Part shown: piece after piece, positions 1-64,000 of the stretch
How positions within the stretch are numbered: position 1 is the first letter of the stretch
Layout of the letters: each line of letters begins with the position of its first letter
DNA from: Bradyrhizobium ottawaense
GTDB lineage: Bacteria; Pseudomonadota; Alphaproteobacteria; Rhizobiales; Xanthobacteraceae
NCBI RefSeq assembly: GCF_900099825.1
Contig: NZ_LT629693.1
Coordinates: 3,793,001-3,857,000, forward strand
Reading direction: 5' to 3'
Length of the DNA stretch: 64,000 bases
The notes under the pieces: generated by a model
The model's database searches: none
The model's input: the letters and a program-made list of their open reading frames with translations, nothing else
Told to the model about the DNA's origin: nothing
Position numbers and translations under genes: made by a program

Positions 1-62
1 TTTCCCAACAGCCGCAATGTCGGGACCCGCTCGAGCAGGGCTACATCATCTTCGATCGACAT
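1..62 (-). CDS. Cyclic nucleotide-binding (Crp/Fnr-like) protein, N-terminus only
   Basis: Only the first 20 codons lie in the window, reading leftward from an ATG at 62 and running off the left edge. The visible peptide begins MSIEDDVALLERVPTLRLLG. That matches the start of small cyclic nucleotide-binding-domain proteins of the Crp/Fnr type in related bacteria, as I remember them; no domain motif is visible in so short a piece. It follows the response-regulator gene on the same strand with a 54-bp gap, so the two could be co-transcribed. The function call is weak and the start codon is reasonable. Confidence 0.55.
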   Translation of the reverse strand, partial: MSIEDDVALLERVPTLRLLG

Positions 63-116
63 GCGTACCGGGCACCGGGATGCGCAAAAATTTACGAATC
101 GCAGGTGCCAAACGTA

Positions 117-803
117 TCACGGCACCAGCTTGTAGCCACCGGCTTCCGTCACCAGGATTTCCGGATTGGCTGCATCTTTTTCGATTTTCTGGCGCAGGCG
201 GTAGATATGGGTTTCCAGCGTGTGCGTGGTGACGCCCGAATTGTAACCCCAGACTTCCTGCAGCAGCGTCTCGCGCGACACCGGCATCTGGCCGGCGCGA
301 TACAGGAAGCGTAGAATCGCGGTTTCCTTCTCGGTCAGCCGCACTTTCCGGGCGTTGGCGCCGGTCAGCATCTTGGAGCCGGGGCGGAAGCTGTAGGGAC
401 CGACGGAAAATACCGCGTCCTCGCTGGCCTCATGCTGGCGGAGCTGGGCCCGGATCCGGGCCAGCAGCACCGCGAACCGGAACGGTTTTGCGACATAGTC
501 GTTGGCGCCGGATTCGAGGCCCAAAATGGTGTCCGAATCGGTATCGTGGCCGGTCAACATGATGATCGGGGCCTTGAAGCCGCCCTTGCGCAGGGACCGC
601 ACGACTTCCCTGCCGTCGGTGTCGGGCAACCCGACATCCATCAGCACCAGATCGGGGGAATTGGCCTTCGCGGCACTGGCGCCCTTGGCGCCGGTATCGA
701 CCGCGGAAGCTTCGAACTCTTCATGCAGCGATAATTGCTCGACCAGCGTATCGCGCAGATCGGTGTCGTCTTCCACGATCAGGATCTTGCGGGCATTGGC
801 CAT
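117..803 (-). CDS. OmpR/PhoB-family response regulator transcription factor
   Basis: A 228-residue two-component response regulator. The receiver domain covers about residues 6-118, with an acidic pair at D12/D13, the phospho-acceptor D56 in LVLMDVGLPD, T84 and K106 in VAKPFRF. A winged-helix DNA-binding domain covers about 130-226 and ends in the typical GGYKLVP. The ATG at 803 is chosen because GAGGA lies 8 bases upstream and it begins the conserved MANARKILIVEDD; an in-frame ATG at 836 lacks such support. No sensor kinase gene is adjacent, so the partner is unknown. It acts as a cytoplasmic DNA-binding regulator; its targets cannot be read from the sequence. Confidence 0.9.
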   Translation of the reverse strand: MANARKILIVEDDTDLRDTLVEQLSLHEEFEASAVDTGAKGASAAKANSPDLVLMDVGLPDTDGREVVRSLRKGGFKAPIIMLTGHDTDSDTILGLESGANDYVAKPFRFAVLLARIRAQLRQHEASEDAVFSVGPYSFRPGSKMLTGANARKVRLTEKETAILRFLYRAGQMPVSRETLLQEVWGYNSGVTTHTLETHIYRLRQKIEKDAANPEILVTEAGGYKLVP

Positions 804-1118
804 AGGTACGATCCTCTTGAGGCAGGCGGCGGACACAAGGGAAGCGTCTCAAGCCGGGTCTTGGTAGGTGATGAACCCTGTCAGCGGGACAGACCGGGTC
901 ATCGGTACTCATTCGCAATCAGGTAAGAGATTGTTACAGTTTCACAAGGCGAACCGCAGTCTATCCCAGATTCGGAGGGCATTTGGATGAATGTCCTGTA
1001 ATGGCGCCAAATAGATCAATTGCGGCCGGGCAGGCAACCCCAAGATTCGAGCATGGGCATGGGAAGCACCACCTTTTCAATCACTTATGAGACAGTTGTG
1101 CGTGATCGGCCGGTCTCG

Positions 1119-1628
1119 ATGATTCGCATCCACCGCGCCGCCGGCGACCCCCGCCGGGGCTGGCTGACCGCTGATAGCTGGACCATACCGGTGGCGCTTG
1201 GCCGCGGCGGCATCCTGGCCAACAAGCGCGAGGGCGATGGCGGCACCCCCATGGGCAGCTTCCGCCCCCTGCAGTTATGGTGGCGCGCCGACCGGCATCC
1301 GCGGCCGCAGACCTATCTGCCGGCGCGGCCGATCCGGCCCGAAGACGCCTGGTGCGAAGACCCGAGCGACCGCCATTACAACCAGCCGGTCCGGCTGGTT
1401 CACGACCAGGCCGGCGACCGGCTGACGCGCCAGGATCACCTCTACGACTTCATCGTCGAGATCGATCACAACTTTAGCCCGCGCATCGCCGGACGCGGCA
1501 GCGCCGTATTCCTGCATCTGGCGCGAATTAATTTTTCACCGACGGCGGGATGCGTTTCGATGACGAAATCCGCCATGCTACGGCTGTTGCGGCGGATGGG
1601 CCCGCAGACCAAGATCATCATCGGCTGA
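1119..1628 (+). CDS. L,D-transpeptidase (YkuD) family protein
   Basis: A small YkuD-type catalytic domain, 169 residues from the ATG at 1119. Family members form 3-3 peptidoglycan cross-links or attach proteins to the wall. The active-site signature is clear near the C-terminus: H133 and C145 in HLARINFSPTAGCVSM. No signal peptide is evident, which is common in this short subgroup. The start is uncertain: ATGs at 1053 and 1059 would add about 20 residues, and none of the candidates has a good ribosome-binding site. I chose 1119 because the family's conserved sequence starts there (MIRIHR). The hydratase gene follows 15 bp downstream. Confidence 0.82.
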   Translation: MIRIHRAAGDPRRGWLTADSWTIPVALGRGGILANKREGDGGTPMGSFRPLQLWWRADRHPRPQTYLPARPIRPEDAWCEDPSDRHYNQPVRLVHDQAGDRLTRQDHLYDFIVEIDHNFSPRIAGRGSAVFLHLARINFSPTAGCVSMTKSAMLRLLRRMGPQTKIIIG

Positions 1629-1643
1629 CCGGGGATCCAATCC

Positions 1644-2429
1644 ATGCTCGACAAGAACCAGATCGCCGCGGCGTCGAAGACCCTGCACGACCATTGGCGC
1701 GCCGGCACCAAGTTCACCGGCATCGACGCCGATCAGCGGCCGCGCGACCGCGCCGAAGGCTATGCCATTCAGGCGGCGATCGAAAAATATTCTTCCGAAC
1801 CGCTGTTCGGCTGGAAGATCGCAGCCACCAGCGAGGCCGGTCAAAAACACATCAATGTGGACGGCCCGATGGCCGGACGAATCCTGGCCGAGACCGTCAT
1901 CGCCGATGGCGGCACGGCTTCGATGGCCGGCAATGAAATGCGCGTCGCCGAGCCCGAATTCGCCTTTCGCATGCGCAAGGATTTGCCGGCACGTTCGACC
2001 CCCTACACCCTGCAGCAGGTTCTCGATGCGGTCGACACGCTGCATCCCGCGATCGAAATTCCGGATTCGCGATTTGCGGATTTCGTCAGCGCCGGAGCCG
2101 CGCAGATCATCGCGGACAATGCCTGCGCGCATTTGTTCGTGCTCGGCCCGCCGACAACGACGGACTGGCGTGCGCTCGATCTCGTCGAGGAGAAACCTGT
2201 CATCACGCTGCGCGGCCAACAATTCACCGGGCACGGCAAGAACGTGCTCGGCGATCCCCGCGTGGCGCTGACATGGCTTGCCAATGAATTGCGTCAACTC
2301 GGCATGACGCTGAAAGCCGACCGCGTGGTTACGACCGGCACCTGTCACCCGCCGCTCCCGATCCAGTCGGGCGATCGCGTCGAATGCGATTTCGGTTCGC
2401 TCGGAAAAGTGTCGGTGGGGTTCAAGTAG
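1644..2429 (+). CDS. 2-keto-4-pentenoate hydratase-like enzyme
   Basis: A 261-residue protein resembling the MhpD/fumarylacetoacetase-superfamily hydratases, which add water to 2-hydroxypenta-2,4-dienoates in meta-cleavage of aromatic compounds. Typical stretches are FGWKIAATSEAGQKHI, VAEPEFAFRM (with metal-binding-type acidic residues), HPAIEIPDSRF and, near the end, TGTCHPPLPIQSGDRV. Length is normal for the family. No other aromatic-degradation gene is near, so the physiological substrate is open. It follows the L,D-transpeptidase gene by 15 bp and may share its transcript. A palindromic repeat separates it from the convergent yggS. Confidence 0.82.
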   Translation: MLDKNQIAAASKTLHDHWRAGTKFTGIDADQRPRDRAEGYAIQAAIEKYSSEPLFGWKIAATSEAGQKHINVDGPMAGRILAETVIADGGTASMAGNEMRVAEPEFAFRMRKDLPARSTPYTLQQVLDAVDTLHPAIEIPDSRFADFVSAGAAQIIADNACAHLFVLGPPTTTDWRALDLVEEKPVITLRGQQFTGHGKNVLGDPRVALTWLANELRQLGMTLKADRVVTTGTCHPPLPIQSGDRVECDFGSLGKVSVGFK

Positions 2430-2439
2430 GCTCTCTCCC

Positions 2440-2523
2440 CGTCATTCCGGGATGGTGCGTCAGCACCAGACCCGGAATCTCGAGATTCCGGGTTCGATGC
2501 TTCGCATCGCCCCGGAATGACGG
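2440..2523. repeat. Palindromic intergenic repeat, CGTCATTCCGGG type
   Basis: Between the convergent hydratase and yggS genes. The outer arms are CGTCATTCCGGG and CCCCGGAATGACGG, with an inner palindrome (CCCGGAATCTCGAGATTCCGGG, shown in two halves around CTCGAG) and further pairing of GATGGTGCG-like segments. It can form a long hairpin on either strand and may end transcription from both sides. Similar elements are widely dispersed in Bradyrhizobium genomes, to my knowledge. Confidence 0.8.
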
Positions 2524-2532
2524 TAACGCGCT

Positions 2533-3210
2533 TTACCGATGCCCGAAGATCGCCGACCCCACGCGCACATGCGTCGCGCCGAACTGAATCGCGACCGCGA
2601 AATCCGCGCTCATGCCCATCGACAGATTCGTGAACCCGTTGCGCGCGGCGATCTTGGCGGTCAGCGCAAAATGCGGCGCCGGCGCCTCGTTGACCGGCGG
2701 GATGCACATCAGCCCGGAAATCACGAGGCCGTATTTGTCGCGGCAGCTCGCAATGAACGCATCCGCCTCGCCCGGCGCGACCCCGGCCTTCTGCGGTTCC
2801 TCACCGGTGTTGAGCTGGACGAACAATTCCGGCTGCTTTTTCTGCGAATTGATTTCCTTGGCTAACGCTTCGCAAATGCTCGGACGGTCGACCGAATGGA
2901 TGGCATCGAACAGCGCCACCGCCTCCTTCGCCTTGTTGGATTGCAGCGGCCCGATCAGATGCAGGGCAATGCCGGCGTAAGCGGACGTTAGCGCCGGCCA
3001 CTTCGTCTTCGCCTCCTGCACGCGATTTTCGCCGAATACGCGCTGTCCGGCGTCGATAACAGGCGAAATCGCCGCCGCATCGAACGTCTTCGACACGGCG
3101 ATCAGCGTCACCGACGCGCGCTCGCGGCGCGCTTCCTTGCAGGCCCGCGCGATCTCCTGCTCCACCGTGGCGAGACCGTTTGGTAAAGGCTTGGTTAGCG
3201 GTGCTGTCAT
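2533..3210 (-). CDS. yggS: YggS/PLPBP family pyridoxal-phosphate homeostasis protein
   Basis: A 225-residue alanine-racemase-fold protein that binds PLP and helps control its free level in the cytoplasm. The PLP lysine is K41 in LIAVSKTF. Other family landmarks are VFGENRVQEA, HLIGPLQSNK, VQLNTGEEPQKAG, SGLMCIPP and the C-terminal LSMGMSADF and ATHVRVGSAIFG. The reading frame stays open far upstream, but conserved sequence begins only near the ATG at 3210 (an ATG at 3222 is a close alternative). It is divergent from the diguanylate cyclase gene, 118 bp away. Confidence 0.92.
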   Translation of the reverse strand: MTAPLTKPLPNGLATVEQEIARACKEARRERASVTLIAVSKTFDAAAISPVIDAGQRVFGENRVQEAKTKWPALTSAYAGIALHLIGPLQSNKAKEAVALFDAIHSVDRPSICEALAKEINSQKKQPELFVQLNTGEEPQKAGVAPGEADAFIASCRDKYGLVISGLMCIPPVNEAPAPHFALTAKIAARNGFTNLSMGMSADFAVAIQFGATHVRVGSAIFGHR

Positions 3211-3328
3211 CTCTCGCGTCATCTCGCGTGCTGAACGTAGATTTACGGGATTTCCTCGAATTTTACCAAGTTCGGGAAAGGCTTTTTGAACCCTTCGCTC
3301 TACCTTGCCAACGGGGTAGGGGACAAAG

Positions 3329-5023
3329 ATGTCTGGCGTCAGTTTCAACCGCAACAGGGTTAAACTCAAGAAGCTTCTGGGAATCCGCGCACGGCTGGCC
3401 TTGCTCGCCGTGATCCTGGTGGCGCCCTTGATGCTGGAACGCGCCCGGTCGCTCGAAGACACCCGTGCCCGCCAGATCGCACAGGCCTCCGACGAATTCT
3501 CCAACCTCGCCCGCCACAGCGCCGATGCCCAGCGCGAGGTGATTTCGTCGGTCGAGACCATCCTGAAGTCCGCCGCCTATATCCGCGCCTCGGCCGGCGG
3601 TATCGCCCGCAGTTGCGACATGATGCGCGCCAGCCTCCCCGCCAACCTGCCCTGGATCCGCACGCTGTTGATCGTCGGCGGCAACGGACGGGTACAGTGC
3701 TCGACCACCAACGCCTTGGTCGGCCTCGATCTCAGCGACCGGGCCTATATGAAGAAAGCGCGCGAAACCCGCGACTTCGTCCTGAGCGACTTTTTGTTCG
3801 CGAAGCCAACCAATTCACCGATCGTGATGGCCGCCTATCCGGTGTCGGCCATCAACGACGAGGCCGATTCCGTCATTCTCGCCGCCGTCAGCCTCGACTG
3901 GATGTCGAAGATCCTCGGCAATCTCAGCGGCCGCCCCGGTGTCACGGCAGCGCTGATCGACAGCACCGGGACCATCATGGCGGCACCGGGCGATCAGGCC
4001 AGCATGATCGGCCGGTCGCTCGACAATGTGCCGCTGTTGTCGGCGATCGCTGACAAGGCGCTAAGTTCCGACGCGCCCAACGGCTCGATCGCGTTTTCGG
4101 CGGCCGATGGCTTCAAACGAGCCCTCAGCTTCATCCGCATTCCTGGCACCGACTCACGCCTGATCGTCAGCATCGACGAAGCCAAGGTCACGGCGGCGAT
4201 CAATCGCGAGATTCGTACCGCCTATCTCCAGCTTTGCTTCGTCTGCCTGTTCGTGCTGCTCGGGGCGCTGATCGCGGCGGAGAAGCTCGTCATCAACCCG
4301 ATCGAAGTCATGACCGGAATGGCCAGGCGCTTCGGCGAGGGCGACTCGTCGGCCCGCGTCGCGCGCAGCCGCCTGCCGTCCGAATTCATGCCGCTGGCCC
4401 GCGCCTTCAATGCGATGGCAGCGCAACTCAGCCAGCGCGAGCGCGAACTGGTCGCCACCAATGACCGGCTCACCGTGATGGCCTCGATCGACATGCTGTC
4501 GGGCCTGGCCAACCGGCGCGGCTTCCAGAGCCGGCTCGATTTCGAATGGATGAAGGCGCAGCAGTACAACAGCGAGCTGTCGCTGCTGATGATCGATGTC
4601 GATCACTTCAAGCTCTACAACGACACCTACGGCCATCCCGAAGGTGACACCTGCCTGACCCGGCTCGGCGAAACCCTGGCCGGCATCGCCGCCGACACCA
4701 TGGGCTTTGCCGGCCGCTATGGCGGCGAGGAATTTTGTCTGTTGCTGCCGAATACCGGGCCGTTGAAGGCGCTCGAAGTCGGCGAAACGGTGCGGGCGGC
4801 GATCCTGGGCCTCGCCATGCCGCATGTGACGTCCAATCACCAGATCGTCACCGTGAGCGTCGGCGTCGCCGTGACGCTGCCAAACGAGAGCCAGCGCCCC
4901 GGCGACCTGATCGAGGCCGCCGACGCCGCCCTCTACGCCGCCAAACACCGCGGCCGCAACACCGTGGTCGAGCACGGCTTTGCCAAGCTGGTCGACGAGG
5001 CCGGGCTGGCGATGGCGGGGTAA
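3329..5023 (+). CDS. Membrane diguanylate cyclase (periplasmic sensor, HAMP, GGDEF)
   Basis: A 564-residue inner-membrane protein predicted to make cyclic di-GMP. A transmembrane helix lies at about 21-37, followed by an extracytoplasmic sensor of dCache/PDC character (about 40-290), a second helix at 299-319, a HAMP linker (about 317-372) and a GGDEF domain (about 380-545). The signature is GGEEF at 465-469, an active form, with MIDVDHFKLYND upstream. The inhibitory RxxD motif that normally lies just before the signature is absent (DTMG in its place), so product feedback through that site is not expected. ATG at 3329 follows a GGGGAC stretch. The ligand is unknown. Confidence 0.9.
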   Translation: MSGVSFNRNRVKLKKLLGIRARLALLAVILVAPLMLERARSLEDTRARQIAQASDEFSNLARHSADAQREVISSVETILKSAAYIRASAGGIARSCDMMRASLPANLPWIRTLLIVGGNGRVQCSTTNALVGLDLSDRAYMKKARETRDFVLSDFLFAKPTNSPIVMAAYPVSAINDEADSVILAAVSLDWMSKILGNLSGRPGVTAALIDSTGTIMAAPGDQASMIGRSLDNVPLLSAIADKALSSDAPNGSIAFSAADGFKRALSFIRIPGTDSRLIVSIDEAKVTAAINREIRTAYLQLCFVCLFVLLGALIAAEKLVINPIEVMTGMARRFGEGDSSARVARSRLPSEFMPLARAFNAMAAQLSQRERELVATNDRLTVMASIDMLSGLANRRGFQSRLDFEWMKAQQYNSELSLLMIDVDHFKLYNDTYGHPEGDTCLTRLGETLAGIAADTMGFAGRYGGEEFCLLLPNTGPLKALEVGETVRAAILGLAMPHVTSNHQIVTVSVGVAVTLPNESQRPGDLIEAADAALYAAKHRGRNTVVEHGFAKLVDEAGLAMAG

Positions 5024-5153
5024 TCGTCGTCACGCGGCCCGGGCCAAACGGCCGTTAGCACCCTCCCCGACCCGTTGACCCCACAGCCGCTTTTGTGGCC
5101 TAGTCCGCCGTCCCTAAACGGGCCCCCGAATCCACAAAAAGCCCTGCGATTTC

Positions 5154-7778
5154 ATGACCTCCGAACGCTATAACGCCCGTGATTCCGAGCCGCGCTGGCA
5201 ACGCCAGTGGGACCAGAAGGCGATCTTCGCCTCCAAAAACGACGATCCGCGGCCGAAATATTACGTGCTCGAGATGTTCCCCTACCCGTCCGGGCGCATC
5301 CATATCGGGCATGTCCGCAATTACACGCTGGGCGACGTGCTGGCGCGGTTCATGCGCGCCAAGGGTTTTAACGTGCTGCACCCGATGGGCTGGGACGCGT
5401 TCGGACTGCCGGCGGAGAACGCCGCGATCGAGCGCAAGGTGGCGCCGAAAGCCTGGACCTACGACAACATCGCCGCGATGAAGAAACAGCTGCAGTCGAT
5501 CGGGCTGTCGCTCGACTGGTCACGCGAATTCGCGACCTGCGACCCCAGCTACTACAAGCACCAGCAGAGGATGTTTTTGGATTTTCTGCGCGAAGGCCTC
5601 GCCGAACGCGAGAAGCGCAAGATCAACTGGGACCCGGTCGACATGACCGTGCTCGCCAACGAGCAGGTGATCGACGGCCGCGGCTGGCGCTCCGGCGCTG
5701 TCGTCGAGCAGCGCGAGATGAACCAGTGGGTCTTCAAGATCACGAAGTACTCGCAGGAACTGCTGGACGCTTTGGATGGCCTGGATCGCTGGCCCGACAA
5801 GGTCCGCCTGATGCAGCGCAACTGGATCGGCCGCTCCGAAGGCTTGCTGGTGCGCTTCGCGCTCGATCCGGCAACGACGCCGGCCGGCGAGTCCGAGCTG
5901 AAGATTTTCACGACGCGGCCCGACACGCTGTTCGGCGCCAAGTTCATGGCGATCGCGGCCGATCATCCGCTGGCACAGGCAGCGGCTGCAAAGAATCCGA
6001 AGCTCGCCGAGTTCATCGCCGAGGTGAAGAAGATCGGCACCGCGCAGGAAATCATCGACACCGCTGAGAAGCAGGGTTTCGACACCGGCATCCGCGCCGT
6101 GCATCCGTTCGACCCAAGCTGGAAGATTCCGGTTTACGTCGCCAACTTCGTGCTGATGGAATACGGCACCGGCGCGATCTTCGGTTGCCCGGGGCACGAC
6201 CAGCGCGATCTCGACTTCGTCAACAAATACGGCCTCGGCGTCACGCCGGTGGTCTGCCCCGAGGGCCAGGACCCGGCCACCTTTGTCATCACCGACACCG
6301 CCTATGACGGCGACGGCCGCATGATCAATTCGCGCTTCCTCGATGGCATGACCATCGAGCAGGCCAAGGAAGAAGTCGCAAAGCGGCTGGAAACCGAGGT
6401 TCGCGGCAACATGCCGGTCGGCGAGCGGCAGGTGAACTTTCGCCTGCGCGACTGGGGCATCTCACGGCAGCGCTATTGGGGCTGCCCGATCCCGGTGATC
6501 CATTGCCCGAAATGCGACGTCGTGCCAGTGCCCGATGCGGATCTGCCGGTCGTGCTGCCCGAGGATGTCTCCTTCGACAAGCCCGGCAACGCGCTCGACC
6601 ATCATCCGACCTGGAAGCACGTCGCCTGCCCGAAATGCGGCGGCAAAGCCCAGCGCGAAACCGACACCATGGATACCTTCGTGGACTCGTCCTGGTATTT
6701 CGCGCGCTTCACCGACCCCTGGAACGACAAGGCGCCGACGACGCCAGAAGTTGCGAACCGGATGATGCCGGTCGACCAGTATATCGGCGGCGTCGAGCAC
6801 GCGATCCTGCATCTGCTGTACAGCCGCTTCTTCACCCGTGCGATGAAGGCGACCGGACATATCGGCATGGACGAGCCGTTTGCCGGCATGTTCACGCAGG
6901 GCATGGTGGTGCACGAGACCTATCAGAAGGCCGACGGCTCCTACGTGACGCCGGCGGAAGTGAAGATCGAGACCGCCGCCAACGGCAAGCGCGCCACGCT
7001 GCTCACGACAGGCGAAGACATCCATGTCGGCGCCATCGAGAAGATGTCGAAGTCGAAGAAGAACACCGTCGACCCCGACGACATCATCGCGACCTATGGC
7101 GCCGATGTCGCGCGCTGGTTCATGCTGTCGGACTCGCCGCCCGATCGCGACGTGATCTGGAGCGACGAGCGCGTGCAGGGCGCCTCGCGCTTCGTGCAGC
7201 GGCTGTGGCGGCTGGTGAACGAATCCGCTGACCTTGCCAAATCAGCCCCGGCGGCCCGGCCGGCGGCGTTCGGCCCGGACGCCCTGGCGCTGCGGAAAGC
7301 GGCCCATGGCGCGCTGGACAAGGTGTCCTCAGGTATTGAGCGGCTGCATTTCAATGTCTGTCTCGCCCATATCCGCGAATTCGCCAATGCGCTGGCCGAG
7401 GTGCTGGCGCGCGAGGGAACCCCTGCGCCCGATCTCGCCTGGGCAGTCCAGGAGGCCTCCGTCATCCTTGTTCAACTGTTTGCGCCCATGATGCCGCATC
7501 TGGCCGAGGAGTGCTGGACGGTATTGGGGCAATCCGGGCTGATTTCGGAGGCCAATTGGCCCCAAATCGAACGCGATTTGCTGGTTGAAGACACCGTGAC
7601 GCTGGTGGTCCAGGTCAACGGCAAAAAGCGGGGTGATGTAACCGTGCCACGGGGCGCCCAAAATCCGGAAATTGAGGCTGCCGTTCTGGCACTCGATGCG
7701 GTAAAACTGGCCCTCGGCGGCAAGTCCGTCCGCAAGGTGATCGTGGTTCCGATGAGGATTGTGAATGTCGTTGGCTAA
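5154..7778 (+). CDS. leuS: Leucyl-tRNA synthetase
   Basis: An 874-residue class I aminoacyl-tRNA synthetase that charges tRNA-Leu. The HIGH-type motif is in [11 protein letters not shown] (residues 43-53) and the KMSKS loop is at 630-634. The large editing insertion lies between, including [17 protein letters not shown] and the GCPGHDQRD loop of the hydrolytic site. A short zinc-knuckle-like CPKC pair is present (about residues 447-500). Length is normal. The stop overlaps the start of lptE by 14 bp, giving a leuS-lptE-holA transcription unit, a common order in alphaproteobacteria. Confidence 0.98.
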
Positions 7779-8316
7779 CACCCGGATCGTCGCTCGGCTG
7801 CTCGCCGTGGCCGCTCTGGCAGCGCTGACGGCCGGCTGCTTCCAGCCGATGTATGCCGAGCATGCCGACGGCACCCCAGGGCTGCGCGAAAAGCTGATGG
7901 GCGTGGAAGTCCCGCCGGTCGACAAGAACAACGCGTCGCGCGAAGCCCGCATCCAGGTCGAAATCCGCAACGCGCTGGCGTTCAAGCTCTACGGCACCGC
8001 CACCGGAATGCCGCCGACCCATCGGCTGGTGCTTCGCTTCAACTCCAGCCGCTCTTCGCTGATGATCGATCAGGCCACGGGACTGCCGACCAGCGAGAAC
8101 TACGGCATCGACGCGCAGTACAATCTGATCGACCTCGCCACCAACAAATCGGTCATGACCGGCACCACCTTCTCCCGCGTGTCCTACGATATCCCGGGCC
8201 AGCTGCAGCGCTTCGCCCGTGCCCGCGCCTTCCGCGACGCCGAAGATCGCGCCGCCAACGAAATCGCGGAAAACATCCAGACCCGGTTGGCGTCGTTCTT
8301 CGTCGCCGGCACCTGA
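7765..8316 (+). CDS. lptE: LPS-assembly lipoprotein LptE
   Basis: A 183-residue outer-membrane lipoprotein that plugs the LptD barrel for lipopolysaccharide export. It has a short basic N-terminus, a hydrophobic stretch and the lipobox LTAGC with the lipidated Cys at 25, followed by QPMYAE. The rest is the LptE/RlpB-like fold (for example [20 protein letters not shown]). Its ATG lies inside the 3' end of leuS (14-bp overlap), pointing to translational coupling, and holA starts 3 bp after its stop. Sequence divergence in this family is high, so the call leans on the lipobox and the context. Confidence 0.9.
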
Positions 8317-8319
8317 TCC

Positions 8320-9348
8320 TTGGTCGCGCTCCGCGGAAAAGAGATCGACGCTTTTCTCGCCCGGCCCGATGCCGGCCGCCCCATCATCCTGCTTTACGGT
8401 CCCGACGCCGGCCTCGTGCGCGAACGCGCCGATGCCTTGTTGGCGTCTGCGGTCGACGATCCCAACGATCCCTTCTCGCTGGTCCGGCTGGATGGCGACG
8501 AACTGGCGGCCGAGCCTTCGCGGCTGGTCGACGAAGCGATGACGGTGCCGCTGTTCGGCGGCCGCCGCGCCATTCGGGTGCGCGCCGGCTCGCGCAGTTT
8601 CGCTGGCGGAGTCGACACGCTGGCGGACATGCCGCTGAAGGATTGCCGCATCGTGATCGAGGCCGGCGAGTTGCGGCCGGAGTCGGCGCTGCGCAAGGCC
8701 TGCGAACGCGCCAAGACCGCCGTCGCCATCGCCTGCTATCCCGACACCGAGCGCGACCTCGCTAAATTGATCGATGACGAGCTGCGCGTCTCCAACCTGC
8801 GCATCGCGCCGGACGCGCGCGCGGTGTTGGCGGCGCTGCTCGGCGGCGACCGGCAGGCCTCCCGCAACGAGCTTCGCAAGCTCGCGCTTTATTCCCATGG
8901 CCAGGGCGAGGTGACGCTCGACGACGTCATGACCGTGGTTTCCGACGCTTCCGAACTAAAGCTCGACCCGATCGTCGACAGCGCCTTTGCGGGCAAGCCG
9001 GATCTGGTCGAGAGCGAGTTTGCGAAAGCGATGGTCGCCGGCACCTATCCCGGCGTGATCATCATGGCCGCGCAGCGCCAGGCGGCATGGCTGCACAAAT
9101 CATCGCTGGCGGTGGCCGAGGGCACGCCGACCTCGGTCCTGCTGGAGAGCGGATATCCGCGCGTCCATTTCTCGCGCAAGGCCAATGTCGAAATCGCGCT
9201 GCGCAATTTCAGCCCGGCCAAGCTCGTCGCCATCATCGAGCAGCTCGCCACCGCCGCGTTCGACATGCGCAAGCAGGCCACGCTGGCGTCCGCGATCGCG
9301 CAACGCACGCTGCTTTCGATCGCTGTCAATGCGCGGCGACGGGGGTAG
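8320..9348 (+). CDS. holA: DNA polymerase III delta subunit
   Basis: A 342-residue clamp-loader delta subunit, which opens the beta sliding clamp. Family features include LLYGPDAGLVRERAD near the N-terminus and the C-terminal collar-type domain (LDDVMTVVSDASELKLDPIVD through RKQATLASAIAQRTL). The likely start is a TTG at 8320, three bases after the lptE stop; conserved sequence (VALRGKEIDAF) begins at once and no ATG is available nearby. It forms the end of the leuS-lptE-holA cluster and converges on parB across a palindromic repeat. Confidence 0.92.
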   Translation: MVALRGKEIDAFLARPDAGRPIILLYGPDAGLVRERADALLASAVDDPNDPFSLVRLDGDELAAEPSRLVDEAMTVPLFGGRRAIRVRAGSRSFAGGVDTLADMPLKDCRIVIEAGELRPESALRKACERAKTAVAIACYPDTERDLAKLIDDELRVSNLRIAPDARAVLAALLGGDRQASRNELRKLALYSHGQGEVTLDDVMTVVSDASELKLDPIVDSAFAGKPDLVESEFAKAMVAGTYPGVIIMAAQRQAAWLHKSSLAVAEGTPTSVLLESGYPRVHFSRKANVEIALRNFSPAKLVAIIEQLATAAFDMRKQATLASAIAQRTLLSIAVNARRRG

Positions 9349-9357
9349 CTTTCTCGG

Positions 9358-9480
9358 TGTCGTCCCGGCGAACGCCGGGACCCATAACCACCGTCACCAG
9401 TTGTTGGAGAAGGCGTTAGCGATCTTGCTTAATCGATAGCACAACGCGGTATGGGTCCCGGCGTTCGCCGGGACGACGGT
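9358..9480. repeat. Palindromic repeat, GTCCCGGCGAACGCCGGGAC type
   Basis: Two inverted arms (CGTCCCGGCGAACGCCGGGA at 9361 and CCCGGCGTTCGCCGGGACGA near 9456-9475), each itself a small hairpin, flank about 75 bp. The arms carry the continuation CCCATAACCAC or GTATGGG. It fills the gap between convergent holA and parB. A second, diverged copy is at 26328-26480. Confidence 0.8.
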
Positions 9481-9482
9481 GA

Positions 9483-10370
9483 CTAACTTCCCCGCGCCAA
9501 CCGCCGCATTACTTCGTCGAGCTGTTCGAGGTTGCGATAGTTGATCTGCACGCTGCCGCCGGGATCGCGGTGGTTAACCGTCACGGCAAGACCGAGCGCG
9601 TCGCTGACGCGCTTTTCCAATGCGATCGTATCGGGGTCCTTGACCTTGGCGCCACCGCCACTGCGCGCCTTCTGCGGCTTGCGCTCCGGCACGCCTTCCT
9701 CATGCGCCAGCGCTTCGGTCTGTCGTACGCTGAGGCCTTCGGCGACGATGCGCTTCGCGGCGGTCAGCGGGTCGGGCACGCCGATCAGCGCACGGGCATG
9801 GCCGGCCGACAATTCGCCCGTGGCGATATAGGCCTGCACCTCCGACGGCAGTTTGGTCAGCCGCATCATGTTGGCGACGTGGCTGCGGCTCTTCCCGACG
9901 ATCTTGGCGATGTCTTCCTGGCTGCGTTTGAATTCGTCCGCCAGCGCGTGATAGCCCTGCGCCTCTTCCATCGCGTTGAGGTCTTCGCGCTGCACGTTTT
10001 CGATGATCGCGATTTCGAGCGCATCGGCGTCGCTGACGTCCAAGGGGACGATCGGCACTTCGTGCAGGCCGGCGAGCTGCGACGCGCGCCAGCGGCGTTC
10101 GCCGGCGATGATCTCAAAGCGATCCTGCGCGCCCTTGACCGGGCGCACCACGATCGGCTGGATCACGCCATGCTGCTTGACGGAGGCGGCGAGCTCGCCG
10201 AGTTCGGAATCGGAAAAAGTCCGGCGCGGGTTGCGCGGATTGGGTTTCAGGAATTCGATCGGCACCTTGCGCTGGTTGCGCGGCCGGTCGACATGCGCGG
10301 CCTCGCCGCCGACATCTCCGATCAGACTTGCAAGACCGCGGCCCAGTCGCGAACGCGCTTCGTCGGCCAT
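9483..10370 (-). CDS. parB: Chromosome partitioning protein ParB
   Basis: A 295-residue CTP-dependent DNA-sliding clamp that loads at parS and, with ParA, segregates the chromosomal origin region. Visible parts: the N-terminal ParA-contact sequence (RSRLGRGLASLIGD), the nucleotide-binding core with GERRWRA (about 90-96) and ENVQREDLNAMEEA, and a helix-turn-helix (about 150-175, QEDIAKIVGKSRSHVANMMRL in two parts). A C-terminal dimerisation segment follows. The start at 10370 is preferred over an upstream ATG because GGGAG lies 7 bases upstream. Four parS sites lie 1.5-4 kb away. Confidence 0.97.
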   Translation of the reverse strand: MADEARSRLGRGLASLIGDVGGEAAHVDRPRNQRKVPIEFLKPNPRNPRRTFSDSELGELAASVKQHGVIQPIVVRPVKGAQDRFEIIAGERRWRASQLAGLHEVPIVPLDVSDADALEIAIIENVQREDLNAMEEAQGYHALADEFKRSQEDIAKIVGKSRSHVANMMRLTKLPSEVQAYIATGELSAGHARALIGVPDPLTAAKRIVAEGLSVRQTEALAHEEGVPERKPQKARSGGGAKVKDPDTIALEKRVSDALGLAVTVNHRDPGGSVQINYRNLEQLDEVMRRLARGS

Positions 10371-10417
10371 TGCCAACTCCCTTGGATTCACTTCGCATCA
10401 CTCCGGAACTAGAAATT

Positions 10418-10471
10418 CGTAGGGTGGTGAAGGTGGTGGGCACGGCGAAGACGCCTTTGCCCACCCTACGT
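10418..10471. repeat. Palindromic repeat, CGTAGGGTGG type (short)
   Basis: CGTAGGGTGG at 10418 pairs with CCACCCTACG ending at 10470; the interior is about 33 bp. It lies between parA and parB, which read the same way. Related arms occur at 34014-34105 and, as GTAGGATGGGTGG, at 37099-37178. A hairpin here could trim or attenuate the parA-parB transcript. Confidence 0.7.
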
Positions 10472-10474
10472 AGC

Positions 10475-11323
10475 TCAATGCGTCTTCAGCTCGCGCTCGC
10501 GCTGGATCACTTCGGTCGCGAGCTTCAGATACGCATCGCTGCCGACGCATTTGAGATCGTAGACCAGCACCGGCTTGCCGTAGGACGGCGCCTCGGAGAT
10601 CCGCACGTTGCGCGGGATCATGGTGTTGTAGACCTTGGAGCCCATGAACTGCCGGACGTCGGCGACGACCTGGTTCGACAGGTTGTTGCGCGAGTCGAAC
10701 ATGGTCAGCACGATGCCGTGGATCGACAGGTTGGGATTGAGCGTCGAGCGCACCTGCTCCACCGTCTGCAGCAATTGCGACAGACCTTCGAGCGCGAAGA
10801 ACTCGCATTGCAGCGGCACCAGGATCGCATCCGACGCCGCCATCGCGTTGACGGTGAGAAGATTGAGCGACGGCGGGCAATCGATCAGCACATAGGTGTA
10901 CTCGGACCCGGCCTCGGCATTTTGATTGAGCGCGGCGATCGCATCGCGCAGGCGGAACGCGCGGCCGGGCGTCGATCCCAATTCCAGTTCGAGGCCCGAC
11001 AGATCCATCGTCGAGGAGGCGATGTGCAGCCGCGGCACCGCGGTGGCGACCACCGCCTCGCGCAGCGGCGCTTCGCCGATCAGAACGTCATAGGTCGAGC
11101 AGTTGCGGCTGCGCCGATCGATCCCGAGACCGGTGGAAGCGTTGCCCTGCGGATCGAGATCGACGATCAGCACGCGTTCGCCAATCGCTGCGAGTGCGGT
11201 GCCGAGATTGATCGCGGTGGTGGTCTTGCCGACGCCGCCCTTCTGGTTGGCGAGCGACAGGATACGCGGATGGCCGGCCCGCATGGGTGCCCTATCCTCT
11301 TGATAAACTTGATCAATTACCAT
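10475..11323 (-). CDS. parA: Chromosome partitioning ATPase ParA
   Basis: A 282-residue deviant-Walker ATPase that drives movement of ParB-parS complexes. The Walker A motif is KGGVGKTT (28-35), followed by the A' motif LIVDLDPQGN (about 52-61) and a Walker B-type YVLIDCPPSLN. The start at 11323 is supported by a TGATG overlap with the rsmG stop. An internal ATG at 11284, just before RAGHPRILSLANQ, has an AGAGGA further upstream and is an alternative. It is separated from parB by a 104-bp gap containing a palindromic repeat. Confidence 0.96.
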   Translation of the reverse strand: MVIDQVYQEDRAPMRAGHPRILSLANQKGGVGKTTTAINLGTALAAIGERVLIVDLDPQGNASTGLGIDRRSRNCSTYDVLIGEAPLREAVVATAVPRLHIASSTMDLSGLELELGSTPGRAFRLRDAIAALNQNAEAGSEYTYVLIDCPPSLNLLTVNAMAASDAILVPLQCEFFALEGLSQLLQTVEQVRSTLNPNLSIHGIVLTMFDSRNNLSNQVVADVRQFMGSKVYNTMIPRNVRISEAPSYGKPVLVYDLKCVGSDAYLKLATEVIQRERELKTH

Positions 11324-12012
11324 CACACTTGATTTCCGTCTGCCGTCGCGGAGCTCGTTCGCCGATCGATTTGGTCGAGTTCGACGATCCAGCCGTTTCC
11401 GCTGGTGCGGCTGGAGTGGAGTCGTGGCGTAATATTCCAATATTTAGTGGCTTCGGTCAATTCAGCCTCTACATCTTGGCCCTTGAGAAACAGCGCTTTC
11501 GCGCCCTTTCTCACCACCGGTTCCGCGAAACCGATGAGTTGATGTAACGGAGCCAGCGCCCGTGCAGTGACGCAATCGATCGGTCCGGCGATTCTATCCA
11601 CACTATCCCCGATGTCAGCCAGATGCACGGTCCCCGCCGCCGAGGTGACGCGGATCGCCTCGCGCAGGAAGGCGGCCTTCTTGGCGTTGCGCTCGATCAA
11701 ATGAATATTTGCGCCTGGCGTCTCCGCCAACGCACACGCCAACACCACACCGGGAAAGCCGCCGCCGCTGCCGAGGTCGACCCATGTCTTCGCCGACGGC
11801 GCCAGACTCAAGAGCTGCAGCGAATCCGAGATGTGCCGGGTCCAAAGATTTGGAAGTGTCGACGGCGCGACGAGATTGGTTTTCGCCTGCCACGCCACCA
11901 GGAGATCGACATAGCGATCCAGCCGCGCCTCTGTTTCACGTGAAACCGGAGTGAGGGCCAGAGCCGCAGCCTTGTCGGATGGGTGGATGGGTGAGATGGG
12001 GGCTTTGGGCAT
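11323..12012 (-). CDS. rsmG: 16S rRNA (guanine527-N7)-methyltransferase RsmG
   Basis: A 229-residue SAM-dependent methyltransferase (GidB) modifying G527 of 16S rRNA. The SAM-binding glycine-rich motif is VDLGSGGGFPG (78-88), followed by HLIERNAKKAAFLRE. The ATG at 12012 gives the normal length; upstream in-frame codons come from a palindromic repeat and are discounted. Codons for PVSRETE (22-28) contain a complete parS core, so this stretch has a second job at the DNA level. The stop overlaps the parA start as TGATG, coupling the two genes. Confidence 0.96.
   Translation of the reverse strand: MPKAPISPIHPSDKAAALALTPVSRETEARLDRYVDLLVAWQAKTNLVAPSTLPNLWTRHISDSLQLLSLAPSAKTWVDLGSGGGFPGVVLACALAETPGANIHLIERNAKKAAFLREAIRVTSAAGTVHLADIGDSVDRIAGPIDCVTARALAPLHQLIGFAEPVVRKGAKALFLKGQDVEAELTEATKYWNITPRLHSSRTSGNGWIVELDQIDRRTSSATADGNQV
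11932..11947. other. parS site 1 (inside rsmG)
   Basis: TGTTTCACGTGAAACC, matching the bacterial parS consensus TGTTTCACGTGAAACA in 15 of 16 positions with the full 14-bp palindromic core. It lies within the rsmG coding sequence. ParB, encoded 1.6 kb away, is the expected ligand. Confidence 0.93.
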
Positions 12013-12042
12013 AGGAATCTGCTGGGGTTGACCGGTCGACGC

Positions 12043-12158
12043 TGTCATTGCGAGCGCAGCGAAGCAATCCACCTAGCCGCCCGCAAAGTATGGATTGCTT
12101 CCGCCTTCGCTCACGGAGCTACGGCGGACAAGTCGTCGCTACGCTCCTCGCAATGACG
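12043..12158. repeat. Palindromic repeat, GTCATTGCGAGCGCAGCGAAGC type
   Basis: The arms GTCATTGCGAGCGCAGCGAA (12044) and the complementary GCTCCTCGCAATGACGG (ending near 12158) enclose an inner pair GCAATCC / GGATTGC. It lies between the codirectional mnmG and rsmG genes. This is the well-known 'GCAATGAC' type of intergenic element in Bradyrhizobium and relatives, to my knowledge. Confidence 0.8.
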
Positions 12159-12188
12159 GCCGCGGGAGCGAGGCGCAACCCCCCACCC

Positions 12189-12204
12189 CGTTTCACGTGA
12201 AACA
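12189..12204. other. parS site 2 (mnmG-rsmG gap)
   Basis: CGTTTCACGTGAAACA: perfect 14-bp core, 15 of 16 consensus positions. It is intergenic, 5 bp beyond the mnmG stop codon. Confidence 0.93.
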
Positions 12205-12209
12205 CTCCC

Positions 12210-14105
12210 CTACGCGCTGACCTTCGACGTCCTCCGTCGCGCTTCGCGTCGCAGATAGGCCGCGAGAATTCCCAGCGCCGCTGGCGTCAAACCATCGAGC
12301 CGGCCCGCCTGCCCCACGGTGCGCGGTCGCGCCGCCTCGAGCTTTGCACGCGCCTCGTTGGAGAGCCCAGGTACCTCGGCGTAATCGATATCAGTCAGAA
12401 CCAGCCCTTCGTCGCGCCGGAAGGCATCGACGTCAGCGGTCTGGCGCTTCAGATAGACGTCGTATTTGGCGTCGATCTCCAGATGAAACGCGATCGATGG
12501 GTCAATGGCCGATAGCTCCGGCCAGATCCCGCGCAGCATGCTCCATTCGACGTCCGGATAGGCCAGCAGCTCGAACGCGGTGCGGCGATGACCGTCCTTG
12601 TTCAGCGCCAGGCCGTGCTTGGCCGCTTCATTGGGAGTAATTGCCAACGACTTCGCCAGCGACTTCGCGGCATTGAGCGCGGCCATCTTCGCGGCATGGC
12701 GCGCCGAACGCGCCGGGCCAACACAGCCCAAGGCAATTCCCTTGTCTGTCAGGCGCTGGTCGGCATTGTCGGCCCGCAGGGTCAGGCGATACTCGGCCCT
12801 GGAGGTGAACATCCGATACGGCTCGGTAATCCCGCGGGTCACGAGGTCGTCGATCATGACCCCAAGATAGCCGTCGGCGCGATCGAAGACGATCGGATCG
12901 GCACTGCCCGCCATCAGGGCGGCGTTCAGACCTGCGACAATCCCCTGCGCCGCCGCTTCTTCATATCCGGTGGTGCCGTTGATCTGCCCGGCCAGGAACA
13001 GGCCCGGCAGACGCTTGGTCTGCAGGGTCGGCTCAAGTTCACGGGGATCGACATGGTCATATTCGATGGCATAGCCCGGCCGGACCATCCTGACCCGCTC
13101 GAGACCGGGAATGGTCGCCAGGATCGCCAGCTGAACCTCCTCCGGCAGCGAGGTCGAGATACCGTTGGGGTAGACCGTGGAGTCGTCGAGACCTTCCGGC
13201 TCAAGAAAAATCTGGTGGCCGTCGCGGTCGCCGAAGCGGACGATCTTGTCCTCGATCGAAGGGCAATAGCGCGGACCGCTGCTCTTGATCTGGCCGGAAT
13301 ACATCGGCGAACGATGCACGTTGGCCCGGATCACCTCATGGGTCGCCGGCGTCGTCCGGGTGATGCCGCACTGGATCTGCGGCGTCGTGATCCGGTCGGT
13401 CATGACCGAAAACGGCTCCGGCGGATCGTCGCCCGGCTGCATCTCAACCGCCGACCAGTCGATGGTGCTCCCATCGAGCCGCGGCGGCGTGCCGGTCTTC
13501 AACCGGCCAAGGGTAAAGCCGGCGCGTTCGAACGAGGCCGAGAGCCCCATGGCCGGAGCTTCATCGACCCGGCCCGCCGGCCAGTTCTTTTCGCCGAGAT
13601 GAATCAGCCCGCGCAGGAACGTGCCGGTCGTAACGACCACAGCGCCGCAAGCGAGTTCGCGGCCATCGCCGAGGCGGATGCCGGTAACCCGGCCGCCGGA
13701 GACGATCAGTTCGTCCGCCTCGCCTTCGATGACGCTGAGATTGGCGGTGTCGATAATCGCGGCCTGCATGGCGGCGGCGTAAAGCTTCCGGTCCGCTTGG
13801 GCCCTTGGCCCTCGGACAGCCGGACCCTTGCGGCGGTTCAGCATCCGGAACTGGATGCCGCCGGCGTCGGCGACCCGGCCCATCAAGCCATCCAGGGCAT
13901 CGACCTCGCGCACCAGATGGCCCTTGCCGAGACCGCCGATGGCGGGGTTACAGGACATGGCGCCGATGGTCGCGAAACGGTGCGTCACCAGGGCGGTCTT
14001 CGCGCCCATCCGCGCAGCCGCGCTCGCGGCTTCGCAGCCGGCATGGCCGCCGCCGATGACGATGACGTCGAATGAATCCGCCACTGAATCCGCCTTGGAA
14101 ATCAT
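12210..14105 (-). CDS. mnmG: tRNA uridine-34 5-carboxymethylaminomethyl modification enzyme MnmG
   Basis: A 631-residue FAD protein (GidA) that works with MnmE to make the cmnm5 group on U34 of several tRNAs. The FAD-binding motif is [14 protein letters not shown] (about 14-27). Family signatures include [20 protein letters not shown] (20 residues near 85-105) and [16 protein letters not shown]. The ATG at 14105 is preferred over 14132 because it sits close to the conserved start. It is part of the leftward mnmE-mnmG-rsmG-parA-parB block, separated from mnmE by a 139-bp gap with two parS sites. Confidence 0.97.
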
Positions 14106-14168
14106 GCCGCGACTTCTATCCCGAAGTCGCAAAACCGGAAAGCTGGAAATGCCGCAAGAGCTGCCGAT

Positions 14169-14184
14169 TGTTTCACGTGAAACG
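14169..14184. other. parS site 3 (mnmE-mnmG gap)
   Basis: TGTTTCACGTGAAACG: perfect 14-bp core, 15 of 16 consensus positions. It lies 32 bp from parS site 4, about three helical turns, so ParB could load cooperatively. Confidence 0.93.
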
Positions 14185-14200
14185 GCGAGGTTCCCGAAAG

Positions 14201-14216
14201 TGTTTCACGTGAAACA
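14201..14216. other. parS site 4 (mnmE-mnmG gap), perfect consensus
   Basis: TGTTTCACGTGAAACA, identical to the 16-bp parS consensus. It lies in the mnmE-mnmG gap, 29 bp beyond the mnmE stop codon. Confidence 0.95.
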
Positions 14217-14244
14217 GCGTCGCTATGAAATGAACAAAGAAATA

Positions 14245-15576
14245 TTATTTTCCAACACAAAACTCACGGAAGATCACATCAAGGATATCCTCGACGTCGA
14301 CCCGGCCAAGCAGTCTTCCCAAGGAATGAGCTGCCGTTCGGAGCTCCTCAGCCGCGAGTTCCTCGCCCTCCCCGACAACACCGATGCTGCGTCGCAGCGA
14401 AGCCGCCGTTTCCTCCAGCAATTTTCGCTGCCGGGTTCGGCCGATCAACCCGCCTTCATTGCCGCCAAAGTAATCCTGCGCAAAGCCGACCAGCGCGGCG
14501 ATCAACTCCGGCAATCCGTCACCGCGGCTAGCCGAGATCTCGAACCCCGCTTTCCCTTGCCCCTGGGCCATTGGCCGACCCGGTGCCGCGATATCAATCT
14601 TGTTCCGCACCAGCCAAACCGGCGCCGCGCCCTGCTGCTCCATCCGGGCTTGCGGCGAATCGGCGAGCCACAGCACCAGGTCGGCATCCGCTGCGCGGGC
14701 CCGGGCGCGGCGCACGCCCTCCTGTTCTACGGGATCGTCGGTCTCGCGAATGCCGGCGGTGTCGATGACAGTCACCGGATAGCCGTCGAGATCGAGCTGC
14801 ACTTCGATGACGTCGCGCGTGGTGCCGGCGTGCGGCGATACGATCGCAACCTCGCGCCGCGCCAGCTGATTCATCAGCGTCGATTTTCCGACATTCGGCG
14901 GACCCGCGATCGCGACCACCAAGCCGTCGCGCAGCCGTTCACTTTGTCCCTGTGCCGCAAGGACTTCCTGAATCTCCGCCAGCAGCGTCTTGATTTTCGC
15001 CATCGCAGGCGCAATCAATTCCGCCGGCACGTCACCCTCGTCCGAAAAATCGATGCCCGCCTCGATCAGTGCCGACGCTTCTATGATCCGTGCGCGCCAG
15101 TCGCGCGCTCTGTCGCCGAGCAATCCCTTGAGCTGGCGCAGCGCCTGGCGGCGCTGACGATCGGTGTCGGCGTGAATGAGATCGTCGAGGCCTTCGGCTT
15201 CGGTCAGGTCGAGCTTGCCGTTCTCGAACGCCCGCCGGGTAAATTCGCCCGGGTCGGCGGTGCGAACATTTTCGAACCCAGCCAGCGCCGCAAACAAGGC
15301 GGCCAGCACCGCCCGGCCGCCGTGGACGTGGAACTCGGCAACATCCTCACCGGTCGCACTGGCCGGTCCCGGAAACCACACCACCACAGCATCGTCGATC
15401 GGCTGCTGGCCGACATCGCGAAGCAGTGCCCGGGTAGCCGCACGCGCCGGCGGGACTTTTCCGCCCAGGGCGCTCAATAGCGGCCCGGCCTGCGGACCCG
15501 AAACCCGCACCATCGCGATGGCGCTCGGCGGCCGGCCTGACGACAGCGCAAAAATGGTCTGATCCCGCGGATGCAT
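14245..15576 (-). CDS. mnmE: tRNA modification GTPase MnmE
   Basis: A 443-residue potassium-dependent GTPase that partners MnmG. It has an N-terminal tetrahydrofolate-binding domain (about 1-120, EFHVHGG), a helical domain, and an inserted G domain with P-loop GPPNVGKS (225-232), the TTRDVIE switch, DTAG and the NKID specificity motif. The C-terminal catalytic cysteine is kept in CVGK, the usual last residues. Length is slightly below 450, normal for alphaproteobacteria. The start ATG begins [14 protein letters not shown]. Confidence 0.97.
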
Positions 15577-15890
15577 CGCCTATTTGTGCAGGAGACCTTG
15601 AAAAGGCAACGCAATTTCAGCCTGGCCGCCTGCACCTGAAGCGCAGGAAGTGGCCTCACCCGAAAGCGTCACGCCGCAGGATTGATGCAGCAATGATGTT
15701 GCAAAAATTCTCAGCGATCGCCCTGCCCGCAGCGGCACTCTAAATAACCAATAAATATCAGATACTTATCTGAATATCTCGCCGCACAGGAGCTCGTCCT
15801 CGTGCTGCAGGTCTGCTGCAGCAATGCCTGCAGCATGAAAAAGGGCGCCCCGCTTGCACGAGACGCCCTGATCAAACCCGAACCGATGGC
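15577..15890. other. Gap between rho and mnmE: rho terminator, no gene
   Basis: A 314-bp interval. Its right end holds the rho terminator (15838-15869). The middle has an AT-richer stretch (about 15738-15780, AATAACCAATAAATATCAGA) and several CTGCAG/TGCTGCAG words at 15660-15835. The AT-rich part could hold a leftward promoter for mnmE, but I cannot pick out convincing boxes. I see no gene. Confidence 0.6.
15838..15869 (-). terminator. Intrinsic terminator after rho
   Basis: On the minus strand AGGGCG, a 16-nt loop, CGCCCT, then a short T run, starting about 22 bp after the rho stop codon. The 6-bp GC-rich stem plus T run fits a factor-independent terminator, which is sensible for a gene that encodes the termination factor itself. 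Confidence 0.7.
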
Positions 15891-17156
15891 TTAGGTATTC
15901 ATGGAATCGAAGAATTCCGAGTTGTTCTTGGTGTTGCGGAGCTTGTCGAGCAGGAAGTCGATCGCATCCATGGTGCCCATCGGATTGAGGATCCGGCGCA
16001 GCACATACATTTTCTTCAGGAGCTGCGGATCGGTGATCAGCTCTTCCTTGCGGGTGCCGGAGCGCGAGATATCGATCGCCGGGAAGGTCCGCTTGTCCGA
16101 GACCTTGCGGTCCAGAATCAGTTCGGAGTTACCGGTGCCCTTGAACTCCTCGAAGATGACTTCGTCCATGCGGCTGCCGGTATCGACCAGCGCGGTCGCG
16201 ATGATCGTGAGCGAACCGCCCTCCTCGATGTTGCGCGCGGCACCGAAGAATCGCTTCGGCCGCTGCAACGCGTTGGCGTCGACGCCGCCGGTCAGCACCT
16301 TGCCGGATGACGGCACCACGGTGTTGTAGGCGCGGCCCAGACGCGTAATCGAGTCGAGCAGGATGACGACGTCGCGGCCGTGTTCAACGAGACGCTTGGC
16401 CTTCTCGATCACCATCTCGGCGACCTGGACGTGACGCACCGCCGGTTCGTCGAAGGTCGATGACACCACCTCGCCCTTCACCGAGCGCTGCATGTCCGTG
16501 ACTTCTTCCGGACGTTCGTCGATCAGCAGCACGATCAGGTAGCATTCCGGATGATTGGCGGTGATCGAGTGCGCGATGTTCTGCATCAGCACCGTCTTGC
16601 CGGTGCGCGGCGGCGCCACGATCAAGGCGCGCTGGCCTTTGCCGATCGGGGCGACGATGTCGATAACCCTTGCAGAAAGGTCTTTTCGGGTCGGATCTTC
16701 GAGTTCGAGCCGGAAGCGCTGATCAGGAAACAGCGGCGTCAAATTGTCGAAATTGACTTTGTGCTTCGACTTTTCCGGATCTTCGAAATTGAGGGTGTTG
16801 ACCTTCAGCAGCGCGAAATAGCGTTCGCCTTCCTTCGGGCTGCGGATGTGGCCTTCGATGGTGTCGCCGGTGCGAAGACCGAAGCGGCGGATCTGCGAAG
16901 GCGAAACGTAGATGTCGTCCGGGCCCGGCAGATAATTCGCATCGGGCGAGCGCAAGAATCCGAAGCCGTCGGAGAGAACCTCAACGACGCCTTCGCCGAT
17001 AATGTCGGTTTCTTGAATCGCGAGTTGCTTGAGAATGGCAAACATCAGCTCCTGCTTGCGCATCGTGCTGGCGTTTTCGACCCCGTTCTCTTCCGCGAAC
17101 GAGACGAGCTCGGCCGGCGTTTTAGCTTTGAGGTCCTGGAGTTTCATTTCCCGCAT
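15891..17156 (-). CDS. rho: Transcription termination factor Rho
   Basis: A 421-residue hexameric RNA-dependent ATPase and helicase. It has the N-terminal helical domain (about 1-50), the cold-shock-like RNA-binding domain (about 52-125, [20 protein letters not shown]), and the ATPase core with P-loop PPRTGKTVL (about 182-190) and Walker [11 protein letters not shown]. Length and motifs are typical. The start at 17156 has AGGA 9 bases upstream; ATG at 17147 is also possible. A sigma-70-like promoter is seen at 17350-17378, giving a leader of nearly 190 nt, which fits known autoregulation of rho genes. Confidence 0.98.
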
Positions 17157-17349
17157 TGGGGTGGTCCTGTGGAGTGTCTTGGGGGGAAGGGGTGCGAGGT
17201 GGCTTTAAGAAAAAGCGGACAGGAGAAATGGAAGGTCCGCAGGTCTAAGCAAGGAAAGCGCCGGTGAGGCTTCAAACCTGATGCGGCGGCCGGTCCAATG
17301 AGGAAACCGGAACACGACCACATCCGCCTGCGAGGGGTGGGATTTCGGC

Positions 17350-17378
17350 AATATAGAAAATCGTCGGACGTTCCGCAA
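17350..17378 (-). promoter_or_regulatory. Candidate sigma-70 promoter for rho
   Basis: Reading leftward: -35 TTGCGG (17378-17373), 17-bp spacer, -10 TATATT (17355-17350). Spacing is ideal and the -10 is strong for a GC-rich genome. It lies between hemJ and rho and points at rho. Confidence 0.5.
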
Positions 17379-17415
17379 GCAGGTCAGCAGGCGGGATATC
17401 AGGCGAATGCATCGC

Positions 17416-17838
17416 CTAGAACGGCTTTACCACGACCAGAATAACGATCAGGATCATCAGGACTGTCGGTACCTCATTGATAATTCGATAGAATTTCTGG
17501 CTTCTGGTATTTCGGTCAGCGGCAAAGTCCTTCACGCAACGGGAAAAAAAGCCGTGGACGCCCGACAACAGCAGCACCAGCGCAAATTTGCCGTGAAACC
17601 AGCCGGACGTGTACCAGTGGCCGCTCCACGCCAGGTACAGCCCGGCCAGCCAGGTGACGATCATGGCGGGATTGATGATCGCTTTCAGCAGCCGCCGTTC
17701 CATGATCTTGAACGTCTCGGACTGTTTCGAGCCGATCTCCGCCTCGCAATGGTAGACGAACAACCGCGGCAGGTAGAGCATGCCGGCCATCCACGCGATG
17801 ACCGCAATCACATGCAGCGCCTTGATCCACTCGTACAT
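17416..17838 (-). CDS. hemJ: Protoporphyrinogen IX oxidase HemJ
   Basis: A 140-residue inner-membrane protein of the HemJ (UPF0093) family, which oxidises protoporphyrinogen IX to protoporphyrin IX in haem synthesis. Four hydrophobic segments are visible (about 5-23, 55-72, 80-97, 120-138). The early conserved histidine is H9 in KALHVIAVIAWMAGMLYLPR, followed by RLFVYH. Length is typical. It is the last leftward gene before the candidate replication origin and precedes rho by 259 bp. hemE and hemH, often in this neighbourhood in other alphaproteobacteria, are not present here. Confidence 0.95.
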   Translation of the reverse strand: MYEWIKALHVIAVIAWMAGMLYLPRLFVYHCEAEIGSKQSETFKIMERRLLKAIINPAMIVTWLAGLYLAWSGHWYTSGWFHGKFALVLLLSGVHGFFSRCVKDFAADRNTRSQKFYRIINEVPTVLMILIVILVVVKPF

Positions 17839-18281
17839 CGCGATCGCCCTTGCCCTGAAACCTTGCAGTCACGCCGACGTTGCAGAGAGCCTTCGCCAGC
17901 GTGGGAGCGAGACATATCCGCAAAGCACCGCTTCTCTAAACTAATAATTTTAGAATCTTAGGTTTGAGTCTAAGTAGCGGTGAATTGGACTCACACAAAA
18001 TCGTCCCGTATTTCTGCCGGACTTGTTCACAGTCATCACCGATTCCGCGCGTCAATGCGCTGTTGCGAATAATGCTACGTGCTTCAAGCGCTTGCGCCGA
18101 TCCGTGGTCGGGTTATGAAGAGACAAGTCCACATCTTCCCACTACCGTCGGGACCTGCGATTTGAGTTGTCCTCACGGGAGGCCCTGTGAAGAAAAGTCC
18201 GGGTTATCCCTGACGTGGCGATCCAGGGCCGATTATCTCGGTTAAGCTCCACAGGGATTCACAGATTACACAGGGGTTCTG
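17839..18281. other. Candidate chromosomal replication origin (oriC)
   Basis: A 443-bp gene-free interval between divergent hemJ and the PDRP gene. It contains an AT-rich tract (17936-17976, 10 G/C in 41 bases) and several 9-mers close to the DnaA box TTATNCACA: TTGTTCACA (18023-18031), the complement of TTCTTCACA (18186-18194), AAGTCCACA (18125-18133), and three in tandem at 18245-18272. Genes on both sides point away from it. In Caulobacter and Rickettsia oriC adjoins the homologue of the PDRP gene (RP001). No perfect DnaA box is present, so the call rests on combined evidence. Confidence 0.65.
18245..18272 (+). repeat. Three tandem DnaA-box-like 9-mers
   Basis: AGCTCCACA (18245-18253), GGATTCACA (18255-18263) and GATTACACA (18264-18272) follow each other in the same direction at 9-10 bp steps, each ending in CACA. 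GGATTCACA matches TTATNCACA in 7 of 9 positions. They stop 9 bp before the GTG start of the PDRP gene. They are proposed as weak DnaA sites. Confidence 0.5.
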
Positions 18282-19121
18282 GTGCCCACGACCGGCAACT
18301 ATTTTCATCTTCATCTGGTCTCCGATTCGACCGGTGAGACGCTGATCACGGTGGCGCGCGCGGTGGCCGCGCAGTACGCCAACGTGTCGGCGGTTGAACA
18401 TGTCTATCCGCTGGTGCGCAGTCAGAAGCAGCTCGATCGCGTGCTCGACGAGATCGAGGAGGCGCCGGGCATCGTGCTCTTCACGCTGTTGGAAAAGGAT
18501 CTGGTTAGCCGTCTCGAAGCCAAATGCCGGGATATCAATATTCCGAGCCTGTCGATCATCGGGCCTGTGATGCAGTTGTTCGAGGCCTATCTCGGTGCGG
18601 CCACCACCGGTCGCGTCGGCGCCCAGCACGTCCTGAACGCGGAATATTTCAAGCGCATCGACGCCCTGAACTACACGATGATTCATGATGACGGCCAGCA
18701 CGTCGAAGGCCTCGAAGACGCCGACGTGGTTCTGGTCGGCGTGTCCCGCACCTCGAAGACGCCGACCTCGATCTATCTCGCCAACCGCGGGATTCGCACC
18801 GCGAACGTGCCGCTGGTGCCCGGCATTCCGCTGCCGCATCAACTCGAGACATTGAAAAAGCCGCTGGTCGTCAGCCTCCATGCGACGCCGGAACGGCTGA
18901 TCCAGGTCCGGCAGAATCGGCTGTTGAGCATGGGCGCCGAGACCGGCAACGACGATTACATCGATCGTCAATCCGTCACCGATGAAGTGGCCTATGCGCG
19001 AAAACTCAGTGCCAGGTTCAGTTGGGCGCAGCTCGACGTGACGCGGCGATCGATCGAGGAAACGGCCGCCGCTGTTATGAAGCTGTTTACAGATCGCCAG
19101 CGCCAGCGGCTTCCGGAATAG
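18282..19121 (+). CDS. Pyruvate phosphate/water dikinase regulatory protein (DUF299, PDRP)
   Basis: A 279-residue bifunctional ADP/Pi-dependent kinase and phosphorylase that inactivates and reactivates pyruvate phosphate dikinase or PEP synthetase. It begins with the family's [11 protein letters not shown], and the nucleotide-binding loop is GVSRTSKT (153-160) in [19 protein letters not shown]. The start is a GTG at 18282. It is the homologue of Rickettsia RP001, which borders oriC there. It leads a rightward run with maf (10 bp downstream), coaE and dnaQ. Confidence 0.94.
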
Positions 19122-19131
19122 TGACGACGCG

Positions 19132-19740
19132 ATGACCGTCTGGCGTGGAAACCATCCCCTGATACTGGCCTCGCAAAGCCGCGCGCGGCAGATGCTGCTC
19201 GGCGATGCCGGGATCAGTTTCGAAGCGGTTCCGGCCGACATCGACGAACGTGCGGTACAAAAAAATGCCGGCCTCACGTCGCCCGGCGAGATTGCCGGCC
19301 TCCTGGCGCGCGAGAAGGCGCTGTTCGTGGCGTCAAAAAATCCCGGCCGCCATGTGATCGGCGCAGACCAGACGCTGGCGTTGGGAGAACGGCTGTTCAG
19401 CAAGCCATCGGGCAGGGCGCAGGCAGCGGAGCAATTGCGTTTGCTTGCCGGCAACAGTCATGCGCTGCATTCCGCCGTTGCGGTCGCCCGCGACGGCAAG
19501 ATAGTGTTTGCCGATGTCAGCATCGCCAAAATGACGATGCGGCATCTGAGCGACAGCGAGATATCAGCCTATCTCGATGCGGCCGGCGAAGCGGTGACGA
19601 CCAGCGTCGGCGCCTATCAACTGGAGGGTCTCGGGGTGCATCTGTTCGAGCGCATCGAGGGCGATCATTTCACCATCCTCGGCCTGCCGCTGCTGCCCTT
19701 GCTTGAGTTCCTGCGCCGCGAACGGCTGCTCGGTATCTGA
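19132..19740 (+). CDS. maf: Maf-family nucleotide pyrophosphatase
   Basis: A 202-residue Maf/HAM1-like house-cleaning enzyme that hydrolyses non-canonical nucleoside triphosphates. It starts with LILASQSRARQMLL (family motif S-x-R-R-x-x-L-L type), then VIGADQTLALG with the catalytic aspartate and a C-terminal GAYQLEGLGVHLFERIEGD. Length is normal. It sits 10 bp after the PDRP gene and 27 bp before coaE, an order shared by many alphaproteobacteria next to the origin. Confidence 0.95.
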   Translation: MTVWRGNHPLILASQSRARQMLLGDAGISFEAVPADIDERAVQKNAGLTSPGEIAGLLAREKALFVASKNPGRHVIGADQTLALGERLFSKPSGRAQAAEQLRLLAGNSHALHSAVAVARDGKIVFADVSIAKMTMRHLSDSEISAYLDAAGEAVTTSVGAYQLEGLGVHLFERIEGDHFTILGLPLLPLLEFLRRERLLGI

Positions 19741-19767
19741 AAATCTTTTGAGAAAACGGCGACCTTG

Positions 19768-20367
19768 ATGCTGATCCTTGGACTGACCGGCTCGATCGGA
19801 ATGGGAAAATCCACCACCGCAAAACTGTTTATGGAAGCGGGCGTGCCGGTCTACGACGCCGATGCGGCGGTTCACAAAATCTACGAAGGCGAGGCGGCGC
19901 CGGCGGTGGAAGCCGCGTTTCCCGGCACCACCGTCGACGGCAAGGTCGACCGCGCCAAACTCTCGGCCAAGGTCGTGCACGATCCGGCCGCCATCAAGCA
20001 GCTCGAGCAGATCGTTCACCCGATGCTCGGCGCCTCCCGCCAGAAATTCCTGGCCGAGGCCGAGCGATCCGGCGCTCCCGTCGTGGTGATGGATATCCCG
20101 CTGTTGTTCGAGACCGGCGGCGAGAAGCGCGTCGATGCCGTGGTGGTGGTCACCACAACGCCGGAAAGCCAGCGTGAGCGGATTCTCGCGCGCGGCACCA
20201 TGACTCATGAGGCGCTCGACGCCATCCTGGCGCGGCAGTTGCCCGATGCGGAAAAACGCAAGCGCGCGGATTTCGTGGTGGATACCTCGCACGGACTGGA
20301 CCCGGTGCGGACTCGGATCCGCGACATTCTGGCCGAGGTCGTTAAGATGCCGCAGCGGCGGTCCTGA
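19768..20367 (+). CDS. coaE: Dephospho-CoA kinase
   Basis: A 199-residue P-loop kinase catalysing the last step of coenzyme A synthesis. The P-loop is in [12 protein letters not shown] (5-16), followed by [11 protein letters not shown] and the lid region ([34 protein letters not shown]). ATG at 19768 directly follows an in-frame TTG at 19765; the ATG is preferred. dnaQ follows 30 bp downstream. Confidence 0.96.
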
Positions 20368-20397
20368 TTCGCCTTGAACTCAATTTCCTGAAGAGCC

Positions 20398-21093
20398 ATG
20401 CGCGAAATCGTTCTCGATACCGAAACCACAGGCCTCGATCCGCTGCGCGGTGACCGGCTGGTCGAAATCGGCTGCATTGAGATCTACAACCGGATGCCGA
20501 CGGGGCAGACCTTCCACCGCTACATCAATCCCGAGCGCAACATGCCGGCGGAAGCATTTGCCGTGCATGGCCTGTCCGCCGAGTTCCTGGCCACGAAGCC
20601 GCTGTTTACCGAAGTGGTCGAGGAGTTTCTGGAATTCATCGCGGATGCGCCGCTGGTGATCCACAACGCGTCGTTCGACATCAGCTTCATCAATGCCGAA
20701 CTCGATCGCATCAAGCGGCAGCCGATCCCGCGCGACCGGCTGGTCGACACGCTGCTGCTGGCGCGCCGCAAGCATCCGGGCGTGTCAAACCGGCTGGATG
20801 ATCTCTGTTCGCGCTACGCGATCGACAATTCCCGCCGCACCAAGCACGGCGCGCTGCTCGACGCCGAGCTGCTGGCGGAAGTCTATATCGACCTGATCGG
20901 GGCGCGGCAGTCGCAGCTTGTCCTGGCGTCCGAAACCCGGGGGAACCAGACCAACGGCATCGGCGAAACCCCGCGACGGCAGCGCGAGGTTCCCCTGGCG
21001 CCGCGGATCACCGACGCCGACCGCGAAGCGCATCGCGCTTTCGTGGCCACGCTGGGCGACAAGCCGATCTGGAACGAGTTTCTCGCAGGTTAG
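20398..21093 (+). CDS. dnaQ: DNA polymerase III epsilon subunit (proofreading exonuclease)
   Basis: A 231-residue 3'-5' exonuclease of the DEDDh type. Exo I is VLDTETTGLDP (D7, E9), followed by VHGLSAEFL, Exo II HNASFDISFIN and Exo III with KHGALLDAELLAEVY (His and Asp). The C-terminal tail for binding the alpha subunit is short and polar. It is the last gene of the rightward PDRP-maf-coaE-dnaQ run and converges on secB. A composite palindromic repeat begins at its stop codon. Confidence 0.97.
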   Translation: MREIVLDTETTGLDPLRGDRLVEIGCIEIYNRMPTGQTFHRYINPERNMPAEAFAVHGLSAEFLATKPLFTEVVEEFLEFIADAPLVIHNASFDISFINAELDRIKRQPIPRDRLVDTLLLARRKHPGVSNRLDDLCSRYAIDNSRRTKHGALLDAELLAEVYIDLIGARQSQLVLASETRGNQTNGIGETPRRQREVPLAPRITDADREAHRAFVATLGDKPIWNEFLAG

Positions 21094-21217
21094 AGCCTTA
21101 TCGGTTCTGATTGCATCAGAACCGGGCTCTACTCTTTTATTTGACGCGTTTTCTTTACGCGAACCGGCGACCACCCACGGATCAAGTCCGAGGGCATGCT
21201 TCGCTCGAAAACGCTAT
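21093..21217. repeat. Composite palindromic repeat, full copy 1
   Basis: Two modules. First, a hairpin GAGCC..CGGTTCTGATTGCATCAGAACCGGGCTC (21093-21130). Then a segment running from TTGACGCG through GAACCGGCGACC to TCGCTCGAAAACGCTAT (21141-21217), whose ends GCGTTTTC-like / GAAAACGC are inverted. The same pair occurs at 22132-22236 (inverted) and 50121-50220; the second module alone is at 44526-44580 and 45943-46001. Confidence 0.8.
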
Positions 21218-21245
21218 GTCAGCGGCTAACCGCCGCTACGTTTGT

Positions 21246-21734
21246 TCAGCTCGGTTTCACGCCGGAAGCGACCTGCTCCGCAGCCTGCCGTTCCATATTC
21301 TGGCGGTACAGACCGACAAAATCGACGGGATCCAGCATCAGCGGCGGGAAGCCGCCGTCGCGCACCGCGGTTGCGATGATTTCGCGCGCGAACGGGAACA
21401 GCAGCCGCGGACACTCGATCATGACCAGCGGGTGCAGGTTTTCCTTCGGCACGTTGACGATCCGGAACACGCCGGCATAAGCGAGCTCGAAGCTGAACAT
21501 CACCTTGCCGCCGTTTTCAGCCTTGCCTTCGACCGAAAGCGTTACCTCGAACTCGTTCTCGGAGACGTTGTTGGCGCCGACATTGATCTGGATGCTGATC
21601 GCCGGCTGCTGCTGCTGCGGCGCCAGGGAGGCGGGGGCGTTCGGATTTTCGAACGACAGGTCCTTGGTATACTGGGCCAGCACGTTGAGTTGGGGAGGGG
21701 CCTGCTCGGGAGGCGCGCCGTTACCGTTGGTCAT
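21246..21734 (-). CDS. secB: Protein-export chaperone SecB
   Basis: A 162-residue cytoplasmic chaperone that keeps preproteins unfolded and hands them to SecA. Typical stretches are [29 protein letters not shown] and [14 protein letters not shown] with the following [13 protein letters not shown]. The start at 21734 is preferred because AGGAGAGAG lies just upstream; the frame continues 32 codons further without conserved sequence. It converges with dnaQ. secB next to dnaQ is a conserved alphaproteobacterial order. Confidence 0.97.
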
Positions 21735-22292
21735 GAAACTCTCTCCTGAAGCGCTGGCGAGCGGAGACCGGATTTTCGTCTGAATTCGCTCGGAGGGCGG
21801 AAATGCCTTTGCCGGGCGAGTGGCTATCATAGCCCCGCCTCATTCCACAAGGACGACGGGCCGGCGGCCAAGCGGACCGGCGGTGATTTGTGCCGGATAT
21901 GGCTCATACGCCGCCGCCGGCTACCCCGGCGAGCGCCTAAATAGTTGAATATACGTGATTTCCGGGCATCATCGGGTTTCCCCTCGCGGTCAAAACGCGC
22001 TAAACTTCACCCGCGCCAAAACGCGCCATTGGCTGGGCAAAGTTTCGTGCCTACATGCTGCAGACTCAATTGATGATGTAATCTCTGCCGTTCCCCGGGG
22101 TAAACTCTTAAGGAAGACGTGTAAGAGGGCTCTCAAGAGCGTTTTCGAGTGAAGTGGTCACCGGTTCACGTCAAGAAAGCGCGTCAAAACTTCAAGACGA
22201 GAGCCGGGTTCTGATTCAATCAGAACCGGGCTCTATGGAACACTCGACCGCCGGGGCCGTTGCCGGCGTTAGAACCAGAAAGCGAATAAGAC
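21735..22292. other. Long gap between divergent secB and timA: repeat only
   Basis: A 558-bp interval. The only structured part is the composite palindromic repeat at 22132-22236. A stretch around 21940-21965 (TAAATAGTTGAATATACGTG) is AT-rich and could hold promoter elements for secB or timA. fxsA, which in several alphaproteobacteria lies between secB and timA, is not detectable in any frame. A 65-codon open frame at 21955-22152 has no gene-like features. Confidence 0.6.
22132..22236. repeat. Composite palindromic repeat, full copy 2 (inverted)
   Basis: GAGCGTTTTCGAGTGAAGTG..CACCGGTTCACGTCAAGAAAGCGCGTC followed by the hairpin GAGCCGGGTTCTGATT / AATCAGAACCGGGCTC (22201-22232). It is the same two modules as copy 1 in opposite orientation, upstream of timA. 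Confidence 0.8.
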
Positions 22293-23000
22293 GTGTTCGA
22301 TATTTACACCATCATCTTCCTGGCGTTGGCGGTCTTTATTTTCCTGCGCCTGCGCAGCGTCCTCGGACAGCGCACCGGGAGCGAGCGGCCGCCCTATGAT
22401 CGCGCCGCGCCCAACGTCGTGCAGCGTACCCAGGACAACAACGTCGTTCCGATGCCGGGTGCCGTCATCGACCAGGCGCCGCTGGCGCCGACTGCGGATG
22501 TCGCGCCGCCGACCGACCGCTGGAAGGGCATCGCCGAGCAGGGCACCCCGCTCGCGCAGGGCCTCGATGCCATTGTCGCCCAGGATTCCTCGTTCGATCC
22601 CAAGCACTTCATTTCCGGTGCGCGCAGCGCCTATGAAATGATCGTGCTGGCCTTTGCCAACGGCGATCGCCGCGCGCTGAAGGACCTGCTGTCGTCGGAG
22701 GTCTATGACAGCTTCGACGGCGTGATCAAGGATCGCGAGAAGCACGAGCAGAAAACCGAGACACGCTTCGTTTCGATCGACAAGGCCGAACTGGTCGGCG
22801 CGGAAGCCCGCGACCGGGCGGCGCAACTGACGGTTCGCTTCGTGTCGCAGATGATCTCGGTCACCCGCGACAAGGCCGGCACCATTGTCGATGGCAACCC
22901 GGATAAGGTCGCCGATATCACCGATGTCTGGACATTCGCCCGCGACACCACCTCTCGCGATCCGAACTGGAAGCTGGTTGGCACGGGAAGCGCGGGCTAA
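22293..23000 (+). CDS. timA: Tim44-like membrane protein TimA
   Basis: A 235-residue protein with one N-terminal transmembrane helix (about 3-18, IYTIIFLALAVFIFLRL), a proline-rich linker and a C-terminal Tim44/MRPL45-type domain (about 95-235). It resembles mitochondrial Tim44; bacterial versions are inner-membrane proteins of uncertain role, possibly linked to envelope protein handling. The start is GTG at 22293. The mltA frame begins inside its 3' end, and the timA-mltA-smr order is widely kept in alphaproteobacteria. Confidence 0.88.
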   Translation: MFDIYTIIFLALAVFIFLRLRSVLGQRTGSERPPYDRAAPNVVQRTQDNNVVPMPGAVIDQAPLAPTADVAPPTDRWKGIAEQGTPLAQGLDAIVAQDSSFDPKHFISGARSAYEMIVLAFANGDRRALKDLLSSEVYDSFDGVIKDREKHEQKTETRFVSIDKAELVGAEARDRAAQLTVRFVSQMISVTRDKAGTIVDGNPDKVADITDVWTFARDTTSRDPNWKLVGTGSAG

Positions 23001-24534
23001 AGCGCACAGCCTTGCAGGGCTTGCGATTGGCGTGGCTGCTTTGGCGTTGTCGATCGCTGCCTCGGATGCGTATGCCGCCCGTCATTCACGCTGGCATTCC
23101 CGTCCGCCGGTAGCAGCCGTCCGTCAACTGCCATACCCGCAGCTCGAATTGCCGCTTCAAATCACCGGCACCCAGTATGCGCCGGTGGCCTGGGCCGATA
23201 TCGCGGGCTGGAGCGAGGACGATCATCTCGCGGCGTACAAGGCCTTCCGCACCAGTTGCAAGCCGATCGCGGCGCAGACGACGCCTCCCGCCGAGCCGAA
23301 GGCGCTCGGCACCTCGCTGCGGGATCCCTGTCGCATCACCAAGGGCCTCGATTTGTCCGACGGCGCCGGGGCGAAAGGCTTCTTCGAAGAACATTTTCTG
23401 CCGCTTCGGATCTCGCGGCTTGGCGAGGGCGAGGGGTTCGTCACCGGTTACTATGAGCCCGTGATCGACGGCTCGAAGACCCAGAACGAAGTCTACAATG
23501 TGCCGGTCTATCGCCGTCCCTCCAATCTGTTCGTCCGGGGCACCAACCAGAATTCGGCCGGATTGCCCAACAAGGGACAGGTGTTCCGCAAGATCGGCCG
23601 CCGCAAGCTGGTGCCCTATTACGACCGCGCCGAGATCGAGGATGGCGCGATCGAGGGACGCGGTCTCGAAATCTGCTGGCTGAGGAATCAGACCGATTTG
23701 CTGTTCTCGCAGATCCAGGGCTCCGCCCGCGTAAACCTCGACGACGGTTCAACCATCCGCATCAATTACGATGCGCATAACGGCTATCCCTACACGCCGG
23801 TCGGCCGCATCCTGATCGATAGGGGCATCATCCCCAAGGATCAGATGTCGATGCAGAAGATCCGGGAGTGGATGGAGCAAAATCCCGATGGCGCCGACGA
23901 ACTGCGGCGGCAGAACAGGTCCTACATCTTCTTCCGCGAGGTGCAACTCTCCGACAAGGATGAGGCCGTCGGCGCCCAGGGCGTGCCGCTGACGCCGGGC
24001 CGCTCGATCGCGGTCGACAAGTCGTTGCACGTCTACGGCACGCCGTTCTTCATCGAAGGCCAGCTGCCGATCGAATCTGAAGTGTCGAAGACGCCGTTTC
24101 ACCGGCTGATGATCGCGCAGGACACCGGCTCCGCCATCGTCGGGCCTGCGCGCGCCGATCTCTATTTCGGCGCCGGCGTCGACGCCGGGAAGATCGCGGG
24201 CCGCCTCAAGAACAATATGCGTTTCGTCATTCTGGTCCCGAAGAGCCTCGATCCCGCGGCGCGCGGCCGCCTGGTGCCGGTGCCGGACGCGCGCCCGTCG
24301 GGAAAAATCGCAAAGCTGTTTTCGCAAACCGATCCGCTGAAGGATCAGAAAATTGGTGCTCCGGCGGTAACGCCACCGGCGGCAGGCTCGACGCAAAAGC
24401 CGGCCACTCCAACTGCCCAAGCCGCTTCCACTGCTCAAGCCACGGTCGTAAAACCGGTGCCGCTGCCGGAAGCGCGCCCGAGCACTGCGCCGGCTCCCGA
24501 AAAGCTTCGCCGTGGCCGCCGATATCGCCGATGA
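22978..24534 (+). CDS. mltA: Membrane-bound lytic murein transglycosylase A (MltA)
   Basis: An exolytic peptidoglycan transglycosylase. The MltA domain carries GFVTGYYEPVIDGS and GRGLEICWLRNQTDLLFSQI, and the 3D domain follows (SLHVYGTPFFIEG through LMIAQDTGSAIVGPARADLYFG, with catalytic-type aspartates). A proline/alanine-rich tail ends in RRGRRYRR. The start is unsure: a TTG at 22978, inside timA with GGAAG 4 bp upstream, gives a good signal peptide ending SDAYA and 518 residues; a GTG at 23032 is the alternative. I see no lipobox, unlike the E. coli protein. The stop overlaps smr (ATGA). Confidence 0.9.
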   Translation: MAREARAKAHSLAGLAIGVAALALSIAASDAYAARHSRWHSRPPVAAVRQLPYPQLELPLQITGTQYAPVAWADIAGWSEDDHLAAYKAFRTSCKPIAAQTTPPAEPKALGTSLRDPCRITKGLDLSDGAGAKGFFEEHFLPLRISRLGEGEGFVTGYYEPVIDGSKTQNEVYNVPVYRRPSNLFVRGTNQNSAGLPNKGQVFRKIGRRKLVPYYDRAEIEDGAIEGRGLEICWLRNQTDLLFSQIQGSARVNLDDGSTIRINYDAHNGYPYTPVGRILIDRGIIPKDQMSMQKIREWMEQNPDGADELRRQNRSYIFFREVQLSDKDEAVGAQGVPLTPGRSIAVDKSLHVYGTPFFIEGQLPIESEVSKTPFHRLMIAQDTGSAIVGPARADLYFGAGVDAGKIAGRLKNNMRFVILVPKSLDPAARGRLVPVPDARPSGKIAKLFSQTDPLKDQKIGAPAVTPPAAGSTQKPATPTAQAASTAQATVVKPVPLPEARPSTAPAPEKLRRGRRYRR

Positions 24535-25127
24535 AACGCCGGTCTTCGAGTTTGATTCCTGAATTGCCGCTGCCGCCGCGGCGCAAGCGTGGCCTCAGCG
24601 AGGAGGAGCACGCGCTCTGGGAGAGCGTGGCCAAGCAGGTCAAGCCGCTGCGCAAGCGGCAGCGCGCGCCGAAGCCGCCGGCCGCTTCGCCGGAAATCGA
24701 GGCCAAGGCCGCGCCGAAACCGGTGGCCTCGCCAAAGCCGCCGCTGCCGGCGCCGATCGTTTCCCCGCCAAGACCGGCACCGCCGCCGCTGGCGCCGATC
24801 GGCCGCCGCGAGCGTTCGCACCTGTCGCGTGGCCGCAAGGAGATCGATGCCAGGCTCGACCTGCATGGCATGACGCAGACGCGTGCGCACCGCGCGCTGT
24901 TCGGCTTTCTGCAGCGCGCCCATCATGACGGGCTGACCTTCGTGCTCATCATCACCGGCAAGGGCAAGATGGGATCCGAATCCGAGCGCGGCGTGTTGCG
25001 CCGCCAGGTGCCGCTCTGGCTCGGCCTGCCGGAATTCCGCGCGCTGGTGGTCGGGTTCGAGGAAGCGGGTATCGGCCATGGCGGCGAGGGCGCGCTGTAT
25101 GTCCGGGTCAGACGTTCGAGACTCTAG
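24531..25127 (+). CDS. Smr domain protein (DNA endonuclease SmrA-like)
   Basis: A 198-residue protein: a basic, proline-rich N-terminus (1-100), then a C-terminal small-MutS-related domain with LDLHGMTQ (109-116), TGKG (142-145) and the closing GHGGEGALYVRVRR. Smr domains nick DNA or RNA; the role of the free-standing form is not settled. The start overlaps the mltA stop by ATGA, so translation is coupled. It converges on the next gene with only 4 bp between stops. Confidence 0.9.
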   Translation: MKRRSSSLIPELPLPPRRKRGLSEEEHALWESVAKQVKPLRKRQRAPKPPAASPEIEAKAAPKPVASPKPPLPAPIVSPPRPAPPPLAPIGRRERSHLSRGRKEIDARLDLHGMTQTRAHRALFGFLQRAHHDGLTFVLIITGKGKMGSESERGVLRRQVPLWLGLPEFRALVVGFEEAGIGHGGEGALYVRVRRSRL

Positions 25128-25131
25128 CCCA

Positions 25132-26256
25132 TCAGAACGGCCGAACGATCCCGACGCGCGGGATCAGCGTCACGATCCAGCCGAGGACCATCGTCCTTCG
25201 ATCGTCCGTCGAAATCGGCGGCACGTCCTGTGAGGCCGGCAACATCTTCACGGCGTGCAGGACCAGGAACAGGCACACGGCCCAGTTCGAAATCCACCGG
25301 GAATAATCGAACACCATCGCGAACATCACGAGATAAGCGAGGCTGATCACAGAGATCGCCGCGGTGACGATGCGGCGATGCGCGTCAATGCTGAGGGCTG
25401 CGATCAGGGCGCGAAAATATCGCCACAGCGGCGTGTGCAGCCAGATCAGCAGCGCAAACACGGGAATGCCGAGGAGATTGTGCGGCAGTCGTTCCCAGGT
25501 ATCCGAAACTTCCTTCGCCAGCGGTTGGTACCAGATATAGGCAAAGCTGAGCAGGTCGTTCCGCGATGAATCCGCCATTCGGTTTCGCAGATAGGCCGTA
25601 AATTCCGGCTCCGGCACCGCCATCGTGCCGTAGAATTGCGCGGCAACGAACAGTGCGCCGACGGCCGCGAGCAGCATGATTCCAACGGCTACGTTTTGCC
25701 GGCTTACGCCCAGCACCAGGTAATAACGCAGCACCACGATGGCGGCGATGGTCGGCACATACATCAAGAGATGGATGTGGTGGATCATGACGAGCACGGC
25801 CGAGAACAGCGCCGCGAGCAGCACATAGAAAAGCGAGCGGGCTGGAATCAGCAGCAGAACAATTGCGAACAGGCAGCCATAGATGTCGAAATGGCCGAGC
25901 GTGTGCATAAAATTCTTCAGGTAGAACGGCGAGCCGGCGATGAAAACGAACAGCGGCCAATGCTTTTCATCGAGGCCGAACGTCCGCCGGAACAGATGCA
26001 CGAACAGGCCCGCCGTGATCAGCCACACCGCGCCGCCGAGCGCGAACACCAGCCACACCGGCACCGTGGCGTCGAACAGACCGACGATCGCGCCGATCAG
26101 CGCGCGTTTGGTGAAGCCGAAATGATAGTCGACCAAGAGATGGATGTAGGGGACGAAGGGCGACAGCCTGATCTTGTGGAGGAAAACCCCGAAGATGACG
26201 GCGGCATTGACGACGAGCATCAACCGCCAGGGGTTTTCCCATACCCGCAAATTCAT
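25132..26256 (-). CDS. Uncharacterised polytopic membrane protein
   Basis: A 374-residue protein with about nine to ten hydrophobic segments spread along its length (for example 12-27, 66-88, 125-145, 147-165, 190-207, 300-318). It has no signal or catalytic motif that I recognise. The pattern, with KRALIGAIVG after the first loop and charged loops such as KNFMHTLGHFDIYG, resembles membrane proteins sometimes grouped near glycosyltransferase or O-antigen-type families, but I cannot place it. ATG at 26256 gives MNLRVWENPWR. It lies between smr (convergent) and hslU (same strand), separated from hslU by a palindromic repeat. Confidence 0.75.
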   Translation of the reverse strand: MNLRVWENPWRLMLVVNAAVIFGVFLHKIRLSPFVPYIHLLVDYHFGFTKRALIGAIVGLFDATVPVWLVFALGGAVWLITAGLFVHLFRRTFGLDEKHWPLFVFIAGSPFYLKNFMHTLGHFDIYGCLFAIVLLLIPARSLFYVLLAALFSAVLVMIHHIHLLMYVPTIAAIVVLRYYLVLGVSRQNVAVGIMLLAAVGALFVAAQFYGTMAVPEPEFTAYLRNRMADSSRNDLLSFAYIWYQPLAKEVSDTWERLPHNLLGIPVFALLIWLHTPLWRYFRALIAALSIDAHRRIVTAAISVISLAYLVMFAMVFDYSRWISNWAVCLFLVLHAVKMLPASQDVPPISTDDRRTMVLGWIVTLIPRVGIVRPF

Positions 26257-26327
26257 TCGGCACCCGAAACGACCAGATCAGGCGCGGACTATCACATGGG
26301 GAGCGCGTAGGGCGCAATTATTCTCGA

Positions 26328-26480
26328 TGTCGTCCCGGCCAAGCGAAGCGCGAGCCGGGACCCATAACCACCGTTGCTGATTGTTGAGCTGGGTTGGAGC
26401 CACAGCCGGCGCAATAACAACCATTTGTGGCTATGGGTCCCCGCGCCCGTGCGGAATCGCGCACTAGGCGGGGACGACAG
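26328..26480. repeat. Palindromic repeat, GTCCCGGC..CCCATAACCACC type, copy 2
   Basis: GTCGTCCCGGCCAAGCGAAGCG..GCCGGGACCCATAACCACC at the left and CTATGGGTCCCCGCG..GGCGGGGACGAC at the right, inverted to each other. It is related to 9358-9480 but with longer interior hairpins. It lies downstream of hslU and upstream of the membrane-protein gene. Confidence 0.75.
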
Positions 26481-26485
26481 CGAGC

Positions 26486-27790
<1,305 letters not shown>

Positions 27791-27841
27791 ACTTCCTAGC
27801 TAGGGCTCGAATGTCGTGAGAACAAGTCACATTTCGCGGCA

Positions 27842-28453
27842 TCAAATGATCGGCGGTCCGGCCTGCCACTGTTTGATGGCCTCGAAAGGATGAATCAGCA
27901 TGATGATGTTCAGCGTCAGATTGTCGCGAATATGGAGCGCCAGCACCAGTTCGAACAACAGCGCCAGCCCGACGGTAGCCGCGACCGGAAATTTCTTGGC
28001 GAACAGGAAGCCGCCGATCATCGCCAGATTATCGGAGACCGAGTTGACGATGGAATCGCCGAAGTAGTCCAGCGAGATGGTTCCGGCGCGATAGCGTTCG
28101 ATAATCCAGTTGGAATTCTCGACCAGTTCCCAGCCGCCTTCGACCAGCATCGCGAGGATCAAGCGGCCCTGCCAGGCGAGGCGCGGGAAGGCGAGGAAGG
28201 CCGCGCCGTAAAACAGAAAGCCGTGCAGGATATGCGACAGCGTGTACCAGTCGGTGATGTGCTGCGAATTTTCCGAACTCTGCACCACGCCGTGCCATAG
28301 CTTGACGGTGCCGCAGGCGCAGATCGGCAGCCGTCCCATCGCGTAGAGGATCGACGCCTGGACTGCGAGGATAGCGGCCGCAACCGCGAGCCACTGCCAT
28401 GGCGAAATATGGCTGGCGGCGGGAGATTTTCCGGTCGTGTAGCCGGCGGTCAT
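27842..28453 (-). CDS. DUF2585 (UPF0314) membrane protein
   Basis: A 203-residue protein of the DUF2585 family, found mainly in alphaproteobacteria and of unknown function. Several hydrophobic segments are visible (about 21-40, 75-95, 145-165, 170-190). Conserved-looking polar stretches are [21 protein letters not shown] and [18 protein letters not shown], rich in histidine, tryptophan and acidic residues. The ATG at 28453 is preferred to an upstream GTG at 28480. It sits 31 bp after hslV and 51 bp before hslU, so it is almost certainly co-transcribed with the protease. Confidence 0.85.
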
Positions 28454-28484
28454 GGATTGCCGACCATCAGAGGCCCCCACGCTG

Positions 28485-29036
28485 CTACAGCGTTTCGATG
28501 GTCACGTTGCGGTTGGTGTAGACGCAGATGTCGGCGGCGATATCGAGCGCACGGCGCACGATGGTCTCGGCATCCTTGTCGGAGTCGACCAGCGCGCGGG
28601 CGGCGGCCAGTGCGTAATTGCCGCCGGAGCCGATCGCCATCACGCCGGCTTCCGGCTCGAGCACGTCGCCGGTGCCGGTCAGGACCAGCGAGACGTCCTT
28701 GTCGGCGACGATCATCATCGCTTCCAGCCGGCGCAGATAGCGGTCGGTCCGCCAGTCCTTGGCGAGCTCGACCGCGGCGCGGGTCAGTTGCCCCGGATAT
28801 TGCTCGAGCTTGCTCTCCAGCCGCTCGAACAGGGTGAAGGCATCGGCGGTGGCGCCGGCGAAGCCGCCGATGACGTCGCCCTTGCCGAGTTTGCGGACCT
28901 TTTTGGCGTTGGACTTGATCACGGTCTGGCCGATCGAGACCTGGCCGTCGCCGCCGATCACCACCTTGCCGCCCTTGCGGACCGTCAAAATCGTGGTGCC
29001 GTGCCAGACCGCCGGCTCATTCTGGGATGCTTGCAT
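28485..29036 (-). CDS. hslV: ATP-dependent protease peptidase subunit HslV
   Basis: A 183-residue proteasome-like peptidase. The catalytic N-terminal threonine is T14 in [13 protein letters not shown], exposed after removal of a 13-residue pro-sequence; this longer leader is usual in rhizobial relatives as I recall. Other signatures are [30 protein letters not shown] and [14 protein letters not shown]. It is first in the leftward hslV-DUF2585-hslU unit and is probably heat-inducible; a candidate promoter lies at 29059-29087. Confidence 0.97.
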
Positions 29037-29058
29037 GAATTACCCTCTTGTCGGGCCA

Positions 29059-29087
29059 GATTTAGGGATTTGCGCCGGGGGTTACAA
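29059..29087 (-). promoter_or_regulatory. Candidate promoter for hslV-hslU
   Basis: Reading leftward: TTGTAA (29087-29082), 17-bp spacer, TAAATC (29064-29059). The same stretch reads ATTG-N18-CCTAAAT, loosely like an RpoH promoter. It ends 22 bp before the hslV start codon, consistent with a short leader. Confidence 0.4.
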
Positions 29088-29248
29088 TCGCGCCATTTCG
29101 CCGCCAATTCCGGTCACCATAGGCGGAAGTCGGTCATTTAGGCGTCATCCCGCAGTAGCGAAGGCACCATCGGCCTGTTAAAAGGGCCGCGTTTTCGGCC
29201 AGTCCACTCAAGAATCGGCCCAAGGAAAGCATAAGGGAAGCACTTTCC

Positions 29249-29842
29249 ATGCGCACAGCGTCCATCAAGCGCAAGACCAAGGAAACCGACATCGAGGTGG
29301 CGGTAAACCTCGACGGCACGGGCGTGTCCAAGGTTTCGACCGGTATCGGCTTCTTCGACCATATGCTCGACCTGCTGGCCCGGCATTCGCGTATCGACAT
29401 CACGGTCAAGGCGGATGGCGATCTCCATGTCGACCACCACCACACCACCGAAGACGTCGGGATCGCGCTCGGGCAGGCCGTGAAGCAGGCGCTCGGCACC
29501 ATGGCCGGCATCACCCGCTATGCCTCGATCCACATGCCGATGGACGAGACGCTGAGCCGCGTCGTGATCGACATTTCGGGTCGCCCGGTGCTGGTGTTCA
29601 AGGTGGATTTTCCGCGCGACAAGGTCGGCGAGTTCGATACCGAGCTGGTGCGCGAATGGTTCAACGCCTTCACCATCAATGCGGGCGTGACTTTGCACGT
29701 CGAGACCCTATATGGCGAGAACAGCCATCATATCGCCGAATCCTGCTTCAAGGGTCTGGCCAGGGCGCTGCGTGCGGCCGTTGCAATCGACCCGCGCAAC
29801 GCAGGCGAAGTGCCTTCCACCAAGGGTCAGCTCGGCGGCTGA
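29249..29842 (+). CDS. hisB: Imidazoleglycerol-phosphate dehydratase
   Basis: A 197-residue monofunctional HisB that dehydrates imidazoleglycerol phosphate in histidine synthesis. The metal-binding histidine motifs are [29 protein letters not shown] and, in the second half, [19 protein letters not shown]. It lacks the phosphatase domain of the enterobacterial fusion. It opens the rightward histidine operon and is divergent from hslV (212-bp gap). Confidence 0.97.
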
Positions 29843-29869
29843 CCTCGTTCTTCGCGGCGGAGAGTCTCG

Positions 29870-30400
29870 ATGCCGGTCTACACAGTGCATGCCCCCGTGG
29901 CCATCGGCGCCGATCTTGCGGCGACCGACAAGTTCGTATTCGTGCGCGACGGCTTCCATTTCTGGGCCGCGGTCGCGAGCGTGATCTGGCTGGTCTGGAA
30001 CCGGCTGTGGCTGGCGCTGATCGGCTGGGTCGCGGTGACGCTTGCCATCGACTTCGGAATGACGGCGCTCGGCGCCGGTCGCGGAGCAATCCTGTTCGTC
30101 GATCTTCTGCTTGCCATCCTGATGGGATTCGAAGCCGCCAGCCTGCAGCGCTGGACGCTGTCGGGCCGCAAATGGCGTCAGCTCGATATCGTGGTGGCCG
30201 ACGACGCGGAATCGGCCGAGCGCCGCTTCTTCGATCGCTGGACCGCCAGGCAGCGCGGCCTCACCAACGATCAATGGGCGGTCGATCGCGGCGGCCCGCC
30301 GCCGACGCGCAATATTCCGGGCCAGCCGTTTTCGAAGCCGCCGCCGTTGCCGCAAGGCGGGATCATCGGATTGTTTCCGGAGCCGGGAGGGTCGCGATGA
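29870..30400 (+). CDS. DUF2628 membrane protein within the his operon
   Basis: A 176-residue DUF2628 protein of unknown function. It starts [10 protein letters not shown], a hallmark of the family, and has three hydrophobic segments (about 33-50, 48-66, 70-90) before a cytoplasmic tail containing [20 protein letters not shown] and a proline-rich end. It lies 27 bp after hisB and overlaps hisH by ATGA, so it is tightly built into the histidine operon. Its position between hisB and hisH recurs in relatives, to my knowledge, but no link to histidine synthesis is established. Confidence 0.85.
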
Positions 30401-31047
30401 GCGTTGCTATCATCGATTATGGTTCCGGCAATCTGCACTCTGCCGCGAAAGCGTTTGAGCGCGCCTCGCGGACCATGCAGGACCCGCAGAAGATCGTGGT
30501 GACGCGCGACCCTGAAGTCGTGTTTCGCGCCGATCGCATCGTGCTGCCCGGCGTCGGCGCCTTCGCCGATTGCCGCCGCGGCCTCGATTCGCTTGACGGC
30601 ATGCTGGAAGCGATGACCGAAGCGGTGCGCGCCAAGGCGCGGCCATTCTTCGGCATCTGCGTGGGCATGCAGTTGATGGCGACGCGCGGCAAGGAGCATG
30701 TCACGACCGACGGCTTCAACTGGATCGCGGGCGACGTCGAGAAGATCTCGCCGCGCGAGGAGAATCTGAAGATTCCGCACATGGGCTGGAACACGCTCGA
30801 CATGGTCGGGGAGCATCCGGTGCTGGAGCGCCTGCCGCTCGGACCGAAGGGCCGTCACGCCTATTTCGTTCACTCCTATCACCTCAATGCGGCCAGCGAG
30901 GCCGACGTGCTGTTGCGCGCCGATTACGGCGGACCGGTCACGGCGATGGTGGGTAAGGACACCGCGATCGGCACCCAGTTCCATCCCGAGAAGAGCCAGC
31001 GCTTCGGGCTGGCTTTGATCTCGAACTTTTTGAAGTGGAAGCCGTGA
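30397..31047 (+). CDS. hisH: Imidazole glycerol phosphate synthase glutaminase subunit HisH
   Basis: A 216-residue class I glutamine amidotransferase that supplies ammonia to HisF. The nucleophile is C88 in [11 protein letters not shown], and the histidine-glutamate pair is in [10 protein letters not shown] near the C-terminus. It starts [15 protein letters not shown]. The ATG overlaps the stop of the DUF2628 gene (ATGA), and its own stop overlaps the hisA GTG start (GTGA). The open frame extends upstream, but only from 30397 is the sequence family-like. Confidence 0.97.
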
Positions 31048-31784
31048 TCCTTTTTCCCGCCGTCGACCTGAAAAATGGCCAGTGCGTGCGCCTCGAGCAG
31101 GGCGACATGTCGCGCGCGACCGTGTTCAACCTCGATCCCGCCGCGCAGGCGCGGTCCTTTGCCGCGCAAGGATTCGAGTATCTGCACGTCGTCGATCTCG
31201 ATGGCGCCTTTGCCGGCAAGCCGATGAACGCTGTGGCCGTCGAGGCGATGCTGAAGGCGGTGACCATGCCGGTGCAGCTCGGCGGCGGCATTCGCGATCT
31301 CAAGACCGTGGAAGCCTGGCTCGACAAGGGCATCGCGCGGGTCATCATCGGCACCGCCGCGGTGCGCGATCCGGAGCTGGTAAAGAGCGCCGCGCGAAAA
31401 TTTCCCGGCCGCGTCGCGGTCGGACTCGATGCGCGCGACGGCAAGGTCGCGGTCGAAGGCTGGGCCGAGACCTCGCAGGTGACCGTCCTCGAAATCGCGC
31501 AGCGGTTCGAGGATGCCGGCGTCGCCGCGATCATCTTCACCGACATCGCGCGCGACGGCCTGCTGAAGGGCCTCAATCTCGACGCGACCATTGCGCTCGC
31601 CGAGGCGATCTCGATTCCCGTCATCGCGTCCGGCGGTTTTGCCTCGATCGAGGACGTCAAGGCGCTGTTGCAGCCGCGCGCCGCAAAGCTCGCCGGCGCC
31701 ATCGCTGGCCGCGCGCTTTACGACGGCCGGCTCGATCCGGCTGCGGCGTTGACGCTGATCCGCAACGCGCGCGCCGCGGCGTAG
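31044..31784 (+). CDS. hisA: ProFAR isomerase HisA
   Basis: A 246-residue (beta/alpha)8 isomerase converting ProFAR to PRFAR. The catalytic aspartates are D8 in MILFPAVD and the one in [10 protein letters not shown]. Phosphate-binding glycines are in LGGGIRDL and IASGGFAS. The start is a GTG at 31044 overlapping the hisH stop as GTGA; an upstream GTG at 31035 would add three residues. A palindromic repeat separates it from hisF. Confidence 0.97.
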
Positions 31785-31831
31785 CGCATGATCCGGAAAA
31801 GTGGGAACCGGTTTTCCGAATGGATCATGCG
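31785..31831. repeat. Palindromic repeat, GCATGATCCGGAAAAGTGGG type
   Basis: CGCATGATCCGGAAAA pairs with TTTTCCGAATGGATCATGCG around a GTGGGAACCGG centre, forming a 47-bp near-perfect palindrome between hisA and hisF. It is a common dispersed element in Bradyrhizobiaceae, to my knowledge. It may protect or attenuate the his transcript. Confidence 0.8.
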
Positions 31832-31848
31832 CCAATAGGAGTTTTCTG

Positions 31849-32625
<777 letters not shown>

Positions 32626-32708
32626 CGACTCGCTGTCACAAAAGTGCTAAGTCCTACCCGGGATGGCGCCATCGGCCTGTTGCCGGGCGCATGAGTTGAG
32701 TTCAGTTG

Positions 32709-33032
32709 ATGTCGCGTTTCACGGTCCATGATCTGGCCGCCACCATCGATGCACGGGCCGCATCGGGCGGAGAGGCGTCCTATACCCGCAAATTGCTCGA
32801 CAAGGGCGCGGAGCACTGCGCCAAGAAGCTGGGCGAGGAAGCGGTCGAGACCGTGATTGCGGCCGTCGAGAACGATCGCGATCACCTGATCGGCGAAAGT
32901 GCCGATCTGCTGTTTCATCTGCTGGTGCTGCTGAAGTCGCGCGGCGTGACGCTCGAAGAGGTCGAAGCCGCATTGGGCCAGCGCCAGAATATGTCCGGAC
33001 TTGAAGAGAAGGCTTCGCGCAAGCGCGACTAG
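32709..33032 (+). CDS. hisE: Phosphoribosyl-ATP pyrophosphatase HisE
   Basis: A 107-residue all-alpha pyrophosphohydrolase for the second step of histidine synthesis. Metal-binding acidic motifs are [14 protein letters not shown] and [20 protein letters not shown] (20 residues, about 59-80). ATG at 32709 follows an in-frame TTG at 32706; the ATG is preferred. It lies 83 bp after hisF and 15 bp before coaA, and ends the histidine operon proper. Confidence 0.97.
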
Positions 33033-33047
33033 TTCAAGAGACGCATC

Positions 33048-34004
33048 ATGGATATTCGCGCCCCCGACCAACAGTATAATCCCTACCGGCTGTTCTCCCG
33101 CGAACAGTGGGCGCGACTGCGCGACGACACGCCGATGACGCTGGAGCCCGGCGAATTCGAGCGGCTGCGCTCGATGCACGACCGGCTCGACCTGCGCGAA
33201 GTCGAGGACATTTATCTTCCGCTGTCGCGGCTGCTGTCGATCTATGTCGATTCGACGCTGCGGCTGTACCAGGCGCAGCGCCAGTTCCTCGCCATCCGGG
33301 ATCGCAAGGTGCCCTATATCATCGGCGTTGCCGGTTCGGTGGCGGTCGGCAAATCGACCACCGCGCGCGTGCTGCAGGCGCTGCTGGCGCGCTGGTCGCC
33401 GCGGCCCAAGGTCGAGCTCGTCACCACCGACGGTTTTCTGTTTCCCAAGGCCGCGCTCGAGCGGGAGGGCCTGATGCAGAAGAAGGGCTTTCCGGAGAGC
33501 TACGACCTGCCGATGCTGCTGTCGTTTCTCTCCGACATCAAGGCCGGGCGGCGCAAGGTGCGGGCGCCGGTCTATTCGCACATGACCTACGACATCGTTC
33601 CGAACGAGTGGATCGAGATCGACCGGCCGGACATCCTGATCGTCGAGGGCGTCAATGTGTTGCAGACCGGCCGGCTGCCGCGCGACGGCAAGGCGGTGCC
33701 TGTGGTCTCCGACTTCTTCGACTTCTCGGTCTATATCGACGCCGAGGAGCCGGTGCTGCGCAACTGGTTTATCCGCCGCTTCCTGGCGCTACGCGATACC
33801 GCGTTCCACGATCCGCGCTCGTATTTCAATCGCTACGCGCTGCTCTCGGACGAGGAGGCGACTGCGACCGCGATCGCGATCTGGGAACGCACCAACCTCG
33901 CCAATCTCGAGGACAATATTCTGCCGACCCGGCCGCGCGCAACGCTGATCCTGAAAAAGCGCGCCGATCATCTGGTCGAGACCGTCGCGCTGCGGCGGCT
34001 GTAA
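33048..34004 (+). CDS. coaA: Type I pantothenate kinase
   Basis: A 318-residue P-loop kinase that phosphorylates pantothenate, the first committed step of coenzyme A synthesis and usually feedback-inhibited by CoA. The P-loop is GSVAVGKST (96-104), followed by TTDGFLFP and [21 protein letters not shown] (in two parts). It follows hisE by 15 bp, a pairing seen in other alphaproteobacteria. It converges on the hybrid kinase across a palindromic repeat. Confidence 0.97.
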
Positions 34005-34013
34005 TCCTGACTT

Positions 34014-34105
34014 CGTAGGGTGGGTTAGCGAAGCGTAACCCACCGTCCGGACCACCCGCGCTGCACGAAGTTGGTGGGTTACGGCTTCGCCTAACCCACC
34101 CTACA
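34014..34105. repeat. Palindromic repeat, CGTAGGGTGGGTTAGCG type
   Basis: CGTAGGGTGGGTTAGCGAAG at the left pairs with CTTCGCCTAACCCACCCTAC at the right, with an inner GTAACCCACC / GGTGGGTTAC pair. It fills the gap between convergent coaA and the hybrid kinase gene and could form a bidirectional terminator-like hairpin. Confidence 0.8.
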
Positions 34106-34107
34106 AG

Positions 34108-36336
34108 CTACGCCGCGATGTGCCGTGACGCCGCCAGACCCGCCAGCGCCTCGGCGAGCTTGTCGCGATCGAGCGGCTTGATCAGGAATCCGTCCATGCC
34201 GGACTCGAAGCAGGCGTAGCGATCTTCCACCAGCGTGTTGGCGGTGAGCGCGAGGATCGGCGTCCGGCGTCCGGACTGGCCGGCTTCGAGTTGACGGATG
34301 CGTTTGGTGGCGTCGATGCCGTTGAGCTGCGGCATCTGGATGTCCATCAGCACCAGGTCATACGGGCTGCCGGCGGATGTCGCCGATAGCCAGGATTCCA
34401 GCGCCTCTTCGCCGTTGGTGGTGATGACAGCATGGTGCCCGAGCCGGCCGAGCAGCGAGCGCATCAACAGCGCGTTGATCTCATTGTCCTCGGCGACCAG
34501 GATCGACAGGCCCGCGCGCGACGGCGCAGCCGGCGTCTCGATCGGCGCGTCGCCAGCAATACCCGGCGCCATGATATCAGGCGCGTCGGTCAGGCGGGCG
34601 GCGAGCGAGGCCGCGCGCAGCGGCTTGACCAGATAGCCGGTGCAGGCGGAGCTGCCGGAGGGCTGCATCTCCTGCCGCGTCGCCGGCGTGAACATCACGA
34701 TACGCTGGGCGGCATGAAGCCGCGCGGCCTCGGCCAGTGCTTCGATATCGGCCGTTCCCAGCGCATGATCGATCAGGATCGCGTGCCAGGACCGTTCCGG
34801 CAGCAGCGCCTGTGCGACGCCGCCGTCCGACACCATGCAGGTCTGCGCGCCCCAGCGCTGCAGCCGCCGCGCGGTCAGGGAGGCCTCGATGCCGTGCTGC
34901 GAAACCAGCATGATCGACTGGCCGGAGAGATCCGGCGCGGTAAAGGTCTTCGGTCCGCCGTCGGCGGTTGCGAGCGGGATCGATACCTCGAAGGTCGAGC
35001 CGGCTCCCGGCTGGCTCTCCAGCGTGATCCGGCCGCCCATCCGCTTGACGATGCGGTCGCTGATGCTCAGCCCGAGACCGGTGCCGCCATAGCTGCGGGC
35101 GATGCGATCGTCGGCCTGCTCGAACTCGCGGAAAATACGCTGCTGCGCCTCGGGCGCGATGCCGATGCCGGTATCGCGTACCAGGAAACTGATTTCGTTC
35201 GGCCAGATGCCGGGCTCGACGATCAGCGCGACGCCGCCGGAGGAAGTAAACTTGATCGCGTTGCCGGCGAGATTGAGCAGCACCTGCCGCAGCCGTGCCG
35301 CGTCGCCGATCACTTCCATCGGCAGCCGCTCGTCGACATAGGCCGCGATCTCGATCTTGCGCGCCTGCGCGCGCGGCGCCAGCAATTCGGTGATGTCCTC
35401 GATCATGCCCGACAGCGCGAAGGCGCGATGTTCAAGGTCGATCTTGCCGGCCTCGATCTTGGAGTAGTCCAAGAGTTCCTCGATCAGCGACAGCAGCGCG
35501 TCGCCCGAGGTCTTGACCGCCTTGACATAGGTCGCCTGTTCCGGCGTCAGCGTTGTATCCATCAACAGCCCGCTCATGCCGATGATGCCGTTCAACGGCG
35601 TGCGGATCTCGTGGCTCGCCATCGCGAGGAAGCGCGACTTGGCGCGGCTCGCAGCATCGGCCTGGTCGCGGGCTTGCGCCAGCGCGCGTTCGCTTTCGGT
35701 GCGATCGGTGACGTCGCGGCCGACGCATTGCAGTTCGGCGGTTTCGCCGGCGTCGCTGCGGACCAGTCCTTCGCGCCAGGCGATCCAGCGCGGGCCGAGG
35801 GGGCCTGCGATCCTCTGGTCGTGGATGCGGGTGCCGTTGGATTCGAGCGCAGCGTCGCCCTGCTCGAGCACCCTGAGCTTGACGGTACTGCCGATCAGGG
35901 CGTCGCGATCCATCTGGGCCAGTTCGCAATAGGCGTCGTTGGCGAAGGTGATGCGGCCATCGGCGTCGCGCAGCACGATCAGGTCGCCCTGAGCCTCGAA
36001 CAGGCGGCGGGTGCGCTGCTCGGCCTCCTGCAATTCCCAGTTCCGGTCTGCCATCGCCTCATTGTGCATGGCGATCTTGCGCATCTTCTTGCGCAGCATG
36101 CGGTAGCGAAAGCTCATGGTGGCAAGCCCAACGCAGGCCATCGCGAACAGAAAGCCGACGCCGATCGCAAAAGCATAGGGGTCGTCGTTCGGACTCGACC
36201 GGGCGCCTGCGATGAATCCATAGACGCCGCCGAAGGCGGCGGAGAAGACGCTGAAGGAACGGACGATGAAGACGAGCCAGGGGTGACGGCGGGCGAAGCG
36301 GCGAAAATGCAGTTTGATCCGGAACGTTCGACCCAT
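34108..36336 (-). CDS. Hybrid sensor histidine kinase with PAS and two receiver domains
   Basis: A 742-residue inner-membrane kinase. Two hydrophobic helices (about 22-43 and 56-75) flank a short periplasmic loop. Then follow a PAS domain (about 108-215), a HisKA domain with H242 in [10 protein letters not shown], a HATPase domain (DTGIGIAPE 388-396, GGTGLGLS 417-424), a degenerate receiver (about 474-585) and a normal receiver (611-735) with phospho-acceptor D665 in [13 protein letters not shown]. The first receiver has SQ where the acidic pair belongs. The start at 36336 ([11 protein letters not shown]) is chosen over an open upstream frame. No partner regulator is adjacent. Confidence 0.93.
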
Positions 36337-36514
36337 CGTCAATGATCCTGAACTCTGTGCCCGAACCGGGACGATCCAACTGCGCGACGCGCTTCCCCGG
36401 GACGATGCGTCGCTGAGACTTGCGAAGTGTTTGAGACCCGGCGCGGTTGCGGCCCGCGATGAGAACATGGTTGATGAAGGGTTAACCGGGCATGGTTGGG
36501 ACCATGCTCCGGTT

Positions 36515-36982
36515 TCAGAGCGACGCGGCCTCGAGCCGATGGTGGTTGCCACGGGCGCCGACGATCAAGGCGGCGGCATCGCGCACCGAAAAGCTCTTCG
36601 ATTGCACGAAGATCCGGTAGTCCGCCGGCCCGTGGGCGGAAAGATAAATCACCGGCTCCGATGCCTGCGGCCCGGTCGAGATCGCCACCAGTTCCGCCGC
36701 CGTGCCGGCCGCGCAAGCGCCGGCCTCGGCACTGTCGACGTCGTCGATCACGGTGAAGTCGGCCGCTGCGGCGCTGTCGGAGATCTGGACCCGCACGGTC
36801 GCCCGGGAGGGATCGCTGGTGAAACTGACGTGTCGCTGCGCCTGCCAGGAGAGTGTGGCGATCTGGACCGTCGTGCCCGCCACTTCGATGCAGGGACGGG
36901 ACCCCGAAGAGAACTCGCCGCGCGCAAACACGGCGGCAACGGCCAACGGCACGACCGAGGCCAGGATATTGAAACGCAACAT
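36515..36982 (-). CDS. Small secreted protein of unknown function
   Basis: A 155-residue protein with a probable signal peptide (MLRFNILASVVPLAVAAVFA). The mature part has two cysteines (in RPCIEVAG and EAGACAAG), possibly a disulfide, and the sequence SQASEPVIYLSAHG-like near the C-terminus is hydrophilic with no motif I know. The ATG at 36982 is preferred to one at 37003, which would add seven polar residues before the hydrophobic core. It lies 178 bp upstream of the hybrid kinase on the same strand, so a sensor-related periplasmic role is possible but unproven. Confidence 0.7.
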   Translation of the reverse strand: MLRFNILASVVPLAVAAVFARGEFSSGSRPCIEVAGTTVQIATLSWQAQRHVSFTSDPSRATVRVQISDSAAAADFTVIDDVDSAEAGACAAGTAAELVAISTGPQASEPVIYLSAHGPADYRIFVQSKSFSVRDAAALIVGARGNHHRLEAASL

Positions 36983-37098
36983 GACACGATACTCGCCAGA
37001 CATAAGCCCGCGGAGCGCGGCTTATGGTTGGTGAAGCGTAAATGAAAGTCGTTACTGTCGGGTTTATGGTGGGGCGGGCTGGAACACAGCCCGTGGAC

Positions 37099-37178
37099 CG
37101 TAGGATGGGTGGAGCGCAGCGATACCCATCAATAGCGCCCGTGTGGCGATGGGTATCGCTGCACTCCACCCATCCTAC
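37099..37178. repeat. Palindromic repeat, GTAGGATGGGTGGAGCG type
   Basis: GTAGGATGGGTGGAGCGCAG and GATACCCATC at the left are complementary to GATGGGTATCGCTGCACTCC and ACCCATCCTAC at the right. It forms an 80-bp hairpin and is related in plan to 34014-34105. Confidence 0.8.
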
Positions 37179-37185
37179 AAATTTC

Positions 37186-37700
37186 GAATACGACATCGCG
37201 ATCTCGCGGCGCGATGCGCCCGGAGTTTTGCAAGAAAACCTTGCCCTCGGAATCAGAGGGCGCAGGGAGGACCGGGTGCGCGCTGCACCCGCGGTCTCGC
37301 GTGCCTGATGCACAAGAAGATGCGCACACGAGCATACAGGTTCAGCGGAGAACACCCGGCCTTCCCTGCGCAATGGCTTTACGGCTTATACGCGTTCGCC
37401 CTGGTGACCGGCTTTCTTGCCACCATCACCGTGAGAGGCTTCGCCTCTACACGACTTGACGCCAGCACCGGGGCGTCAGGCCCACACGACTTCACCGTAC
37501 GCGACAACAGCGTTCGTCTTCGCCGCTATCGCGTCCACCGCTACCCGCCCCAACGTCTGCGACGATGGCCTACGCCCCTCTGGTGGGACAGGATGGCGCG
37601 AGTCGTAAATCTGATTTGCGCGACGGGAAAAGCGAAATATTTTTATGCGAAGGGCTGGACAGACTTTTGGTGATTTGCCCGTCGTGCCAATTTGTCGCGG
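37186..37700. repeat. Probable dispersed non-coding element
   Basis: Starts around CGAATACGACATCGCGATCT and runs to the comM side. It includes GAATCAGAGGGCGCAGGGAG, GCGCGCTGCACCCGCGGTCT and ACACGACTTGACGCCAGCAC. I recall very similar stretches annotated many times over as short hypothetical proteins in Bradyrhizobium genomes, which suggests a multicopy element. It has no transposase and no clear terminal repeats, and copy number cannot be checked here. Confidence 0.45.
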
Positions 37701-37735
37701 GCTCGGACGATTGCGTGTTGGCGCGACTCGCCCTC

Positions 37736-39274
37736 CTACGCCGCCCGTCGCAAATCCTCGGCCAGCGCGCGATACGACAGCGCTTCCGCCAGATGCAGCC
37801 GTCCGATTCTTTCGGCGCCGTCGAGGTCGGCGAGCGTGCGCGCGACGCGCAACACGCGGTGATAGCCGCGCGCGGTCAGCTTCATGGTATCGGCGGCGTC
37901 GCGCAGCAGTTTCTGGCCCTGCGCATCCGGCTGCGCAATCGTCTCCAGCAGCGAGGCCGGCGCTTCGGCATTGGTGCGGACATGCGGCATGCCGGCGGCG
38001 GCATAACGCTTAAGCTGGATGTCGCGGGCCGCAGCGACGCGGGCTGCGACTTCCGCCGAGCCTTCGGAAGGCGGCGGCAGGATCAGGTCGGCGGCGGTCA
38101 CCGCCGGCACTTCGATGCGCAGGTCGATGCGGTCCATCAGCGGGCCGGAGATACGCATCTGATAATCCGCGGTGCAGCGGTCGATGCGCCCGCGCTTGCA
38201 GGAATAGCCGGGCTCATAGGCATGGCCGCAGCGGCACGGGTTCATCGCCGCAACCAGCATGAAGCGCGCCGGATAGGTGACGCGATGGTTGGCTCGGCTC
38301 ACCGCCACCTCGCCGTTCTCCAGCGGCTGGCGCAGCGAGTCCAGCACGCGCGGATCGAACTCCGGCAGTTCGTCGAGAAACAGCACGCCCTGATGCGCCA
38401 GCGATATTTCACCCGGCTTGGCGCGGATGCCGCCGCCGGTCAGTGCCGCCATGCTGGCGGAATGATGGGGGCTGCGGAACGGCCGCCGCGCCGTCAGCGC
38501 GCCATCGCGGATTTCGCCGGCGACGGAGGCGATCATCGAGACCTCCAGCAGTTCCGACGGCGACAGCGGTGGCAGGATCGAGGGCAGCCTTGCTGCCAGC
38601 ATCGACTTGCCGGCGCCGGGCGAGCCGATCATCAGTAGATGATGCCCGCCGGCCGCCGCGATCTCGAGCGCGCGTTTGGCACTTTCCTGGCCCTTGATGT
38701 CGCGCAGGTCCAACTGCGTGGCTTCCTGTTCGTGCACCCGCGGCTGCGGGCGCGACAGCACCTGCGTTCCCTTGAAATGGTTGGCGATCTGGATCAGCGA
38801 TTTCGCCGCGATGATCTGGATATCGGGGCTCGCCCATGCTGCTTCCGAACCGCAGGCCGCCGGGCAGATCAGCCCCTCGTCGCGCGAATTCGCCCCGATC
38901 GCCGCCGGCAACACGCCCGCGACCGGCGCGATCGAACCATCGAGGCCGAGTTCGCCGAGCACGGTGTAGCCGGCCAGCGCATCCGGCGGGATCGCGCCGA
39001 TCGCGGCCATCAGCCCCAGCGCAATCGGCAGATCGTAATGGCTGCCCTCCTTCGGAAGATCCGCGGGCGCGAGGTTGACCGTGATCCGGCGTGCCGGCAG
39101 CGCCAGCCCCGAGGCGATCAGCGCCGAACGGACCCGCTCGCGGGCCTCGGACACCGCCTTGTCCCCTAGGCCAACGACCGCGAACGCCGGCAATCCCGGT
39201 GCGACCTGCACCTGCACGTCGACCGCGCGGGCCTCGATCCCCTCAAAGGCTACGGTAGAAACCCGCTGAACCAT
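37736..39274 (-). CDS. comM: YifB/ComM-family Mg-chelatase-like AAA ATPase
   Basis: A 512-residue protein: an N-terminal Lon-like domain (about 1-170, AFEGIEARAVDVQVQVAPGL), an AAA+ ATPase domain with P-loop GSPGAGKSM and Walker B VLFLDELPEF, and a C-terminal Mg-chelatase-type domain with cysteines (MNPCRCGHAYEPGYSCK). ComM is a branch-migration helicase that helps integrate DNA during natural transformation in other bacteria. ATG at 39274 has GAGGGCGG just upstream, so it is preferred over 39292. Confidence 0.94.
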   Translation of the reverse strand: MVQRVSTVAFEGIEARAVDVQVQVAPGLPAFAVVGLGDKAVSEARERVRSALIASGLALPARRITVNLAPADLPKEGSHYDLPIALGLMAAIGAIPPDALAGYTVLGELGLDGSIAPVAGVLPAAIGANSRDEGLICPAACGSEAAWASPDIQIIAAKSLIQIANHFKGTQVLSRPQPRVHEQEATQLDLRDIKGQESAKRALEIAAAGGHHLLMIGSPGAGKSMLAARLPSILPPLSPSELLEVSMIASVAGEIRDGALTARRPFRSPHHSASMAALTGGGIRAKPGEISLAHQGVLFLDELPEFDPRVLDSLRQPLENGEVAVSRANHRVTYPARFMLVAAMNPCRCGHAYEPGYSCKRGRIDRCTADYQMRISGPLMDRIDLRIEVPAVTAADLILPPPSEGSAEVAARVAAARDIQLKRYAAAGMPHVRTNAEAPASLLETIAQPDAQGQKLLRDAADTMKLTARGYHRVLRVARTLADLDGAERIGRLHLAEALSYRALAEDLRRAA

Positions 39275-39403
39275 GCCGCCCTCATTGCGCAATCGAAGGT
39301 AGCGGAACCGGGCGACAAGTCAAGAACATTACGGGAACGGAGACGGGGCGCGGCAGTGCCGTCCGATTGACGCGCAGAATGCTAGGCAGCCGAATCCACC
39401 AGA

Positions 39404-40657
39404 TCAGGCGACCGCCTCGGCAAATCCAGCATGGTGCGCATCCACCTCCGGCACCAGACTCACCGCCTCCACATCAGGCGCGTGGATCACGAACCCGCCC
39501 TTGCCGCGGCGCTTGGCTTCGTACATCGCGCGGTCGGCGGCGCTGAGCAGTTCGTCGGCGGTGTTGCCGTCGCGGGTCGCGGCGGCGATGCCGATGCTGA
39601 CGCCGATCTTGGCCGCGGGGGCGAATTCGAACGGCGTCGAGACCGCGGCGATGATCCGCCGGGCGATCGAGATGGCTGCGTCGCTGGAAATATCAGGCAG
39701 CAGGATGACAAATTCGTCGCCGCCGAGGCGGCATGCAAAATCGACCTCGCGCACGCTGGCGCGCAAACGCCTGGACACCTCGACCAGAACGGCGTCGCCG
39801 GTCGCATGTCCCAGTCCGTCATTGACGGCCTTGAAGCCGTCGAGATCGAGACAGAACACGGTGAGTTTCGAATTGGGCGATGTCGGCTCCGGTGTGGCGA
39901 GCAGCTCGGCGAACAGTTTCTGGTTCATGGCGCGGTTGGGAAGACCGGTGAGCAGGTCGTGATGCGCCATCTGGCGATTACGATGCTCGGAACGATGCAG
40001 GTTGAGCAAGCCCTTGTGGTTCTCCAGCAGCAGGAAAATCATTCCGGCCGTATAGAGCGGCGTCTGCAGGCCGACCAGAAACAGATACGGGATCGGCGAC
40101 AGGATCGTCGCAACCCCGAACGGCAGCGTCAGGATGCAGATCAGCAGCGCGCCATAACGCGGCGTGCCGGCGTTGCGCGAGGAAATGCCGCCGACCAGAT
40201 TGGCGATACCGATGCCGGCCATCAGGATCAGCGGCAGCACGCCCGATCCGACACATTGATAGCAGCCGACGGTAATCAGGATCGTGGAGGTGAGCCCGGC
40301 CCAGATCGGCGCGATGGTGGTTCCGGTTCGTTGCGCGGCCTTCGCTTTCGCGACGTCCGCCATCATCAGGTAAACCCGGATGCTGCCCAGAACCAGCTCT
40401 GCCGCCATCCAGGCATAGGCCCATGCGGCGCCGGTCAGTGCTGCGGCGATCGTCGCCGCCAGCAGCGAAGCGAAGATCGCGACCGCGAGCGTCTTGGTCT
40501 TGCTGGCGCGCTGGTGCAGCAACTCGTTGCGGATATCGTCGGGCTCCGGATGCGTGCCGGCGAGCAGCCAGTCGGCACCTACGCGCAAGCGCGACTTCGA
40601 CCGCTGCGGTGGCGCGGCAGGAACGGAATGGATGTTCGATGCGACGATGGCTGTCAT
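39404..40657 (-). CDS. Membrane diguanylate cyclase with I-site
   Basis: A 417-residue inner-membrane protein. An N-terminal region with about six hydrophobic segments (roughly 55-73, 77-98, 114-135, 138-158, 168-186, 190-212) is followed by a GGDEF domain (about 225-395). The catalytic motif is GGDEF (312-316), preceded by an intact inhibitory RxxD, R303-E-V-D306, nine residues upstream. It should make cyclic di-GMP under product feedback, unlike the cyclase at 3329-5023. ATG at 40657 starts MTAIVASNIHS; one at 40681 is possible. The sensed signal is unknown. Confidence 0.92.
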   Translation of the reverse strand: MTAIVASNIHSVPAAPPQRSKSRLRVGADWLLAGTHPEPDDIRNELLHQRASKTKTLAVAIFASLLAATIAAALTGAAWAYAWMAAELVLGSIRVYLMMADVAKAKAAQRTGTTIAPIWAGLTSTILITVGCYQCVGSGVLPLILMAGIGIANLVGGISSRNAGTPRYGALLICILTLPFGVATILSPIPYLFLVGLQTPLYTAGMIFLLLENHKGLLNLHRSEHRNRQMAHHDLLTGLPNRAMNQKLFAELLATPEPTSPNSKLTVFCLDLDGFKAVNDGLGHATGDAVLVEVSRRLRASVREVDFACRLGGDEFVILLPDISSDAAISIARRIIAAVSTPFEFAPAAKIGVSIGIAAATRDGNTADELLSAADRAMYEAKRRGKGGFVIHAPDVEAVSLVPEVDAHHAGFAEAVA

Positions 40658-40799
40658 GGCCGCAGTCTCGCCGAAGGGCATTGAAGGCCGCTTAAGCGCG
40701 GCGGCAAAGTTCCCGAAAGCGTAAATATTTAGCTTCTTCGGAAGTTTGCCGACGCGACGGCGATCGTTTTCCCGCGTGACGAAAATCGGCGCGTGCCCC

Positions 40800-41120
40800 T
40801 CAATTCAGCTTGCTCGCCGCAATCGCCGTCGTCTTGGCCTCCGGCTGCTCCAGCATCTTCAAGGCCGCATCGAGGCCGTTGCGCAGATTGGCGGCGGCAT
40901 TCGCGGTGCAGCGCAGCCGGCCGGACGAGATGAATTTCACCTCGGTGGCGCCGTCCACTTTGGGCACGAGAATCCGGGTCGCCAGCTCCAGCTCGATCGA
41001 GCCGTTCATGGTGCCGTAGGCGCCGACGATGTCGAAATAGACCAGAGGCGCCGCGGCGCCAGTGTCCTCATAGATGAGAGGCGGCGCCAGCGGCGGCTTG
41101 GTGGTCGGTTGGTCGGCCAT
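40800..41120 (-). CDS. Small hypothetical protein, 106 residues
   Basis: Not recognised. The ATG at 41120 has GGAGAG 6 bp upstream, which together with length and codon pattern supports a real gene. The protein is cytoplasmic-looking, without a signal peptide or cysteine cluster (one Cys in RLRCTANAAANLRNGLDAAL). The central part YFDIVGAYGTMNGSIELEL followed by RILVPK suggests a beta-rich core, and a helical C-terminus follows. It could be a structural or regulatory protein typical of Bradyrhizobiaceae, but no function can be given. Confidence 0.7.
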   Translation of the reverse strand: MADQPTTKPPLAPPLIYEDTGAAAPLVYFDIVGAYGTMNGSIELELATRILVPKVDGATEVKFISSGRLRCTANAAANLRNGLDAALKMLEQPEAKTTAIAASKLN

Positions 41121-41255
41121 AGAGACTCTCCGAATCGGACGCAAGGCGTGATCGCGTGATCAGGCCTTACGCTAGTCAGGGTCCCATCGATAGCCGCGGC
41201 GGAGGTGCCCGGGGGGCCGGCCGGCGGCCTTCCCCCCCGGGGAGAACGCTTCCGT

Positions 41256-42239
41256 TCAGAGCAGCATGTTCATCGGCTCCGGATAATACCGAAAACCTTC
41301 GCCGTTCTTGGCGACGTGGCCATAGCCCGGCCACGCGAAGTGATAGGACATGACCGGGATTTTGTTGGCGGCCAGCATGGTCAGCATCTTGACCCGTGTC
41401 TGCGCCGACTGTTTTGGGTCGGTGTCATAGGAAAATTCCATCAGCGGCCGTTCCAGCAGCAGCACCGCATGATGGGTGAGGTCGCCGAGGAAGGCGAAGG
41501 ATTTTCCGTTCGAGGTCACCATGAACATGTGATGGCCCACGGTGTGGCCGGGCGCCGCCATCGCCTGAACGCCGGGCAGGAATTCCTGGCCGTCCTTGAA
41601 GAACACGAGGCGGTCGCGCACCGGCAGCAGGTTCTTGCGGGCATGAACCACAAAATCCTTCAGCGGGCTGCCGAGCTTGCCTTCGTCGGTCCAGTAATCG
41701 AAATCCGCCTGCGAGATGTAATACTGCGCGTTCGGAAACAGCGGCTTGTCGTCGGCGCCGACGATGCCGCCGATATGGTCGATATGGGCGTGCGACAGCA
41801 CCACGGCGTCGATATCGCTGGCCTTGATGCCGGCTTCCGCCAGGCTCTTCTGCTGGCGGCCGGTGGTCGGGCCGAAGGCCTGCGAGGTGCCCATGCCGGT
41901 GTCGAACAGGATCAGCTTGTCGCCGGTGTTCACGACCGGCGAATTCTGCTCCAGCACGACATTGTCGGGGTTGAGAAAATTGTCCGTGAGCATCTTCTTC
42001 ACTTCTTCCTTCGGCACGCCGGTGAAGGTGCCGGAGGGATCGCCGAGCGGCAGCGGCCCGTCGGAAACCACCGTCACTTCGGCGTCGCCGAGCTCGAAGC
42101 GGTGCCAGTAGGGCGTCTGGGTGCCGAGTTTGGGGGCGCGCGCCAGCGCGCTGCCGCCGAGCAAGGTCGAGGCGCCGAGACCCGCACCGAGGCCGGCACC
42201 GAGCGCAAGCAGTGACCGTCGCGAAAGATTCGTCGTCAT
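41256..42239 (-). CDS. Tat-exported MBL-fold metallo-hydrolase
   Basis: A 327-residue metallo-beta-lactamase-fold protein. The N-terminus has a twin-arginine signal (SRRSLLALGAGLGAG, residues 6-20), so export of the folded, metal-loaded enzyme is expected. The zinc motif HAHIDHIGG (150-158) is intact, with further ligands in APGHTVGHH, FLGDLTHH and a C-terminal histidine. It resembles quorum-quenching lactonase-like and general MBL hydrolases; the substrate cannot be assigned. ATG at 42239 has GGAGGAAG just upstream. Confidence 0.9.
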   Translation of the reverse strand: MTTNLSRRSLLALGAGLGAGLGASTLLGGSALARAPKLGTQTPYWHRFELGDAEVTVVSDGPLPLGDPSGTFTGVPKEEVKKMLTDNFLNPDNVVLEQNSPVVNTGDKLILFDTGMGTSQAFGPTTGRQQKSLAEAGIKASDIDAVVLSHAHIDHIGGIVGADDKPLFPNAQYYISQADFDYWTDEGKLGSPLKDFVVHARKNLLPVRDRLVFFKDGQEFLPGVQAMAAPGHTVGHHMFMVTSNGKSFAFLGDLTHHAVLLLERPLMEFSYDTDPKQSAQTRVKMLTMLAANKIPVMSYHFAWPGYGHVAKNGEGFRYYPEPMNMLL

Positions 42240-42400
42240 GCGTCTTCCTCCACTGATTTTGATTTGTCGCTTTTGATTGGTCGCGCGTTTTTGCGGACGC
42301 GGTAGTCCGCAGCTACAGGCTGCGCCCGCTTCCGGAAATTGGCAAGTGGGATAAGACGACGGAGTAGAAAACAACTGACGGCACAACCGGGGACGGAAAA

Positions 42401-42466
42401 TTATTTCTTGGCCCGCTTCGCCTCAATGGTGTCCCTAATCTTTGCAGCCACATCCGGACCGCCGAG
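42401..42466 (-). pseudogene. Decayed copy of the gshB 3' end
   Basis: In frame, 21 codons plus stop read LGGPDVAAKIRDTIEAKRAKK, against [21 protein letters not shown] at the end of the real gshB (16 of 21 identical). The nucleotides just after the stop (AATTATTT, CGGAAA) also match. A TAG stands two codons upstream, so nothing longer is coded. It is a direct repeat of gshB 43544-43609, 1143 bp away, with one gene between. Confidence 0.75.
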
Positions 42467-42555
42467 TGGCTACAAACGAGGATATCGCGCAACCCCATGG
42501 CGTCGCGTCGAAGCGTTGTTGCAGGAGAAGATGTCGATGATCACGGCGCCGGCGG

Positions 42556-43377
42556 CTACCAATCGTCGTACATCCACTCCCTCGGGTAATATCGAGGTCG
42601 GGCCCTCGCTTGCGGTGGCTGATACGTCCGCTCGGGCCGGCGCAAGGCCGGAGCCGGCTGCGCCGGAGGCGGTGACGCCTTGGGCAGAGTCTGCTCCGAA
42701 ACCTTCGCGAGCACGCGCTTCATTTCTTCCTGGCTCGCCTTGAGCTCCGCAATGGCTTTTGAATTGTCGCTGACCATTTGTTGTTGGTTCGCCCTGAGCT
42801 GTTCGATGTTCCGCTCCAACGTCGCGAGATCGCGCACAATCGTTTGCAGCAACTGTGCCTGATCTGGAGACGCCGCGGCGGCTGTCGGCGCGGTGTCTTG
42901 CGGTGCGGCCTGAGCCAGGGATGTTGCTTGCGGTGATGTTGCCTGTGGTGATGCCGGCTCCGCCGCGGCCACTTGAACGGTAGATGGCGCGGGCTGCGCG
43001 GGAAGCGGTGGATCTTCCGGCGGCAATGCTGGAGTTGAAACGAGCTGCGGCGCCCAACGGGCGACAACCAGTTTGGCCCCGTCGCCATAGGACGACTGCA
43101 AAACCAGGGCGCCGACAATGATGCACGCCGCCAAGGGCAAGGCTGCGAGGGTCCGGAGCAACGGCCTTCCAGGTGACGATTGCGTGGGTGGTGATTGCTG
43201 GCCGGGTCCCGCCGAAGGCGGGCGCGCAGCATCGCGTTCCATTTTTGCAAGCTGTTCACTTAGGCGCGTGAGCTGTTCGCCCGCGCACGTGATCTGTTCG
43301 TGGGCGTGCGCGAGTCGTTTATCGGCGCGCCCGATTGGGGCAGGTTCGGTTTCTTTCGGCGTCGGAGTGGGGTTCAT
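42556..43377 (-). CDS. Predicted membrane-anchored coiled-coil protein, unknown function
   Basis: A 273-residue protein. It has a cytoplasmic N-terminus with a short heptad stretch (about 22-48), one transmembrane helix (about 75-95, LRTLAALPLAACIIVGALVL), a proline/alanine-rich periplasmic spacer (115-170), a coiled coil (174-230, rich in LLQTIVRDLATLERNIEQLR-type heptads) and a basic, tyrosine/proline-rich tail ending in REWMYDDW. It is not recognised as a named family, though proteins of this plan are common in Bradyrhizobium. It lies between gshB and the decayed copy of the gshB end. ATG at 43377 is chosen over 43407. Confidence 0.75.
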   Translation of the reverse strand: MNPTPTPKETEPAPIGRADKRLAHAHEQITCAGEQLTRLSEQLAKMERDAARPPSAGPGQQSPPTQSSPGRPLLRTLAALPLAACIIVGALVLQSSYGDGAKLVVARWAPQLVSTPALPPEDPPLPAQPAPSTVQVAAAEPASPQATSPQATSLAQAAPQDTAPTAAAASPDQAQLLQTIVRDLATLERNIEQLRANQQQMVSDNSKAIAELKASQEEMKRVLAKVSEQTLPKASPPPAQPAPALRRPERTYQPPQARARPRYYPREWMYDDW

Positions 43378-43543
43378 TGGCGTTTCCCTTTTTCCGTCCA
43401 ATGTCATCCGAAGGCCGCCGGTCGACTATCCGCCGGCGCTCCGTCCAGTCTTGTCCAAAGAATGGCCGTATGATGGTGGAACATGGGATCGCATGGCGAT
43501 GCCCCGGGATCCGGCGGACTGCTGCCGGCAGCGCTGCCGGAAA

Positions 43544-44491
43544 TTATTTCCCGGCGCGCTTCTTCTCGATGGTATCCCAGATCATTGCGGCTACGTCCGG
43601 GCCGTTGAGCCGCTGGATCGCGCGGATGCCGGTGGGCGAGGTGACGTTGATCTCGGTGAGGTTGCCGTCGATCACGTCGATGCCGACGAACAGCAACCCG
43701 AGTTCACGCAGCACGGGGCCTACGGTCGCGCAGATCTCGCGCTCGCGGTCGGAGAGGTCGGTGGCGTGGGCGGCACCGCCGCGAACCATGTTGGAGCGCA
43801 GGTCGTCGGGGGCCGGCACGCGGTTGACGGCGCCGGCGAATTCGCCGTCGACCAGAATGATGCGCTTGTCGCCATGCTTCACTTCGGGGAGGAAGCGCTG
43901 GATCACCCAGGGCTCGCGGAAGGTGACCGAGAACATGTCGAACAGCGAGCCGAAATTCATGTCCTGCGGCATCACGCGAAATACCGCGGCGCCGCCATGG
44001 CCGTGCAACGGTTTCATGACGACGGCGCCGTGCTCGTCGCGGAACGAATTGATTTCGTCGAGATCGCGCGAGATCAACGTCGGCGGCATCAGCTGGGGAA
44101 AGTTCATCACCATGATCTTTTCCGGCGCGTTGCGCACCGAGGCCGGGTTGTTCACGACCAGCGTCTTGGGGTGGATGCGCTCGAGGAAATGCGTCGAGGT
44201 GATGTAGGCGAGGTCGAACGGCGGGTCCTGGCGCAGCAGCACCACGTCGAAGGCGGTAAGCGGCGTGCGCTTCGGCTCGCCGAGCGTGAAATGATCGCCG
44301 GCCTCGTCGCGCACGCTCAGCACCTGCACCGGCGCCACCAGTTCCTCGCCGCGCAGCGAGAGCTTGTCCGGGGTGTAATAGGAAAGGCCGTGGCCGCGCT
44401 TTTGCGCTTCCAGCAATAGCGCAAAGGTCGAATCGCCGCGGATGTTGATACGCGCGATGGGGTCCATCTGGACGGCGACATTCAATTTCAT
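43544..44491 (-). CDS. gshB: Glutathione synthetase
   Basis: A 315-residue ATP-grasp ligase joining gamma-glutamylcysteine and glycine. It starts [15 protein letters not shown]; family motifs include [44 protein letters not shown] (the ATP-binding loop) and [20 protein letters not shown]. Length is typical. Its last 22 codons are present again, decayed, at 42401-42466. It is followed upstream by yraN on the same strand with a repeat in between. Confidence 0.97.
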
Positions 44492-44525
44492 GTGGGGGTC
44501 CGGGTCTCTGGAGGGAATTAAGTTT

Positions 44526-44580
44526 CTATAGCGTTTTCAAGCGAAGTGGGTACCGGTTCGCGTTAAGGAAACGCGTCAGA
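44526..44580. repeat. Second module of the composite repeat, solo copy
   Basis: ATAGCGTTTTCAAGCGAAGTG..TACCGGTTCGCGTTAAGGAAACGCGTC. It matches the GCGTTTTC..ACGCGTC half of the composite element at 21141-21217 without the GAGCC hairpin. It lies between yraN and gshB. Confidence 0.75.
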
Positions 44581-44583
44581 AAA

Positions 44584-44991
44584 CTAACGGCTGGCGTCGA
44601 ACGCCGCTAACAGATGGCGCGGCAGGTGCCGCGGCGCAATCAGGATGGCGTCAAATCGCAGGTCGAATTCCGCATGCTCGGGATGCACCATCAGCCACCC
44701 CTGCGCGGCGTCGATGATGCGGGCCTGCTGGCGCGGCGTCACCGCATAGGCGGCATCGTCAAGGCGGGCGCGGGCCTTGACCTCGACGAAAACCAGCAGA
44801 TTGCGCTTCTTCGCTACCAGGTCGATCTCGCCATGGGGCGTTTTGAAGCGCTTTGCCAAAATGCGGTAGCCCTTGGCCATCAGCAGCGCGGCGGCGCGGC
44901 TCTCGGCGGACAATCCAGTGCGGAAGGCCGCGACCCGGGCCGGCGAGGCGGGCTTGGCTTCGGCGGGCTCGGCGCCGTCAGTCTTCGCCAT
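44584..44991 (-). CDS. yraN: YraN/UPF0102 family putative endonuclease
   Basis: A 135-residue protein of the YraN family with a Holliday-junction-resolvase-like nuclease fold. The motif GEIDLVAKK followed by [10 protein letters not shown] keeps the D..ExK pattern of these nucleases. The N-terminal part is a polar extension. ATG at 44991 overlaps the rsmI stop region by 14 bp; the frame is open further upstream inside rsmI but lacks family sequence. The rsmI-yraN-gshB order is common in alphaproteobacteria. Confidence 0.93.
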
Positions 44992-45931
44992 CGCCGCCTC
45001 GAACCTCTTTGGCGAGCTCCAGCGCGCGGGCATAGACCTCGCGGCGCGGCCGGCCGGATAATTCGACCGCATGCGCGACGCTGTCCTTGACGCTGTCGCG
45101 CATAAGCTGCGATCGCAACAGGCCGTCGAGGGCATCATCCGTCATGATGAGCGAGTCCGGACGCGGAGGTGCCACCACCAGCACGAATTCGCCGCGCGTC
45201 TCCAGCGTATCGGCGGCCTTCGCCAATTCCGCGATCGGCGCGCGGGTAATTTGCTCGTGCATTTTCGTCAGCTCGCGGCAGATCGCGGCGTCGCGATCGC
45301 CCATGATGTCGGCCAAATCCGCCAGCGTGTCCTGCACCCGGTTGCCGGAATCGAACATGACCAGCGTGGCGTCGATCTTGGAAAGCTCGGCGAGCCGCGC
45401 GCGCCGCGCGCCCTGCTTGGGCGGCAAGAAACCCTCGAAGTAAAACCGGTCGGTGGGCAGGGCCGCGACGCAGAGCGCCGTCAGCACCGACGACGCGCCG
45501 GGCACCGCGATCACGGCGTGGCCGGCGGCGCAGACTTCGCGCACCAGCTTGAAGCCGGGATCCGATATCAAGGGCGTGCCGGCGTCCGACACCAGGGCGA
45601 TCGCGGCGCCCTGCGCCAGCTTTTCCAGGATTTTTGGCCGCGCCAGTGCGGCATTGTGCTCGTGATAGGGCTTGAGCTGCGCCGAGATCGCATAGCGCTC
45701 GGTCAGGCGGCGGGTGATGCGGGTGTCCTCGCAGGCGATGATGTCGACGCCGGCCAGCGTCTCCAGCGCGCGCAGCGTGATATCGCCGAGATGGCCGATC
45801 GGGGTGGCCACCAGATAGAGGCCGGGAACCGGCTTTGGCGCGTTCAGGACATGGCCGCTGACCGAATATGTTCTGGAAGGCGAACCCGGTTCGCCTTCAG
45901 TCTCGTAGTTGGAGCTGGTTTTTGCGCGCAT
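44978..45931 (-). CDS. rsmI: 16S rRNA (cytidine1402-2'-O)-methyltransferase RsmI
   Basis: A 317-residue tetrapyrrole-methylase-fold enzyme that 2'-O-methylates C1402 of 16S rRNA. Typical sequences are [51 protein letters not shown] and the C-terminal [18 protein letters not shown] at 45931 ([14 protein letters not shown]) is taken as the start; family sequence begins near residue 33. It overlaps yraN by 14 bp and is divergent from the lipoprotein gene. Confidence 0.96.
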
Positions 45932-45942
45932 AATACCAATCC

Positions 45943-46001
45943 TAGAGCGTTTTCGAGCGAAGTGGATACCGGTTCGCGTCAAGAAAACGCGTCGAAACTA
46001 G
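45943..46001. repeat. Second module of the composite repeat, solo copy 2
   Basis: TAGAGCGTTTTCGAGCGAAG..ATACCGGTTCGCGTCAAGAAAACGCGTC, close to the copy at 44526. It lies upstream of rsmI, inside a 332-bp gap between divergent rsmI and the lipoprotein gene. The rest of that gap (46002-46263) shows no gene and no certain promoter, though an AT-rich stretch lies near 46160-46195. Confidence 0.75.
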
Positions 46002-46263
46002 AAAGATGAGCGGCAGCTCCCATATCATGGGGGCGAACGTTCAGGGGCGGTAGTAGCTTCGGCGCCACAGCGCGGTGCGTCCGGAAGGGCTAAGTCGAGG
46101 CTACGGAAAGAGGGAGGAGGGCAGGTTCCTGCAACCGGCAACGCTGCCGTGGGACCATAATCCTTTTATTTTAGTTAACCATTCGCCGACAATATGGCTG
46201 AATCCACCTCTGACTTCAGGGTGGTTTCCTGGCCGATCCTGGTCGGTCAAGAGAAGAGACACG

Positions 46264-47511
46264 ATGGTAGGGCCGCTCAATCGCAAGCCTGGATCTTCGG
46301 ATCCCAAGCCTTCCGATCCCAAGCCGTCAGGCGCGACACGGCGGACGGCGGTCGGCCTTATTCTCGGCGCGCCGCTGCTCGGCGCCTGCGCCGGCGTACA
46401 GCAATCGCTCAGCCAGTTTTCCAATCCGTTCAGCTCGTCGCAGCCGGACGCCGGTCCGGCCGGCCCGCAGCAGCAGCCGCTGTCGGTCGGCAACGGCCAG
46501 GTCAAGGTCGGCCTGATCCTGCCGCTGTCGGCGGCGGGCAATGCCGGCGTCGCAGCGCAATCGATGAAGAACGCGGCCGAGATGGCGCTGGCCGAATTTC
46601 AGAACCCGAACGTCCAGCTCCTGATCAAGGATGACGGCGGCAGTCCGCAAGGCGCGCAGCAAGGCACCCAGCAGGCGCTCGGCGAGGGCGCCGAAATCAT
46701 TCTGGGTCCGCTGTTCGCGGCCTCGGTTCCCGCGACCGCGCAATTGACGCGCACGCGCGGCACGTCGGTCATTGCGTTCTCGACCGATTCCAGCGTGGCC
46801 GGTCGCGGTGTCTATCTGCTGAGTTTTCTGCCCGAGTCCGACGTCAACCGGATCATCGATTACGCCGCCGGCACCGGCAAGCGCTCGTTCGCGGCGCTGG
46901 TGCCTGACAACGCCTATGGCAATGTGGTGGAAGCCGCCTTCAAGCAGGCGGTCGGCCGCAAGGGCGGGCGCGTCATTGCGTTCGAGAAATACACCGGCGA
47001 TCGTTCGGCCGCGGTGCGGACGGTGGCGGCGGCACTCGGCTCGGCCGATGCGCTGATGATCGCCGACGACGGCGATTCCGTGGTGGCGACCGCGGATGCG
47101 CTGACGGCGGCGGGCGCGAACTTGCGCAACATCCAGTTGCTCGGCACCGGGCTGTGGGACAATCCGCGCGTGTTCGCCAGCCCCGCACTTCAGGGCGGGC
47201 TTTATGCCGCGCCGGATCCGTCGGGCTTTCGCAGTTTCGCCGGCCGCTACCGCAGCAAATACGGCGGCGAGCCGGTGCGCACCGCAACCCTGGCGTACGA
47301 CGCGGTGGCGCTGGTCGCGGCCTTGGCGCGCACCCAGGGCGCGCAACGCTTCGCGCCGGAAACGCTGACCAACGCGTCGGGTTTCGCAGGGATCGACGGG
47401 CTGTTTCGATTCCGCTCCGACGGCACCAACGAACGCGGCCTTGCGGTGATGAAGGTCGCGACCGGCGGCGGCGTCGCGGTTGCGGGCTCGCCGAAGAGTT
47501 TTGGGGCGTAA
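46264..47511 (+). CDS. LpoA-like periplasmic lipoprotein (penicillin-binding protein activator)
   Basis: A 415-residue lipoprotein with a type I periplasmic-binding-protein fold. A basic, proline-rich N-terminus precedes the lipobox GAPLLGAC (lipidated C42). The binding fold starts at VKVGLILPLSAAGNAG and continues through IILGPLFAASVPATAQLTRT and AALVPDNAYGNVVEAAFKQA (20 residues). This family is annotated as penicillin-binding protein activator after LpoA of E. coli, but many members may be amino-acid receptors, so the functional label is soft. The ATG at 46264 is chosen because the lipobox signal fits it. Confidence 0.85.
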   Translation: MVGPLNRKPGSSDPKPSDPKPSGATRRTAVGLILGAPLLGACAGVQQSLSQFSNPFSSSQPDAGPAGPQQQPLSVGNGQVKVGLILPLSAAGNAGVAAQSMKNAAEMALAEFQNPNVQLLIKDDGGSPQGAQQGTQQALGEGAEIILGPLFAASVPATAQLTRTRGTSVIAFSTDSSVAGRGVYLLSFLPESDVNRIIDYAAGTGKRSFAALVPDNAYGNVVEAAFKQAVGRKGGRVIAFEKYTGDRSAAVRTVAAALGSADALMIADDGDSVVATADALTAAGANLRNIQLLGTGLWDNPRVFASPALQGGLYAAPDPSGFRSFAGRYRSKYGGEPVRTATLAYDAVALVAALARTQGAQRFAPETLTNASGFAGIDGLFRFRSDGTNERGLAVMKVATGGGVAVAGSPKSFGA

Positions 47512-47516
47512 AAAAT

Positions 47517-48674
47517 CTACGCAGCCAAATCCGCGACCACCGCATCCAGCACCGGAAATCCGGACTGCGTCACGCGCAGGCGGCCGTCGGCGTCGACAAT
47601 GATGGCGCCTTCGTCGCGCAGGATGGCAATGCGTCCTGGATCGAGCGTGCGGCCGGACAGCGCCGCGTAGCGCTTGGGATCAATGCCCTCGGCGAGCCGC
47701 AATCCCATCAGCAAAAATTCGTCGGCGCGCTCCTCGCTGTTGAGGAGATCGTCGGTCGTGACGCCGTGGCCGTTGGCCTCGACGCGCATCAGCCACGCCT
47801 CGGGACGCTTTTCGGTCGCGATGGCGTGCCTGACACCGTTGATGTCGAGGCGGCCGTGGGCGCCGGGACCGACGCCGGCATATTCCTCGCCGCGCCAGTA
47901 GACCAGGTTGTGCTTGCACTCGGCGCCCGTCCGGGCGTGGTTGGAAATCTCGTACGAAGGCAGACCGTGCGCCGCGCAGACCTCCTGCGTCACGTCATAC
48001 AGCGCGCGCGAAACCGCTTCATCCGGCGTCTTCAATTTGCCAGCGGCGTGCAGGCCGAAGAATGGCGTGCCTTCCTCGATCGTGAGCTGGTACAGCGACA
48101 GATGTTCGGCGGCTTCCGAAATCGCCAGCTTCAATTCGGCGGCCCACATCTGCGGGGTCTGGTCGGGGCGGGCGTAGATCAAATCGAACGAGTAGCGGTC
48201 GAATGCGGTGCGCGCGATCGCGACCGCATCCAGCGCTTCGCGCGCCGTATGCAGCCGGCCCAAGGCTTTCAATGACGCATCATCCAGCGCCTGCACGCCG
48301 AGCGAGACGCGGTTGACGCCGGCGGTGCGATAGCCGCGAAACCGTGTCGCCTCCACGCTGGTCGGATTGGCCTCGAGCGTCACTTCGACGTCGGGCGCGA
48401 CCTGCCAGTGTTTTCCGATCGCATCGAGAATGGCGCCGACCGTCTGCGGCTGCATCAGCGACGGCGTGCCGCCGCCGAGAAAGATCGACGACACCGTGCG
48501 CCCCGGCACCCGCGCGGCGGTGGTTTCGATCTCGCGCGCAAAGGCGCTGGCAAAGCGCGCTTCGTCGATCGGGGCGTGGCGGACATGGCTGTTGAAATCG
48601 CAATACGGGCATTTCGACAGGCAGAACGGCCAGTGCACGTAAACGCCGAATGCTTGCCGGTTGCCGTCAGTCAA
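47517..48674 (-). CDS. hemW: Radical SAM haem chaperone HemW
   Basis: A 385-residue radical SAM protein (formerly labelled oxygen-independent coproporphyrinogen oxidase-like) that handles haem transfer. The Fe-S cysteines are C18, C22 and C25 in CLSKCPYCD. Other marks are FLGGGTPSLM, RVSLGVQALDD and the C-terminal LMGLRLAEGID. The start is probably a TTG at 48674 with GGAG 7 bp upstream, within the last codons of rdgB (8-bp overlap). It converges with the lipoprotein gene, with 5 bp between stops. Confidence 0.94.
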   Translation of the reverse strand: MTDGNRQAFGVYVHWPFCLSKCPYCDFNSHVRHAPIDEARFASAFAREIETTAARVPGRTVSSIFLGGGTPSLMQPQTVGAILDAIGKHWQVAPDVEVTLEANPTSVEATRFRGYRTAGVNRVSLGVQALDDASLKALGRLHTAREALDAVAIARTAFDRYSFDLIYARPDQTPQMWAAELKLAISEAAEHLSLYQLTIEEGTPFFGLHAAGKLKTPDEAVSRALYDVTQEVCAAHGLPSYEISNHARTGAECKHNLVYWRGEEYAGVGPGAHGRLDINGVRHAIATEKRPEAWLMRVEANGHGVTTDDLLNSEERADEFLLMGLRLAEGIDPKRYAALSGRTLDPGRIAILRDEGAIIVDADGRLRVTQSGFPVLDAVVADLAA

Positions 48675-49296
48675 GGCAGATCTCCGCCAGTTTGACGAAA
48701 GCGCGGGCGCGGTGCGACAGGCCGAGGCCGAGCGGTGGCAGGCCGTGCTTCTCGATCGAGGTCATCTCGCCGAAGGTGCGGGTATGTCCATCGGGCTGGA
48801 ACGCCGGATCGTAGCCGAAGCCGGCCGTGCCGCGCGGTGGCCACACCAGAATTCCGTCGGCGCGCGCCTCGACTTCTTCGAGATGATCGTCGGGCCAGGC
48901 CACGCACAATGCCGAGACGAAATGCGCTCTTCGCTTGTCTGACGTGGTGGCGCCGCGCTCCTGCAGCAGGCGTTCGATCCGCGTCATCGCGGCGGTGAAA
49001 TCCTTGGTCTCGCCGGCCCAGCGCGCCGAGTAGATCCCGGGCGCGCCGTCGAGCGCCTCGACCACGAGACCGGAATCGTCGGCGAAGGAAGGAAGCCCCG
49101 AGGCCTTCGCCGCCGCGATCGCCTTGATCGCGGCGTTGGCGCGAAAGGTGTCGCCGGTCTCTTCGGGCTCGCCGAGCCCGAGCTCGCCCGCGGAAATCGC
49201 CTCGACGCCATGCGGTGACAGCAATTCCCGCATCTCGGCGAGCTTGCCGGGATTATGGGTTGCGATCACGAGCCGGTCGGTGATTCGACGGTGCAT
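48667..49296 (-). CDS. rdgB: dITP/XTP pyrophosphatase RdgB
   Basis: A 209-residue Ham1-type house-cleaning NTPase that removes dITP and XTP. It starts MHRRITDRLVIATHNPGKL; other marks are FADDSGLVVEALDGAPGIYS and GFGYDPAFQPDGHTRTFGEM. ATG at 49296 is preferred over a TTG two codons upstream. It overlaps hemW by 8 bp and follows rph by 11 bp: a rph-rdgB-hemW operon, as in many proteobacteria. Confidence 0.97.
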   Translation of the reverse strand: MHRRITDRLVIATHNPGKLAEMRELLSPHGVEAISAGELGLGEPEETGDTFRANAAIKAIAAAKASGLPSFADDSGLVVEALDGAPGIYSARWAGETKDFTAAMTRIERLLQERGATTSDKRRAHFVSALCVAWPDDHLEEVEARADGILVWPPRGTAGFGYDPAFQPDGHTRTFGEMTSIEKHGLPPLGLGLSHRARAFVKLAEICLD

Positions 49297-49307
49297 GATC
49301 AATCAGA

Positions 49308-50024
49308 CTACGCGACGGCCAGTTTCTGCAAGTCCACCAGACGCGCGACACCCTTGCGCGCCAGTTCCATCAGCGCCAGGAACTCGTCCTGCGAGAACGG
49401 CGTCTTCTCGGCGGTGCCCTGCACCTCGATGATGCGGCCGTCGCCGGTCATGACGAAATTGGCGTCGGTATCGGCCTCGGAGTCCTCGGCATAGTCGAGA
49501 TCGAGTACCGGGGTGCCCTGATAGATGCCGCAGGAGATCGCCGCGACATTGTCGCGCAGCACGTTGTTGGCCTTGATCATGTTGCGGTTCTTCATCCAGG
49601 CGATGCAGTCGGCCAGCGCCACCCAGGCGCCGGTAATCGAGGCGGTGCGGGTGCCGCCGTCGGCCTGGATGACGTCGCAATCGACGGTGATCTGGCGCTC
49701 GCCGAGCGCTTCGAGGTCGACCGCGGCGCGCAGCGAGCGGCCGATCAGGCGCTGAATTTCGACAGTGCGGCCGCCTTGTTTACCGGCGGCGGCCTCGCGG
49801 CGGGTGCGTTCCAGGGTGGCGCGCGGCAGCATGCCGTATTCGGCCGTGACCCAGCCGCGGCCCTGACCCTTCAGCCAGGGCGGCAGCCGCTCTTCCAGCG
49901 TCGCGGTGACCAGCACATGGGTGTCGCCGAATTTCACCATGCAGGAACCTTCGGCATATTTGACCACGCCGCGTTCCAGCGACACGGGACGCAGCTCATC
50001 GGGCGCACGGCGGCTTGGCCGCAT
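49308..50024 (-). CDS. rph: Ribonuclease PH
   Basis: A 238-residue phosphorolytic exoribonuclease that trims tRNA 3' ends. It begins [19 protein letters not shown]; other marks are [20 protein letters not shown] (20 residues), [34 protein letters not shown] and [23 protein letters not shown] at 50024 has AAAGGAT about 7 bp upstream, so an in-frame upstream ATG (50051) is rejected. It is first in rph-rdgB-hemW and divergent from hrcA. Confidence 0.98.
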
Positions 50025-50120
50025 GGGGGAATCCTTTCGAAAATCAGGCAAATCTCGGTTGCGGTGCTTGTAGGAGGGGGCGCGCGCAGCGGCAAGGCTT
50101 TTTGCCCCTGTTTCCGGCCA

Positions 50121-50220
50121 TAGAGCCTCGATTCCCAGGAATCAGAACCGAGGCTCTATCTTTTTGGTTTGACGCGTTTTTTTCACGCGAACCGGCGGCC
50201 ACTTCGCTTGAAAACGCTAT
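50121..50220. repeat. Composite palindromic repeat, full copy 3
   Basis: The hairpin AGAGCCTCGATTCCCAGGAA / TCAGAACCGAGGCTCT followed by GACGCGTTTTTTTCACGCGA and ACTTCGCTTGAAAACGCTAT. It has the same order and orientation as copy 1. It lies between divergent rph and hrcA, its end only about 60 bp from the hrcA start. Confidence 0.8.
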
Positions 50221-50281
50221 ACTACGCGCTTGTCATTGGCCCCCCGGATGGACAGATTAGGGGGGCTGGGAGGAGTAAATA

Positions 50282-51370
50282 TTGGCCCACCACGATCCGA
50301 TTGGCCTGATCGCGCCGAATGCGGGGCTCGCCCAGCTCAACGAGCGTTCGCGCGACATTTTTCGTCAAATCGTCGAGAGTTATCTCGCGACCGGCGAACC
50401 CGTCGGCTCGCGCAACCTCTCGCGCCTGATCGCGGTGCCGCTGTCGCCGGCCTCGGTGCGCAACGTGATGTCCGACCTCGAACAGCTCGGCCTGATCTAC
50501 GCGCCGCATACCTCGGCTGGCCGGCTTCCGACCGAACTTGGCCTGCGGTTCTTCGTCGACGCCCTGATGCAGATCGGCGATCTCACCGAAGCCGAGCGGT
50601 CGTCGATCCAGACCCAGCTTGCCGCCGTCGGCCGCGCGCAGTCGGTCGAGGCCGCCCTTGGCGAAGCCCTGACGCGGTTGTCCGGCCTGACCCGGGCGGC
50701 GGCCGTGGTGCTGACCGCCAAATCCAATTCGCGGCTGAAACATATCGAATTCGTGCGGCTGGAGCCGGAACGCGCGCTGGTGGTGCTGGTCGGCGAGGAC
50801 GGCCAGGTCGAAAACCGCGTCCTGACCCTGCCGCCCGGCGTTCCCTCTTCGGCACTGACGGAGGCGACCAATTTTCTTAACTCGCGGATTCGTGGGCGAA
50901 CGCTCGCCGAAGCGCGGCTGGAACTTGAAACCGCGCTGACGCAGAGCCGCACCGAACTCGATCAACTGACGCAGAAGGTGATCGCGGCCGGCATCGCCAG
51001 CTGGTCCGGCGGTGAAACCGAGGACCGGCAACTGATCGTGCGCGGCCACGCCAATCTGCTGGAAGACCTGCATGCGCTGGAAGATCTCGAGCGCGTCAAA
51101 TCGCTGTTCGACGATCTCGAGACCAAGCGCGGCGTCATCGACCTGCTCGGCCGGGCGGAACGCGCCGAAGGCGTGCGGATTTTCATCGGGTCGGAGAACA
51201 AGCTGTTCTCGCTGTCCGGTTCCTCCACCATCATCGCGCCCTACAGCGACGCCTCGGGGCGCATCGTCGGCGTTCTCGGTGTGATCGGGCCGACCCGGCT
51301 GAACTATGCCCGGGTAATTCCGACGGTGGATTATGCGGCCCGGATCGTCAGCCGGATGCTGGGCGGCTGA
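50282..51370 (+). CDS. hrcA: Heat-inducible transcription repressor HrcA
   Basis: A 362-residue repressor that binds the CIRCE operator upstream of groESL-type genes. An N-terminal winged helix ([50 protein letters not shown]) is followed by GAF-like and dimerisation parts, ending [20 protein letters not shown]. The start is a TTG at 50282 with the strong ribosome site GGGAGGAG, which decides it. grpE follows after 98 bp. No CIRCE operator (TTAGCACTC-N9-GAGTGCTAA) is visible upstream of hrcA or dnaK in this window, so its targets are elsewhere. Confidence 0.97.
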
Positions 51371-51468
51371 TCCAGCCCCGATTAGGGTTGATTTTCGCCG
51401 CCTAAAGCACGATATCCCCGGCAGCAAATCCCCATTCGACCAGATGCGTTTTTTGAGAAGGCAGCCTT

Positions 51469-52092
51469 ATGACCGATCCTAACCGGCCGAATGACGACGC
51501 GGCGAAAGCGGCTCCGACCGGCGAGCCCGTGGTCTCGAAACCCTACATCATGCCGGACGATCCCGAGGAAGGGTCGGTCGAGGCGCTGACCAAGGAACTG
51601 GCCAAGGAACTGGCTGATGCGCGCGACAAGACGCTGCGCACGCTGGCGGAGATGGAAAACCTGCGCCAGCGCACCCGGCGCGAGGTCGCCGATTCCAAAA
51701 CCTACGGCATCACCGGTTTCGCGCGCGACATTCTCGATATCGCCGACAATCTGCAGCGCGCGCTCGATGCGATCCCGGTCGAGGCCAAGGAGACCGCCGA
51801 TCCCGGCATCAAGGCCTTCATCGAAGGCGTCGAACTGACCGAACGCTCGCTGCTCAACACGCTGGAAAAGAACGGCGTCAAGAAGTTCGATCCGTCGGGC
51901 CAGAAGTTCGACCCGAATTTCCAGCAGGCGATGTACGAGGTGCCCGATGCCTCGGTTCCGGCGGGGACGGTGGTTCAGGTGGTGCAGGCCGGCTTCATGA
52001 TCGGCGAGCGCGTGCTGCGTCCGGCGCTGGTCGGCGTGTCCAAGGGCGGCGCCAAGGCGGCGCCGTCCACCGCTCCCTCCGAGCAAGACTAA
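51469..52092 (+). CDS. grpE: Nucleotide exchange factor GrpE
   Basis: A 207-residue DnaK co-chaperone that releases ADP. A disordered acidic N-terminus is followed by a long coiled coil (about 40-110; [20 protein letters not shown], in part) and the C-terminal beta domain with [20 protein letters not shown] and [20 protein letters not shown]. The gap before it holds a TTGATT-N17-GATATC sequence (51388-51416), a weak possible promoter. It is paired with hrcA; dnaKJ lies 3.5 kb further on. It overlaps the convergent nicotinamidase gene by 4 bp. Confidence 0.97.
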
Positions 52093-52826
52093 GCCGCGAT
52101 ATCCGCGGACTGGATGCGCTTGACGCCGGCCTTGGCCATATCGGCCCAGGCTTTGGCGAGCGAGCCCTGGGCGTCGATGCCGCGGCAGGCGTCTTCGACC
52201 ACATAGGTCTCGAAACCGGCCTTGCGCGCATCGAGTGCGGTCCATGCCACGCAGAAATCGGTGGCAAGGCCTGCCACGAACAGGCGCTTGACCTTGCGCG
52301 CCTTCAGGTAGGCCGCGAGGCCAGTCGTGGTCTTGCCGTCGGCCTCGGTGAACGCCGAATAGCTGTCGACGTCCTTGTGAAAACCCTTGCGGATGATCAG
52401 CGCGGCCTGCGGCACCGCGAGATCCTTTGACAGCGACGCGCCGTCGGTTCCCTGCACGCAGTGATCGGGCCACAGTACCTGCTTGCCGTAGGGGAGGTCG
52501 ACGGTTTCGAACGGCTTCTTGCCCGCATGGGATGAGGCGAACGAGATGTGGCCCGCGGTGTGCCAGTCCTGCGTCATGACAACGTTGGCAAAGCCCTTGG
52601 CGATGCGGTTGATGACGGGCACGACCTGATCGCCGTCCTTCACCGCGAGGCTGCCGCCCGGCAGGAAACAGTTCTGCACGTCGATCACCAGCAGCGCCGA
52701 GGCGTCATCAGGCTTGATCGCAGCAGCCTGGAGCGCGCGCGGGAAAACCGTCGCCATTACGGCCGTGCCGGCGATGGTGCCTAGCCCTGCGAGAATTTGC
52801 CAGCGATCCAATATTCGGTCGAACAT
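52089..52826 (-). CDS. pncA: Nicotinamidase/pyrazinamidase with N-terminal hydrophobic leader
   Basis: A 245-residue isochorismatase-fold amidase that converts nicotinamide to nicotinate. The catalytic triad fits D49 ([10 protein letters not shown]), K147 ([14 protein letters not shown]) and C192 ([10 protein letters not shown]); metal ligands D87, H89 and H93 are in TQDWHTAGH. Unlike the usual cytoplasmic enzyme it carries about 40 extra N-terminal residues with a hydrophobic core ([17 protein letters not shown]) and an alanine-rich end, like a signal peptide or anchor. ATG at 52826 has AGGGAG upstream. It converges with grpE. Confidence 0.88.
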
Positions 52827-52909
52827 GGTGCATCTCCCTGTCAAAGACAGGCGTCAGCAAATCAGGTCGCCGGGAAAGCGTAAAGCAGCTTTACGCGGCG
52901 ACACGCCGA

Positions 52910-53848
52910 TCAGCCGCGTGGCTGAATGCCGTCACGGACGGCGCGGAAGCGCGGAAACGCCTTGGTCCAGTCGTCGCGCGGCGAACTGCCGATGATGCGC
53001 AGCGACGATTGGGCGCCGAACCGCAGCCACTGCACGACCGTAACCGGCGTGTTGTCCTTGCCGCTGATGGCGTCGATACGCGTCTCGTAGCCGGCCTGGC
53101 CGTCGATGCGCACCGGTTCGGACATCGTGATCCTGGCGTCGCGTACGCCGGGAATGGTGGTTGCGATCTGTTGGGCAATTCGGCCGCGATCGTCGGGTGA
53201 GGCTGCCGTGGAGCTGATCAGGCCGATGATCATGAAGGGCGCGCTTTCGAAGCCGGCCTTTTCGTCGCTGTCGGCGAGAATGATGGCTGCACCAGGCGCC
53301 AGCGTGCGGACATTCTTGAAATTGCTGAGCTCGCTCATGTTGAATGGCATCGTCCCGATCTGCTCCTCGACCGGAACCTCGTTGCGGATCACGGCGGAAG
53401 CAAACATCTGGCGCACGGCTTCGTCGGTGTAGATCTTCGAGGCATTTTCAGGCACCTGCACCGCGACGTAGCCGGAGAAGGTCGGGCCGGGCAGGATCAT
53501 CGAATAGCGCCGCACATTGGTTGCGCCTTCCTTGGCGTTTTCCGCCGTGTAGTAGGCCAGTCCCGCCGCAGTTTCGATGCTCTCCGGCTTGATGCCGCCG
53601 GTGCCGCCGGGGTTCGCCTTGAAGGCATTGGAGACCTCGCCGTAAGCTTCGGCGGGCAGGTCCGCCATCAACACCTTGACCCCGTGATCCTCGGTCTCGA
53701 ACCCGACAAAGGCTTTGGCCTTGACGAGGCCGACCAGCGGCGTGAGGCCGACCCTGGCGCCCGGCGCGAACACCGGGTCCGCCGCGCGCGCGGAACAGGT
53801 GGCGGCAACAACGAGGGCAAGCGCAGCGAAGTATCGAAGTGGCTTCAT
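52910..53848 (-). CDS. Secreted protein of unknown function, 312 residues
   Basis: Not recognised as a named family. A signal peptide is clear (MKPLRYFAALALVVAATCSA, with ARA-A as cleavage site at about 22-23). The mature protein has no cysteine-rich or enzyme motif; stretches such as RVGLTPLVGLVKAKAFVGFE, FSGYVAVQVPENASKIYTDE and AAIILADSDEKAGFE suggest a periplasmic all-beta or mixed domain, possibly stress-related. ATG at 53848 is chosen over 53899 because the signal peptide starts there. It stands alone on the minus strand next to the nicotinamidase gene (83-bp gap). Confidence 0.8.
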   Translation of the reverse strand: MKPLRYFAALALVVAATCSARAADPVFAPGARVGLTPLVGLVKAKAFVGFETEDHGVKVLMADLPAEAYGEVSNAFKANPGGTGGIKPESIETAAGLAYYTAENAKEGATNVRRYSMILPGPTFSGYVAVQVPENASKIYTDEAVRQMFASAVIRNEVPVEEQIGTMPFNMSELSNFKNVRTLAPGAAIILADSDEKAGFESAPFMIIGLISSTAASPDDRGRIAQQIATTIPGVRDARITMSEPVRIDGQAGYETRIDAISGKDNTPVTVVQWLRFGAQSSLRIIGSSPRDDWTKAFPRFRAVRDGIQPRG

Positions 53849-54172
53849 GGAGGATCTACCGGGTTTGCATTGAGGCCGTTCAATGGTCGGCCGGTGCATT
53901 AAGGCCGTGGCGGCCTCGGTTCAGTCGGCCTGCTTTTAGCGGTTTTGATGTCCGTGCAACAGGGCCGGGGCTGGCGGATCCGTAGGCAGCGGCGTTTGGG
54001 TCGACGAGCCCCCGGCGGCAACATGAACGGACCGGGCGGCGGCAAAATCAGCCCGGCAGGGACCGGCCGGCAAAAGTTTTTGCAGTGTTCCGGATTGTTC
54101 CGATTTCGATAGTTTGTTCAGTGTGTTATCGCCTGTGCCGCGCGATCGGTGAGGGACGCTTTCTCTTCCCTC
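53849..54172. other. Gap between the secreted-protein gene and hisC region: nothing identified
   Basis: A 324-bp interval. It is GC-rich with an AT-richer stretch near 54070-54130 (GTTTTTGCAG, GATTTCGATAGTTTGTTCAG) where a rightward promoter for hisC could lie. I cannot define convincing boxes, and I see no gene. Confidence 0.5.
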
Positions 54173-54265
54173 ATGAGCCCGCTTGCCGTCATACTGGAAC
54201 CCGGAGCGCACCGCTTCCTGCCGCCGCCGCGCGGCCGCCTTAACGAGATCTGGACCGAGAGATGA
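54173..54265 (+). CDS. Possible 30-residue ORF overlapping hisC
   Basis: ATG at 54173 opens 30 codons ([20 protein letters not shown] and [10 protein letters not shown]) ending in TGA that overlaps the hisC ATG as ATGA, the arrangement of translationally coupled genes. No good ribosome-binding site is evident (AGGGACGC lies about 20 bp upstream). The peptide has only one histidine, so it is not a classical his attenuator leader. It could be a genuine small protein, a coupling device, the end of a decayed gene, or chance. Confidence 0.3.
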
Positions 54266-55338
54266 GCCGCTACTGGAGCAGTTTGACGCACGGCCTGACG
54301 CCCTACGTACCCGGCGAACAGCCGCGCATGACGGAACTGGTCAAGCTCAACACCAATGAAAATCCGATCGGTCCTTCGCCGCGCGCGCTGGAAGCGATCC
54401 GCAACGAGGCCACCGATGCGTTACGCCTGTATCCGGACCCGCAGGCGAATGCGCTGCGGGCGGCGCTGGCCAGGTATCACCAGGTGCGACCCGAACAGGT
54501 GTTTGTCGGCAACGGTTCCGACGAGGTGCTGGCGCACGCTTTCGCAGCACTGCTGAAACACGACGCGCCGCTGCTGTTCCCGGATATCACCTACAGTTTC
54601 TACCCGGTCTATTGCCGCCTGTTCGGGATCGCTTACGAAGCGGTGCCGCTCGACGAGAAGATGCACATCCGCATTGCCGATTATCAAAGGCCCGCCGGCG
54701 CGCTGATTGTGCCCAATCCGAACGCGCCGACCGGGATCGCGCTGTCGCGGGCCGAGATCGCAACGTTGCTGGCGCAACATCCGGACGCTCCCGTGGTGAT
54801 CGACGAGGCCTATGTCGATTTCGGCGCCGAAACCGCTATACCGCTGGTCGCCTCGCACCCCAATCTTCTGGTCGTTCAAACCATGTCGAAGTCGCGGGCG
54901 CTGGCCGGACTTCGGATCGGCTATGCGATCGGCGATGCCGACCTGATCGAGGCGCTCAACCGGGTCAAGGACAGCTTCAATTCCTATCCGCTTGGCCGGC
55001 CCGTTCAGGCCGGCGCCATCGCCTCGCTGGAAGACGAGGGTTACTTTCAACAGGCCCGCGCGCGCGTCATCGAAGGCCGGGGACGGCTGAATCGCGGACT
55101 GGTGCGGCTTGGCTTCGACGTGCTGCCGTCCTCCGCCAACTTCGTCTTCGCACGTCATCCAGCCCATGCAGGCGCGGCGCTGGCCGCAGCCCTGCGCCAG
55201 CGGGCGGTGATCGTCCGCCATTTTTCGGCGCCGCGTATTGCCGACTATCTGCGCATTACCGTGGGCAGCGATGGGCAGATCGACCGGCTGTTGTCGGCAC
55301 TCTCGGAGATCCTGGGCAGCAAGCCGGCCGCGGCCTGA
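54262..55338 (+). CDS. hisC: Histidinol-phosphate aminotransferase
   Basis: A 358-residue fold-type I PLP aminotransferase acting on imidazoleacetol phosphate, often also active on aromatic keto acids. Features are [58 protein letters not shown] and the PLP lysine K210 in [16 protein letters not shown], with R217 nearby. It lies 21 kb from the main his operon. In relatives this copy can sit with tyrosine-synthesis genes, so dual His/Tyr use is possible. Confidence 0.94.
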
Positions 55339-55486
55339 CGGCCGTTGTTCGTGGTCCGTTCGACCAAGGCGCGGCCGCAAACATTACCGACCTCTTAACG
55401 TGGCCTTGGGCTGAACCTGCCTGCACCCTGAGTTGACACAATCTTTCAAACGTCAGTCTTTTCAGGCCCCAAGGTTGCGTTCAGTC

Positions 55487-55514
55487 CTTGCAGGCCCAAC
55501 CCCCCCTCCTATAT
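55487..55514 (+). promoter_or_regulatory. RpoH-type heat-shock promoter for dnaK
   Basis: CTTG (55487-55490), 17-bp spacer, CCTATAT (55508-55514). This matches the alphaproteobacterial RpoH pattern CTTG-N17/18-CYTATNT exactly. Transcription would start near 55521, leaving a leader of about 100 nt before dnaK. RpoH control of dnaKJ is established in Bradyrhizobium japonicum. Confidence 0.75.
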
Positions 55515-55619
55515 GAGGCTCACCGTCGCAATATCGCGAGTATTTGATAGTTGGGGGTTCGGTTAGGTGCGCCGCTCAGGGCCCAGCCAACCTGCCGCAA
55601 AAAGAAGGGTATGAGGACC

Positions 55620-57530
<1,911 letters not shown>

Positions 57531-57544
57531 GCGGGCTATCGATC

Positions 57545-57603
57545 ATGACCCCCACACCAAAGAGCGCGAAGCTGCGTCTCAATGGGTGGGGGTCATTTTT
57601 CTT
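57545..57603 (+). terminator. Hairpin terminator between dnaK and dnaJ
   Basis: Perfect 11-bp arms ATGACCCCCAC (57545-57555) and GTGGGGGTCAT (57586-57596) with a 30-nt loop, followed by TTTTTCTTT. It starts 14 bp after the dnaK stop. It probably ends part of the dnaK transcripts and lowers dnaJ output relative to dnaK. Confidence 0.85.
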
Positions 57604-57671
57604 TAAGCCGAAGGCGGCATCTTTCTTTTGAGTGTTGCTTCGGCATGAAGAACTTCAGGCGGGTTTGACTG

Positions 57672-58814
57672 ATGTCCACGACCAAGCGCTGCTACTACGA
57701 GACCCTGGAAGTCGACCGGACCGCCGACGAGTCCAAGTTGAAGGCGGCCTTCCGCAAGCTCGCGATGAAATGGCATCCGGACAAGAATCCGGGCGATGCC
57801 TCGAGCGAAGTGAAGTTCAAGGAAATCAACGAAGCCTACGAGGTCCTGAAAGACGGCGACAAGCGCGCCGCCTATGACCGCTATGGCCATGCCGCGTTTG
57901 AGCAGGGCATGGGCGGCGGCGGGCCCGGATTCGGCGCCGGCTTCGCCTCGTCGTTTTCGGATATTTTCGAAGACCTGTTCGGCATGGCCGGGCAACGCGG
58001 TGGCCGCGGCGGTGGCGGCCGCGAGCGCGGCGCCGACCTGCGCTACAACATGGAAATCACGCTGGAAGAGGCCTTCCAGGGCAAGACCGCGCAGATCGAG
58101 ATTCCGGTCTCGGTCACCTGCGAGCCCTGTTCGGGCACCGGTGCCAAGGCCGGCACCAAGCCGAAGACCTGTTCGATGTGCGGCGGGCAGGGCCGGGTAC
58201 GCCAGGCCCAGGGCTTCTTCACGCTGGAGCGGACCTGCCCGACCTGCCAGGGACGCGGCCAGATGATCGAGGATGCCTGCCCCAACTGCTCAGGCTCAGG
58301 ACGGGTGACGCGCGACCGCACGCTGTCGGTCAACATTCCCCAGGGCGTCGAGGACGGCACCCGCATCCGCCTCGCCGGCGAAGGCGAGGCCGGCGTCCGC
58401 GGCGGCCCGCCCGGCGACCTCTATATTTTCTTGTCGCTGTCGACCCACGAATTCTTCCAGCGCGACGGCGCCGACCTGCATTGCCGGGTTCCAATCTCGA
58501 TGGTGGCGGCAGCGCTTGGCGGCGAATTCGAGGTCCCGACCATCGACAAGGGCAAGACCAAGGTCAAAGTGCCGCCGGGAACGCAGTCCGGCCGCCGTTT
58601 CCGCATTGCCTCGAAGGGCATGCCGGTACTGCGATCGCGCCAGACCGGTGACATGTACGTCCAGGTCATGGTCGAAACGCCGCAGAATCTGACCAAGAAG
58701 CAGCAGGAATTGCTGTCCGAGTTCGAAAAACTGTCATCGGGCGCAACCCAGCCGGAAGCCGCGGGCTTCTTCACCAAGGTCAAGGACTTCTTCGGCACCC
58801 GCGCCGGCTCGTAG
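57672..58814 (+). CDS. dnaJ: Co-chaperone DnaJ (Hsp40)
   Basis: A 380-residue type I J-protein that stimulates DnaK ATPase and binds unfolded clients. The J domain (about 6-71) has HPD at 35-37 in [12 protein letters not shown] glycine-rich linker (about 75-118) is followed by a zinc domain (135-215) with four CxxCxGxG repeats: [33 protein letters not shown]-terminal domains close it. It lies downstream of the dnaK terminator hairpin, 141 bp from dnaK. Confidence 0.98.
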
Positions 58815-58939
58815 GCTTTCGTCCCGATGCGACGGGCAGTTATGACACGGCGTCGCCATCGCGCCGAATAATTCAGGCTGCGCAGGGCTTTATTGCCGAA
58901 TCGCAGGCGCTTTGTCGGAACCGGCACGTTACCGTTTGT

Positions 58940-58967
58940 CTTGACCATATCGGCTTCGACCTATACG
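58940..58967 (+). promoter_or_regulatory. Candidate promoter for pmtA
   Basis: CTTGACC (58940-58946), then CCTATACG (58960-58967). Read as sigma-70 it is TTGACC-N15-TATACG; read as RpoH-like it is CTTG-N16-CCTATAC. Either spacing is a little short. It lies 60 bp upstream of the pmtA start codon. Confidence 0.35.
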
Positions 58968-59026
58968 TCTTTATGACTGTTTTCTGACATTCCCCCGCGT
59001 TGTTGCGGGTCCCGCCTGGTAGCGAC

Positions 59027-59635
59027 ATGCCTTTGCAATCGTCCGTGCGTGCGTTGAAGTTGAAGAAGCCTCTACGTCTCGACGACGAGGTTCGCTTCCT
59101 CCGTTCATGGATCGAGAAGCCGCTTCACATGGGCGCGGTGATGCCGTCGAGCCGGGTGCTGGCCCGGACCATGGCGCAGTATGTCGATGTCAACTCCACA
59201 GGACCGGTTGTCGAACTCGGACCCGGTACCGGTGCGATCACCAATGCGCTGATCGAGCATGGCATCGATCAAAAGCGGCTGGTGCTGGTCGAATATAATC
59301 CGGGCTTCTGCGCGCTGCTGCGCGATCGCTATCCGCAGGCCAGGGTGGTGCAGGGCGATGCCTATGCGCTCCGCACCTCGCTCGGCGGCGCGCTGGATGC
59401 GCCGGCCGCCGCGGTGGTCTCCGGCCTGCCGCTGGTCACCAAACCGATGCTGATGCGCCTGAAACTGATCCGCGACGCCTTTTCGGCGCTGGCGCCGGGC
59501 GCGCCGTTCGTGCAGTTCACCTATTCGGTCGCGCCGCCGATTCCGAAATCGCTGCCCGGCGTCACCACCGAGGCTTCCGAGCGGATCTGGATGAACCTTC
59601 CGCCCGCCCGCGTCTGGGTGTATCGCAAGCGCTAA
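59027..59635 (+). CDS. pmtA: Phospholipid N-methyltransferase PmtA
   Basis: A 202-residue SAM-dependent methyltransferase of the rhizobial PmtA family, converting phosphatidylethanolamine to methylated forms and phosphatidylcholine at the inner membrane face. Motif I is VVELGPGTGAI (61-71), followed by LVLVEYNPGFCALLRDRYP and the conserved VVSGLPLVT. A link of pmtA with dnaJ is known in Bradyrhizobium, as I recall, which supports the identity. The ATG at 59027 is chosen over an upstream start at 59000. Confidence 0.88.
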   Translation: MPLQSSVRALKLKKPLRLDDEVRFLRSWIEKPLHMGAVMPSSRVLARTMAQYVDVNSTGPVVELGPGTGAITNALIEHGIDQKRLVLVEYNPGFCALLRDRYPQARVVQGDAYALRTSLGGALDAPAAAVVSGLPLVTKPMLMRLKLIRDAFSALAPGAPFVQFTYSVAPPIPKSLPGVTTEASERIWMNLPPARVWVYRKR

Positions 59636-59686
59636 GCTGCCGCGTATTCGCGTGGCAGGGTCTGCCCCCGAGTACGATTTCTGAAA

Positions 59687-60265
59687 ATGTCCGCGCTGAA
59701 AATCCTCGTGATCCCGGGATCGCTACGATCAGGCTCGCTCAATGCGAAGCTGGCCGCTGTGGCTGCCCATGAACTCGCGCAGATGGGCGCCGAGGTCACG
59801 CGGATCTCGCTGTCAGATTTTCCGCTGCCGATCTATGACGGCGACCTGCAGGCGAAATCCGGGGTGCCGAAGCACGCGGTCAATCTGAAGCGGATGATCG
59901 GCGCGCATCACGGCGTGCTGATCGTGACGCCGGAATATAATTCCTCGGTGCCGGCGCTGGTCAAGAACACCATCGACTGGCTCAGCCGGGTGCAGGACAC
60001 GCATGAGAGCCGCGGCGACGTCTTCAAAGGCCGCGTGTTTGCGATCGCGTCAGCCTCGGGCGGGCGGCTTGGCGGCACCCGCGCGCTGGCAGCGCTGCGG
60101 CTGATCTTGACGGCCTGCCACGCCACCGTGATTCCGAACCAGCTCGCGCTGTCGTTTGCGGACCAGGCCTATGACGAGATGGACCACCTGAAGCACGCTG
60201 CCGACAGCGAGGCGCTGAAAGCGCTGGCGCGGCAGTTGATCGACATTTCCCAACGCATGATGTGA
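59687..60265 (+). CDS. NADPH-dependent FMN reductase family protein
   Basis: A 192-residue flavodoxin-like reductase. The FMN phosphate loop is GSLRSGSLNAKLA (12-24), the second FMN contact is TPEYNSSVPALVKNTIDWLS (20 residues, about 83-102) and the third is ASASGGRLGGTRAL. Members reduce FMN, quinones or chromate with NAD(P)H; the substrate cannot be given. ATG follows pmtA by 51 bp. pyrF follows after 6 bp, so they form one transcript. Confidence 0.92.
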   Translation: MSALKILVIPGSLRSGSLNAKLAAVAAHELAQMGAEVTRISLSDFPLPIYDGDLQAKSGVPKHAVNLKRMIGAHHGVLIVTPEYNSSVPALVKNTIDWLSRVQDTHESRGDVFKGRVFAIASASGGRLGGTRALAALRLILTACHATVIPNQLALSFADQAYDEMDHLKHAADSEALKALARQLIDISQRMM

Positions 60266-60271
60266 GGTGAC

Positions 60272-60982
60272 ATGCAGCCCGCCAAGATCGCTCCCCGCGA
60301 CCGCCTGATTGTGCCGCTCGATCTGCCCGGTGTTGCCGAGGCCGAAGCGATGGTGGCGCGGCTCGGCGACAGCGTGACCTTCTACAAGATCGGCTATCAG
60401 CTCGCTTATGCCGGCGGGTTGCCGCTGGTCAGCCGGCTTAGCGGCGCGGGCAAGAAGGTCTTCGTCGATCTCAAGCTGCACGATATCGGCAACACCGTCG
60501 CGCGCGGCGTCGAGAGCGTGGCGAAGCTCGGCGCGACATTCCTCACCGTGCACGCCTATCCGCAGACCATGAAGGCCGCGGTCGAGGGACGTGCCGGATC
60601 GAGTCTGAAGATCCTCGCAGTCACCGTGCTGACCTCCTACGACGACGGCGATCTCCACGCCGCCGGCTACCGGCTCAATGTCGCCGATCTGGTCGAGGCC
60701 CGCGCGCAGCAGGCGCAGGTGCTCGGCATCGACGGGCTGGTCTGCTCGCCCGAGGAAGCGGCAAGCGTGCGCAAGATCGTCGGCCACCAGATGAACCTAG
60801 TGACCCCGGGGATCCGCCCCGCAGGCGCCGATGTCGGCGACCAGAAGCGCATCATGACGCCGGCGCGGGCGATCGCGGCCGGCGCGGACTATCTGGTGGT
60901 CGGGCGGCCGATTACGGGGGCCGCCGATCCCAGGGCTGCAGCGGATGCCATCCAGGCGGAAATCGCGCAGGCGCTGGCATAG
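60272..60982 (+). CDS. pyrF: Orotidine 5'-phosphate decarboxylase
   Basis: A 236-residue (beta/alpha)8 enzyme making UMP from OMP. The catalytic Lys-Asp array is in [13 protein letters not shown]; other marks are [36 protein letters not shown] and YLVVGRPIT. It begins 6 bp after the FMN reductase stop with GAGG just upstream. A short GCGCTTTC/GAAAGCGC hairpin starts at its stop codon. The DUF1330 gene follows. Confidence 0.97.
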
Positions 60983-61000
60983 CGCTTTCGAAGAAAGCGC
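60982..61000. repeat. Short hairpin at the pyrF stop
   Basis: GCGCTTTCGAAGAAAGCGC: 8-bp arms around GAA, starting in the last base of pyrF. It has no T run on the + strand, so it is more likely an RNA 3'-end stabiliser or a shrunken relative of the GCGTTTTC element than a terminator. Confidence 0.5.
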
Positions 61001-61036
61001 ATCAAAAACAAACGATCAGAAGAAGGGAGCGGACAA

Positions 61037-61339
61037 ATGGCAAAGGGATACTGGATCGCACGCGTCGACGTTCACAATGACGAAGGCTACAAACCCTACG
61101 CGCTGGCAAACCCGGGCATCTTCCAGAAATTCGGCGGGCGGTTCATCGTGCGTGGCGGCAAATTCACCGGTGCCGAGGGCGAGAGCCGTTCGCGCAACGT
61201 GGTGATCGAGTTTCCCGACTACGAGGCCGCGATGGCCTGCTATCGCTCGCCCGAATACCAGGCCAACATCAAGGTCCGGCAGCCGCATTCGATCGCCGAT
61301 CTGGTCATTATCGAGGGCTATGACGGCCCGCAGCCCTGA
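61037..61339 (+). CDS. DUF1330 domain protein
   Basis: A 100-residue ferredoxin-like (dimeric alpha/beta barrel) protein of the DUF1330 family. Typical sequences are KGYWIARVDVHNDEGYKPYA, FGGRFIVRGGKF, RNVVIEFPDYEAAMACYRSP and the closing DLVIIEGYDG. The role is unknown. ATG at 61037 has GGGAG upstream, which settles the start. It lies 54 bp downstream of pyrF and 63 bp before dapB on the same strand. Confidence 0.93.
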   Translation: MAKGYWIARVDVHNDEGYKPYALANPGIFQKFGGRFIVRGGKFTGAEGESRSRNVVIEFPDYEAAMACYRSPEYQANIKVRQPHSIADLVIIEGYDGPQP

Positions 61340-61402
61340 AATACGGGGGCCTTGGTTGCCGGAACGGCCTCGCCCCGCTATAGGGCGTGAAGAGGTGAAG
61401 CC

Positions 61403-62218
61403 ATGGCCGACATGCGTTTGATCGTTGCGGGAGCCGGCGGCCGAATGGGCCGCGCGCTGGTACGCGTTATTTCAGAGACTCCGGGCGCCGTCGTTGTCGG
61501 CGCGCTGGAAGCGCCGGGTTCGGCCTTGCTGGGCAAGGATGCCGGCGTGCTCGCCGGGCTTCCGGCCAATGGCGTGGAACTGTCGGCGGACCTGTGGAAG
61601 CTGTCGGCCAACGCCGACGCCATCATGGATTTCACCGTGCCCGCCGCCACCATCGCCAATGTCGCGATCGCCGCCGAGCGCGGCCTGGTGCACATCATCG
61701 GCACGACAGGACTTTCGGCGTCCGACATGGCTGTCATCAAGAGCGTGACGTCGCGCGCGGTGGTCGTACAGTCAGGCAATATGAGCCTCGGCGTCAACCT
61801 GCTCGCCGCGCTGGTCAAGCGGGTAGCGGCGTCGCTCGACGAGAGCTTCGACGTCGAGATCGTCGAGATGCACCACAAGGCCAAGATCGACGCGCCATCG
61901 GGCACCGCCTTCCTGCTCGGCGAGGCGGCGGCGGCGGGCCGTGGCGTCGACCTGCATACCCATTCGGCGCGCGGTCGCGACGGCCAAACCGGGGCGCGGC
62001 GATCCGGCGATATCGGCTTCGCCTCGCTGCGCGGCGGCACCGTCACCGGCGATCACAGCGTGATCTTTGCGGGGCCCATGGAGCGCATCGAACTGACGCA
62101 CCGGGCCGAAGACCGCACCATGTTCGCGCAAGGCGCGGTCAAGGCCGCACTCTGGGCGCATGGCAAGAAGCCCGGCTTCTACACCATGACCGACGTGCTC
62201 GGGCTCACGGACTTCTAG
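61403..62218 (+). CDS. dapB: 4-hydroxy-tetrahydrodipicolinate reductase
   Basis: A 271-residue NAD(P)H-dependent reductase of the lysine/meso-DAP pathway. The nucleotide-binding fold is [15 protein letters not shown] (about 7-21), then DFTVPAAT. The catalytic region is [18 protein letters not shown] with the conserved histidines and lysine, followed by [21 protein letters not shown] at 61403 has AAGAGG upstream. gpmA follows after 43 bp, forming a dapB-gpmA pair that is common in alphaproteobacteria. Confidence 0.98.
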
Positions 62219-62261
62219 ACCTCAGATAACTCGTCGAAATCGAAAACGGAATTTTTTTGAA

Positions 62262-62885
62262 ATGAGCGATCGCCTACTTGTGCTGGTGCGTCACGGCCAG
62301 AGCGACTGGAATTTGAAGAACCTGTTCACCGGCTGGAAAGACCCTGACCTCTCCGAAAAGGGCGTCGCCGAGGCCAAGGAAGCCGGCCGCAAATTAAAGG
62401 CACAAGGGCTGTCGTTCGACGTCACCTATACCTCGGTGCTGACGCGCGCGCAGCACACGCTGGACCTGATGCTGACGGAGATCGGCCAGACCGGGCTTCC
62501 GATTACCCGCGACCTTGCGCTCAACGAACGCGACTACGGCGATCTCTCCGGCCTCAACAAGGACGACGCCCGCAAGAAATGGGGCGAGGACCAGGTGCTG
62601 ATCTGGCGCCGGTCCTACGACGTGCCGCCGCCCGGCGGCGAGAGCCTGAAGGATACGCTGGCGCGCACGCTGCCTTATTACGTCAAGGAAATCCTGCCCG
62701 GCGTGCTGCGCGGCGAACGCACGCTGGTCGCCGCCCACGGCAACTCGTTGCGCGCGCTGATCATGGTGCTGGAGAAGCTGACGCCGGAGCAGATCCTGAA
62801 GCGCGAACTCGCGACCGGCGCGCCGGTGATCTACCGGCTCAATGCGGACTCGACGGTGGCTTCGAAAGTCGATCTCGCGGGGTGA
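62262..62885 (+). CDS. gpmA: 2,3-bisphosphoglycerate-dependent phosphoglycerate mutase
   Basis: A 207-residue histidine-phosphatase-fold mutase of glycolysis. The phospho-histidine is in [18 protein letters not shown] (residues 8-25), the acidic catalytic residue is in [11 protein letters not shown], and the second histidine is in [14 protein letters not shown]. Slightly shorter than the E. coli enzyme (about 250), as is usual in alphaproteobacteria. It converges on the Ada-like gene across a palindromic repeat. Confidence 0.96.
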
Positions 62886-62898
62886 GTGATTGATTTTT

Positions 62899-62994
62899 CG
62901 TCATGGCCGGGCTTGTCCCGGCCATCCACGTCTTTCTTGCTTCGAGGCAGTAAGGACGTGGATGCCCGGCACAAGGCCGGGCATGACGACGAAA
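62899..62994. repeat. Palindromic repeat, CGTCATGGCCGGGCTTGTCC type
   Basis: CGTCATGGCCGGGCTTGTCC..CATCCACGTC at the left is complementary to GACGTGGATGCCCGGCACAA..GGCCGGGCATGACGACG at the right. It fills the gap between convergent gpmA and the Ada-like gene and is well placed as a bidirectional terminator. Confidence 0.8.
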
Positions 62995-63003
62995 ATGCTG
63001 CCT

Positions 63004-63900
63004 TCAATGCACTCCGACCTGTCCGGCTTCCCAGCCCAGCATCGCCTGTTTGCGGGTGATGCCCCAGTGATAGCCGGTCAGCGCGCCGCCCTTGCCGAGC
63101 GCGCGATGGCAGGGCACCACGAACGAGACCGGATTGCGTCCGACCGCGGCGCCGACGGCGCGTGAGGCCTTCGGGTTCTTGATCTTGTTGGCGATGTCGG
63201 AATAGCAGACCGCGCGGCCCATCGGGATCTTCAGCAGCGTCTCCCACACCCGCACCTCGAAATCGGTGCCGATCAGCACCACGCGGAGCGGCTGGTCCGC
63301 CCGCCACATCCGGGTGTCGAAGATGCGCTGCGCCAGACCGGACGTGCCGTCACGGTCTTCGACATAGGTCGCATTGGCCCAGCGCCGCTTCATGTCGGCG
63401 AACGCGGCCTGCTCCTCGCCGGGATCGGCAAAGGCGAGGCCCGCGAGGCCGCGGCCGCTCGCGATCACGATCGCGGTGCCGAACGGAGAGGGGTGGAATC
63501 CGTAGCGCAGCGTCATGCCGGCGCCGCCGTTCTTCCATTCGCCCGGCGACATCGCCTCATGGGTGACGAACAGATCGTGCAGCCGGCTCGGGCCCGACAG
63601 CCCGGAGTCGAGTGCGGCGTCGAGCACGCTGGCGGAATCGCGCAGCAGGCCTTTTGCGTGATCGAGCGTCAGCGCCTGCATGAACGCCTTTGGCGTCAGC
63701 CCGGCCCAGCGGCGGAACAGGTGGTGCAGTTCATCCGGCGTCACGGCGGCGGCATCGGCCATCGCCTCGATGGTCGGCTGCGCACGCCAGTGTTCCGAGA
63801 TGAATGCAATGGCCCGTCGCACGGAATCGTAGTCGCGCAACGCGGCGTTCTGGGGTCCCGGTTTGGCGAGGCGGTGCTCATTCATGGCAAGGTTCATCAT
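63004..63900 (-). CDS. ada: AraC-type regulator fused to methylated-DNA-protein-cysteine methyltransferase (Ada-like)
   Basis: A 298-residue protein that combines an AraC-family helix-turn-helix (about 20-120; ALRDYDSVRRAIAFISEHWR, LHHLFRRWAGLTPKAFMQAL) with an O6-alkylguanine methyltransferase domain. The acceptor cysteine is C264 in FVVPCHRALGKGG, preceded by AVGAAVGRNP. The N-terminal Ada zinc domain that repairs phosphotriesters is absent, so it resembles a bifunctional Ada minus that sensor. It probably repairs alkylated DNA and may regulate itself. The start is uncertain among 63900, 63897 and 63885. Confidence 0.9.
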   Translation of the reverse strand: MMNLAMNEHRLAKPGPQNAALRDYDSVRRAIAFISEHWRAQPTIEAMADAAAVTPDELHHLFRRWAGLTPKAFMQALTLDHAKGLLRDSASVLDAALDSGLSGPSRLHDLFVTHEAMSPGEWKNGGAGMTLRYGFHPSPFGTAIVIASGRGLAGLAFADPGEEQAAFADMKRRWANATYVEDRDGTSGLAQRIFDTRMWRADQPLRVVLIGTDFEVRVWETLLKIPMGRAVCYSDIANKIKNPKASRAVGAAVGRNPVSFVVPCHRALGKGGALTGYHWGITRKQAMLGWEAGQVGVH

Positions 63901-63956
63901 GCTGATCGATGTAGGACGGACAGGGCGTCCGAACCACCCGATTCCCGACAAGCATT

Positions 63957-64000
63957 TTACTTGACCGGGTTATAAGTGATGCCGCGCTTGGCGGTCTGCA
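63957..64000 (-). CDS. Possible C-terminal end of the next gene
   Basis: The last visible codons on the minus strand read QTAKRGITYNPVK and stop (TAA at 63957-63959), running off the right edge. The open frame is too short to identify. The gene would precede the Ada-like gene on the same strand, about 56 bp upstream of its start. Low confidence. Confidence 0.35.
   Translation of the reverse strand, partial: QTAKRGITYNPVK

Follow-up and report, generated by a model that had tools for sequence, protein, structure and literature searches.

The 443-bp interval between hemJ and the gene of a PDRP kinase-pyrophosphorylase in Bradyrhizobium ottawaense is very probably the chromosomal origin of replication (oriC), in the alphaproteobacterial position known from Caulobacter and Rickettsia, upstream of the COG1806/PDRP gene. 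The call rests on its position, on strand skew, on an excess of DnaA-like boxes and on a patchy conservation, and from these observations DnaA binding, unwinding and firing are predicted at this place. The location as such is not new in print; what is new is the conflict between the published positions, and its cause. The window analyzed here is the whole stretch of 64,000 nucleotides, bases 3,793,001-3,857,000 of one contig of 8,339,115 bp, in which the interval (hereafter, the gap) occupies contig bases 3,810,839-3,811,281. Positions below 64,000 are those of the window, and the features considered are collected in Table 1.

An earlier note on this DNA, made from its letters alone, had already read the gap as oriC, and this reading is now supported by the minima of GC skew and KOPS, by the excess of boxes and by the orthologous gaps of related genomes. 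In the sequence of events that we propose, DnaA would attach to a small number of boxes of moderate strength (18023 on the plus, 18186 on the minus and 18255 on the plus strand) together with weak neighbors, and would melt the AT-rich tract at 17932-17984, where the helicase would load and from where the forks would depart both ways. In turn, ParB would bind the parS cluster to the left and thereby serve the segregation of the new origins.

Table 1. Genes, predicted origin elements and parS sites around the hemJ-PDRP gap (window positions).
Feature	Position	Strand	Basis and remarks
parB	9483..10391	-	TIGR00180, above cut-off
parA	10475..11440	-	ParA-type ATPase families, those listed below cut-off; adjoins parB
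rsmG (gidB)	11323..12072	-	family match
parS	11932..11947		one mismatch
parS	12189..12204		one mismatch
mnmG (gidA)	12210..14132	-	family match
parS	14169..14184		one mismatch; mnmG-mnmE intergenic, fits the Ori-Finder "oriC beside gidA"
parS	14201..14216		perfect TGTTTCACGTGAAACA; mnmG-mnmE intergenic
mnmE	14245..15576	-	family match
rho	15891..17156	-	family match
hemJ, left of predicted oriC	17416..17838	-	TIGR00701, 173 bits
oriC (predicted)	17839..18281		443-bp hemJ/PDRP intergenic; skew and KOPS minima, DnaA-like boxes above chance, 68 orthologous gaps
Candidate DNA unwinding element (AT-rich tract)	17932..17984		68% AT; well kept in alignments of 80 and 31 sequences
GANTC (CcrM) site a	17953..17957		79/79 Bradyrhizobium-like loci, 27/30 family rows
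GANTC (CcrM) site b	17966..17970		79/79 and 20/30
GANTC (CcrM) site c	17988..17992		69/79 and 17/30; immediately right of the AT-rich tract
Predicted DnaA box TTGTTCACA	18023..18031	+	one mismatch to TTATNCACA; TTNTNCACA in 77/79 Bradyrhizobium-like loci, only 8/30 family rows
DnaA-like 9-mer TTATTCGCA	18064..18072	-	one mismatch; poorly kept, twice among 80 Bradyrhizobium-like gaps
Predicted DnaA box TTCTTCACA	18186..18194	-	one mismatch; core TGTG in 79/79 and 30/30; TGTGNANAA in 78/79 and 13/30
Three CACAG-bearing weak DnaA-like sites	18246..18276	+	18255-18263 is GGATTCACA, two mismatches; near PDRP start
PDRP / COG1806 kinase-pyrophosphorylase (RP001 homologue), right of predicted oriC	18282..19121	+	PF03618, 296 bits
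maf-like	19132..19740	+	family match
coaE	19765..20367	+	family match
dnaQ-like exonuclease	20398..21093	+	PF00929

The gap, its AT-rich tract and its DnaA-like boxes

The orientation of genes changes at the gap, as the earlier note had described: all those from 9483 to 17838 read leftward and all those from 18282 to 21093 rightward, with secB (minus strand) coming after the dnaQ-like gene, beyond 21093. The gap is also gene-free: any open reading frame of at least 100 amino acids in it overlaps hemJ or PDRP, either out of frame or in antisense. We take PF03618 (DUF299), COG1806 and RP001 to be one and the same family, in part after PMC1914354. As in origins of the Caulobacter/Rickettsia type, a COG1806 gene thus borders the gap; the hemE neighbor of that type is absent, and hemJ adjoins instead.

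The GC content of the gap is 0.53, against 0.60-0.67 in most 1-kb steps of the window and 0.57-0.65 in most of the sampled genome stretches (low exceptions, 0.465 and 0.537), and an AT content above that of the genome is likewise a property of Caulobacter/Rickettsia-type origins (PMC1914354). The AT-rich tract that had been pointed out from the letters alone reaches 68% AT in 50-bp steps at 17929 and 17939. Such a conserved tract corresponds to the unwinding element of DnaA-dependent bacterial origins, and we infer that the segment 17932-17984 unwinds; as a hairpin, it is not notable (z -1.34).

With respect to the consensus TTATNCACA, the gap holds no perfect 9-mer, three with one mismatch and eight with up to two, which bears out the earlier count of at least six imperfect DnaA-like 9-mers. 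Markov-1 resamplings of the gap gave means of 0.21 for one mismatch and 2.6 for two (P = 0.002 and 0.003, respectively), and among 20,224 sampled 443-bp genome windows, including those on the gap itself, 0.015% reach three one-mismatch boxes and 0.025% reach eight two-mismatch boxes. A cluster of DnaA boxes above chance, as found in DnaA-dependent bacterial origins, is therefore present, although without a perfect box; the genome carries 30 perfect copies of TTATNCACA, none of them in the gap. By-eye inspection for the DnaA-trio motif, as defined in PMC6669920, yielded no convincing repeat in the gap.

The same tendency is found among relatives, where conserved boxes are seen as the earlier note had proposed to look for them. 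The orthologous set comprises 69 loci, one genome (G032) having been fetched twice and counted once, and in the resulting 68 gaps there are 142 one-mismatch boxes vs. 6.8 expected from flanking DNA. At least one such box occurs in 59/68 gaps; a perfect TTATNCACA, in only 12/68. Toward the PDRP start, CACAG is kept near 18258 in 56/79 Bradyrhizobium-like loci and 25/30 family rows, and CCACA near 18246 in 72/79 and 16/30. The box-binding motifs of the DnaA protein itself (RPRQVAMYL and GGRDHTTVLHA), with the residues that we take to contact the bases, look standard in an alignment to a solved DnaA.

The idea that the DnaA sites of this gap would be unusually divergent is not supported, considering how few of the orthologous gaps have a perfect box and that the best boxes of Caulobacter are TGATCCACA. 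Indeed, the G-boxes of Caulobacter (TGATCCACA) are moderate and its W-boxes are very weak (PMC4468827, PMC4285127). With perfect boxes in so small a fraction, weak boxes are ordinary in the order, and the gap is a weak-box origin of the kind usual there.

Conservation is concentrated in a few elements, the best kept being the GANTC sites at 17953 and 17966, the box at 18023 (in Bradyrhizobium-like loci) and the TGTG core of the 18186 box. As a whole, the gap is not conserved as well as the intergenic region between rho and hemJ, with medians of 62% and 71% of window bases, respectively. Whole-gap conservation was discarded as a proof of oriC, the gap surpassing that region in 0/77 comparisons.

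The rho-hemJ intergenic region (17157-17415) deserves a separate comment, being strongly conserved in Bradyrhizobium (the median of 71% given above). A search of the whole window gave no Rfam match at gathering score, neither here nor elsewhere, and the region is perhaps a regulatory rho leader.

Chromosome polarity, parS and the origin positions in print

Cumulative GC skew was computed from the window and from 100 sampled 20-kb stretches, of which 98 were spaced evenly every 83 kb and two flanked the window. Its interpolated minimum is at 3,814,000, 2.7 kb from the gap, and its maximum at 7,799,000; the KOPS-like motif GGGNAGGG has its minimum at 3,809,000 and its maximum at 7,932,000. A skew minimum at oriC is a feature of DnaA-dependent bacterial origins, and the minimum of the chromosome, which the earlier note had suggested to locate, is near the gap and not beside dnaA (4.03 Mb, 220 kb from the gap). 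The half-chromosome point counted from the gap is 7.98 Mb and both maxima (about 7.80 and 7.93 Mb) are close to it, so that origin and terminus would be about opposite.

At a finer scale, in a region of some 124 kb surrounding the gap, leftward KOPS make up 13 of the 18 found up to 15721, and all five from 17184 are rightward, which situates the strand switch 0.7-2.1 kb from the gap; the rightward KOPS at 17184 falls left of the gap and counts against it. Fine-scale GC skew is a broad plateau of several kb, with the window minimum at 24,956 (6.7 kb to the right of the gap) and a nearly equal value at 16,000. For one relative (G032), sampled in 20 coarse stretches, the skew minimum (6.96 Mb) does not coincide with the hemJ-PDRP gap (0.957 Mb); its KOPS around that gap are leftward (0/3, 1/2) and then 4/3, 0/0 and 2/0, with two contrary stretches further left (1/0 each).

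The parS sites lie where the earlier note expected them, within about 10 kb of the origin, four of them being located 3.6-5.9 kb left of the gap; outside this cluster, the genome search found one two-mismatch site, at 4.44 Mb. Exact parS occurs in at least 50 of 61 family genomes. Distances between parS and PDRP were taken in 28 of the 29 genomes with listed places (G150 was dropped): both are on one contig in 25/28 and within 22 kb of each other in 24 of these 25, with parS on the hem side in 22/24 and on the other side in two (G191 and G196). In G161, PDRP starts at base 438 and parS is near the far end of the single contig, a pair that would wrap around if the contig is circular. The genome that was dropped, in about 240 contigs, carries 53 exact parS 16-mers across many of them vs. 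one to three in 49 other genomes, among the matches listed.

These sites bear directly on the published origins. Ori-Finder (2008, PMC2275245) proposed TGTTTCACG as the DnaA box of the Bradyrhizobiaceae, with an oriC adjoining gidA; in the ten Bradyrhizobiaceae then sequenced, its predictions were beside gidA, at the switch of GC disparity, and all contained TGTTTCACGTGAAACA. This 16-mer is listed as the parS of Hyphomonas, and that of Caulobacter is near-identical (PMC7022226, table). TGTTTCACG is one half of the parS palindrome, and its five copies in the window are all within the four parS sites; the gap has none of the TGTTTCACG boxes by which Ori-Finder recognizes the interval. The mnmG-mnmE intergenic region measures 112 bp and holds two parS sites, which fits the "next to gidA" of that prediction.

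It could be argued from these predictions that replication starts at the gidA (mnmG)-adjacent TGTTTCACG cluster, at 14133-14244, in which case TGTTTCACG would be a DnaA box particular to the family. GC skew alone cannot separate the two places, as that region is only 3.6 kb from the gap. Nevertheless, we consider this highly improbable: the 16-mer is listed as a parS (PMC7022226) and parAB are close by, TGTTTCACG differs from TTATNCACA by three mismatches, the mnmG-mnmE region has no box at two mismatches and no GANTC, the leftward KOPS at 14366 and 15721 sit to its right, and the standard look of the DnaA motifs speaks against a family-specific box. It rather seems, on sequence grounds, that the family prediction mistook parS, a chromosome-sorting signal, for the origin.

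Other origins were placed by the same motif, either as a 150-nt region with four TGTTTCACG motifs in Oligotropha (PMC3091675) or with TGTTTCACG in the reassembly of B. diazoefficiens (PMC4840208), and origins of family genomes located in this way are likely off by a few kb. On the other hand, a 2011 paper on USDA110 and USDA6T (PMC3927601) derived from GC skew a putative origin between bll0636 and blr0637, a pair of "conserved hypothetical" genes that are divergent to judge by their tags. These are probably hemJ and PDRP, and their interval would then be the orthologue of the gap. That origin shares with ours the genus and the GC skew; the passages of the paper on this origin name no DnaA boxes, no hemJ or PDRP and no GANTC, and the word "dnaA" is absent from its main text. 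The Ori-Finder oriC, in turn, shares with the gap a 4-kb neighborhood and the skew switch, its motif being half of parS. In the literature searched, mostly at the level of titles and opening lines of abstracts, nothing was found that identifies the TGTTTCACG motif of the Bradyrhizobiaceae with parS, and the main text of Ori-Finder 2022 (PMC10225481) mentions neither TGTTTCACG nor Bradyrhizob-.

A different objection is that the gap would be no more than the divergent promoter of hemJ and PDRP, its 9-mers being DnaA-regulated elements or chance occurrences, with replication starting elsewhere within about 10 kb. Such a reading agrees with the divergent flanking genes and with a skew minimum that is a plateau several kb wide, but it is highly improbable in view of the excess of boxes, which recurs across many families whether the left neighbor is hemE or hemJ, and of seven other intergenic regions examined between 10.4 and 22.3 kb, among which none has a one-mismatch box and two hold three and one two-mismatch boxes. 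An origin beside dnaA, as in many bacteria, is barely conceivable: the perfect TTATCCACA situated upstream of the dnaA match, at a distance of 975 bp, would be in its favor, but sampled GC skew is positive at 3,919,331, 4,002,721 and 4,086,111, without a sign change at dnaA, and no parS match is near it. That TTATCCACA, at 4,034,224 of the own genome, is one of few consensus boxes genome-wide, and autoregulation of dnaA is a possible role for it.

GANTC sites and known origins

The gap contains five GANTC vs. 0.86 expected from the genome, a number reached by 0.41% of 443-bp windows. The sites at 17953 and 17966 are in the top 0.7% of positions for retention; besides the three of Table 1, that at 18041 is kept in only 2/79 and that at 18256 in 53/79 Bradyrhizobium-like loci. 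At least four GANTC together with at least six boxes, thresholds that were set after seeing the gap, occur in 9/40,448 windows, six of them on the gap and three at one other place. Taking one gap per family (37), there are 111 GANTC vs. 74 +/- 8 in 300 resamplings (maximum 96); among seven control spaced palindromes, two are also above the resampled mean (AGNCT, 55 vs. 37.7; ACNGT, 59 vs. 43.8). A CcrM-type RAMA domain is encoded in the own genome and in 40/40 others, and two of the 37 origin gaps (L190 and L197, from order genomes) are free of GANTC though their genomes carry that domain.

In E. coli, DnaA boxes lie next to an AT-rich tract that holds methyltransferase sites. The gap shares this layout, with GANTC/CcrM instead of GATC/Dam and without a consensus box, and we know of no SeqA in the group of Bradyrhizobium. 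In B. diazoefficiens grown in culture, methylation affects 99.8% of GANTC (PMC4840208), and GANTC motifs had been noted in the Caulobacter origin, where deletion of ccrM left the control of initiation normal (PMC3973325). This last result speaks against a role of methylation, as do the two gaps free of GANTC and the two control palindromes that are also raised, and such a role is put forward as a hypothesis only, and a doubtful one: by analogy with Dam/SeqA, the full, hemi- or unmethylated state of GANTC might alter the melting of the AT tract or the binding to it, thus acting as a timer.

The closest known counterpart is the Cori of Caulobacter crescentus (between hemE and COG1806), which has in common with the gap the COG1806 gene on the right, an AT-rich tract, weak DnaA boxes, GANTC motifs (PMC3973325) and a similar size (443 bp here; 404 bp for Cori, as tabulated in PMC1914354). 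The two differ in the left neighbor (hemE vs. hemJ), in the boxes (TGATCCACA vs. TTGTTCACA and TTCTTCACA) and in regulatory sites: Cori has five TTAA-N7-TTAA CtrA sites (PMC1914354), whereas the gap has none, either strict or in the loose form TTWW-N7-TTWW, and it has no match to the IHF consensus WATCAN5WTR (PMC1914354). Strict CtrA sites are found in 0/80 Bradyrhizobium-like gaps and in 17/69 order and family loci.

Displacement of hemE from the probable origin

The earlier note spoke of hemJ replacing hemE as the left neighbor. That hemJ adjoins the gap stands; the situation is better put as hemE missing between hemJ and the origin. In the Bradyrhizobium clade hemJ is the neighbor because the otherwise usual order, hemE-hemJ-rho, lacks its hemE there, and in the present genome hemE is at 2.07 Mb, 1.74 Mb from the gap. 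The gene left of the gap is hemJ in 79/80 Bradyrhizobium-like loci, the 80th (L162) being too short. Among the 69 order and family loci, a count that includes G032 twice, hemE is between hemJ and the gap in 50 and hemJ adjoins the gap in 19. In 61 family genomes, with G161 taken as wrapping, hemE is next to PDRP in 40 and at another place in 19, and was not found in two; the 19 displaced copies comprise 17 from the Bradyrhizobium clade and those of both g97 genomes. The length of the gap is stable in the family loci of hemJ type (429-541 bp). In an order genome of another family (L198, genome G016), hemJ is directly at a gap of 676 bp, perhaps because hemE was lost from the origin independently.

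A tree built from 30 hemE proteins, including 15 of the 19 displaced copies, unites the latter in one group (96/93); the PDRP tree needs two changes and disagrees with it. A horizontal replacement of hemE was considered in view of this disagreement, yet a vertical grouping of hemE is not rejected by the AU test (p 0.304), and the displaced hemE may either have moved or be a foreign copy. Concerning individual genomes, G103 has two hemE matches and G169 and G202 have none, and at G204:C1:2620696-2621699 the match is broken into two neighboring pieces, neither of which reaches the family cut-off, owing to a frameshift, a sequencing error or a true lesion.

An alphaproteobacterial origin can therefore lose its hemE landmark and still keep its place. 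In a large genus of nitrogen fixers, a precise oriC is now supported, and the taking of the parS half-site TGTTTCACG for a "DnaA box" explains the two origin positions in print. Since the two positions are no more than a few kb apart, replichore analyses would be little changed; DnaA-box motifs, minimal-ori plasmids and DnaA studies based on TGTTTCACG, in turn, would hit the centromere and not the origin.
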